Assembly: GCA_022827905.1 (NCBI GenBank) | Contig: JAJEIQ010000063.1 | Span: 1 to 38,105, forward strand | DNA from: Pseudomonadales bacterium | GTDB taxonomy: Bacteria > Pseudomonadota > Gammaproteobacteria > Pseudomonadales > Azotimanducaceae | Reading direction: 5' to 3' | DNA: 38,105 bases | In this document: positions 1 through 38,105 of the stretch, one piece after another | How positions within the stretch are numbered: position 1 is the stretch's first letter | Layout: each line of letters opens with the position of its first letter | Position numbers and translations under genes: made by a program | Notes under the pieces: generated by a model | Databases searched by the model: none | What the model was told of the DNA's origin: nothing | The model's input: only the letters and a program-made list of their open reading frames with translations

Positions 1-132
1 GGCGGCATGCGCTGGTCCGTCAACGGCGCCAACGCCATCCTCGCGCTGCGGTGCGCCATCCTCAGCAACCGCCTCGACGACTTCTGGGAACGCCGGGCGA
101 CCGAAAAGCGACCCCTCATCTCACAATCCTGA
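1..132 (+). mobile_element. 3' end of an ISKra4-like transposase gene (partial)
   Basis: Frame 1 is open from the window edge to a TGA at 130-132 and encodes about 43 residues. They contain GGMRWSVNGANAILALR followed by a short linker and DDFWERR. This arrangement (MRW, GANAILALR, then DFWE) resembles the C-terminus of ISKra4-family transposases, where it follows the last catalytic acidic residue. The rest of the element lies outside the window. The terminal inverted repeat should fall between about 110 and 145, because the neighbouring response-regulator homology starts near 141. The family assignment is from memory of the motif, not from a search. Confidence 0.6.
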
Positions 133-140
133 CGTGCACC

Positions 141-386
141 CCGCTAACCGCCACCGAGTACGAATTGCTGCGCGTGCTTTCGGTTAACGCCGGAAAGGTG
201 CTGGACTACCAAACCCTGCTGCGCCAAGTGTGGGGAGAGCGGGAAATCCGCAATGCGGAAGTGGTGCGGACGTTCATCAAGCGGCTCCGCCAGCGGCTTG
301 GCGAGCAGGCCTCGAGGCCGAAGTGGATTTTCAATGAGCGTGGTGTCGGCTACCGTATGGCGACGCCGGCGGACCTATCCATGTAG
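141..386 (+). pseudogene. Response regulator DNA-binding domain, 5' end lost at the IS junction
   Basis: The translated frame gives a complete OmpR/PhoB-type winged helix: LTATEYELLRVLSVNAGKVL (helix 1 region), LLRQVWG, then AEVVRTFIKRLRQRLG (recognition helix) and the wing FNERGVGYRM. A full OmpR-type regulator has about 120 further residues of receiver domain in front, with the phosphorylated aspartate. Here the transposase stop codon lies only 8 bp upstream of the homology, so there is no room for it. An open frame reaches back to an ATG at 51, but that stretch lies inside the transposase gene. The simplest reading is an IS insertion or IS-mediated deletion that destroyed the receiver half. 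A stand-alone winged-helix protein made from 51 is possible but less likely. Confidence 0.7.
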
Positions 387-391
387 CTGGC

Positions 392-2251
392 ATGGCTCGG
401 GGATGGGCGGCCATCCGACTGGTGGCGTGGTTGGCGATCTGCGGTCCGGTGTTCGCGGTTGAGTACCGGCACGGCTATGCCTTTCTCTCCGAACCCAAGT
501 ACGCCCCCGGATTTTCCCATTTCGACTACGTGAACCCAGAGGCACCCAAGGGCGGCATGATCCGGGTGCCGGAGATGGGCAACTGGGACAACTTCAACGA
601 AGCGTCGCTGCGCGGGCGGGTGGTGCGGGGCATGGAGTTCTGGACGCGCTGGCGCAACTACGTCTATGACTCGCTCATGGACATGGCCATGGACGAGCCA
701 GCCACCACCTACGGACTGTTGGCGGAAGGCATCGCCTGGGCGCCGGACTTCTCCTGGGTGCAGTTCAAGCTGCGCGACGGGCCGCGCTGGCATGACGGCG
801 TGCCCGTGACGGTGGATGACGTGGTGTTCAGCTTCAACGCCTATCGCGTTGATGCCCGGCCCGCCATTAGCACGCCCCTGCGGATCATCGACTCGGTGGC
901 GGTCGTGGGACCGCGCGAGGTGCGCTTCAACATCGTCCCAGCCGCGCACGGCAATCCCATCGTGCCCCGCCGTCTCGGGGTGGTGCCCATCATCCCCAAG
1001 CACTATTGGGCCGAGCGCGACATCACCCGCACCACGGTCGAGCCGCCGTTGGGCTCCGGGCCATACCGGATCGGCGAGTTTGTGGTTGGGCGCTGGATCA
1101 AGTTCGAGCGGGTGGCGGACTACTGGGCCAAGGACCTGCCCGTCATGAAGGGTCGCTACAACTTCGACACCATCAAGATGGACTACTTCCGCGATGACCA
1201 GGTTCAAACCGAGGCCGTCAAGGCCCATGTGGTGGACCTGCACTTGGAGAACGTGCCGCGCCGCTGGAGCCAGTCGTACAACATTCCGGCGCTGGAGCAG
1301 GGCTATCTGAAAAAGGACGTGGCCCGGACGCTGCGTCCTGCCGGGCTGTGGTGGCCGATCTTCTGGAACCTCGAGCAGCCGCGCTTTCAGGACATCCGGG
1401 TCCGCGAGGCGCTGTGGCTGGCCATGCCAGGCATTCAATGGGGCAACCGGCGTTCGTACGGCTTCTGGGGGGAGGGCAAGAGCTTCTTCCACGACTCGGA
1501 GTTCGCTGCCCGGGGGCTGCCGAGCGAGCGCGAACTTGAATTGTTGGAACCGTTGCGCGGCCAGATTCCGGAGCGGGTGTTCACCGACCCGTTCGATTCG
1601 GCGCCGCACGGCGAACTCGGATGGCATCGGGACAACCTGGAGCGGGCCGCGCGACTGCTGCGCGAGGCGGGTTGGGTGATCGAGGACGGCGTCTTGGTTC
1701 ACGAGCAAACCGGGGAGCCGTTTCACATCCGCTTCGTCGCCGTCTCCCCGGCGCTGGGCCGCGCGTTCATTGCCTACACCCGCATACTGGAGCGTCTGGG
1801 CATCAGTTCCTCGATCAAGGCGCCGGAAATCTCCAACTGGCTGTATCGCATGCGATCCGGCGACTTCGATGCGGGGGCGATCTTCTTTCTGCCCGACAAC
1901 ACCCCCACCTTGTTGATTTCCAATACGTTTTCCAGTGCGGCGGCGGATGCGGCCTATAGCGACAACTGGTCCAACCTCAGGGATCCGGCGGTGGATGCGC
2001 TGATTGCCCACGTCTATGCGGCCAAGAACTGGGACGACTTCGTGGCCGCCCTGCGCGCCCTGGACCGGGTGCTGCTGTGGAACTTCTACTGGATGCCTAA
2101 CGCCTCCAAGACCCAGTACCCCTATGTGCGCTGGGACAAGTTCGGCCGTCCGCAGCATGGCCGCTTGCTCTGGGTGGAGAGCCTGGTGGCCCATTGGTGG
2201 TGGGATGAGGACAAGGCGGCCCGGGTGCGGGCCTTTGCGGAATCCGGGTAG
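392..2251 (+). CDS. yejA: YejA-type periplasmic peptide-binding protein (SBP family 5)
   Basis: Solute-binding component of an ABC importer for peptides; in enterobacteria YejABEF takes up oligopeptides and microcin C. The 619-residue product starts with a signal peptide (residues 1 to about 22, hydrophobic core [12 protein letters not shown]). It then shows the family's early YejA signature [12 protein letters not shown] and the SBP_bac_5 motif around [17 protein letters not shown]. coli YejA is about 600 residues, so the length fits. The ATG at 392 lies 5 bp after the truncated regulator and has no clear ribosome-binding site. The stop overlaps the GTG of yejB by one base, which points to translational coupling. 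The original promoter may have been affected by the IS event upstream. Confidence 0.93.
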
Positions 2252-3324
2252 TGGGTCGCTACATCCTTAAGCGCCTGGCGCTGATCGTGCCCACTCTGTT
2301 CGGCATCATGCTGGTCAATTTCATCATCGTGCAGTTTGCGCCGGGCGGGCCGGTGGAGCAGGCCTTGGCCGACGCGGCGGGATTTGGCGTCTCCTCGACC
2401 GCCGCCGCCTCCTCCGCGAGCCTGGGGCCGTCCGGCGATGGGGGCTACACCGGCGCTTCCGGCCTGAATCCGGAACTGGTGGCCCGCTTGGAGAAGCAGT
2501 TCGGCTTCGACAAGCCGGCCCACGAGCGCTTCGCGCTGATGATGTGGAACTACCTGCGGCTCGATTTCGGCGACAGCTACTTCCAGGATCGCGCGGTGGT
2601 GGACTTGGTGCTGGAGCGGCTGCCGGTGTCGGTCTCCCTCGGGCTTTGGTCGCTGCTGCTGATCTACGCCATCTCCATTCCCTTGGGCATTGCCAAGGCG
2701 GTGCGCGAGGGGCAGCGCTTCGACGTCTGGAGCAGCGCCGTCATTTTCACGGCCTACGCCATTCCCGGCTTCCTGTTCGCCATCCTGCTGATTGTCCTGT
2801 TTGCCGGCGGCTCCTACCTGGACTGGTTTCCCTTGCGCGGGCTGACCTCGGAAAACTTCGATGACTTGAGCCCCTTGGCCAAGGTGGGCGACTACCTGTG
2901 GCACCTGGCCCTGCCCTTGACGGCGCTGACCATCGGCGGCTTCGCCACCTTGACCATGCTCACCAAGAACAGCTTCCTGGAGGAGTTGAACAAGCAATTC
3001 GTGCTTACCGCCCGGGCCAAGGGCCTGACCGAGCGGCGGGTGCTCTACGGCCATGTTTTCCGCAACGCCATGCTGATCGTGATCGCCGGCTTTCCCGCCG
3101 CCTTCGTGGGCATTCTCTTCACCGGCGCCTTGTTGATCGAAGTGATCTTCCAACTCGACGGCATTGGCCTGCTGGGCTATGAGGCGGTGGTGAAGCGGGA
3201 CTACGCGATCCTCTTTGGCACCCTGTTCAGCTTCACCCTCATCGGCCTGATCATGCAGCTCATCGGCGATCTGACCTATGTGCTGGTGGACCCGCGCATC
3301 GATTTTGAAGGGCGGGGCCAGTGA
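2251..3324 (+). CDS. yejB: YejB ABC transporter permease
   Basis: Inner-membrane permease of the Yej peptide importer, 357 residues (E. coli YejB is about 364). The N-terminus ([19 protein letters not shown]) is the usual first membrane segment. It is followed by the APGGPVEQ motif and a glycine/serine-rich periplasmic stretch (about residues 50-70) that is also present in E. coli YejB. The permease coupling loop that contacts the ATPase is seen at [21 protein letters not shown]. The protein ends [12 protein letters not shown], as in E. coli. The start is GTG, overlapping the yejA stop by one base. A palindromic repeat follows at 3339-3362, before yejE. Confidence 0.94.
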
Positions 3325-3338
3325 GCGTGACGCTCTTC

Positions 3339-3362
3339 GGAGCGAGGGCATCTTGCCCTCGA
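3339..3362 (+). repeat. Palindromic intergenic repeat, copy 1 (inside the yej operon)
   Basis: A 24-bp unit of the family found throughout this window: GGAG, then the stem CGAGGGC, a 5-nt loop (ATCTT) and GCCCTCG. It lies in the 61-bp gap between yejB and yejE, the only gap in an otherwise overlapping operon. The hairpin could modulate expression between yejB and yejE, as REP elements do within operons. No T-run follows, so it is not a canonical terminator. Confidence 0.85.
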
Positions 3363-3385
3363 TTGGATGAAGGCGGGCGATTGAG

Positions 3386-4453
3386 ATGACGCCCGTTGGC
3401 CGCAGGCGCTGGCTCATGTTCAAGGCCAACCGGCGGGGTTGGTATTCGCTGTGGCTGTTTGGGGCCCTGTTTGGGCTGTCGCTCGGCGCTGAGTTCATCG
3501 CCAACGACCGGCCCATTGCCTTCGCCCAGGGCGGCGAGTGGCGATTTCCCGTGTTCTTCACCTATACCGAGCGCGAGTTGGGCGGGAAACTGGAGACCGA
3601 GGCCGACTATCGCGACCCCTACGTCATGGCCTTGATCGAAGCGGATGGCTGGATGCTCTGGCCCATCGTGCGCTACGCCCATGACACCATCGATTGGGAC
3701 TTGGAACCGCCCTATCCATCGCCGCCAAGTGCCCGCCATTGGCTCGGCACCGACGGCCTCTCCGCCGACAACTTCGCCATTCTGCTGTACGGCTTTCGCC
3801 TCTCGGTGCTGTTCGGACTGTCGCTGACCCTCATCAGCGCCCTCATCGGCGTGGCCGTGGGAGCCTTGCAGGGCTATCTCGGCGGCCTGACGGACCTCAT
3901 TGGCCAGCGGGTGGTGGAGATCTGGGCCGGGCTGCCGATCCTCTTCGTGCTCATCATCCTGAGCAGCCTGGTGGAGCCGAGTTTCTTCTGGCTGCTCGGT
4001 GCGCTGGCCCTGTTTAGCTGGATGGCCTTGGTCGGCGTGGTGCGAGCCGAGTTCTTGAGGGCGCGCAATTTTGAGTTCGTGTTGGCGGCGCGGGCGTTGG
4101 GCGTGCGTGAACTCACCATCATGCGCCGCCATGTGCTGCCCAACGCAATGGTGGCGACCCTCACCTACCTGCCGTTCATCCTCAATGGCGCGATCACTAC
4201 CTTGACGGCGCTCGACTTCCTCGGCTTCGGGCTGCCCTTGGAGTCGCCATCCCTCGGCCGCCTGCTGTCGCAGGCGAAGATGAACCTGCATGCGCCTTGG
4301 ATTGGCTTGGCCGCCTTCGCCACCTTGGCCACGATGCTGACGTTGCTGATTTTCATTGGCGAGGCGGTGCGCGACGCCTTCGACCCACGCCGGGCAGTGG
4401 CCGGCGGCTCGCAGGCGGTTGCCGCTGCTCTGCCGGGGGGTGCCGGTGGCTGA
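3386..4453 (+). CDS. yejE: YejE ABC transporter permease
   Basis: Second permease of the Yej importer, 355 residues (E. coli YejE is about 341). Visible signs are the N-terminal KANRRGWYSLWLF membrane anchor, the long periplasmic loop containing HWLGTDGLSADNFAILLYGFRLSVLFG typical of DppC/YejE permeases (shown here as HWLGTDGLSADNFA plus the following segment), and the coupling loop ARALGVRELTIMRRHVLPNA near residues 233-252. The C-terminus FIGEAVRDAFDPR is conserved in the family. It follows yejB after a 61-bp gap carrying a palindromic repeat and overlaps the likely GTG start of yejF by 8 bp. Confidence 0.93.
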   Translation: MTPVGRRRWLMFKANRRGWYSLWLFGALFGLSLGAEFIANDRPIAFAQGGEWRFPVFFTYTERELGGKLETEADYRDPYVMALIEADGWMLWPIVRYAHDTIDWDLEPPYPSPPSARHWLGTDGLSADNFAILLYGFRLSVLFGLSLTLISALIGVAVGALQGYLGGLTDLIGQRVVEIWAGLPILFVLIILSSLVEPSFFWLLGALALFSWMALVGVVRAEFLRARNFEFVLAARALGVRELTIMRRHVLPNAMVATLTYLPFILNGAITTLTALDFLGFGLPLESPSLGRLLSQAKMNLHAPWIGLAAFATLATMLTLLIFIGEAVRDAFDPRRAVAGGSQAVAAALPGGAGG

Positions 4454-6044
4454 GCCCTTCCTGTCAGTTCGCGACCTCTGGGTGCGGTTCGGCGCCATTG
4501 ACGCGGTGCGTGGCGCGTCCTTCGACGTGGGCCAGGGCGAGACCGTGGCGCTGGTCGGCGAATCCGGATCCGGCAAGTCGGTCAGCGCGCTGTCCGCGCT
4601 GCAGCTTCTGCCCTATCCGCGCGCCAGCCATCCGCGTGGCTCGGTGCGCATTGGCGGCCGGGAGATGATCGGTGCCCATGCGGCCCTGTTGCGGGCCGTT
4701 CGGGGCGGCGAAGTGAGCATGATCTTTCAGGAGCCGATGACCTCCCTGAACCCCTTGCACAGCGTAGCGAGGCAGATTGGCGAGACCCTGATCACGCACC
4801 GGCGCATGACCCGCAAGGCGGCGAGGCGGCGCACCCTGGAACTGCTTGAGCGGGTCCATCTCAATGACGCCGAACAGCGCCTGAACGCCTATCCCCATGA
4901 GCTGTCCGGTGGCCAACGGCAGCGCGTGATGATTGCGATGGCCTTGGCCAACGAACCGCGGCTGCTGATCGCCGATGAGCCGACCACGGCCCTGGACGTG
5001 ACCATACAGGCTAGGATTCTGGCGCTGCTGCGCGAGCTGCAGACGGAGATGGGCATGGGACTTCTGCTCATTTCCCATGACCTCGGCATCGTGCGGCAAA
5101 TGGCCGATCGCCTTTACGTGATGACCGGCGGCGAGATCGTGGAGTCCGGCTCCCGGCAGCAGGTCTTCGAGCAGCCCCGCCATGCCTACACCCAACGCTT
5201 GCTGGCGGCGGAGCCATCGGGCGCGCCGGTGCCCGCGCAACCGGCCGCCGAGACCTTGTTGCGGCTCAAGGAATTCAACGTCAGCTACGCCCAGGGCAAG
5301 GGCTGGCTCGGCCGCCGCCGTCAGAGGCCTGCGGTACGCAACCTCGACCTCGATGTTGCGGCCGGTCAAACCCTAGGGGTGGTGGGGGAGTCCGGATCCG
5401 GCAAAACGACCCTTGGCCTTGGGCTGCTGCGCCTGATTCGGTCCCAAGGCGCCATCGAGTTCCGTGGCCGGGCCCTGCACGAGCGCAAAGGCAGTGCCTT
5501 GGTGGCCGAACGCCGCCACCTGCAGATCGTCTTTCAGGATCCGTTCGGCAGCCTGTCGCCACGGCTCTCGGTGCAGCGCATCGTCGAGGAGGGTTTGCGG
5601 GTGCATGAGCCGGGCATGACGCCCGCGCAACGAGCGGCGCGGGTGGGCGAGGCGCTCCAAGAGGTCGGGCTTGAACCCGAGCACATGGAACGCTATCCCC
5701 ACGAGTTCTCCGGTGGCCAGCGGCAGCGCATCTGCATTGCGCGAGCCTTGGCCCTGCGCCCGGAATTCCTGGTCCTCGACGAACCCACTTCGGCGCTTGA
5801 CCGCACCGTGCAGGCGCAAATCGTCGATCTGCTGCGGGCGCTGCAAGCGCGCCACGGGCTGACCTACCTGTTCATCAGCCACGACCTGAACGTGGTGCGG
5901 GCGCTCGCGCATCACCTGGTGGTGATGAAGGATGGGGAAATCGTGGAGCAGGGCAGGGCAGAGGCCGTGTTCAACGCGCCCCGAACCCAATACACCCGCG
6001 AGCTGATGGCAGCCGCGGGCCTTCGGCCCGTGGGCGTTAAATGA
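4446..6044 (+). CDS. yejF: YejF ABC transporter ATPase (two nucleotide-binding domains)
   Basis: Cytoplasmic ATPase that powers the YejBE permease. Two complete ABC domains are fused: Walker A GESGSGKS with signature LSGGQRQR and Walker [13 protein letters not shown] in the first half, then [17 protein letters not shown] and [12 protein letters not shown] in the second. The frame is open further upstream to an ATG at 4356, but that would overlap yejE by about 100 bp. The GTG at 4446 follows a run of six G residues at 5-nt spacing and gives 532 residues, close to the 529 of E. coli YejF. The 3' end overlaps the 3' end of gdhA on the other strand by 8 bp. Confidence 0.93.
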
Positions 6045-7398
6045 TGCCGTAGGCGAGCATGGCGTCGGCGATCTTGAGAAAGCCGCCGATGTTGGCGCCC
6101 TTCACGTAATCGACCTTGCCGTTCTCTGAGCCGTGGCGCAGGCAGGTCTGGTGGATGTTGTGCATGATCGTCTGCAGACGGGAATCCACTTCATCGGCGC
6201 TCCAGGACAGGCGCAATGCGTTCTGGCTCTGCTCCAGGCCCGACACGGCGACGCCGCCGGCGTTGGCGGCCTTGGCGGGTCCGTACAGGATGCCAGCGTC
6301 GAGAAAGGCGCCCATGCCATCAGGATCCGTGGGCATGTTCGCGCCTTCGCACACCGCGCGAACGCCGTTGTTCAATAGGGTCTGCGCATCGTCGCCGTTG
6401 ATCTCGTTCTCGGTGGCGCAGGGCAGGGCGACGTCAACGGGAACGCCCCAGGGCCGCTGGCCCTTGTGGAAGCTGACGTGGTCGAAGCGATCCGCCACCT
6501 CGGCAATGCGGCCGCGGCGGACCTCCTTGAGCTCGCGAATGAACGCCAGCAAGTCGCGGTCCAAGCCGCCGGGGATGTGGATGAAGCCGGAGGAGTCCGA
6601 CAGGGTGACCACCTTTGCCCCGAGGGTGATCGATTTCTCGGCGGCGTAGATGGCCACATTGCCGGAACCCGAAATCGCGACAGACTTCCCGTCGATGCCT
6701 TCCCCGACGTGGTTGAGCATGTGTTCGCAGAAGTACACGCAACCGTAGCCGGTGGCTTCCGTGCGCACCAAGCTGCCGCCGAAGTTCAGGCCCTTGCCGG
6801 TCAGTATGCCGGCGTAGCGGTTCGCCAGGCGCAGGTATTGGCCGAACAGCACGCTGATCTCCCGGGCGCCGACGCCAATGTCGCCAGCGGGAACGTCGGT
6901 GTCCTCACCGATGTGCCGGTGGAGCTCGATCATCAGCGACTGGCAAAAGCGTTCCACCTCGCGGTCGCTCTTGCCCTTGGGGTTGAAGTTTGAACCGCCC
7001 TTGCCGCCGCCCATCGGCAGGCCGGTGAGGCTGTTCTTGAAGACCTGCTCGAAGCCGAGGAACTTCAGGATGCTCAGGTTGACCGATGGATGAAAGCGCA
7101 GGCCGCCCTTGTAGGGGCCGATGCAGTTGTTGAACTGCACCCGCCACGCGCGGTTGATGCGCACGTTGTGCGCATCGTCCTCCCAGCAGACCCGGAAGAT
7201 CACTACGCGGTCCGGCTCCGTCAGACGCTCCAGAATCCGCGCCTCCCGATAAGCCCGGTGTTCGAGCACGAAGGGCATCAGGCTTTCAACGACTTCGCGG
7301 ACCGCTTGGTGAAACTGGGTCTCCCCCTCGTTGCGGCGAATGAGCCCGCGCATGAATCGCGCGACTTCGTTCTCAACCGTTGGGTTTGGGTGCGCCAT
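6037..7398 (-). CDS. gdhA: NADP-specific glutamate dehydrogenase
   Basis: Catalyses reductive amination of 2-oxoglutarate with ammonium and NADPH, a cytoplasmic hexamer. The product has 453 residues (E. coli GdhA has 447). The glutamate/leucine dehydrogenase active-site region is clear: YKGGLRFHPSVN, then LTGLPMGGGKGGSNF with the catalytic lysine, and PAGDIGVGAREI. The Rossmann motif GSGNVA binds the cofactor. The frame stays open to 7500, but an AGGAAG-like site (complement of 7405-7410) sits 6 nt before the ATG at 7398, which also fits the family N-terminus. The gene converges on yejF with an 8-bp overlap and diverges from the ankyrin gene across about 240 bp with no obvious operator. Confidence 0.94.
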   Translation of the reverse strand: MAHPNPTVENEVARFMRGLIRRNEGETQFHQAVREVVESLMPFVLEHRAYREARILERLTEPDRVVIFRVCWEDDAHNVRINRAWRVQFNNCIGPYKGGLRFHPSVNLSILKFLGFEQVFKNSLTGLPMGGGKGGSNFNPKGKSDREVERFCQSLMIELHRHIGEDTDVPAGDIGVGAREISVLFGQYLRLANRYAGILTGKGLNFGGSLVRTEATGYGCVYFCEHMLNHVGEGIDGKSVAISGSGNVAIYAAEKSITLGAKVVTLSDSSGFIHIPGGLDRDLLAFIRELKEVRRGRIAEVADRFDHVSFHKGQRPWGVPVDVALPCATENEINGDDAQTLLNNGVRAVCEGANMPTDPDGMGAFLDAGILYGPAKAANAGGVAVSGLEQSQNALRLSWSADEVDSRLQTIMHNIHQTCLRHGSENGKVDYVKGANIGGFLKIADAMLAYGII

Positions 7399-7641
7399 GT
7401 CCATTCTTCCTGTGCCAGAAGGCGGGGATTTTAAGGGAGTTGAGCCTGCGGCAAGAGGGCCAAGCGCACCGCGGCGGCCCGATGACCGGCTGTGCGACAT
7501 CTCTTACGAATTGCCGGGGCAACGGCGCACGGTTGTTTCAGCTTTTGCCGAATTGCCCGGCCGCTTGGGGGCACCTTAGCATTTCTGGGAAAAAGGAATG
7601 GCGGTTTCCGGGAGGAGGCGGCCTGTTCATCCAACCACCCA

Positions 7642-8532
7642 ATGGACGTTGACATGAGAACCGATAACACGCAAGCCCAAGCCCAGCGCACCCTGGCCAA
7701 GGTGCTGAAACGAGACCTGTCCCCCGCCTCCGTGGACGAGGACGGTTGGACCGACCTGCACTTCACGGCGGTAATGGGCCTAAGCGCCGATTGCCGCGCC
7801 TTGGTGGAGAAGGGCGTGCCGATTGATGCGCGCCTCAAGGATGATGGCAAGTCGCTTGCCGCCGGCCTGATGCGGACCCTTCGGGACTTGGGCCTCGGCT
7901 TCACCACTTGGGAACGGGAGGGGGACCGGCCCTTGCACTTGGCCGCCTGGGCGAATGCTCCGGCAACGGCCGCGACGTTGTTGGATTGCGGGGCGAACGT
8001 CAACGGCAAGTTGGCGTCGGGGGCAACGCCGCTGAGCGTGGCCGCCCGGTTTGACAGTGCCGCCACTGCGGAGGTCCTGTTGTCCAACGGTGCCGACGTG
8101 CGGGTTCGGGAGTTTTTTCAATACACCCCATTGCACACCGCCGCCTTCCAGCGATCCTTGGCGACCGCCAAGCTGCTCGTGGATGCCGGTGCGGACATTG
8201 CCGCCCAAGCCCACGACAACTGGACGCCCCTGCATGTGGCGGCACTGTTTGATGCCACGCCAATCGCACGGCTGCTGCTCGATTGCGGCGCGGACGTCAA
8301 TGCCCTGTCGGAGGCGGACGGCGGCACGCCGCTCGACTTCGCCGAAAGCAGGAAGGCCACCGCCACCGCGGCCATGCTCCGCCGGCGGGGCGGCGACACC
8401 ACGATCGAGGAACGCACCGAGATGGTCGGCGTCATCGACACCAAGCTCGGCGGCGGATGGGGCGTGATGCAGCCGATCTACCGACGCACCAAGAAGAGAC
8501 GGGCGCCCCGCCGCCGCCGAGCGGCCGGTTAG
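7642..8532 (+). CDS. Ankyrin-repeat protein
   Basis: About 296 residues made almost entirely of ankyrin repeats. Six units are readable: DGWTDLHFTAVMG, GDRPLHLAAWANA, GATPLSVAARFDS, QYTPLHTAAFQRS, NWTPLHVAALFDA and GGTPLDFAESRKA, most followed by LL-x2-GADV-type turns. Ankyrin stacks bind other proteins; no catalytic domain, signal peptide or membrane segment is seen. The tail (RRTKKRRAPRRRRA) is strongly basic and could bind nucleic acid or phospholipid. The start is uncertain: ATG at 7642 or at 7654, with the purine-rich GGAGGAGG at about 7611-7618 rather far upstream. The open frame continues to 7492, but that part lacks repeat homology. The target is unknown. Confidence 0.85.
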   Translation: MDVDMRTDNTQAQAQRTLAKVLKRDLSPASVDEDGWTDLHFTAVMGLSADCRALVEKGVPIDARLKDDGKSLAAGLMRTLRDLGLGFTTWEREGDRPLHLAAWANAPATAATLLDCGANVNGKLASGATPLSVAARFDSAATAEVLLSNGADVRVREFFQYTPLHTAAFQRSLATAKLLVDAGADIAAQAHDNWTPLHVAALFDATPIARLLLDCGADVNALSEADGGTPLDFAESRKATATAAMLRRRGGDTTIEERTEMVGVIDTKLGGGWGVMQPIYRRTKKRRAPRRRRAAG

Positions 8533-8596
8533 TGGTGAGGCCATCGACCGGATGGGTGGGCTGTTGTAAGCTCGCTGCCAATTCAAGGAGGAACAC

Positions 8597-9826
8597 ATGC
8601 GCATTCACGTTCACGCTTCGCTTGGCTTGTTGACCGCCGCATTGCTCACTGGTTGCGAGCCTGCGGATCAAGCGCCGCCGGCCCCGCCGCCGAGTGCGGA
8701 GGAGGCCTTCCGGCTGCAGGTCGAGACGGCAGTGCCCGGGGCGATCATTGAGGTTCCGGCGGGCACACTGAGCCTGAACCGGGGCTTGGTGCTTAACACG
8801 GACGGCGTCACGATCCGCGGGGCGGGCATGGATCAGTCCATTCTCAGCTTCGCAGGGCAGTTGGCGGGCGCCGAGGGTCTGTTGGTGACCGCCAGCGACT
8901 TCACCATTGAGAATCTCGCCATTGAGGACACCGCCGGTGATGCCCTGAAAATCACCGATGGGCGCAACATCACCGTGCGCCGGGTGCGCACCGAATGGAC
9001 CGGCGGCCCGAGCACCGAGAACGGCGCCTACGGCATCTACCCGGTGCAGACCGAAAACACCCTCATCGAGGGCTCGGTGGCCATCGGCGCATCGGACGCC
9101 GGCATCTACGTCGGCCAATCGCGCAACGTCGTGGTGCGCGACAGCCGGGCCGAATTCAACGTGGCGGGCATCGAGATCGAGAACACCGTCCATGCGGACG
9201 TGTTCGGCAATGTGGCGGTCAACAACACCGGCGGCATTCTGGTGTTCAACATGCCGGACCTGCCGGAGGAAGGCCACAGCACCCGGGTGTTCAACAATCG
9301 GGTGGTTGACAACAACACCGCCAACTTCGGCATTCCGGGCTCGGCGGTGGCCGGGGTGCCCGCCGGTTCCGGCATCCTCATCAACGCCAACGACCGGGTG
9401 GAGGTGTTCGACAACGAAATCCGCAACAACCAAACCGCCAACGTGTTGATTTCCAGCTACTTCAGCGCCAACTACACCGGCGAGCGCGAGGTAGTGGAGA
9501 CCTTCGATCCCTACCCGGAGACGCTGCTGATCCTTGGCAACACCTTTGGCCCCGGCGGCGGCGCCCCGGACCACGAGGGGCTTGAGGCGGTTCGTTTGGC
9601 GCTTTACGGCGTCGAGGGGCACTTGCCCGACGTGGTCTGGGATGGGGTGCGCCATCCGGAACGCGGTGCGGCTGAATTCGCCATCTGCGTGGACAACGCG
9701 CCCGCGGATGTGCTCAACGTGGACGGCGCCAACGGTTACGCCAGCCCGGCGGTGGTCACCGGCGAGCACCAGTGCGCCCATCCTCGCCTCGCGCCCGTGG
9801 AGGTGACCCAGGGCGGCGCTGCTTAG
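8597..9826 (+). CDS. Parallel beta-helix lipoprotein (partner of the diheme cytochrome)
   Basis: 409-residue exported protein. The N-terminus is a lipoprotein signal with lipobox LLTGC (Cys20). It is followed by a proline-rich linker and then a right-handed parallel beta-helix: repeated turns such as [61 protein letters not shown] and [12 protein letters not shown], with NN/ND ladders. This is the PbH1/NosD-type fold. The family is commonly encoded next to an SO2930-like diheme cytochrome, exactly as here. The start is well set: AAGGAGG ends 5 nt before the ATG. The function of the pair is not established; a polysaccharide- or surface-binding role is a guess from the fold. Confidence 0.88.
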
Positions 9827-9845
9827 TGTCCTGCGCCCCGAACGT

Positions 9846-9918
9846 TCGAGGGCGGGACGCCCTCGCACCGGGGGAACCGCTTCAAACGAAGGTCGGAGCG
9901 AGGGCATCCTGCCCTCGA
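9846..9918 (+). repeat. Palindromic intergenic repeat, copies 2 and 3 (inverted pair)
   Basis: Two 24-bp units, 9846-9869 in reverse orientation (loop GGGAC) and 9895-9918 in forward orientation (loop ATCCT), separated by 25 bp. They fill nearly all of the 100-bp gap between the beta-helix and cytochrome genes. The second copy ends only 8 bp before the GTG of the cytochrome gene, so its hairpin could occlude or define that gene's translation start. Confidence 0.85.
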
Positions 9919-9926
9919 ACTGGTCC

Positions 9927-11078
9927 GTGGAACCGCGCAGAGTAGCTGCTGGCCTTGCCCTTTGGGGCGGGATGGCACTGCTGGCGGGTTGCGCGCCTGC
10001 ACCGGAGGTGCGCCTGCACGCATCCGCCGAGTATCCGCAACGGCTCTCCGATTGGGGGGTGATCGAGCGCCGGGGCGACCGTCTGGTTCTGGGGGAGGAC
10101 GTTCTCCCTTACGACGTCAACACGCCGCTGTTTGCTGACTACGCGCAAAAGCTTCGCACGGTCTGGCTGCCGCCGGGACGCAGCGCCCGATTCGACGCCG
10201 ACCAGGCATACGACCTGCCCGTGGGCACGGTGATCAGCAAGACCTTCTTCTATCCCACCGAGGGCGGCGTCGCGCAGGCGGCGGAGGGTTGGGATGGCCG
10301 GATTGAGACGCTTGACCTGGCTCGTGCCCGCCTAGTGGAGACGCGCTTGCTGGTGCGTCAAGCCGAACGCTGGGAGGCGCTCGCCTATGTGTGGCACGGT
10401 GATGAAGCGTGGTTGTCGATCACCGGCGCGATCATCCCCTTGCCGCTGGTGCCTGCGGATGGCGGCGCGGCGAGGACGGTCAACTACATGGTGCCGAGCC
10501 GCAACCAATGTGCCAGTTGCCATGTCACCGGGCAGGATGGCGATGCGCTAATGCCCATCGGCGTCACCACACGGCAGCTCAACCGCGGCTACGGCGGTGG
10601 TCCCGGCAATCAGCTTGCGGACTGGCAGGCGCTGGGCTGGCTGGAAGGCGCACCACCGTCAAGTGAATGGGCGCGCAACGCGGACTGGGCGGACCCCGAT
10701 GAATCCTTGGCTCATATAGCGCGGTCCTACTTGGATGCCAACTGCGGCCATTGCCACAACCCGGCAGGGCGGGCCGACACCACGGGCCTGTGGCTGAACG
10801 CCCACGAGGTCCCGCTGCGCCGCCTCGGTCTGTGCAAGCCGCCCATCGCTGCGGGCCAGGGCACCGGCGGGCGGCGCTACTCGATCGTACCCGGCCAGCC
10901 GGACGCCTCGATCCTCGTGTTCCGCATGGCCGATGACGACCCGGCGACGCGGATGCCGGAAATTGGCCGCTCCATCGTCCATCAGCGCGGCTTGTCGGTG
11001 GTCGCGGATTGGATCGCGTCGCTGCCGGACGAGTGCGCGGAGCCGGACTACGCTGGCGCGCTGGCGGAGCAGTTCTAA
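9927..11078 (+). CDS. SO2930-family diheme c-type cytochrome, lipoprotein
   Basis: 383-residue periplasmic electron-transfer protein. A lipoprotein signal (GMALLAGC, Cys22) is followed by a long non-heme N-terminal domain and two c-type heme sites: CASCH at residues 195-199 and CGHCH at 273-277. The architecture, and the place directly after a beta-helix lipoprotein, match the uncharacterised SO2930/HNE_0200 family. The start is a GTG with no good Shine-Dalgarno sequence, right behind a palindromic repeat; the next start would remove most of the signal peptide. Heme attachment would need the host's Ccm system, which is not in this window. The electron partner is unknown. Confidence 0.88.
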   Translation: MEPRRVAAGLALWGGMALLAGCAPAPEVRLHASAEYPQRLSDWGVIERRGDRLVLGEDVLPYDVNTPLFADYAQKLRTVWLPPGRSARFDADQAYDLPVGTVISKTFFYPTEGGVAQAAEGWDGRIETLDLARARLVETRLLVRQAERWEALAYVWHGDEAWLSITGAIIPLPLVPADGGAARTVNYMVPSRNQCASCHVTGQDGDALMPIGVTTRQLNRGYGGGPGNQLADWQALGWLEGAPPSSEWARNADWADPDESLAHIARSYLDANCGHCHNPAGRADTTGLWLNAHEVPLRRLGLCKPPIAAGQGTGGRRYSIVPGQPDASILVFRMADDDPATRMPEIGRSIVHQRGLSVVADWIASLPDECAEPDYAGALAEQF

Positions 11079-11085
11079 GTATGCC

Positions 11086-11109
11086 GGAGCGAGGGCATCC
11101 TGCCCTCGC
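11086..11109 (+). repeat. Palindromic intergenic repeat, copy 4
   Basis: Single forward unit with stem CGAGGGC / GCCCTCG and loop ATCCT, 8 bp after the cytochrome stop codon and 80 bp before the P450 gene. Confidence 0.85.
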
Positions 11110-11188
11110 ATGCTTTCATGGAGAGTCTCTCCAACATCAACGACACGGGGCTTGAAGGGATCGGGGCGCGGTGGTTTAAAATGGACTG

Positions 11189-12430
11189 ATGAATACACCA
11201 GACCCCTACTCGATCCCTCTCGAACAAATCGACGTCTCCGACGCCTACCTCTTTCAGCAGGACGCCCATTGGGGCTTCTTCGAGCGCCTGCGCAAGGAGG
11301 CGCCGGTCCACTACTGCCCGGAAAGCAAGTTCGGGCCGTACTGGTCGGTGACCAAGTTCAACGACATCATGGCCGTGGAGAAGAACCACGACCAGTTCTC
11401 CTCTGAGGAAGGCATCACCTTGGGGCCGCCGACCACGGTGCCAGAAGAGGAGATCATGGACACGCCGATGTTCATCGCCATGGATCCGCCCAAGCACGAC
11501 GTGCAGCGGGCCACGGTGCAGCCGGTGGTGGAGCCGCGCAACCTGCAGGCGTTGGAAGGCACCATTCGCGAGCGGGCGGCGGGCATCCTCGACTCCCTGC
11601 CTCGGGGCGAGACCTTCAATTGGGTGGATCGGGTGTCCATAGAGCTCACCACCCAGATGCTGGCCACCCTGTTCGACTTCCCCTTCGAGGAGCGGCGCAA
11701 GCTCACCCGCTGGTCGGACGTGGCCACCGCAACCCCGGGCCACGGCGTGGTCGAGACCATGGACGAGCGCCGCGAGGAGCTTCATGAATGCCTGGCCTAC
11801 TTCACCCGCCTGTGGAATGAGCGGGTGAACGAACCGCCCGCCCATGACTTGATCTCCATGCTCGCCCACGGCGAGAACACCCGCCACATGGCGCCGATGG
11901 AGTTTCTCGGCAACCTGATCCTGCTGATCGTCGGTGGCAACGACACAACGCGCAACTCGATTTCCGGCGGCGTGCTGGCGCTGAACCAGTTCCCCGGCGA
12001 GTACGAGAAGCTGCGTGCCGACCCCTCCCCGAAGCTGATCGGTAACATGGTATCGGAGATCATCCGCTGGCAGACGCCCTTGGCCTACATGCTGCGCACC
12101 GCCGTGGAGGACACCGACTTTTGCGGCCAGCGCATCCGGGAGGGGGACCGGCTGTGCATGTGGTACGTCTCGGGCAACCGGGACGATGAGGTGATCGACA
12201 ACCCCAATGACTTCATCATCGACCGCAGGAACGCCCGCCACCATCTCTCGTTTGGCTTCGGCATACACCGCTGCATGGGCAACCGGCTGGCGGAGATGCA
12301 GTTGCGGGTGCTCTGGGAGGAGATCATGAAGCGATTCCGCTTCGTGGAGGTGGTGGGCGAGCCGGTGCGCACCCTGTCGGCTTTTGTGAAGGGCTACCTC
12401 GAACTGCCGGTCCGCGTCCACGAGCATTGA
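11189..12430 (+). CDS. Cytochrome P450, CYP153-like alkane/fatty-acid hydroxylase
   Basis: 413-residue soluble class I P450. Core motifs: I-helix GGNDTT (residues 249-254), ExxR EIIR (290-293) and the heme loop FGFGIHRCMG with the thiolate Cys362. Several stretches are characteristic of CYP153: FIAMDPPKHDVQR, WVDRVSIELTTQMLATLFDF, LIVGGNDTTRNSISGG, EIIRWQTPLAYM and WYVSGNRD. CYP153 enzymes terminally hydroxylate medium-chain alkanes and related substrates using a ferredoxin and a ferredoxin reductase; neither partner gene is visible here, so electrons must come from elsewhere in the genome. ATG at 11189 has no strong Shine-Dalgarno sequence. The gene is flanked on both sides by palindromic repeats. 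The subfamily call rests on remembered family motifs. Confidence 0.88.
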   Translation: MNTPDPYSIPLEQIDVSDAYLFQQDAHWGFFERLRKEAPVHYCPESKFGPYWSVTKFNDIMAVEKNHDQFSSEEGITLGPPTTVPEEEIMDTPMFIAMDPPKHDVQRATVQPVVEPRNLQALEGTIRERAAGILDSLPRGETFNWVDRVSIELTTQMLATLFDFPFEERRKLTRWSDVATATPGHGVVETMDERREELHECLAYFTRLWNERVNEPPAHDLISMLAHGENTRHMAPMEFLGNLILLIVGGNDTTRNSISGGVLALNQFPGEYEKLRADPSPKLIGNMVSEIIRWQTPLAYMLRTAVEDTDFCGQRIREGDRLCMWYVSGNRDDEVIDNPNDFIIDRRNARHHLSFGFGIHRCMGNRLAEMQLRVLWEEIMKRFRFVEVVGEPVRTLSAFVKGYLELPVRVHEH

Positions 12431-12456
12431 GCCCCGACTGCAATTCCCACTTTGCC

Positions 12457-12523
12457 GGAGCGAGGGCATCTTGCCCTCGAATTGAACCGAGGGATCCCAT
12501 CGAGGGCGGGACGCCCTCGCTCC
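12457..12523 (+). repeat. Palindromic intergenic repeat, copies 5 and 6 (inverted pair)
   Basis: Forward unit 12457-12480 (loop ATCTT) and reverse unit 12500-12523 (loop GGGAC), 19 bp apart. The outer arms match in both stems while the loops differ. The pair lies between the P450 and the MFS gene and could fold into one long cruciform or two small hairpins; it may separate the two transcripts. Confidence 0.85.
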
Positions 12524-12587
12524 GGGGCGTGTCGCTCGACATCATGGTGAGGACTGCGTCCGTCAATGAGCTGGTGCGGCTAAGCTG

Positions 12588-13811
12588 ATGCGCCCCAAGC
12601 ACGCCCTCGCCTTCATCTTCGTCACGGTGCTGCTCGACTCCATCGGCTTCGGCATCATCATGCCGGTGGTGCCGCAGCTCATCATGGACGTCAGCGGCGA
12701 GCCGCTCTCCTCGGCGGCGCAGTACGGCGGATGGCTGATGTTCGTGTACGCCGCCATGCAGTTCTTCAGCGCCCCGGTGCTCGGCAACCTCTCCGACCGC
12801 TTCGGCCGGCGCCCGGTGCTGCTGCTCTCCCTGCTGCTGATGGGCGGCGACTACCTGCTGATGGGCTGGGCGCCGAGCATCGCCTGGCTGTTCCTGGGCC
12901 GGTTCATCGCGGGCATCTCGGCCTCCACCTACGGGATTGCCAACGCCTTCATCGCCGACAGCTTTCCGCCCGAGGAGCGGGCCAAGAACTTTGCCCTGAT
13001 GGGCGCGGCCTTTGGCACGGGCTTCATTGTTGGCCCGGTGATCGGCGGCTTTCTGGGGGAATTCGGCCCCCGGGCGCCGTTCTACGCGGCGGCGGCGCTG
13101 GCCTTTGCCAACGTGCTGTACGGATTCTTCGTGCTGCCAGAGTCGCTGAAACCCGAAAACCGGCGCCGCTTCCAATGGAAGCGGGCCAATCCGTTCGGGG
13201 CCTTCAACCAGCTTTGGCGCTACCCGATGGTCATGGGCCTGGTCTTCGCCTACTTCTTCTACCTGATCGGCCACCACTCGCTGCCGAGCGTGTGGTCCTA
13301 CTTCGCCATTGAGAAGTTCGGCTGGTCGACGACCGAGATTGGTTTTTCCCTCGGAGCGGTCGGGGTGTGCATGATCCTGGTGCAGACCTATCTGATTCGC
13401 CGCTTCCTCAATCGTTACGGCACCGAACGCACCGCCCACATTGGCTTGACCATGACCATCATCGCCTTTCTTGGCTACGCCTTCGTGCCCTACGGCTGGA
13501 TGATGTACATCGTGATCGTGGTGGGCGCCGCCCAAGGCTTCATCGGCGCACCACTGCAGAGCCTGATGTCGAGTCAGGTGCCAGCGGATTCCCAAGGCGA
13601 GCTGCAAGGCGCCCTCGGCAGCATGGCGAGCCTCGTGTCGATCCTCTCACCGCCCTTCATGACCCAGACCTTCGCTTGGTTCAGCGCCGCCAGTGCGCCG
13701 GTCTACTTTCCCGGCGCGCCGTTCCTGGCTGCGGCGGTCTTCACGCTGCTGGGCTTGGTAGCCATGGTCAGAGCGCTGGGCGGCGCCCGCGCTCGGCGCG
13801 AGGCCGCCTAG
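12588..13811 (+). CDS. MFS efflux transporter of the TetA/DHA1 type
   Basis: 407-residue integral membrane protein with 12 predicted hydrophobic segments. The DHA1 motif A is seen between TM2 and TM3 ([14 protein letters not shown]), preceded by the TM1 sequence [17 protein letters not shown] typical of TetA/TCR-type drug:H+ antiporters. Motif C-like glycines ([16 protein letters not shown]) lie in TM5, consistent with export rather than uptake. Substrate cannot be told; many such proteins in environmental bacteria are annotated as tetracycline-type exporters without conferring resistance. No regulator gene is adjacent. Start ATG at 12588, with weak upstream purines. It ends facing the CoA-transferase gene with an inverted repeat pair between them. 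Confidence 0.88.
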
Positions 13812-13835
13812 GCGGGGCAGCAATTCTCAATCCTT

Positions 13836-13901
13836 GGAGCGAGGGCATCCTGCCCTCGACGGGGTCCTCGTATCGTTTCGAGGGCAGGATGCCCTCGCTC
13901 C
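13836..13901 (+). repeat. Palindromic intergenic repeat, copies 7 and 8 (perfect 24-bp inverted pair)
   Basis: Units 13836-13859 and 13878-13901 are exact reverse complements over 24 bp, separated by 18 bp. This is a BIME-like arrangement. It occupies the gap between two convergent genes (MFS transporter and CoA-transferase) and would form a very stable stem-loop in either transcript, a plausible bidirectional transcript end. Confidence 0.9.
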
Positions 13902-13921
13902 GGGGCTCCACAGGGGCGACG

Positions 13922-15133
13922 CTAGGCGACGAAGCCTTGCTTTAGCAACTCCTGAATTTCAGCCTGTGACAAGCCAGCCTCGCGCAGAATTTGCTCGGTG
14001 TGCTCGCCCGTGGTTGGGGCGGGCCCCCGGGGGCGGACATCCGTTGTTTTGAAGCGCATGGGGACGTTGACAGTGCGGTAGGTGCCTCGTTCGGGGTGCT
14101 CAAGCTCCGGGAACAGGCCGATGGCGTTGGCGTGGGGGTCTTCCACCACTTCGTGCAGGCCGAGCACCGGCCCCCAGATTACGCCGTGCTCGTCGAAGAT
14201 GGCGCCCCACTCGTCGCGGCTCTTGGCAGCAAGCGTGGCGTCAACTCCATCGACCAGTTCCGGCATGTGTTGATAGCGGTCGCGGCCGGTCGTGAGGCGC
14301 TCATCGGCCAGCCAGTCGTCGCGGCCGATGGCCCGGCACAGGCGCTCCCAAGCGCCGCTGTCGAGCATGTTGAGCACCACCCACTTACCGTCGCCGCAGG
14401 GATAGCGATTGGTCATGGGCGTGAGCGCCTCGTGGCGGGCTCGGCGACGCACCGGGGCCTTGTCGATGGCGGTGACGCTGAGCTCGGAGGCTTGAGTCCA
14501 AACCGCGGTTTCGTAGAGGGACGTCTCCACCACTTGACCCTCCCCCGTTCTTTCCGCCAGCCGCAAGGCTGCGAGAATGGCGGCGACCAGGGTCAGCCCG
14601 GTCGTGTGGTCGCCTTGCGCCGTGCCGGCGCGGGGCACGACGCCGTCTTCGCCTTCGCGCATGGTGTCGGAGAGGCCGGAGCGGCCGAAGAATGCCGTCA
14701 CGTCGTAGCCCGGCCGCCAGGCGTCCGGGCCGGTGGTGCCGTAGCCGGTGAGGGTGGCGTGAACGAGGTTTGGCTTGATGGCGAACAGAGTTTGTGGATC
14801 GAGGCCAAATCGCTGTTGCCGCTGCGCCAGCAGGTTGCATAGAAACACATCGGCATCTTGAACCAGGCGCTGCGCGAGCGCTTGGCCTTCGGCTTTGTCC
14901 AGGGCGATGGCGGCGGAGCGCTTGCCGCGGTTGTCCACATCGAACTGCAGGTCGTAGCCGGCAAATTTGGATTCAACCCGTAGTGGCCGCGACAGGCCGC
15001 GCATGGGGTCGCCCGCTAAGGGTTCGATCTTGACCACATCGGCGCCCATATCAGCCAGAATGGCCGCTGCGCTTGGCGCGGCCATGTAGCTGTCCACTTC
15101 CAGAACCTTGATGTCTTCCAAGGGCGCGTTCAA
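13922..15133 (-). CDS. Family III CoA-transferase (CaiB/BaiF type)
   Basis: 403-residue cytoplasmic enzyme that moves CoA between carboxylic acids through an acyl-enzyme on aspartate. Family landmarks: N-terminal VLEVDSYMAAPSAAAILADMGADVVKIE with the following GDPMRG (shown in two parts: VLEVDSYMAAPSAA and ADMGADVVKIEPLAGDPMRG), the DNRGKRS motif, and AQGDHTTGL, whose Asp175 aligns with the catalytic Asp169 of formyl-CoA transferase. The length is typical. The gene stands alone on the minus strand, 180 bp from the next gene across a repeat cluster. In this context it could activate an acid formed by the nearby oxygenases, but the substrate is not evident. Confidence 0.9.
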   Translation of the reverse strand: MNAPLEDIKVLEVDSYMAAPSAAAILADMGADVVKIEPLAGDPMRGLSRPLRVESKFAGYDLQFDVDNRGKRSAAIALDKAEGQALAQRLVQDADVFLCNLLAQRQQRFGLDPQTLFAIKPNLVHATLTGYGTTGPDAWRPGYDVTAFFGRSGLSDTMREGEDGVVPRAGTAQGDHTTGLTLVAAILAALRLAERTGEGQVVETSLYETAVWTQASELSVTAIDKAPVRRRARHEALTPMTNRYPCGDGKWVVLNMLDSGAWERLCRAIGRDDWLADERLTTGRDRYQHMPELVDGVDATLAAKSRDEWGAIFDEHGVIWGPVLGLHEVVEDPHANAIGLFPELEHPERGTYRTVNVPMRFKTTDVRPRGPAPTTGEHTEQILREAGLSQAEIQELLKQGFVA

Positions 15134-15184
15134 TAGTCGATCCTCGCGGTGGTCGGGAAAGTGATTTTAGCCTGTCGAGCGCTT

Positions 15185-15287
15185 CCCCGGAGCGAGGGCG
15201 TCGCGCCCTTCCCCAGAGCCAGGGCGTCGAGCGTTCCCCGGAGGGCGTCCCGCCCCTCCCCGGAGCGAGGGCGTCCCGCCCTCGAAG
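15185..15287 (+). repeat. Cluster of four palindromic repeat units, two of them decayed
   Basis: Four tandem, same-orientation units spaced about 25 bp apart: 15189-15212 (right arm altered), about 15214-15237 (degenerate), about 15239-15260 (left half lost) and 15262-15285 (intact, loop GTCCC). The series fills most of the gap between the CoA-transferase start and the TetR stop. Its decayed members show how the family erodes; the CCCC-GGAG boundary is kept between units. Confidence 0.8.
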
Positions 15288-15314
15288 TGAATGCCCGAAA
15301 AAGGTGAGGTCAAC

Positions 15315-15941
15315 TCATTCGGCTAAGTTTGAGCTTTCCATGATCAGCGAAGGGACCACGAAGTCCTTCAGCATCTCCCGCAGCCGAAACTCGTTGCTGG
15401 CGAACGGAAAGTTCACCGTCTGCAGTGACAGGACGACGAACATGCACCACTCCACGTACTTGTCGAGGGTGACGCCCTCGCGCAGCCGCCCGAGGCGCTT
15501 GGCGTGTTCGTAGGTCGGTAGGGAGCAGGCCATCGCCGCCTTGTAGCAACCGGCCAGCGACTCCTCGATGCGTTCGTAGAGGTGGGCGCTGTTGTTGACG
15601 AACATCAGCTTCAAGGCGGGCCGGCGGCGCAACTGGCGAATGAACCAGACGATGTCGTCAATGAGTTGCTCCTCCAAGCTCTCGTGTTCATAGCGCTGCG
15701 TCTCAAAGTCCGCCATCAGGGCGTCGAAGTCTCGGGTCACCGCCTGATTCAATACGTCGTCGGCGTCCTTGAAGTAGCGGTAGAAGGTGGTCCGGCCCAA
15801 TCCGGCCCGCTCGATAACCGCGCTGACCGTGGTGTTTTCGGCCCCTTGGCTGAGATACAGCTCCACGGCCGCATCGAGAATGGCGCGGCGGGTGTCCTCG
15901 GCTCGCGCCTGCAAGCTGCCGGTGGCGAGTTTGGTGCTCAT
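15315..15941 (-). CDS. TetR-family transcriptional regulator
   Basis: 208 residues. An N-terminal helix-turn-helix is clear: AILDAAVELYLSQGAENTTV, then SAVIERAGLGRTTFYRYFKD, residues about 18-60. The C-terminal ligand-binding half is not specific enough to name an inducer. It diverges from the Rieske oxygenase gene across a 253-bp AT-rich region with paired operator-like motifs, so it most likely represses itself and the oxygenase. The ATG at 15941 is the natural start for the family. Confidence 0.9.
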   Translation of the reverse strand: MSTKLATGSLQARAEDTRRAILDAAVELYLSQGAENTTVSAVIERAGLGRTTFYRYFKDADDVLNQAVTRDFDALMADFETQRYEHESLEEQLIDDIVWFIRQLRRRPALKLMFVNNSAHLYERIEESLAGCYKAAMACSLPTYEHAKRLGRLREGVTLDKYVEWCMFVVLSLQTVNFPFASNEFRLREMLKDFVVPSLIMESSNLAE

Positions 15942-16020
15942 GGGACGCTCAAGCTAGCAAAAAACGGTGGTGCTCTCCACTGTTGCCCGTTCGTCCTCCA
16001 AGCGTCGAACAGGAACGACA

Positions 16021-16166
16021 AATAGTAAATTGTACTTTTTTCAATCGGTTAGGGAACAAAATATATGTATAAATTCTGAAATTGATCATAAACGGTACAA
16101 AATATAAAAAAATGTAGGATATATATTGCATTTATGGAACACATATAAGTATTATGTTCCTAACCT
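16021..16166. promoter_or_regulatory. AT-rich divergent promoter region with paired operator-like motifs
   Basis: Lies between divergent tetR (15941) and the Rieske gene (16195) and is strikingly AT-rich against its GC-rich surroundings. Two near-identical motifs face outward: GGTTAGGGAACA at 16047-16058 (reads TGTTCCCTAACC towards tetR) and TGTTCCTAACC at 16155-16165 (reads towards the Rieske gene), 11 of 12 positions shared. A second inverted pair, TTGTAC 16030-16035 and GTACAA 16095-16100, lies inside. A possible rightward promoter is TTGCAT (16126-16131), 18 bp, TATTAT (16150-16155), placing the second motif just downstream of the -10 box. Operator function is inferred. Confidence 0.55.
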
Positions 16167-16194
16167 AGTTGGTGCGTCCCATAGGAGGCGAGCC

Positions 16195-17223
16195 ATGAGT
16201 CTGCCCATTCCCTTTGGCTGGTACGCCTTGGAGTACAGCGCGGAGCTGTCGCCGGGCGCTGTGAAGCCGCTGTTTTACTTCGATGAGCACATGGTGCTGT
16301 TCCGCACCGAGGACGGCCAGGCGCATGTGATGGAAGCCTATTGTCCCCATCTCGGCGCCCACCTCGGCCACGGCGGCAAGGTGCAGGGGGATGCGCTCAC
16401 TTGTCCCTTTCACGGTTGGCAGTTTGACGGTAGCGGCACTTGCGTGAGCGTCCCCTACGCCCGCGCCATGCCGAAGCGGGCGGCTGAAGGGCCTTGCCTG
16501 TACAGCTACCCGGTGCAGGAGCGAAACCAGATGATCTGGGCTTGGTATCACCCGCGCCGGGTGGTGCCCCTGTGGGACATCGACGACCTCCCGGAACTGA
16601 GCGATCCCGATTGGAGCCCCATCGACTGCTACGACTGGGAAATTGAGTCACCCATCCAGGAAGCGGGCGAGAACGGGGTGGACATCGCCCACTTCGTCAC
16701 CGTGCATGGTGCCTTGGGGGTGCCCGAGGCCGATATCACGCTGGACGGGCATCGCCGGGAAACCAAGTTGGCCGCCGTGGCGCCAGCCATTGATGACGAA
16801 GGACAAATCGACTTCGCCAATACGGAGACCATTCATCTGGTTTCCCGCAACTACGGCCCCGGCATGAGCACTCAGACCTTCACCAGCAAGCTGAAGACCG
16901 CCATGCTCGGCACGATCACCCCGATTACCGCAGGCCGGATGAAGCTGTGCTTCGCCTTCACAAAGCCGCGCAACATCTCAGCGCAGTTCAACATGCTAGC
17001 CGACGGGATGATCGCCGAAATCGTCCGCCAAGTGCAGCAGGACATTCCCATCTGGGAAAACAAGAAGTACGCCGCCTCGCCCATGCTTTGCGACGGCGAC
17101 GGGCCCATCGCCAAGTACCGCCGTTGGTTCAGCCAGTTCTATGACGATGCGTCGGTGCGCCCGAAGCGCGCCGCTGTGATCGCATCGTCCGAGCGGCCCG
17201 AACAGGCGGCGCTGGTGGGATAG
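16195..17223 (+). CDS. Rieske [2Fe-2S] oxygenase, KshA/Neverland-like single-component terminal oxygenase
   Basis: 342 residues. Rieske cluster ligands are CPH (Cys50, His52) and CPFHGW (Cys70, His73). The mononuclear iron site is ENGVDIAHFVTVHG, with Asp163, His166 and His171 in the usual D-x2-H-x4-H order. The size and the ENGVDxxHF pattern resemble 3-ketosteroid 9-alpha-hydroxylase KshA and the Neverland/DAF-36 sterol desaturases more than the larger aromatic dioxygenases, so a steroid or polycyclic substrate is plausible but unproven. No reductase gene is adjacent. The start at 16195 is fixed by AGGAGG 7 nt upstream; the open frame extends further to 16126 through the promoter region and should be ignored. 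Probably controlled by the divergent TetR. Confidence 0.9.
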   Translation: MSLPIPFGWYALEYSAELSPGAVKPLFYFDEHMVLFRTEDGQAHVMEAYCPHLGAHLGHGGKVQGDALTCPFHGWQFDGSGTCVSVPYARAMPKRAAEGPCLYSYPVQERNQMIWAWYHPRRVVPLWDIDDLPELSDPDWSPIDCYDWEIESPIQEAGENGVDIAHFVTVHGALGVPEADITLDGHRRETKLAAVAPAIDDEGQIDFANTETIHLVSRNYGPGMSTQTFTSKLKTAMLGTITPITAGRMKLCFAFTKPRNISAQFNMLADGMIAEIVRQVQQDIPIWENKKYAASPMLCDGDGPIAKYRRWFSQFYDDASVRPKRAAVIASSERPEQAALVG

Positions 17224-17238
17224 CGCACTAGGGCAGGG

Positions 17239-17254
17239 CGCTCCGCCAGGAGCG
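17239..17254. terminator. Small hairpin between convergent genes
   Basis: CGCTCC-GCCA-GGAGCG forms a perfect 6-bp GC-rich stem with a 4-nt loop in the 32-bp gap between the Rieske stop and the CmcJ-like gene's stop. There is no T-run on either side, so it would be a weak or Rho-assisted bidirectional terminator. Confidence 0.4.
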
Positions 17255-17255
17255 G

Positions 17256-18113
17256 TCAGCAGAAGCAGAGCACCCGCAGTTCGATGCTGCGCCGCGGCTC
17301 GCCCTTTGGATTGGGGTGCGCAAAGGAGGCGTGCGGGCAGGTCCTGCCGACCACGCCCTCGGAGTCGAACGACTTGATGACCAGCACGTCGTCCGGCGTC
17401 ATGCCCGGAAAGTAGTACCACCGCTGGCGCTCGGAGGCGGCGACGCTGAAGGTTTCGATGCCGATGTCATGCCAACTGTAGTTGGCGGCCCCGTAGCCAG
17501 TGATCAGCGTTTCCTGGAGATCCTCGGCCCGCACCGTGCGGGCATCGCAGACCGCTAGGGGATGGTCGTCCACTGAAGGACTTAAGGGGCGCCAGAAGTT
17601 GAGGGCATACACGCGGCTTGCGCCTTCGGGCACCCGTTCGGGAACCCGTTCGCCATGCAGGGCCAAGTACCGATCCCAGGTCGTGTTGTCGGTGTAGTCC
17701 ATGTGGACGCTGCCGATGTAGCCGCCGCCATGTTCCACCCCGGTTGTCCTTTGCGAGCCGTCCGTGCCGCCGCCGGAGTGCTGCACGCCCGGTTCGCGAA
17801 TGATGTGGTCGTAGGTGAAGGTGGCATCGGCGCCAGTGAGCTTTTCGGCGAGTGCCTTGCATTCCTCGTAGTAGGTTGCCATCACCTGCTGGCAATCGTG
17901 GAAGTCCGTTACGGCGCTGGGGCTGCGCACCAATTCGAAGCCGCTGGCGTGCAGGCCGAGGTCCGGGTGGCCTTGGGCGTTCATCACCTTGAGGTCGGTG
18001 GGTTCGAGCAGGCCCAAGCCTTTGGATCTTGCGCGCAGGTCCACGTGGCGCACCGGTCCGCCGGTTTCCGACTTGGGCAGAAAGTGCAGTTGCGCGGTGA
18101 CGGCGTCGTTCAT
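17256..18113 (-). CDS. CmcJ/NvfI-family Fe(II)/2-oxoglutarate-type oxygenase
   Basis: 285 residues resembling the CmcJ/AsaB/NvfI family, whose members include cephamycin 7-alpha-hydroxylation protein CmcJ and fungal oxygenases of natural-product pathways. Landmarks: YDHIIREPG, SVHMDYT with a candidate iron-binding His137-x-Asp139 pair, ALNFWRPLSP, DHPLAVCDARTV, and FSVAASERQRWYYFPGMTPD. Towards the end CPHASFAHPNP supplies His261 and GEPRRSIELR an arginine (Arg275) suited to 2-oxoglutarate binding. The ATG at 18113 overlaps the stop of the SnoaL-like gene (ATGA) and has GGAG 6 nt upstream, so the two are one translationally coupled operon. The open frame continues upstream into the SnoaL-like gene but lacks homology. 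Substrate unknown. Confidence 0.82.
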   Translation of the reverse strand: MNDAVTAQLHFLPKSETGGPVRHVDLRARSKGLGLLEPTDLKVMNAQGHPDLGLHASGFELVRSPSAVTDFHDCQQVMATYYEECKALAEKLTGADATFTYDHIIREPGVQHSGGGTDGSQRTTGVEHGGGYIGSVHMDYTDNTTWDRYLALHGERVPERVPEGASRVYALNFWRPLSPSVDDHPLAVCDARTVRAEDLQETLITGYGAANYSWHDIGIETFSVAASERQRWYYFPGMTPDDVLVIKSFDSEGVVGRTCPHASFAHPNPKGEPRRSIELRVLCFC

Positions 18114-18595
18114 GGTTGCTCCAGCAGGTGGGGCTGGTCGGCCCAGCCAGCCTCGTGCGTGGTGTAGAAGCGGCTGCGCAGGTTGACGCGGCGAAAGGCC
18201 CACCGTCCGTCCGTGCAAACGAGTTCGTCATTGTACTGGGCGGCGAGCCAAACGGCCTGATTGGTTTTCTTCAGGGTGGCGGTTTGCAGCAGGTACCAGC
18301 GCCCTTGCGCGGTGGTGGCGTCCTCGCTGACTTCAACGGCGGAGTTGGTGACGTGATGCACTGCGAAGGACATGACGCTCGGCATGTTGCTGAAGAAGCG
18401 GTGCAGCGCCTCGCGCCCAGAAAAGACGCCCATTTCGGCACCGTCCCACACGCCGTCCTCGGTGAACAGGTTACATAGGGCGTCGGCGGGATAACCGGCG
18501 TCGCAAAGGTCGCAGTAGCGAGCCTTCAACAACCGAATTTGCTCTGCGGCCTCCAGGCGCCGCAGCCTTGACTCAATGTTCACGCTTGCGTTCAC
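18110..18595 (-). CDS. SnoaL-like / NTF2-fold protein
   Basis: About 161 residues of the SnoaL_4 type (cyclases, dehydratases, ring-hydroxylating dioxygenase beta-like folds). Recognisable pattern: ESRLRRLEAAEQIRLLKARY, then LFTEDGVWDG, FSGREALHRFF, HHVTNSAVEVSEDATTAQGRW and DGRWAFRRVNLRSRFYT. No ATG start exists; GTG codons at 18610, 18595 and 18583 are candidates. 18583 would start exactly at the usual family N-terminus and lies 8 nt upstream of the stop codon of a 22-codon antitoxin relic ORF, allowing translational coupling; 18595 is a compromise. The gene overlaps the CmcJ-like oxygenase by 4 bp. Its 5' end is fused to a relic of a toxin-antitoxin promoter. Specific reaction unknown. Confidence 0.8.
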   Translation of the reverse strand: MNASVNIESRLRRLEAAEQIRLLKARYCDLCDAGYPADALCNLFTEDGVWDGAEMGVFSGREALHRFFSNMPSVMSFAVHHVTNSAVEVSEDATTAQGRWYLLQTATLKKTNQAVWLAAQYNDELVCTDGRWAFRRVNLRSRFYTTHEAGWADQPHLLEQP

Positions 18596-18641
18596 TGCCT
18601 GCGGCGTCACGCCGCAGGTCCACCATGGGGAGTGTTGTCAT
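18573..18641 (-). pseudogene. Relic of a Phd-type antitoxin gene (first about 15 codons)
   Basis: The 22-codon frame starts MTTLPMVDLRRDAAG. The intact antitoxin at 26319-26555 starts MATVSMVELRRDAEG, so 11 of 15 positions are identical, and the DNA upstream is also homologous. After the glycine the sequence diverges and reaches a TGA at 18573-18575. The body of the antitoxin and all of a toxin gene are missing. The frame ends inside the first codons of the SnoaL-like gene and could act as a leader peptide. Seen directly in the sequence by comparing the two loci. Confidence 0.75.
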
Positions 18642-18708
18642 TGCAACTTAACTTGCCGTTGAAGTTGACGATCAACCATACGCCCTTGTCCGGTGGCTGC
18701 AAGCGGTA
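18597..18708 (-). repeat. Second copy of the toxin-antitoxin promoter region
   Basis: Aligns with 26519-26628 in the same orientation, with a few-bp length difference in the middle. Shared blocks include CGTCACGCCGCAG, TCCACCATGG, GTTGAAGTTGA, ATACGC and GGCTGCAAGCGGTA. The palindrome that is perfect at the intact locus (ATGATTAATCAT) is decayed here (ACGATCAACCAT on the + strand). This segment is the likely promoter for the SnoaL-like/CmcJ-like operon. Confidence 0.75.
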
Positions 18709-18713
18709 GCGAT

Positions 18714-18726
18714 CATGCTGAGCATG
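18714..18726. promoter_or_regulatory. 13-bp palindrome upstream of the SDR gene
   Basis: CATGCT-G-AGCATG is a perfect palindrome around a central G, 46 bp before the SDR start and just outside the antitoxin-promoter relic. Its position between divergent genes suits an operator. No cognate regulator can be assigned. Confidence 0.35.
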
Positions 18727-18772
18727 TACACTAAGCCGAAAAGAGAACCGAAGTGGCTAGAGAGGAAACAAC

Positions 18773-19531
18773 ATGGATCTTCAACTGAAGGGCAAGAAGG
18801 CGCTGGTGACAGGAGGTACGCGCGGCATCGGGCGTGCCATCGCCGAATCACTGACGAATGAAGGCTGTGATGTCGCCATCTGCGCACGGAATGCGGAGAT
18901 GGTGGATGAGGCAGTTGAGGCATTTGCTGCCAAAGGCGTGGGTGCTTTTGGCGAGGCGTTGGATGTGAGCGACGGCAATGCGCTCAAAACCTGGGTCGAG
19001 GCATCAGCGGCCACGCTCGGCGGCATCGATATCCTCGTGCCCAACGTCACGGGAGTTGCGGCGCCCGGCGAGGAGGGCTGGCGTTCGCACTTCGACCACG
19101 ACCTGCTTGGCACGGTGCGCATGGTGGAGGCCGCCATGCCGCATCTGGAGGCTTCGGATAGCGGTAGCATCATCATGATCTCCAGTACCGCGGCATTGGA
19201 GAAATTCATGGCGGCCGGTCCCTACAACGCCATCAAGGCCGCGCTGCTCAACTACTCGGGCGCCCTTGCCCAAGACCTTGCCCCGAAAGGCATACGGGTC
19301 AACATCATCTCGCCGGGGCCCATTTTCATCGAAGGCGGTACGTGGGACCACATCAAACAGAACATGGAATCTTTCTATGAAGCCACGGTGGCTGACATTC
19401 CGCTCGGGCGCATGGGGACAGGAGCGGAAGTGGCGGATCAGGTGGCGCTGCTTGCCAGCCCACGGGCCGGGTTCACCACCGGCACCAACGTGGTGATCGA
19501 CGGGGGCATAACCAAGCGCATTCAGTTCTGA
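18773..19531 (+). CDS. Short-chain dehydrogenase/reductase (classical SDR)
   Basis: 252 residues. Cofactor motif TGGTRGIG at 13-20; the catalytic serine lies in MISSTA (Ser137/138) and the catalytic pair is YNAIK (Tyr151, Lys155). The usual NNAG is replaced by PNVTG at 90-94, as in some SDRs of the 3-oxoacyl-ACP reductase-like group. The end IDGGITKRIQF is a typical SDR C-terminus. An arginine after the sheet-2 region (CARN) suggests NADP(H) preference. Start ATG at 18773 follows GAGAGGAAAC. It lies divergent to the SnoaL-like operon and 190 bp before the Baeyer-Villiger-type gene; alcohol/ketone conversion feeding that monooxygenase is a reasonable inference. Confidence 0.9.
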   Translation: MDLQLKGKKALVTGGTRGIGRAIAESLTNEGCDVAICARNAEMVDEAVEAFAAKGVGAFGEALDVSDGNALKTWVEASAATLGGIDILVPNVTGVAAPGEEGWRSHFDHDLLGTVRMVEAAMPHLEASDSGSIIMISSTAALEKFMAAGPYNAIKAALLNYSGALAQDLAPKGIRVNIISPGPIFIEGGTWDHIKQNMESFYEATVADIPLGRMGTGAEVADQVALLASPRAGFTTGTNVVIDGGITKRIQF

Positions 19532-19724
19532 CGATCAGAAGGCTGCGTTTGGTGTCTTTGCCGGGGGCACGGTCCATGAATCCGTAAGCTCTCGCCGTCG
19601 CCATGGCCGCCTGCGACCGGTACGCAGGAGTAGCCGGGCAAGGTGCTGCATTCGGGCCAAGACACTCGCGCACCGGCGCTGTACTATGCCGGCTTGGCGA
19701 TGAACGGTGGCTGAAGCGCGAGCA

Positions 19725-21344
19725 ATGGCAAGAGGGGCGGCCGAGTCCTACGACGCAGTTGTTATTGGCGCCGGTGTCTCCGGGCTGTACGCGCTGCACC
19801 ACCTGCGCGAGATGGGCCTGTCGGTGCGTGTGTACGACGGTGCCGAAGGCGTCGGCGGCACTTGGCGGCACAACCGATATCCGGGGGCGCGGGTAGACGG
19901 CCCGGGCAGCCCCTTCTACTGCTACACCTTCTCGGACGAGCTCATGCAGGAGTGGGACTGGGCGGAGACTCAGCCGACCCAGGCCGACGTGCTGCGCTAT
20001 GTGGATCACTTCGCCGACCGCTTTGACCTGCGCCGCGATATCCGGCTGGAGACTTGGGTGCAGAGCGCCCACTACGACGAGGCGGCTCAGCGCTGGACGG
20101 TGGAGACCAGCACCGGTACGCGCGCCAGTGCCCGGTTCCTGATTTGTGCTGTGGGTGCGCTCTCGGCGGCGCACAGGCCCGACATGCTCGGCATCGATGA
20201 CTTCGGCGGCGAGTGCTACCACACCGGCGACTGGCCGCGCCAGCCAGTTAGCTTCGCAGGCAAGCGCGTCGGCGTGATCGGAACCGGTTCCTCGGGCGTT
20301 CAGTCGATTCCCGTCATCGCCCGCGAGGCGGCGCACCTCACGGTGTTTCAGCGCACACCGCAGTACAGCATCCCGTCACGCAACCGGCTCGTCACCCCGG
20401 CAGAGCAGTTGCACGCCCGGGAGAACTGGGACGACATCCGCGCGCTGATGCGCAGGAACTATGGCGGTGCGCCGTTCCTGATCAACCAGCGCACGGCCTG
20501 CGAAGACACCCCCGAAGAGCGGCGGGCGTTGCTCGAAAAGCTCTGGGAGGAGGGCACGCTTAACTTCCTCACGGGCAACTATGCCGACCTGCTGACAAGC
20601 GAGGAGACCAACCACATGGTCGCTGAGTTCGTGCGCGGCAAGATTCGCGAGGTCGTGCGCGACCCGGACACCATCGAAAAGCTGATGCCTGACTACTACC
20701 TGGGCACTAAGCGGCCGATTCTCGACCTCGGTTATTTCGAGACCTTCAACCGGGACAACGTCGCGCTGGTGGATCTGCGCCGAGACCCGATCGAGAGGAT
20801 CACGCCGTCAAGCGTACATACGGCGTCCGGCGAACACCCGCTCGACATGCTTGTGCTGGCAACGGGCTTTGATGCCATCAGCGGCGCCTTTCTGCGGCTC
20901 AATCCCAAGGGGCGCGACGGCGTCAGCCTCAGGGAGAAGTGGCGCGACCGCTTCCACAACTACCTCGGCGTAACGATTGCCGGCTTCCCCAACCTGTTCA
21001 TGATCCACGGCCCCGGCACGCCCGGGGTGCTCTACAACATGCCTCTTGGGGCCGAGCGCGAGGTGGAGTGGATAGGAGGCTGCGTACGCCATCTGAGCGA
21101 GCGGGGCTTGGGCGCCGTCGAGGCGACACCCGAAGCCGAAGCGGCCTGGGCACGGGAAGTCGATGACTTCGCCAACCGGACACTCTTTCCGCAAGCCGAT
21201 TCCTGGTACACGGGGGCCAACATTCCCGGCAAGCCCCGCCATTTCTCGGTGCACGTGGGCGGTCCGCTCTACTTCGAGCGCCTCACCGAAGTGGCTTCTG
21301 CGGGCTACGAAGGATTCGTGTTCGAGGAAGAACAACGACTTTAG
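19725..21344 (+). CDS. Baeyer-Villiger-type flavin monooxygenase
   Basis: About 539 residues. FAD Rossmann motif GAGVSG near the N-terminus (15-20), the type I Baeyer-Villiger fingerprint FGGECYHTGDWP (F-x-G-x3-H-T-x2-W-P) at about 160-171, and the NADPH Rossmann motif GTGSSG at 186-191. Further family features are GVGGTWRHNRYPGARVD and LATGFDAISGAF. Such enzymes insert oxygen next to a ketone to give an ester or lactone using NADPH and O2; cyclohexanone- and steroid-type monooxygenases are relatives. GTG at 19707 is an alternative start adding six residues; neither has a good Shine-Dalgarno sequence. With the upstream SDR it makes a plausible alcohol to ketone to ester sequence. Confidence 0.9.
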   Translation: MARGAAESYDAVVIGAGVSGLYALHHLREMGLSVRVYDGAEGVGGTWRHNRYPGARVDGPGSPFYCYTFSDELMQEWDWAETQPTQADVLRYVDHFADRFDLRRDIRLETWVQSAHYDEAAQRWTVETSTGTRASARFLICAVGALSAAHRPDMLGIDDFGGECYHTGDWPRQPVSFAGKRVGVIGTGSSGVQSIPVIAREAAHLTVFQRTPQYSIPSRNRLVTPAEQLHARENWDDIRALMRRNYGGAPFLINQRTACEDTPEERRALLEKLWEEGTLNFLTGNYADLLTSEETNHMVAEFVRGKIREVVRDPDTIEKLMPDYYLGTKRPILDLGYFETFNRDNVALVDLRRDPIERITPSSVHTASGEHPLDMLVLATGFDAISGAFLRLNPKGRDGVSLREKWRDRFHNYLGVTIAGFPNLFMIHGPGTPGVLYNMPLGAEREVEWIGGCVRHLSERGLGAVEATPEAEAAWAREVDDFANRTLFPQADSWYTGANIPGKPRHFSVHVGGPLYFERLTEVASAGYEGFVFEEEQRL

Positions 21345-21417
21345 GCGGACAAATCCCCCACTAGGCTGGAGTTAGAACTGGTCCGCCGCGTTTGTCGCAA
21401 TTTGCAAATTTTTCACA

Positions 21418-21465
21418 TTGACAATTCAAACTCAATGTACTTATATGAAATGACGTATTGCGTCA
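21418..21465 (+). promoter_or_regulatory. Sigma-70-like promoter with overlapping operator, upstream of the cysD fusion gene
   Basis: TTGACA at 21418-21423, a 17-bp spacer, and TTATAT at 21441-21446: close to the bacterial consensus. The inverted repeat TGACG-TATTG-CGTCA follows at 21451-21465, over the expected transcription start. The local sequence is AT-rich compared with its surroundings. The arrangement fits a strong promoter closed by a repressor; the regulator is unknown. Confidence 0.65.
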
Positions 21466-21480
21466 AAGCAGCAGTAAAGC

Positions 21481-22971
21481 ATGACTTTCCAACTGCCAGA
21501 AGCGGGTTTTGTCAACCCGCTCGATGCCAACGGAGCGCCGATTTGCTGGGACTCCAAGAAGCTCCAGGAGATTTCAGGCGGTGCCTCTTTGCGCACCGTG
21601 GAACGGGCCCTTGCTGAGGGAAACTTCCTGCCAGCACCCAGAAAGCCCTCTGAAGTCGTCGATGAGAACGGGGAGGAGGGGCTGAAACGCCTGGTGCGGG
21701 ATGATTTGGAAGCGGATGCCAAGCGCAAGCGCCTGCCGTCGCTGGTCGTGCAGCAGCACGAAAGTGCCCGTGGCCGTTTGCTCATGGCCAACGACGCCCG
21801 TGGCGGGCGCAAGTGGATGTGGCTGGAGCATGAGCCTGCCCCGGACGACCTTACGACCTTTCTTGATGCGTTGCATCGACACTACGGCAAGCCATTGCTG
21901 GTTTGGCCTCACGGCGCCCTCACCAAGGTCGCGAAAGCCCTAGTCGCACGGGCTCGGAAGCACAACATCGGCCTTGCCTCAGGCGGGTCGGCTCGGCTGG
22001 CACTCACTGCCTATCGCAGTCAACCCGTTCACTTGGAGGCCCTACCGGAGAACCCCAAGAAGGACCGCAGCATGGACCTGACTCATCTGGACCGCCTGGA
22101 GGCGGAGAGCATCCACATCATTCGTGAGGTCATGGCTGAGGCGGAAAACCCGGTCATGCTGTATTCCATCGGCAAGGACTCGTCCGTGATGCTGCGCCTC
22201 GCGGAGAAGGCCTTTTACCCGAGCCCGCCGCCGTTTCCGCTCATGCATGTGGACACCCGCTGGAAGTTCCAAGCCATGTACGAGTTCCGGGACAGAATTC
22301 CTGAGGCGACCGGCATGGACCTCATTGTGCATATCAATCCGGAGGGCGTTGAGAAGAACATCAACCCCTTTGATCACGGCAGCGCCCTGCACACGGACGT
22401 GATGAAGACCCAGGGCCTGATTCAGGCCCTCGACAAGCACGGTTTCGATGCCGCCTTCGGCGGGGCCAGGCGGGATGAGGAAAAAAGCCGCGCCAAGGAG
22501 CGGGTCTTTTCCTTTCGAAACAGCGCGCACCGCTGGGATCCCAAGAACCAGCGGCCGGAGCTGTGGAACCTGTACAACGGCCGCAAGGCGCCCGGGGAGA
22601 GCATTCGCGTGTTCCCACTCTCCAACTGGACTGAGCTCGATATTTGGCAGTACATCTACCGGGAGGGCATCCCCATTGTGCCGCTCTACTACGCGGCCGA
22701 ACGCCCGGTCGTTGAACGAGACGGCATGCTGATGCTGGTGGATGACGACCGGCTCAAGCTGTTTCCCGGGGAGCGGATACACACCAAGCGGGTGCGGTTC
22801 AGAACGCTGGGTTGCTACCCCCTTACCGGCGCCGTTGAATCGGACGCTGACACCCTGCCGAAAATTCTGCTGGAACTGCTGGAAGCGCGCACCAGCGAAC
22901 GCCAAGGCCGCGCCATCGATTCCGACAGCGATGGATCCATGGAGAAGAAGAAGCAGGAGGGCTACTTCTAG
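21481..22971 (+). CDS. cysD: Sulfate adenylyltransferase small subunit CysD with a unique about 197-residue N-terminal extension
   Basis: The C-terminal 299 residues (from Met198, base 22072) are a full CysD/Nod[23 protein letters not shown]-loop [45 protein letters not shown], and the end RAIDSDSDG with KKKQEGYF. CysD with CysN makes APS from ATP and sulfate. Normal CysD is about 302 residues. Upstream, the frame is open without a stop to ATG 21481, and the extra part reads as real protein with a possible helix-turn-helix-like stretch ([17 protein letters not shown]) and a basic middle; I do not recognise it. ATG 21481 lacks a Shine-Dalgarno sequence, whereas AAGGA sits 7 nt before 22072, so both a fusion and a normal CysD may be made. 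Forms an operon with cysNC. Confidence 0.88.
22060..22074 (+). promoter_or_regulatory. Internal ribosome-binding site and alternative CysD start
   Basis: AAGGA at 22060-22064, a 7-nt spacer, and ATG at 22072-22074, in frame inside the long cysD gene and exactly where E. coli CysD homology begins ([12 protein letters not shown]). Initiation here would give a standard 299-residue CysD without the extension. Confidence 0.6.
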
Positions 22972-22985
22972 TAGAGGCCATCCAC

Positions 22986-24863
22986 ATGAACGACATTGAA
23001 ACCAAGATTGACCAGTACTTGGAAGAGCAGTCGAACCTCGACTTGCTTCGATTCATCACCTGCGGCAGTGTCGATGACGGCAAGTCAACCCTAATTGGCC
23101 GCATGCTATACGAGGCGCAGCTGATTTTTGAGGATCAGGTTGCGGCGCTGACCAACGATTCCAAACGCCATGGCACCCAAGGCGGCGACATCGATTTTGC
23201 CCTGCTCGTCGATGGCCTCGCTGCGGAACGGGAGCAGGGCATCACCATTGATGTGGCCTACCGATTCTTCGCAACGGATCACCGCAAGTTCATCGTCGCC
23301 GACACGCCGGGGCACGAACAGTACACGCGCAACATGGCCACCGGAGCATCGACCGCCGAGGTCGCCGTCATCCTGGTCGATGCGAAGGCCGGCGTATTGA
23401 CCCAGACCCGTCGCCACTCCTTCATCTGTTCGATTCTCGGCATTCGCCATGTGGCCTTGGCTGTGAACAAGATGGATCTAGTTGACTTCGACCATGAGAG
23501 ATACAACGAGATCGTTCGTGACTACGAAGCGTTCGCGGAGCAACTGAACTTTGAGCAGATCACCGCCATCCCGATGTCCGCTCTGCACGGAGACAACGTG
23601 GTTGAGCGCTCAGCGAAAACGCCTTGGTACCACGGGCCCACGCTGATCGGGTTTCTGGAGACCGTGGACGCGCATCGCTCCTTGACCGGCGAATCATTTC
23701 GCATGCCGGTGCAGTGGGTGAACAGGCCCGACCGAACCTTCCGAGGATTCTCAGGCACTGTGGTATCGGGAAAGGTCGCCGCTGGCGACGAAGTGCGAGT
23801 GCTGCCTTCCGGCGAGGTCGCAACCGTGGATGAGATCATTCTCCACAAAGACACATTGAATGGAGCAATCACCGATCAGGCCGTAACCATCACCTTGGAT
23901 AGGGACGTGGACTGCTCCCGAGGCGACGTCATCGTCGCGGCGAAGGATGCGTGCGAGGTCGCCGACCAGTTCGAGGTGAACCTGGTGTGGATGGACCAGG
24001 AGCCCGGCCACCATGGACGGTCCTACCTGTTGAAGACCAGCACCACTCGGGTCGGCGCCACGCTGACGGACATCAAGTACCGGTACAACGTCAACACCCT
24101 CGAACACCTTTCGTCCAAGGAGATCAAGCTCAACGACATCGGCGTGGCGACGCTCAGCGTGGACCGTGGCATCCCGTTTGAGCCCTATGGCAGCAATCGG
24201 TCGCTGGGTTCGTGTGTGCTGATTGATCGCTACACCAACGCCACCGTGGCGGCAGGCATGATCAACTTCGCCCTGCGCCGGGCACAGAACGTCCATCATC
24301 AGAAACTGACCGTCGATAAGGCGGCTCGCGAGGCATTGAACGACCACCGGGCGCGAGTCCTCTGGTTCACCGGCTTGAGCGGTGCCGGCAAGTCGACCAT
24401 TGCGGATGCCCTCGAGCAGAATCTCCACAAGCGGGGCATTCGCACCTACACGCTTGATGGTGACAACGTTCGCCACGGCTTGAACCAGGACCTCGGGTTT
24501 TCAGACGGAGACCGAATCGAGAACATCCGGCGAATCTCCGAAGTCGCAAAGCTCATGGTGGATGCTGGACTGGTGGTTCTGACCTCCTTTATTTCACCCT
24601 TCCGTGCGGAACGTGACATGGCGAGACGAATGCTGGATGAAGGCGATTTCGTCGAGATCTTCGTGGATACGCCGCTTGAGGAAGCGGAACGCCGCGACAC
24701 CAAAGGACTCTATGCCAAGGCACGAAGAGGGGAGTTGCCGAATTTCACCGGTGTTGACAGCGCCTATGAAGCACCGGAGAACCCGGAAGTGCATCTGCAC
24801 TCGGGGGAGGACAGCGTCGAGACCTGTGTTCAGCAGATCGTCGACTATCTGGGTCTCGGCTGA
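22986..24863 (+). CDS. cysNC: Bifunctional CysN/CysC: sulfate adenylyltransferase GTPase subunit plus APS kinase
   Basis: 625 residues. The N-terminal GTPase activates the CysD partner: G1 GSVDDGKST (28-35), switch [16 protein letters not shown]3 DTPGHEQY (106-113) and G4 NKMD (161-164), followed by two beta-barrel domains. From about residue 454 an APS kinase domain follows with P-loop [19 protein letters not shown], the [10 protein letters not shown] loop and [20 protein letters not shown]. Together with CysD it turns sulfate into PAPS. The CysN-CysC fusion occurs in NodQ and many proteobacteria. It starts 14 bp after cysD, with AGAGG before the ATG. No PAPS reductase, sulfite reductase or sulfotransferase gene is in the window. 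Confidence 0.95.
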
Positions 24864-24884
24864 CAAAACCTGCTGGAGGGAAGC

Positions 24885-25871
24885 ATGAGAGCTTGGCAAA
24901 TGGGTGAACTGGGGAATCCATGGGACAAGTTGGAGGCCCGGGAAGTGGTGCTGCCCGAAGTCACCGACGGCATTTGCCGGATTGCCGTTGAGGCCAGCGA
25001 CCTGAACTTCGCGGACATCCTGCAGTGCCAAGGCAGTTACCAAGTGAAGCTGGAGCCACCCTTCACCCCCGGCATGAACGCAGCGGGCACGGTGTTGGAG
25101 GCTGGTGGCAATGTACCCTTCAAGGCAGGCGACCGGATCGTCGGACTCTGCCATCGCGCCAATGGTGGCTACGCTGAGGAGTGCCTTATCGTCGCTGCCG
25201 GTGCGAACCTGATCCCCGACGGCGTGGATTGCCTGCTGGCGGCTGCGATTCACATCACCTATGGGACCGGCTGGTTCGGACTGCACCTGCGCGGCGAGCT
25301 CAAGCCGGGCCAGACGCTGCTGGTGCTGGCTGGCGCCGGCGGTGTCGGCTCGGCGGCAATCGATCTTGCCAAGGTGCATGGCTGCAGGGTGATCGCTGCT
25401 GCTGGAGGCCGGGAAAAAGCGGAGGCCTGCGCTCGGCTGGGCGCGGATGATGCAATTGACTACAACGCGGAGGACCTCTACGAGCGGGTCATGGATCTCA
25501 CTGGCGGCGGGGGCGTGGATATGGTCTATGACCCGGTCGGTGGTGACTACTTCGATGTGGCGCGGCGGTTGGTTGCCTGGGAGGGCAAGTACCTGATGAT
25601 CGGGTTCGCTTCGGGCACAATCCCAGCAGCGCCGATGAACCATGCCTTGGTGAAGAACTACTCATTGGTGGGCGTTCACATGGGCGGCTATCGAGGGCGC
25701 GATGATCGACCTTTTCAGCGCTGCTACCAAGAGCTGTACCAGATGCTGCTGGAAAATCAACTGAATCCGCTGGTTGACGAGGTCATCGGGTTTGATGCGC
25801 TCCCCGACGGGCTGCTGAAGCTCGCCAACAGGCAGACGATGGGGCGCGTAGTCCTTGACCCGCGCCGGTAA
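24885..25871 (+). CDS. NADPH:quinone oxidoreductase-like MDR enzyme
   Basis: 328-residue member of the zinc-free medium-chain dehydrogenase/reductase (quinone oxidoreductase) family. The N-terminal GroES-like domain includes NFADILQCQGSYQ and PFTPGMNAAGTV; the cofactor domain carries AGAGGVGSAAIDLAK (a G-x2-G-x2-G Rossmann turn) and GGGGVDMVYDPVGGDYF. The zinc ligands of alcohol dehydrogenases are absent. Members reduce quinones, enones or crotonyl-type substrates with NADPH. GGAGGG lies 5 nt before the ATG. It begins 21 bp after cysNC and may be read from the same transcript, although a functional link to sulfate activation is not obvious. Converges with the toxin gene. Confidence 0.9.
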   Translation: MRAWQMGELGNPWDKLEAREVVLPEVTDGICRIAVEASDLNFADILQCQGSYQVKLEPPFTPGMNAAGTVLEAGGNVPFKAGDRIVGLCHRANGGYAEECLIVAAGANLIPDGVDCLLAAAIHITYGTGWFGLHLRGELKPGQTLLVLAGAGGVGSAAIDLAKVHGCRVIAAAGGREKAEACARLGADDAIDYNAEDLYERVMDLTGGGGVDMVYDPVGGDYFDVARRLVAWEGKYLMIGFASGTIPAAPMNHALVKNYSLVGVHMGGYRGRDDRPFQRCYQELYQMLLENQLNPLVDEVIGFDALPDGLLKLANRQTMGRVVLDPRR

Positions 25872-25912
25872 CCAGGATTCCCCGGAGAGAAAACAGGGAT
25901 GCTGCTCCATGT

Positions 25913-26329
25913 TCATGGCTTCAGAAGCACTTGGAAGCCGGCTTGGGCAAAGTGGCGGTCGCTGGTCAGTGCCGCAGTAAGGCCCAGAGATTGCATGACC
26001 AGGAAACTGATGCAGTCGGTGAATGACCATGCCTTGTCGGAGTGGCGCACACAGAACAGCCGCGCTTCATCGAAGCGCTCGGACGTCGTCCATTCGATGC
26101 GCATTGCGGCGGAATTGTCGATGGCGTCGAACAGCGGTGCGATGAGTTCGCCGTGGCCTCTCGCTTTCAGCAGCGTAACGGCCTCGTCGAGGACATAGTC
26201 GGTGGTCACGAAGCGGCCTCGGTCCCGTGCGGCTCGGGCCATGTAGTCCGCGGCGGTTGGGTGCATGCGATCCTTGTGCACCAGCGACGAATAGAAACCG
26301 CTGGTATCCACAAATGTCTCATTGGCCAT
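25913..26329 (-). CDS. PIN-domain (VapC-type) toxin
   Basis: 138 residues, a predicted Mg2+-dependent RNase of a type II toxin-antitoxin pair. The conserved acidic residues are in place: Asp8 in FVDTSGFY, Glu49 in DYVLDEAVTLL, Asp105 in SFTDCISF and Asp124 in LTSDRHFAQAGF. The start at 26329 overlaps the antitoxin's end by 11 bp, the usual coupled order of antitoxin then toxin. The frame is open further upstream inside the antitoxin gene, but family homology begins at MANETFVDTS. Gene-sized and complete, so probably functional. Confidence 0.9.
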   Translation of the reverse strand: MANETFVDTSGFYSSLVHKDRMHPTAADYMARAARDRGRFVTTDYVLDEAVTLLKARGHGELIAPLFDAIDNSAAMRIEWTTSERFDEARLFCVRHSDKAWSFTDCISFLVMQSLGLTAALTSDRHFAQAGFQVLLKP

Positions 26330-26555
26330 AGACAATGGCGTCCATTTCCTCGTTGGTGAGGGAGCCGCCTTGGTCAACGGACTGTTCCGCCAAGCGATAA
26401 ATGGGATCATCGGCGGGGGTGGTTGAATCGGTAAAGGGTTCCAGCCGGGCCGCTGGCTGTCCGCGATAGGTCAACACCAGCCGCTCGCCCCGGCCCACCC
26501 GTTGCAGAATGCCTTCCGCGTCACGCCGCAGTTCCACCATGGACACTGTTGCCAT
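26319..26555 (-). CDS. Phd/YefM-family antitoxin
   Basis: 78 residues. The N-terminal DNA-binding part MVELRRDAEGILQRVGRGER followed by LVLTYRGQPAARLEPF is the classic Phd/YefM (also VapB-like) pattern; the acidic C-terminus (SLTNEEMDAIVYGQ) should wrap the PIN toxin. It autoregulates in related systems; a perfect palindrome lies 33 bp upstream of its ATG. A broken copy of this gene's start is found at 18573-18641. Confidence 0.88.
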   Translation of the reverse strand: MATVSMVELRRDAEGILQRVGRGERLVLTYRGQPAARLEPFTDSTTPADDPIYRLAEQSVDQGGSLTNEEMDAIVYGQ

Positions 26556-26628
26556 TAGAGTTTAACTTTAAGTTGAAGTTGAAGTTGATGATTAATCATA
26601 CGCTCCTGTCTGGCGGCTGCAAGCGGTA
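26556..26628 (-). promoter_or_regulatory. Toxin-antitoxin promoter and operator (intact copy)
   Basis: Contains the perfect 12-bp palindrome ATGATTAATCAT at 26588-26599 and, next to it, tandem AGTTGA steps (about 26571-26588). Both are placed where Phd-type antitoxins bind their own promoter. The region from 26519 to 26628 is duplicated at about 18597-18708. No Shine-Dalgarno sequence is visible before the antitoxin ATG. Confidence 0.6.
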
Positions 26629-26657
26629 CAGTCTCCCAGTGAAGCTGTTTTCGATGG

Positions 26658-27809
26658 CTATTCCAGCAACGCGGCCCGGATGGCGGACAGTTCGGCGTCT
26701 GTGACCGCAAGCTCCTCGCGGATGAAGTTCATCACGCCGCCGTATTCCTCGTCCATCCAGGAAAGAGCGTGTTCGATGTAGCGCGGGTCTGACCGCATCA
26801 GGGGACTGAGAATCTCTAAAGGAAGCGCCGCCAGAAAGGCATAGGCGCCGCCTTCCTCTGCGGGTTCGTCGTCCGCACCGCCTCGGAATTCGGCCACGTA
26901 ATCGACGAGCTGTTCCGAGAGCGCGTAGTCGGCGACCACCGTGGCGCGGGGGACGCCGAGCGCCGTCAACAGCAGGGCGGCGCTGATGCCTGCCCGGTCC
27001 TTGCCGGCGGAGCAGTTGAATGCCAAGGGGATTTCCCCGGCAGCCAGCCGATCGAACATCGTCCCGAACGCGCTGGCATGGTCTTGGGCAAGCTGTGCGT
27101 AGCTGGCCGTCATGGCGTCGGCGACCCGCTCTGGCGTGACGTCGGGGTCGCGCAGCGCACCGAGGAACAGTGAGCCCGCAGGGGTGGCCGGGTCCGGAAA
27201 CGTCACGTAGTCCACTTGCCCGGCGGCCCAGCGCGTGGGCTCCTCGTGGCGCTCCTCTTCGGAGCGGTAGTCGCAGATCGTGGCGATGCCGAGGCTCGCG
27301 AGATAGGCGTAGTCCCCGTCGGTCAGGTTGGTCATCACGCCGGAACGGAACACCCGGCCCCACCGGACGCTGCGGCCGTCCTCCGTTGCGTAGCCGCCCA
27401 GGTCGCGAAAGTTGCGCCCGCCCTCCAGCGGCAGCAGGCGCACCGCGCCCCGAACCGCATCTCCAGACGCTGGGACTACCGAAAAGTACTGGCGGCGGGG
27501 TGGCGGCGGGGCGGTCCAGCGGTAGCTGTCCGTGGTGATGTCTTGGGCGATGACCATGACATCCTCGGTGAAGTCCGGATCGCCGGAAACCTCCAGCCGG
27601 ACGGGAGCGTCCGGTGCGTCGGTGACCCAATGCAGCAGGTATTCGTTGGCGGCAGCGCCCTGTTCAACCGAAAAGCTCGTAATCGCCACCGTCGCCGGCG
27701 CAGGAGCCTCGGATGATGTAGCGGCGCTGTCCGGTTCCGTTGGCTGGCCGCAGGCCGCTAGAGCCAGAGCGGCAACTAGTCCCGAGATAAACGCAATTGC
27801 TGAGCGCAT
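26658..27809 (-). CDS. Exported tyrosine-protein phosphatase-like lipoprotein (Tyr_phosphatase_3)
   Basis: 383 residues. Lipoprotein signal with lipobox ALAAC (Cys20), a beta-sandwich-like N-terminal region, then the atypical tyrosine phosphatase domain: GGRNFRDLGGYATEDG, VRWGRVFRSG, ATICDYRSEEER, and the CX5R loop NCSAGKDRAGI with nucleophile Cys266. The family includes MptpB-like and phosphoinositide phosphatases; its being outside the cytoplasm suggests use of extracellular phosphoesters. The frame runs further up to 27953, but the ATG at 27809 has GAGGG and AGGA upstream and starts a clean signal peptide. A leftward promoter (TTGAAG, 16 bp, TAGTAT at 27871-27844) fits this start. Confidence 0.87.
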   Translation of the reverse strand: MRSAIAFISGLVAALALAACGQPTEPDSAATSSEAPAPATVAITSFSVEQGAAANEYLLHWVTDAPDAPVRLEVSGDPDFTEDVMVIAQDITTDSYRWTAPPPPRRQYFSVVPASGDAVRGAVRLLPLEGGRNFRDLGGYATEDGRSVRWGRVFRSGVMTNLTDGDYAYLASLGIATICDYRSEEERHEEPTRWAAGQVDYVTFPDPATPAGSLFLGALRDPDVTPERVADAMTASYAQLAQDHASAFGTMFDRLAAGEIPLAFNCSAGKDRAGISAALLLTALGVPRATVVADYALSEQLVDYVAEFRGGADDEPAEEGGAYAFLAALPLEILSPLMRSDPRYIEHALSWMDEEYGGVMNFIREELAVTDAELSAIRAALLE

Positions 27810-27843
27810 CTTCCTGTCCCTCACCCATTCCTTGAGACCAAGC

Positions 27844-27871
27844 ATACTAACTGATCGATAACACTCTTCAA
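27844..27871 (-). promoter_or_regulatory. Candidate promoter of the phosphatase gene
   Basis: On the minus strand TTGAAG (27871-27866) and TAGTAT (27849-27844) are 16 bp apart. Transcription would begin about 28 nt before the ATG at 27809, leaving space for the GAGGG ribosome-binding site. Confidence 0.45.
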
Positions 27872-27938
27872 TTCGGAAAAACTGGCTGTGTTGGCAACAA
27901 AGTGAGGAGGCAGTGCGTGGGGGTTCCCACAAGCCTCG

Positions 27939-27957
27939 TATAATGGTTATCATTATT
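27939..27957 (+). promoter_or_regulatory. Fur-like box overlapping a -10 element
   Basis: TATAATGGTTATCATTATT matches the 19-bp Fur consensus (GATAATGATAATCATTATC) at 15 positions and includes the inverted repeat TAATG-N5-CATTA. Its first six bases are also a perfect -10 box (TATAAT) for the MBL-fold gene starting at 27963; no good -35 lies upstream. Occupation by Fur would block that promoter. The match is read directly; iron control is inferred. Confidence 0.6.
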
Positions 27958-27962
27958 TGGTG

Positions 27963-29006
27963 ATGAAAAAGACCCTATACGCTCTACTGATTCTCGCGGT
28001 CCTCGCCGGTGGTGCGACCGCTTTCATGTTCAACACCGCTGCAGGGCAGGACGCGCTGTTCAAACGCGCTGCAACCGCGGTCATGACCCGGGCTGTGGAC
28101 GAGTTCGACGGCTTGCGGGTGGTCGTGTGCGGCAGCGCCTCGCCGCTGGGCAACGATCCAAACCGGGCCCAGGCCTGCATCGCGGTGGTCACCCCGGAGC
28201 ACTTCTTTTTGTTCGATGTGGGCGCGCGCTCACCCATGCGCATCGCCCAGGCGGGCCTGCCGCTGGCGCGGATAGACGGTGTCTTCCTGACCCACTACCA
28301 CTCCGATCACATCGCCGGATTGCCCGACGTCAATCTGCCTTCATGGGTCCAGGGCCGGCCGGGGCCACTACAGGTTTACGGGCCCCAGGGTGTGGTGGGC
28401 GTGGTGGATGGCTTCAATGCCGCCTATCAACTCGATCGCGGCTACCGCACAGCCCATCACGGCAGCGAACTGCTGCCGCCGGAACACGGCTTCATGGTGG
28501 CCAATACGATCACATCGGATGGCGTCGTGTGGCAGGACGATTTGCTGACCATCACGTCGTTTCCTGTGGAGCATCCGCCGATTGAGCCGGCCGTTGGCTA
28601 CCGGGTGGACTACCGGGGGCGCTCGGTTGTGATCTCCGGTGACACCAACGCCGCGGACCGCCTGTTCGCAGTGGCCAAGGACGCCGACCTGTTGCTGCAC
28701 GATGCGTTGTCGCGAACGCTGCTCGACCCGATGATCGAAACGGCCACCGAAGCCGGCATCCCGGTCGCGCCAACGATCATGGCCGATGTCATCGACTACC
28801 ACGCGGATGCCGCCACGCTGCCGGACCGCGCGAAGGCTGCCGGAATCAAGCAGTTGGCGTTCTATCACATGGTGCCGGTGCCGGTGAACGCACTCGCCGC
28901 AAGGATGTTCATGCGCGGCCTGCCGGACTCCGTCATCGTCGTCAACGATCTGCACACATTCGATCTGCCTCCGCATTCCAGCGAGATCATGATCAGAGAG
29001 CCCTAG
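27963..29006 (+). CDS. MBL-fold metallohydrolase, membrane-anchored or exported
   Basis: 347 residues. One N-terminal hydrophobic segment (TLYALLILAVLAGGATAFMF) acts as a signal or anchor. The metal site HYHSDH (111-116) and the later FPVEHPP, ISGDTNAAD and FYHMVPVP segments provide the ligands of an RNase Z/AtsA-like beta-lactamase fold. It begins with GSASPLGNDPNRAQA, as in arylsulfatase-like and cyclic-nucleotide-phosphodiesterase-like members. ATG at 27963 is preferred; in-frame GTG and TTG codons precede it directly. A Fur-like box overlaps its -10 element, giving a leader of about a dozen bases without a ribosome-binding site. Substrate unknown. Confidence 0.87.
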   Translation: MKKTLYALLILAVLAGGATAFMFNTAAGQDALFKRAATAVMTRAVDEFDGLRVVVCGSASPLGNDPNRAQACIAVVTPEHFFLFDVGARSPMRIAQAGLPLARIDGVFLTHYHSDHIAGLPDVNLPSWVQGRPGPLQVYGPQGVVGVVDGFNAAYQLDRGYRTAHHGSELLPPEHGFMVANTITSDGVVWQDDLLTITSFPVEHPPIEPAVGYRVDYRGRSVVISGDTNAADRLFAVAKDADLLLHDALSRTLLDPMIETATEAGIPVAPTIMADVIDYHADAATLPDRAKAAGIKQLAFYHMVPVPVNALAARMFMRGLPDSVIVVNDLHTFDLPPHSSEIMIREP

Positions 29007-29029
29007 CAGCGCGGAGGTCGCAAGTTCAG

Positions 29030-29767
29030 GTGCAAAAGGCCGCAGCAAAACAACCAACCGGCAGCCGCCGCGCGCGAGGCGATGCAACGAAGAACGCCAT
29101 CATGCGCGCAGCCGAAAGGCTAATAGCGGAAGGCGGCGTGGAGAACGTGTCCATTAGGCAGATCGTTGCCGCCGCCGGCCAGAAGAACGAGTCGGCCCTG
29201 CAGTACCACTTCAGGAACCTGACCGGCCTTCTGGATGCCATCCAAGCGGAGCGATCCGAACAGGTTCAGGCGAAGCGCGCGGCATCGTTGGCCGCAATGC
29301 TCGCCAAGACACCGGAGCCATCACTGCGCCAGCTCTGCACGCTCATGGTTGAGCCCACCTTCCGAATCGCACGCGCGAGCGTGGAGTTTCGCCGCTACGT
29401 CACAGCCTTCGGGCACCAATTGGCAATCTCCGAGTCATCGCCCTTGCAAGCGGTTTCCAGGAAAGGCGGCGGCGGGCTGAGCGGGGAGCAGATCGGCAAC
29501 CTGCTTAGAAAGGCTTTGCCGCACCTGGACGAGGAAGCCTACCGGCAACGCATGGATGCGGCCATCATGCTGTGCGCTGCGTCCATGCACCGTCAGTCAA
29601 GACGAAAAAACGCCTTTCGCGGCCCGCAGTCCGAACTGTTCCTGCACAACCTGATAGACGCGTTGGTCGGTCTGTTGGGCGCGCCGATCTCTCCTGAAAC
29701 CCAAGCGCTGAACAACAAATCCTGTAGGGTGCCACAACCGCGCGGTCCTCGATTTGCCTTGTTTTAG
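29030..29767 (+). CDS. TetR-family transcriptional regulator
   Basis: 245 residues. Helix-turn-helix: NAIMRAAERLIAEGGVENVS and IRQIVAAAGQKNESALQYHF (residues about 22-62). The GQKN-SALQYHF recognition helix places it in a TetR group common in environmental proteobacteria. The start is GTG with GGAGG 12 nt upstream. It lies 23 bp after the MBL gene and about 100 bp before the amidohydrolase, so either could be its target. The C-terminal tail after about residue 220 looks unstructured. Confidence 0.87.
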   Translation: MQKAAAKQPTGSRRARGDATKNAIMRAAERLIAEGGVENVSIRQIVAAAGQKNESALQYHFRNLTGLLDAIQAERSEQVQAKRAASLAAMLAKTPEPSLRQLCTLMVEPTFRIARASVEFRRYVTAFGHQLAISESSPLQAVSRKGGGGLSGEQIGNLLRKALPHLDEEAYRQRMDAAIMLCAASMHRQSRRKNAFRGPQSELFLHNLIDALVGLLGAPISPETQALNNKSCRVPQPRGPRFALF

Positions 29768-29834
29768 CCCGGGTTAGGGCGCACCGGCGCCGAGCCTCCG
29801 CTCAGTCCGTTTCCTCGGCAATCGGCCCGGGCTA
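29765..29834. repeat. Inverted repeat upstream of the first amidohydrolase
   Basis: TAGCCCGGG at 29765-29773 and CCCGGGCTA at 29826-29834 are exact reverse complements 52 bp apart. The right arm merges with a possible -10 (TAGAAT, 29832-29837). It may be a paired operator for the upstream TetR or a terminator after it. Confidence 0.35.
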
Positions 29835-29866
29835 GAATGACGCATTCGCAGGCCGGAGGGGGACAT

Positions 29867-31006
29867 ATGGCTTACGCAAAGCCACTCGTCGTGGACATGG
29901 ATTCCCACGTGATGGAACCGCCGGACCTGTGGCAAAACTACCTAGAGCCCAAGTACCGGCATCGGGCCATCCGCATCGAGCGTGACGCGGATGGCGTCGA
30001 AACCCTCTTGGTGGACGACAAGGTGCTGCTGTCCGGGCGCCTCGCTGCACTCGGCGGTGCCGAGCACGACGCCGTGCAGGCTTTTGCCGACCCGGGCCTG
30101 ACTTACCTCGACGGTTGTCCGAAAGCGTCATACGACACCGATGCGCGGGTGCAACTGCTCGACGAATGGGGAGTTGACATGGGCGTCGTGTTTCCGACCA
30201 TCGGCATTCTGTGGGACAAGGAGGACGAACCTGAGCTTGCCATGGCGTACGCCCGCGCCTACAACAACTGGCAGTGGGATTTCGCCAGCCCTGCTTTGGA
30301 CCGCATTCTGCCGATCGCCCAAGTGCCGCTGTACGACGTCGAGCTGGCATGCCAGGAACTGAAGCGCTGTCTGGAGCTTGGCTTCAAAGGCATGTTTCTG
30401 GCACCGGAACCGGTGTGCGGCAAACGACCGTCGCATCCCGATTTCGATCCGATATGGCAGTTGCTGATTGAAGCCGACCTGCCGATTTGCGTTCATCTGA
30501 TCGTTCGTTTCGACAGAGTGGTAAACCTGTCGAGCACCCAATGGTGGAATGTCGCCCGGGAGCGCCCGGATACCGTCTTTTCGTTCGGGCTCGGGGGCAC
30601 CATGCAGTTGATTCCCGCAGTGGCCGCGCTCGTGTGCGATGGCCTGTTCGAGCGCCACCCCGAGCTGAAGGCAGCCATTGTCGAGTCCGGCGCCGGCTAC
30701 GTTCGCTACCTCATGGACCGATTGGATGAGAAGTACGCAAGGTTCAAGGCGGTGAGTTGCCTTTCCCGGCCGCCGAGTGAGTACATCCGCGAAAACCTTT
30801 GGTTTGTCATGGATCCGAGCGAGGCCGGCATCGACGCCCAGTGCGACTTGGTGGGCGAGGACCGATTTCTGTGGGGGTCCGACTATCCGCATGTTGACTC
30901 GCACATGACAGCCGTGCAGGAAGTCCACGCCGCCCTCGCGCCGATGTCCGAACGCCGCCGCAACATGGTGCTCGGCGACAACGCGCGTGCGCTGTTCGGA
31001 CTGTGA
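29867..31006 (+). CDS. Amidohydrolase_2-family metal-dependent hydrolase/decarboxylase
   Basis: 379-residue cytoplasmic TIM-barrel enzyme of the ACMSD/LigW-related group. The N-terminal metal motif is DMDSHVMEPPDLW, with His14 and Glu17 instead of the classical HxH; further ligands are His210 (ICVHLIV) and the conserved aspartate Asp339 in WGSDYPHVDS. Family members hydrolyse C-C or C-N bonds or decarboxylate aromatic acids. The start at 29867 is set by GGAGGGGG 5 nt upstream, 30 bp inside the maximal frame. A second, distant homologue is encoded at 35189. The neighbouring dehydrogenase could act on its product. Confidence 0.88.
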   Translation: MAYAKPLVVDMDSHVMEPPDLWQNYLEPKYRHRAIRIERDADGVETLLVDDKVLLSGRLAALGGAEHDAVQAFADPGLTYLDGCPKASYDTDARVQLLDEWGVDMGVVFPTIGILWDKEDEPELAMAYARAYNNWQWDFASPALDRILPIAQVPLYDVELACQELKRCLELGFKGMFLAPEPVCGKRPSHPDFDPIWQLLIEADLPICVHLIVRFDRVVNLSSTQWWNVARERPDTVFSFGLGGTMQLIPAVAALVCDGLFERHPELKAAIVESGAGYVRYLMDRLDEKYARFKAVSCLSRPPSEYIRENLWFVMDPSEAGIDAQCDLVGEDRFLWGSDYPHVDSHMTAVQEVHAALAPMSERRRNMVLGDNARALFGL

Positions 31007-31104
31007 TCACTGGCTGGCTGACCAAGTACAAGGGGGCAATAGCCGACACCGTTCACCACGGCGTAGATTGCCCGCCAAAATGAGAATTGCTGGGAAATAG
31101 TCCC

Positions 31105-31917
31105 ATGAGTACAAGCACGATTGGATTTGTGGGGCTAGGCGCCATGGGCGAGCCGATGGCGGCTCGGCTCTTGGGTGCCGGTTTTCGTGTTCTGAGCTAC
31201 GTGAACCGCAGCCGGGAGGCGATGGATCGCCTGAAGGCGAAGGGACTAATTGAAGTCTCCAACGCTTCTGAGTTGGGCGAGCAGTCGGATGTGGTCATGT
31301 GCTGCGTGTTCGATGAGCCGCAAAACGATCAAGCGTTGCGCGGCGCGGACGGGGTGATGGCCTCATTGCGCACCGGCGCGGTGGTTCTTCTTATGAGCAC
31401 CATTTCGCCGGGATACTGCCGAAAGCTGGCAGCGGAAGCCGCCAAGAGCGGCATCGTCGTGCTCGACTGCCCGTTGAGCGGGCTGGTGCAAGGTGCCGTG
31501 GATGGCACGCTGAGCCTGATGATCGGGGGGGCTGAGGACGACATCGCGGGCTGCGAGGACGTGCTCGCGCCCCTGGGCACGGTGTTTCGCTGTGGCGGCA
31601 TCGGCGCTGGCCAGGTCATGAAGCTGGCTAACAACGCCATCGCCATCAGCACGTTCAGCCTGGTCCTTGAAGTCAGGGAGCTGGTGTCCGCCTATGGCAT
31701 GGACTTGGATAATTTCATGTCGATTCTCAATCAATCCATCGGGGGCAGCGTGGTTTCGGAGCGGTTTCCGATGCCGAAGGGCAGACTGAAGATGATGGGC
31801 ATGCCGGAAAAGGATGTGTCCACTTGCTTGCGGCTCGCGAAGGAGCTCGGCATATCGCTGCCCATGGTCCAACAGTGCTTCGATGCGGGCAAGGCCGCAC
31901 TCAAGAGCGCGGAGTAA
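31105..31917 (+). CDS. 3-hydroxyisobutyrate dehydrogenase-family oxidoreductase
   Basis: 270 residues. N-terminal NAD(P) Rossmann motif GFVGLGAMGEPMAARLL (G-L-G-x-M-G), the substrate-binding signature region DCPLSGLVQGAVDGTLSLM, and the catalytic lysine Lys173 in GQVMKLANNAI. These define the beta-hydroxyacid dehydrogenase family (3-hydroxyisobutyrate, tartronate semialdehyde and related enzymes). The ATG at 31105 fits the fold; an upstream in-frame TTG at 31087 is unlikely. It follows the amidohydrolase by about 100 bp on the same strand and converges with the GPH transporter, whose stop is 12 bp away. Confidence 0.88.
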   Translation: MSTSTIGFVGLGAMGEPMAARLLGAGFRVLSYVNRSREAMDRLKAKGLIEVSNASELGEQSDVVMCCVFDEPQNDQALRGADGVMASLRTGAVVLLMSTISPGYCRKLAAEAAKSGIVVLDCPLSGLVQGAVDGTLSLMIGGAEDDIAGCEDVLAPLGTVFRCGGIGAGQVMKLANNAIAISTFSLVLEVRELVSAYGMDLDNFMSILNQSIGGSVVSERFPMPKGRLKMMGMPEKDVSTCLRLAKELGISLPMVQQCFDAGKAALKSAE

Positions 31918-31929
31918 GTTGATTCCGGA

Positions 31930-33276
31930 TCAATTCATGGATGATTGCATCCGGCCGTCCAGCTCCGCCTCGATCTCGCGGTGCCGCTCGCGGTTGAGGG
32001 GATACCTGAGGAAACACAGATAGGCGATGGCGAACGTGAGCGCCGCAAAGAGGCAGTAGGTGACCAACAGCCCATGAATGCCATCGGGCGTGTTGTCGGG
32101 CCCCGGCTGGAATCCGTAGAAGTGTTCAACGAAAGTGAAGGTGGTAACAACGGCTAGGGCGCTGCCGACCTTGCTGCTCGTTGTCATCAATGCGAAAAAC
32201 AAGCCCGCCCGTTTGCTTCCGGTTTGCAGCTCATCGTAGTCCGTTATGTCCGCCATCATGGATCGCACCAGCGTGGGCGCGGCGCCAAACACCATCCCGT
32301 AAACCGCCGTGTAGAGCCACAGCCCCATCGCGTTGCCCGGCTCCGCCGTGAGGTAGAGAACACTGTGGACCGCGAACCCGGCAAACAGGGCGAGGCGCAT
32401 GGTGCGATCCTTGCCGAGGGCCACGGCCAACTTGAGCCAGAGCGGCATGACGACGGCACTGATCAAGAAGATGAGCAGCAACGCGATGCTCGCCAAATCG
32501 GGCAGCTCGAACAGGTAGGTGACCAGAAATATGTAGAGCGCGCCGGTGGCGGAGAACGCGAATCCGACAGCTAGGTCCGCAACCAGGATTCGCCATAGAA
32601 GGGCGTTCTTGAGGAGGATGGAGATGGCTTCCCGCCAATCCACTGTCATGTCCGTGCGCACGGCGTTGTCGGGTACGCCAAGCAGTAGGGGAAGTGCGGT
32701 CAAGGGCAGGAGGATGACGACCAAGTAGCCCATGCTGGCGACTTTGCTGACTTGTTCGTCTACCCCTAAAAGCTCGACAACTGCTGGTAGAGCAAGCACC
32801 GAGACCATGCCGACCAATACGAACACTTCCCGCCAGGTGAATAGACGGGACCGGTCGTCGTAGCTTCGAGCGAGTTCCGCGCCCCAGGACTGGTGCGCGA
32901 TGGCCATCATCGTGTAGCCCAAGTACATGACGATGAGCCAGCCGGCCAAGTAGATGGTGGACACGTCTGCGGCGTCCGGTGCGAAGACCATGTAAACGGA
33001 TAGCATCGAAATGGGCAGGGAAATGGCAATCCAGTGCTTTCGGCGCCCCCAGCGGGTGTCAAACCGATCGATGAGCAAGCCCATGATGGGGTCCGTTATC
33101 ACATCCCAAAGCCGCGCGACGGTGAATATGAGCCCAACAGTTGCGAGGCTTAGGCCAAGCTCGCTCGCGTAGAACGGAGGCAGGTAAATGGCGACCGGCA
33201 TCAACATCGCTGCCAGGGGCATGCTGATGCCTGAGTAGCAAGCCAGAACACGGCTGCTTAACGGTTTGGCCGCCAT
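31930..33276 (-). CDS. GPH/MFS_2-family cation symporter
   Basis: 448-residue membrane protein with 12 hydrophobic segments of the glycoside-pentoside-hexuronide:cation type (MelB-like). Diagnostic parts are DVITDPIMGLLIDRFDTRWG followed by RRKHWI after TM2, and SMMADITDYDELQTGSKRAG in the second half. In soil and marine bacteria such proteins often accompany steroid or terpenoid catabolism genes rather than sugar genes, so the likely cargo here is the substrate of the neighbouring P450 cluster. It starts 10 bp after the TetR stop, so the two form one operon. The 3' end meets the dehydrogenase gene with a weak hairpin (TTGAT-N5-ATCAA, 31919-31933). Confidence 0.9.
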   Translation of the reverse strand: MAAKPLSSRVLACYSGISMPLAAMLMPVAIYLPPFYASELGLSLATVGLIFTVARLWDVITDPIMGLLIDRFDTRWGRRKHWIAISLPISMLSVYMVFAPDAADVSTIYLAGWLIVMYLGYTMMAIAHQSWGAELARSYDDRSRLFTWREVFVLVGMVSVLALPAVVELLGVDEQVSKVASMGYLVVILLPLTALPLLLGVPDNAVRTDMTVDWREAISILLKNALLWRILVADLAVGFAFSATGALYIFLVTYLFELPDLASIALLLIFLISAVVMPLWLKLAVALGKDRTMRLALFAGFAVHSVLYLTAEPGNAMGLWLYTAVYGMVFGAAPTLVRSMMADITDYDELQTGSKRAGLFFALMTTSSKVGSALAVVTTFTFVEHFYGFQPGPDNTPDGIHGLLVTYCLFAALTFAIAYLCFLRYPLNRERHREIEAELDGRMQSSMN

Positions 33277-33286
33277 GGAGGTGCGT

Positions 33287-33871
33287 CTAGTTTGCTTTTG
33301 CGAGCTCTGGGGCGGCTGCCAACAAGACGGAAGTCTTCAGCGAAGCGAGCATGTTGTTGAGTTCAGGCCGAGATTCGCAGCGCTTTAGGCCCATGGCGGT
33401 TCGCACCAGAAAGCCTGCGAGTTGGGTCACGGTCTGTCCGGTCTGATTGATTTGCCCTTGATGGGGAGAGAGCAGTTCGACGGCAAGCTGCTTGTGGCGG
33501 CCGTGCGAAATCGCGATGGCGGCCCGCCCGGCTTCATTGTGTCCGCTGATAAGGTCTTCCACGTCATCCGACGTCTTAAGGCGCTCAAACGACCGCACGA
33601 CGGTCTCGGTGAGGTAAATCTCCAGTTGGTCAGCCAAGGTTTCCGCGCTGGCCAAGCGCTGGTTGATCCGGTCCAGCACCAGATCGGTGTTGCGGCTGAT
33701 GGCGGCTTCGATCAGTTCATTCTTGCTACCGAATTGGTCGTAAAGCGTTTGCCGTGAAACGCCGGCGGCATCGGCGATGTCCGTCATGGCCGTCTTGCGT
33801 GCGCCATAGCGAATGAAGGTGGCAATCGCGGCATCCACGATTTTGGTATTGGTGGACTGCATGCTTGGCAT
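33287..33871 (-). CDS. TetR-family transcriptional regulator of the P450 cluster
   Basis: 194 residues. Helix-turn-helix KIVDAAIATFIRYGARKTAM and TDIADAAGVSRQTLYDQFGS (about residues 10-50), a strong TetR match. It is cotranscribed with the GPH transporter and divergent from the P450 operon, the usual layout for a ligand-responsive repressor of both. The ATG at 33871 is taken; a second in-frame ATG lies three codons in. The palindrome ACTTG-A-CAAGT at 33889-33899 lies 18 bp upstream of the start and overlaps the -35 of the P450 promoter. Confidence 0.9.
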   Translation of the reverse strand: MPSMQSTNTKIVDAAIATFIRYGARKTAMTDIADAAGVSRQTLYDQFGSKNELIEAAISRNTDLVLDRINQRLASAETLADQLEIYLTETVVRSFERLKTSDDVEDLISGHNEAGRAAIAISHGRHKQLAVELLSPHQGQINQTGQTVTQLAGFLVRTAMGLKRCESRPELNNMLASLKTSVLLAAAPELAKAN

Positions 33872-33888
33872 CTTACGCCTACTTTACG

Positions 33889-33917
33889 ACTTGACAAGTA
33901 TTGAATGTTTGTAAAAA
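33889..33917 (+). promoter_or_regulatory. Promoter and operator of the P450/amidohydrolase operon
   Basis: ACTTG-A-CAAGT (33889-33899) is a perfect palindrome around a central base and contains the consensus -35 TTGACA (33891-33896). A suitable -10 (TAAAAA, 33912-33917) follows after 15 bp. A repressor bound here would block the -35 element directly. The TetR encoded next door is the natural candidate. Confidence 0.55.
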
Positions 33918-33948
33918 TGGCGAGCCTGGGAAATGCCTTGAGTGCCAG

Positions 33949-35169
33949 ATGGACTTGACGGAAATCGTTCGTCCGGAACTGTATGCCGACGAGGGACGGC
34001 TTCACGCGCTGCTCGGCCACATGCGCCAGCACGAGCCGGTCGCTTGGATCGAGACGGAGACCCATCGGCCGTTCTTTGCGGTGACGAGGCACGCCGACAT
34101 TCTGGAGGTGGCCCGCCGATCGGACGTGTTTACCAACGCGCCTCGCCCCATCTTGAGCTCACACGCGCAAGAGCTGGAATCCCGGAGCCGGCAGGCGCAC
34201 GTGCGCACGTTGATTGCCGTGGATGGTGAGGAGCACAAGAGCCTGCGCGCATTGACCAAGGATTGGTTCCTGCCGCAAAGTCTGAACCGTTTCGAGGCGC
34301 AGATTCGCGGCATTGCCGCAAACGCTGTGGAGACAGCGCTGGAGCGTGGCCCGGAGATCGATTTCGTTGCGGATGTGGCGATTCACTATCCGCTGCGGAT
34401 CATCATGAAAATCCTCGGTGTGCCGAGCGATCAGGAGGAGATGATGCTCCAGATCACGCAGGTGGTGTTTGGCGCCTCCGATCCGGACATCGCACTCAAC
34501 CTGACTCCTGAACAGCGCATGGGGGTCTTCCTGCAGTTTGTTTCCTACTGCGAGCAAGTGACCGTGGCGCGGCGCGAAGCCCCACGCGATGATCTCGCCA
34601 GCGTCATCGCCAATGCAGAGCTTGATGGGTCGCCTTTGACGTCGGTTGATCTGATGGGCTACTTCCTGATCGTGGCGACGGCAGGCCATGACACCACGAG
34701 TTCATCCACGGCAGGGGCCCTGCAGGCGCTGCTGGAAAACCCCGGCCAGATGGCGCTGGTGCGGGAGAACCCCAATGTGCTGCCAGGGCTTGTGGAGGAG
34801 TCCATTCGCTGGGTGACGCCGGTAAAGCACTTCATGCGCACCGCAGCCCGGGACTACGAACTCGGTGGTCAGCTCATACCGCAAGGCGAGGCGGTGATGC
34901 TGATCTATCCGTCGGGAAACCGGGACGAGGCGGCCTTCGACAACCCGTTTCAATTTGATGCCACACGCCGCCCGAATCGGCATCTCAGCTTTGGCCACGG
35001 CGCTCATCATTGCTTGGGCAACCTGTTGGCGAAGATGGAGATGCGCATATTCTATGAGGAACTTTTCAAGCGGGTGGATACAATTGAGCTGATCGGCGAA
35101 CCCAAACTCATCCGGTCGGTGTTTGTCAGTGGGCTCAAAGCGCTGCCGGTGAGAATTCAAGCGAAATAG
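33949..35169 (+). CDS. Cytochrome P450 (bacterial class I)
   Basis: 406 residues. I-helix AGHDTT (245-250), ExxR ESIR (284-287), and the heme loop FGHGAHHCLG with thiolate Cys355. It differs clearly from the CYP153-like enzyme at 11189 and groups by eye with bacterial P450s acting on terpenoids, steroids or fatty acids; the exact CYP family cannot be told. ATG at 33949 is preferred; the frame reaches back to a TTG at 33901, which would put the promoter's spacer inside the coding region. No ferredoxin or reductase gene is nearby. First gene of a four-gene operon. Confidence 0.9.
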   Translation: MDLTEIVRPELYADEGRLHALLGHMRQHEPVAWIETETHRPFFAVTRHADILEVARRSDVFTNAPRPILSSHAQELESRSRQAHVRTLIAVDGEEHKSLRALTKDWFLPQSLNRFEAQIRGIAANAVETALERGPEIDFVADVAIHYPLRIIMKILGVPSDQEEMMLQITQVVFGASDPDIALNLTPEQRMGVFLQFVSYCEQVTVARREAPRDDLASVIANAELDGSPLTSVDLMGYFLIVATAGHDTTSSSTAGALQALLENPGQMALVRENPNVLPGLVEESIRWVTPVKHFMRTAARDYELGGQLIPQGEAVMLIYPSGNRDEAAFDNPFQFDATRRPNRHLSFGHGAHHCLGNLLAKMEMRIFYEELFKRVDTIELIGEPKLIRSVFVSGLKALPVRIQAK

Positions 35170-35188
35170 CGAGAAAGGAGTAAGACAG

Positions 35189-36466
35189 ATGGCCTTATCA
35201 CTACCTGATGCGGACGAGAACAACGCCTGGCGGCTGAGCACCCCGGGGGCCGATGGCTGGCTCCGCTCGCCACGGCCGGATGCGGAGGATAAGTTCTTCA
35301 TGTGCTCAGCGGATGGCCATGTGCAGGAACCGAAGACGTTCCTGTCTGACCGCGTCGATGCGAAGTACAAGGATCGGCTGCCCGGCATCATTCAAATGCC
35401 GACGGAGAAGGGCAATGCCAGCGTCGAGCCCAAGATGTACCAGAAGACCGAGGGCTTTCGGCCGGCGAAGATCAACTGGTCGAAGCCATTGGAAGGCACC
35501 GACAAGATCAGGAACGACGGCGGCCGCGACCCGGAATCCCGCATCGAGGAGTTGGCGCTCGACGGCTGTGATGCCGAGGTCCTGTTCCCTAACAAGGGCC
35601 TCACCATTTGGGCCACGCCCGACGCGGAGTTCAGCCATGCCATGTGCAAGGCCTACAACGAATGGGCTTGGGACGCCTATGGCGCCTACAACGACCGGCT
35701 GGCGCCGATGGCGACCATTGCGCCCGGCGTCATGAGCTTGGCGATCGAGGAGATTCAGCGTGTTGCGGAACTCGGCTTCAAGGGACTGTCGCTGCCCTGC
35801 AAGCCAGTGTTCGGCCCGCCGGACGTGGACGACCCCAACTACAACCTAAGGGAGTATGAGCCGCTTTGGGATTGCATCGAGGAGGTCGGGCTGCCCGTCA
35901 CCTTCCACGTCTCCACCGGCCGAGACCCGCGCACGTCGCGCAGCCAGGGCGGCGCGGTGATCAACTACGCCATCCACTCCTTACTGCCCACCGCTGAGCC
36001 AATCGCCAACCTCTGCGCCTCCGGTGTGGCGGAACGGCATCCAAGCCTGCGCTTCGGCACCATTGAGGCGGGCATCGGTTGGGTCGCGTTTCTGCTCGAA
36101 GCCATGGATGAGGCCTACCGGAAGCACCACATGTGGGTGCGGCCGAAACTCGAGCTGCTGCCCAGCGAATACTTCAAGCGGCAGGGCTTTGCCTCCTTCC
36201 AGGAGGATCTGCCCGGCATGCTGGTCGCCCGGGAACTCGGCTTGGTGGACAACTTTCTATGGGCCAACGACTATCCGCACCATGAAGGCTCCTGGCCCTA
36301 CTCGGCGCAAGCCATCGAGCGGACGATGGGTCATTTGGACGATGGGGAGCGAGCCAAGATCCTGGGCCTGAACGCCGCGCGAATTTTCAAGTTCGACATT
36401 CCCGAACGCTATCTCAATCACTCTGATGCCGCAGCAGTTGCGGCGTCAATCGGAGGTTCCAGGTAA
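35189..36466 (+). CDS. Amidohydrolase_2-family metal-dependent hydrolase/decarboxylase
   Basis: 425 residues. Metal-site pattern CSADGHVQEPKTF (His44, Glu47), His240 in VTFHVSTG and Asp361 in WANDYPHHEGSWP. Same superfamily as the gene at 29867 but longer, with an extended N-terminus (residues 1-35) and an insert near residues 60-110. Relatives decarboxylate or hydrolyse aromatic and cyclic acids. AAGGAG lies 8 nt before the ATG. It follows the P450 by 19 bp and overlaps the SDR start by one base (TAATG), so the three are tightly coupled and probably act in one pathway. Confidence 0.9.
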   Translation: MALSLPDADENNAWRLSTPGADGWLRSPRPDAEDKFFMCSADGHVQEPKTFLSDRVDAKYKDRLPGIIQMPTEKGNASVEPKMYQKTEGFRPAKINWSKPLEGTDKIRNDGGRDPESRIEELALDGCDAEVLFPNKGLTIWATPDAEFSHAMCKAYNEWAWDAYGAYNDRLAPMATIAPGVMSLAIEEIQRVAELGFKGLSLPCKPVFGPPDVDDPNYNLREYEPLWDCIEEVGLPVTFHVSTGRDPRTSRSQGGAVINYAIHSLLPTAEPIANLCASGVAERHPSLRFGTIEAGIGWVAFLLEAMDEAYRKHHMWVRPKLELLPSEYFKRQGFASFQEDLPGMLVARELGLVDNFLWANDYPHHEGSWPYSAQAIERTMGHLDDGERAKILGLNAARIFKFDIPERYLNHSDAAAVAASIGGSR

Positions 36467-37305
36467 TGACTCAAACAGCGCTGATCACCGGCTGTTCCAC
36501 CGGCATTGGCCGCCTGGCGGCCCAGACCTTTCAGGCCAACGGGTGGAACGTCGCCGCCACCATGCGCCGGCCGGAAAACGCAGGCGATCTGACCAACTTG
36601 GAACGCACGCTGGTCACCGGCCTGGACGTGACCGATCAATCCAGCATTGCTGACGCCGTCGCCAAAGCCCTGGAAAGGTTCGGCAGCATCGATGTGCTGG
36701 TCAACAACGCGGGCTACGGCGGCCATGCCGCGCTGGAGCAGTCCAGCGATGCGTCCGTGCGCGCCATGTTCGACACCAATGTCTTTGGCGTGTTCAACAC
36801 CACCCGGGCGGTGATGCCCATCATGAGAAAGCAGGGCAGGGGTGTGGTGATCAATGTCACCTCGATGGCCGGCATGATCGGCATCCCGCTGGAGACCTCC
36901 TACTGCGCGTCTAAGTGGGCCGTTGAGGGCTTCACCGAGGCATTGGCCATGGAGTGCCGTGACCTCAACATCAGGGTGCATTCCGTGTTGCCCGGCGCCT
37001 ATGCAACCGCGTTCAACGGCAACGTGCAGGACAACCTGGAGGCGGGCGATGCCCAGGTGGTGGAAATGGCACAGAGGATCCGCGCCCACTTCGGAGCCAT
37101 CGTGGCGAACCACCACGGCGGTGAGCAAACGGCGGACCCGCAGGAGGTTGCGGACCGGATCTATCGGTGCGCCACCGAGGACATGCCGGTGCACAACCCC
37201 TGCGGGAGTGACGCGGAGATGCTGGTGAGCCTTTCCCAATCTCCCGGCCGCCAAGTCTTTTATGACAATTTGGCGGGCCTGCTGCTGCCGCCTCAGCAAG
37301 CATGA
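36466..37305 (+). CDS. Short-chain dehydrogenase/reductase (classical SDR)
   Basis: 279 residues. TGCSTGIG (8-15), NNAG (80-83), catalytic Ser133 in NVTSMAG, Tyr146 and Lys150 in YCASK. The sequence around YCASKWAVEGFTEALAMECR resembles the retinol/steroid dehydrogenase-like SDRs with a long C-terminal substrate loop. Arginines after strand 2 (MRRPEN) suggest NADP(H). It starts on the stop codon of the amidohydrolase (TAATG), with GGAGG upstream. Confidence 0.92.
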   Translation: MTQTALITGCSTGIGRLAAQTFQANGWNVAATMRRPENAGDLTNLERTLVTGLDVTDQSSIADAVAKALERFGSIDVLVNNAGYGGHAALEQSSDASVRAMFDTNVFGVFNTTRAVMPIMRKQGRGVVINVTSMAGMIGIPLETSYCASKWAVEGFTEALAMECRDLNIRVHSVLPGAYATAFNGNVQDNLEAGDAQVVEMAQRIRAHFGAIVANHHGGEQTADPQEVADRIYRCATEDMPVHNPCGSDAEMLVSLSQSPGRQVFYDNLAGLLLPPQQA

Positions 37306-37321
37306 CGGTCTGAACCCCCAT

Positions 37322-37810
37322 ATGAACGCTCGAGCAAAGTGGCTGGTCCTTTCCTTGGTTGCAATTGCCGTGTTGGCTGGTGCTGTGCTGCTGCCCCGAA
37401 AGTCAGCCCATGCCGAACTAGTGTTCCAACAAGCGCCAGAGGCGATATGGGCTGCTCTGATGGACACCTCGGTGCAGAGCGATTGGAATCCGATTTTCGA
37501 TTCCGTGGAAGGCGCCTACGGGATGGATGCAACGATGCGGTACGGCATGGTGACCTCCGACGGGCGCACCGTGCCAGTGGAAGCGCGAGTGATCGAATTG
37601 GTGCCCAACAAACTGCTCAACCAGTTCGGCGGATACCCGGGGATTCTGACCTTTGATCACCAATGGATTCTGGAGGCGACCCCTGAAGGCACCCGTGTCG
37701 TGCAGTATGAAGAGTATCGAGGCGTGGGCGTGCTGTTTACTGACGTGAGCTACGTGCCCGGCCTTTACCAACAAGGTCTTGTGGCGCTCAGGTCGAGGCT
37801 GGATGGATGA
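37322..37810 (+). CDS. SRPBCC-fold (polyketide cyclase-like) protein with N-terminal anchor
   Basis: 162 residues. A hydrophobic N-terminal segment (LVLSLVAIAVLAGAVLL) is followed by a START/SRPBCC-like domain: AELVFQQAPEAIWAALMDTS, then SDWNPIFDSVEG, VEARVIELVPNKLLN and VQYEEYRGVG. Such folds bind hydrophobic ligands in a deep pocket. ATG at 37322, 16 bp after the SDR stop. As the last gene of the P450 operon it may carry or sense the pathway's lipophilic substrate; export or membrane anchoring is inferred from the N-terminus. Confidence 0.82.
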   Translation: MNARAKWLVLSLVAIAVLAGAVLLPRKSAHAELVFQQAPEAIWAALMDTSVQSDWNPIFDSVEGAYGMDATMRYGMVTSDGRTVPVEARVIELVPNKLLNQFGGYPGILTFDHQWILEATPEGTRVVQYEEYRGVGVLFTDVSYVPGLYQQGLVALRSRLDG

Positions 37811-37854
37811 GTGCCAACGAGGCCTTTTGATGCGGAACCCGCTGGCGAACGTTT

Positions 37855-37986
37855 GGAGCGAGGGCGTCCCGCCCTCGGTTGCCTTGGGGCGTTCGTTCGA
37901 GGGCAGGATGCCCAAGGGGCGCGCGGGGCGAGGGGGTCCCGGCCTCGGTGGATTCCTCCGTTCAAATCGAGGGCAAGATGCCCTTG
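37855..37986 (+). repeat. Cluster of four palindromic repeat units after the P450 operon
   Basis: Units at 37855-37878 (forward, loop GTCCC, intact stem), 37897-37913 (reverse, right part altered), 37925-37949 (forward, degenerate) and 37967-37986 (reverse, truncated). This is the same family as the left-hand copies and occupies most of the 295 bp between the last gene and the window end. Likely functions as the transcript end of the operon. Confidence 0.75.
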
Positions 37987-38025
37987 TCTGTTAGATTTCC
38001 CCCCTGCGGACCCGGAAACGGGATT

Positions 38026-38057
38026 GCCTCCCCGGCGCCCTAGGGCGCCGGGGAGGC
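38026..38057. terminator. 32-bp perfect palindrome near the right edge
   Basis: GCCTCCCCGGCGCCCT and its exact reverse complement are joined without a spacer. In RNA it folds to a very GC-rich hairpin, but no T-run follows. A smaller hairpin, CCCG-GAAA-CGGG, precedes it at 38011-38022. It differs from the common repeat family. Terminator or mobile-element end are both possible; 38058-38105 shows no further feature. Confidence 0.4.
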
Positions 38058-38105
38058 GCGGCGGCCGGGTCGTGATGCCCTGGGTCATAGAGGACCGTGA
38101 GCGAG

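Follow-up and report, generated by a model that had tools for sequence, protein, structure and literature searches.

The cysD gene at positions 21481-22971 (forward strand) of the window, by which we mean the whole 38,105-nucleotide stretch of DNA analyzed here, probably encodes an autoregulating CysD, as judged from comparative sequence analysis and a structural model: its N-terminal domain (N-domain) would bind two operators that flank the cysD-cysNC promoter and so exert negative feedback on its own operon. We observe a fusion of this domain to CysD, a single branch for the fusion in the CysD tree, a pair of operator-like sites upstream of the gene, and a near one-to-one tie between that pair and the N-domain across genomes.

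The gene is one open frame of 496 amino acids. Its CysD part (ATP sulfurylase small subunit), residues 203 to 496 plus the stop codon (22087..22971, + strand), is a full-length match to TIGR02039 (1.8e-152, 507.1 bits versus a curated cutoff of 396.6), with NF009214 matching at residues 192 to 496 (1.5e-160, 533.8 bits versus a curated cutoff of 413), and its partner adjoins it as the next gene of the operon, encoding CysNC, the sulfate adenylyltransferase GTPase subunit fused to APS kinase (22986..24863, + strand; NF004035, 4e-295). The N-domain, residues 1 to 201 (21481..22083, + strand; the last ~20 residues are linker), is without a family match, which bears out the preliminary description of a CysD with a large unrecognized N-terminal extension that no stop interrupts. 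The SIGKDS loop and the RRDEEK stretch are invariant in the CysD part of 51 fused rows, and we propose from the sequence that this part still makes APS with CysNC. The window's genome, a draft of 81 contigs, holds a single copy of the fused gene and a single CysD at the family level, together with a strong PAPS/APS-reductase-type match elsewhere (G000:C47, 265-aa frame, 4.4e-52), so that the fused CysD presumably works both in ordinary sulfate assimilation and in supplying PAPS.

Relatives of the N-domain, none of which came up in a single-sequence scan of genome contigs, surfaced with an alignment query of an 84,980-species collection, where 60 of 124 pattern matches were relatives. Rather than all starting at 22072, the homologues carry the N-domain in frame with CysD in 59 of these 60 loci, which come from independent assemblies, with L062 showing a broken frame; the fusion sought in related genomes is thus found there, on a single branch of the CysD tree. 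The draft state of the window's genome would leave room for an artifact in which a missed stop, a frameshift, or a chimeric contig joins an unrelated frame to CysD, but we give this virtually no credence, since the homologues refute it: they share the same fusion and its one branch, and N-domain identity among them reaches 61%, with motifs conserved. When the CysD parts are placed in a tree, a 100/99 branch splits 35 fused rows (the window and a selection of the 60 loci) from 28 plain rows (all from the window's order), and on this sequence evidence the fusion is real and old.

Own genome included, the N-domain is present in 12/58 relatives, 9/390 genomes of the order, and 69/206 genomes of the family; short-frame matches of the 206-genome search (e.g., G453, G456, G463, G473, and G541) lie outside the fusion counts, and G002 shows partial matches among the 58 relatives and none in the 206-genome search. 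No intact stand-alone N-domain was found among the 60 loci with a search pattern that required one conserved N-domain motif, so that unfused relatives without this motif would be missed. Carriers include Gammaproteobacteria bins, Hoeflea poritis, a Nitratireductor sp., Pelagibacteraceae, Neptuniibacter caesariensis, two bins named Planctomycetes, and a SAR86-named bin, many of them metagenome bins, the names of which can be wrong. CysNC or a member of the CysNC-CysD cluster directly follows the fused gene in 47 loci, as delimited by a crude gene caller.

Individual loci show further architectures. A 1,256-residue frame in L099 (557-4315) joins the N-domain, CysD, and CysNC, with PP-loop, GTPase, and APS-kinase motifs, and L079 (7989-8678) has a repetitive insert (QDTQ-type repeats) in the N-domain, placed after the third core strand and ahead of the helix that follows. 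Plain and fused CysD are both present in the G008 and G009 genomes. One N-domain (that of L095), searched against 72,556 plasmid records, gave no match.

Residues 1 to 197 returned no Pfam or NCBIfam match up to an E value of 1, and comparison of the N-domain with Pfam (54 members), NCBIfam, and PHROGs yielded scattered matches and nothing convincing. Two of the families hit, TPR_26 (4/54 members, best 1.9e-4) and DUF3024 (4/54 members, best 0.0054), were not taken as kinship. Against the sequences of solved structures, the N-domain profile matched the knotted helical protein HP0242, its chimera, and a designed knot (best 5.7e-5, positions 33 to 97), which likely reflects helical composition, and one ornithine carbamoyltransferase (0.73). 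Ten residues are invariant in the 54-row N-domain alignment: W23, R42, D61, R84, N104, D105, R107, R110, W112, and P143. An AlphaFold model of residues 1 to 201 (pLDDT 93.9) places helices 25-31 and 37-47 in a helix-turn-helix (HTH) arrangement, followed by helix 70-82, the basic residues K83 and R84, and the order beta-beta-beta-alpha-beta-alpha-beta-beta; in the full-length model (pLDDT 84.2) the N-domain is unchanged, and confidence is low in the linker (about residues 181 to 200) and in stretches of the CysD part. The enzyme chain is thus predicted to carry an HTH-like unit at residues 25 to 47 (21553..21621, + strand; pLDDT 94), matched by no DNA-binding family, with invariant R42 and near-invariant R38 and E41; the assignment draws on the model, on conservation, and on an E41D covariation, and it agrees with an HTH-like stretch noticed earlier near residues 27 to 43. 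Profile searches and structure prediction together leave a domain without a family, modeled as this HTH-like unit and an RNase H-like core at residues 87 to 173 (21739..21999, + strand; invariant N104, D105, R107, R110, W112, and P143), the latter proposed from secondary-structure order and weak Foldseek matches.

Upstream of the fused genes we observe two inverted copies of a site with the consensus TGCATATTGCGACA, with the start codon following the right copy; refinement over 51 loci, window included, gave a 15-base matrix with the consensus TGCATATTGCGACAA. The candidate left operator of the window, TGCAAATTGCGACAA (21392..21406, - strand, 22.5 bits), lies upstream of the -35 box, and the candidate right operator, GACGTATTGCGTCAA (21452..21466, + strand, 16.1 bits), lies over the expected transcription start. 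In a matrix scan of the whole window these are the best and second-best sites, the next scoring 12.5 bits, and as a pair they score 38.6 at a spacing of 60. The right operator is part of the palindrome TGACGTATTGCGTCA at 21451-21465, so that the operator-like palindrome of the preliminary description is real and corresponds to the right site, while its inverted partner at 21392-21406 had been missed.

Pairs above 20 bits, searched at start distances of 50 to 95 bp, are present in 49/55 fused loci (54 plus the window), with start spacings of 59 (3 pairs), 60 (7), 61 (2), 80 (1), 81 (7), 82 (16), 83 (11), and 84 (2), and none of the 49 spaced 62 to 79. The two classes, 59-61 and 80-84 bp, differ by about two helical turns. 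In a tree of 51 fused rows, the 60-bp class consists of a ten-member clade around the window and of L082, which stands amid 82-bp loci (86/43 in the fused-row tree, 91/87 in the CysD tree); the spacing has thus probably shifted by roughly 22 bp two or more times, in keeping with a helical-phase requirement.

The six fused loci not above 20 bits are L069 (8.8; the region contains N bases), L107 (14.1 in the searched stretch and 33.4 at 81 bp farther upstream), and four variant loci (14.5 to 19.7, spacing 82-83). Besides its normal pair (81 bp), L107 has, downstream of the right operator at 6783-6893, three 12-bp spaced repeats with ATTGCGACA. Neither the matrix nor the promoter model R1 described below includes the variant loci L087, L096, L097, and L104, and R1 also lacks L069 and L107; L050, a repeat of L097, was not counted as a hold-out. 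Six loci were kept out of both the matrix and the alignments, namely L062, L091, L092, L099, and L112, on account of a broken frame, contig ends, masked bases, or a triple fusion, and L083, for no special reason; L079 was left out of alignments A2 and A3. Seven fused loci outside the matrix have enough clean upstream DNA, and six of them score 28.6 to 39.4 (L012, 30.1; L048, 39.4; L049, 37.2; L052, 28.6; L053, 29.7 at 80 bp; L083, 39.1 at 60 bp), with L051 at 9.0. As for the remainder, L099 has a weak pair (15.6 at 80 bp; 14.2 + 1.4 bits), L062 a strong left site (23.8) with no right partner (-3.7), and L092 a left site (12.1) followed by masked bases, while L091 and L112 begin at contig ends.

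Among the 28 plain cysD genes, none has a pair that exceeds 12.1 bits, and the plain copies in genomes that also hold a fused gene have best single sites of 0.2 bits (L036, G008) and 7.7 bits (L018, G009). Model R1, a sequence-only promoter model built from 49 loci, and the N-domain profile were both run against the 206 genomes; the N-domain is present in 69 genomes, R1 at E values up to 0.01 in 63, and both in 61. All 61 co-occurring R1 matches lie just upstream of the N-domain frame, most within 80 bases and the farthest about 170 bases away (G548); in the window, the match at 21390-21468 precedes the N-domain match at 21484. The operator pair is thus tied near one-to-one to the N-domain (Fisher value 1e-40, which ignores kinship), with R1 and the matrix being trained partly on the tested genomes and the R1 filters losing weak matches. 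R1 matches elsewhere than before an N-domain were found in G433 (7.7e-9), where the contig ends 56 bases after the match, so that the gene, if present, is cut off, in G432 (0.007), and at a second place in G438 (0.0045), the latter two being taken as chance. N-domain genomes without an R1 match number 8/69 (G473, G476, G479, G485, G497, G528, G540, and G553), some of them with partial or contig-end domains. With respect to a wider regulon, no second promoter with a convincing pair was found in the 206 genomes, as expected of a self-dedicated rather than a general sulfur regulator, and a single-site pattern with up to two mismatches gave 85 and 102 matches versus 70 and 85 for the control, the window's own site being the only exact one.

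The predicted recognition helix has Glu at residue 41 in 50/54 rows and Asp in 4/54, the latter being the variant loci L087, L096, L097, and L104. The operators of these four loci end in AAGACA or GAGACA (AA/GA core), in place of the CGAC or CGTC core seen at the other loci whose pairs exceed 20 bits. The four form one clade, so the covariation is a single event, and L051, outside the alignment, speaks against it, with Glu at this place and yet a weak right site GAGACA (-0.5 bits). The same four loci (Oceanospirillaceae type) are preceded by a gene for a kynureninase-like/aminotransferase class V protein (position -1, cluster 22, in 4 loci) and followed by a CysQ-like gene.

Some plain-CysD genomes must have other regulators, and it could be argued that a separate, unlinked transcription factor binds the pair, with the N-domain doing something else, e.g., docking CysNC or tuning ATP sulfurylase. 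We hold this to be quite unlikely, since in 206 genomes the pair precedes the fused gene but no other gene, travels with the fused gene into distant lineages while the 28 plain cysD genes go without it, and faces a domain with a predicted HTH in which residue 41 changes with the site. Co-occurrence of pair and N-domain in Gammaproteobacteria, Rhizobiales, Pelagibacteraceae, and two Planctomycetes-named bins is as expected of a self-contained unit. The earlier guess of a self-regulating CysD has thereby gained comparative support: a conserved operator pair that is absent from 28 plain cysD genes, its confinement to the fused gene in 206 genomes bar two chance-level places, and one case of covariation between site and recognition helix.

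Between the operators of the window lies a predicted promoter, TTGACA-17-TTATAT (21418..21446, + strand). Across 53 loci, the pair encloses TA...T at the two positions 6 to 7 bases before the right operator in 18/53, with five or six matches to TATAAT in 17/53 loci versus 20% in shuffles; the -10 signal is modest and the -35 signal barely above shuffles (mean 3.3 versus 3.0), so that over the loci as a whole the support for a promoter within the pair is modest. The arms being inverted repeats, the pair might instead act as RNA, in a leader stem-loop or riboswitch, and arm identity is indeed higher within a locus (74%) than between loci (69%; 0/2,000 permutations as high), an excess that kinship alone could produce. 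We rejected such a stem as very improbable: paired arms make on average 12.0/15 standard pairs including G-U, site position 12 shows an A/T disagreement between the arms in 12/49 loci, and the window's left arm lies upstream of the predicted -35 and therefore should not be transcribed. DNA operators remain the preferred reading of the pair.

A near-consensus promoter before a long start without a ribosome-binding site had been described earlier, and both features are borne out as a predicted promoter and a start, 21481, before which no ribosome-binding site is seen. Some fused genes apparently start very near the right operator, the start of L082 even overlapping it, and weak or near-leaderless initiation may thus be part of the design. 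The preliminary description also proposed two start sites, and the AAGGA at 22060-22064, 7 nt before ATG 22072, is real (22060..22074, + strand); as a general feature the second start is not supported, since the element is not conserved. Of the 54 other loci, 10 have an ATG in the 12 codons that precede the CysD part, 7 of them in the window's clade, and AAGGA is kept in L054 only. A dual output of the gene, with translation from 21481 giving the fusion and from 22072 plain CysD, would agree with the contrast between the two starts in the window and with the ATG in its clade, but 44/54 other fused loci have no such ATG and nine of the ten that do lack the AAGGA, which makes it an unlikely, if conceivable, general account. 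A second start at 22072 could operate in the window's closest relatives, where it would be compatible with autoregulation as an addition.

The predicted core has weak structural matches among transposases and integrases. Foldseek leaders in the PDB are Mos1 transposase and retroviral integrases (best E value 2.2e-3, probability 0.91-0.99 among the leading ones), with 0/951 matches at E values of 0.001 or less and TM-scores of about 0.2 to 0.4, and viral models gave a similar outcome. DDE (rve-type) transposases and retroviral integrases likewise have an HTH followed by the beta-beta-beta-alpha-beta-alpha order and act on inverted repeats, as the putative targets of the N-domain also are; in contrast to them, the N-domain has no evident catalytic acids and no sequence-profile relation. 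With the catalytic D, D, E positions placed by eye, the first core strand (87-95) carries no invariant acid, and the residues after the fourth strand, where the second acid is expected, read WPHG; the alignment has D61 and D105 as its only invariant acids. Sequence kinship with transposases was tried and rejected (hhalign against 7 of 20 PF00665 loci, probability 0.5% or less), and rve is absent from the Pfam matches of the 54 N-domain members. We describe the core as RNase H-like in predicted fold and claim no descent; that the N-domain is a catalytically dead DDE transposase descendant, which still pairs inverted end-repeats around a promoter, was fused once to CysD, and spread between phyla, is an unlikely idea.

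In the autoregulation model, the N-domain, an HTH-like unit on an RNase H-like core, would bind the two inverted operators around the cysD-cysNC promoter. With the right operator over the expected +1 and the left upstream of the -35, binding should repress, and spacing so fixed and phased points to a single protein assembly that would hold both sites, with the promoter between them. Spare CysD, neither engaged with CysNC nor loaded with a pathway ligand, would shut its own operon; candidates for release are CysD-CysNC engagement or an APS/PAPS or reduced-sulfur signal on the invariant core residues.

Enzymes with such a second role are known: PMC6978683 gives BirA as an enzyme that doubles as repressor of its pathway's operon, and PutA as both an enzyme and the transcriptional repressor of its own operon. 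The fused CysD would resemble both in this respect; unlike BirA, it is a different enzyme of a different fold, with an unclassified domain and two operators 60 or 82 bp apart, and it is encoded inside the operon that it would control, and unlike PutA, it has a predicted HTH-like/RNase H-like domain. BirA combines an N-terminal HTH and a catalytic domain in one chain and binds an inverted operator, whereas in PutA the DNA-binding part is a ribbon-helix-helix domain and proline acts via the flavin. The plain CysD of CysDN and CysDNC shares the complete CysD part, followed by CysNC, with the fused form having about 200 extra N-terminal residues and the operator pair that the 28 plain loci lack. 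CysB, a LysR-type regulator of cys genes, likewise controls sulfate assimilation, but as a separate protein with a regulon, whereas the fused CysD would act through a domain within the enzyme on one promoter per gene copy. A fungal PAPS reductase is reportedly a moonlighting activator (PMC4848566), a distant parallel. A conserved operator at its own promoter, as in a trigger enzyme, is found for the fused CysD (above 20 bits in 49/55 fused versus 0/28 plain loci; 61/69 genomes), and on sequence and model it would be a trigger enzyme of the BirA/PutA kind with a new DNA-binding domain. We found no description of the N-domain-CysD fusion or its operator in the open literature, a scope that leaves out most subscription journals and all bioRxiv preprints.

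Around fused cysD-cysNC (L054 to L113) we often observe sugar-nucleotide or polysaccharide genes (ManC type in 8 loci, RmlD type in 6), a CysQ-like inositol-phosphatase gene in 7 loci, and a gene for an 82-aa DUF2061 membrane protein in 12, neighbors that give a hint that some lineages use PAPS to sulfate polysaccharides.

Activating sulfate is costly and the pathway widespread, and its control is known mainly through separate regulators. The model makes a prediction that names the protein, two operators, their spacing, and one specificity residue. If true, it would add a new trigger enzyme and a new DNA-binding domain family with a defined operator, together forming a self-contained regulatory module that is also found in Pelagibacteraceae and a SAR86-named bin; should the transposase descent be true as well, this would be a portable, self-switching sulfate-activation operon.
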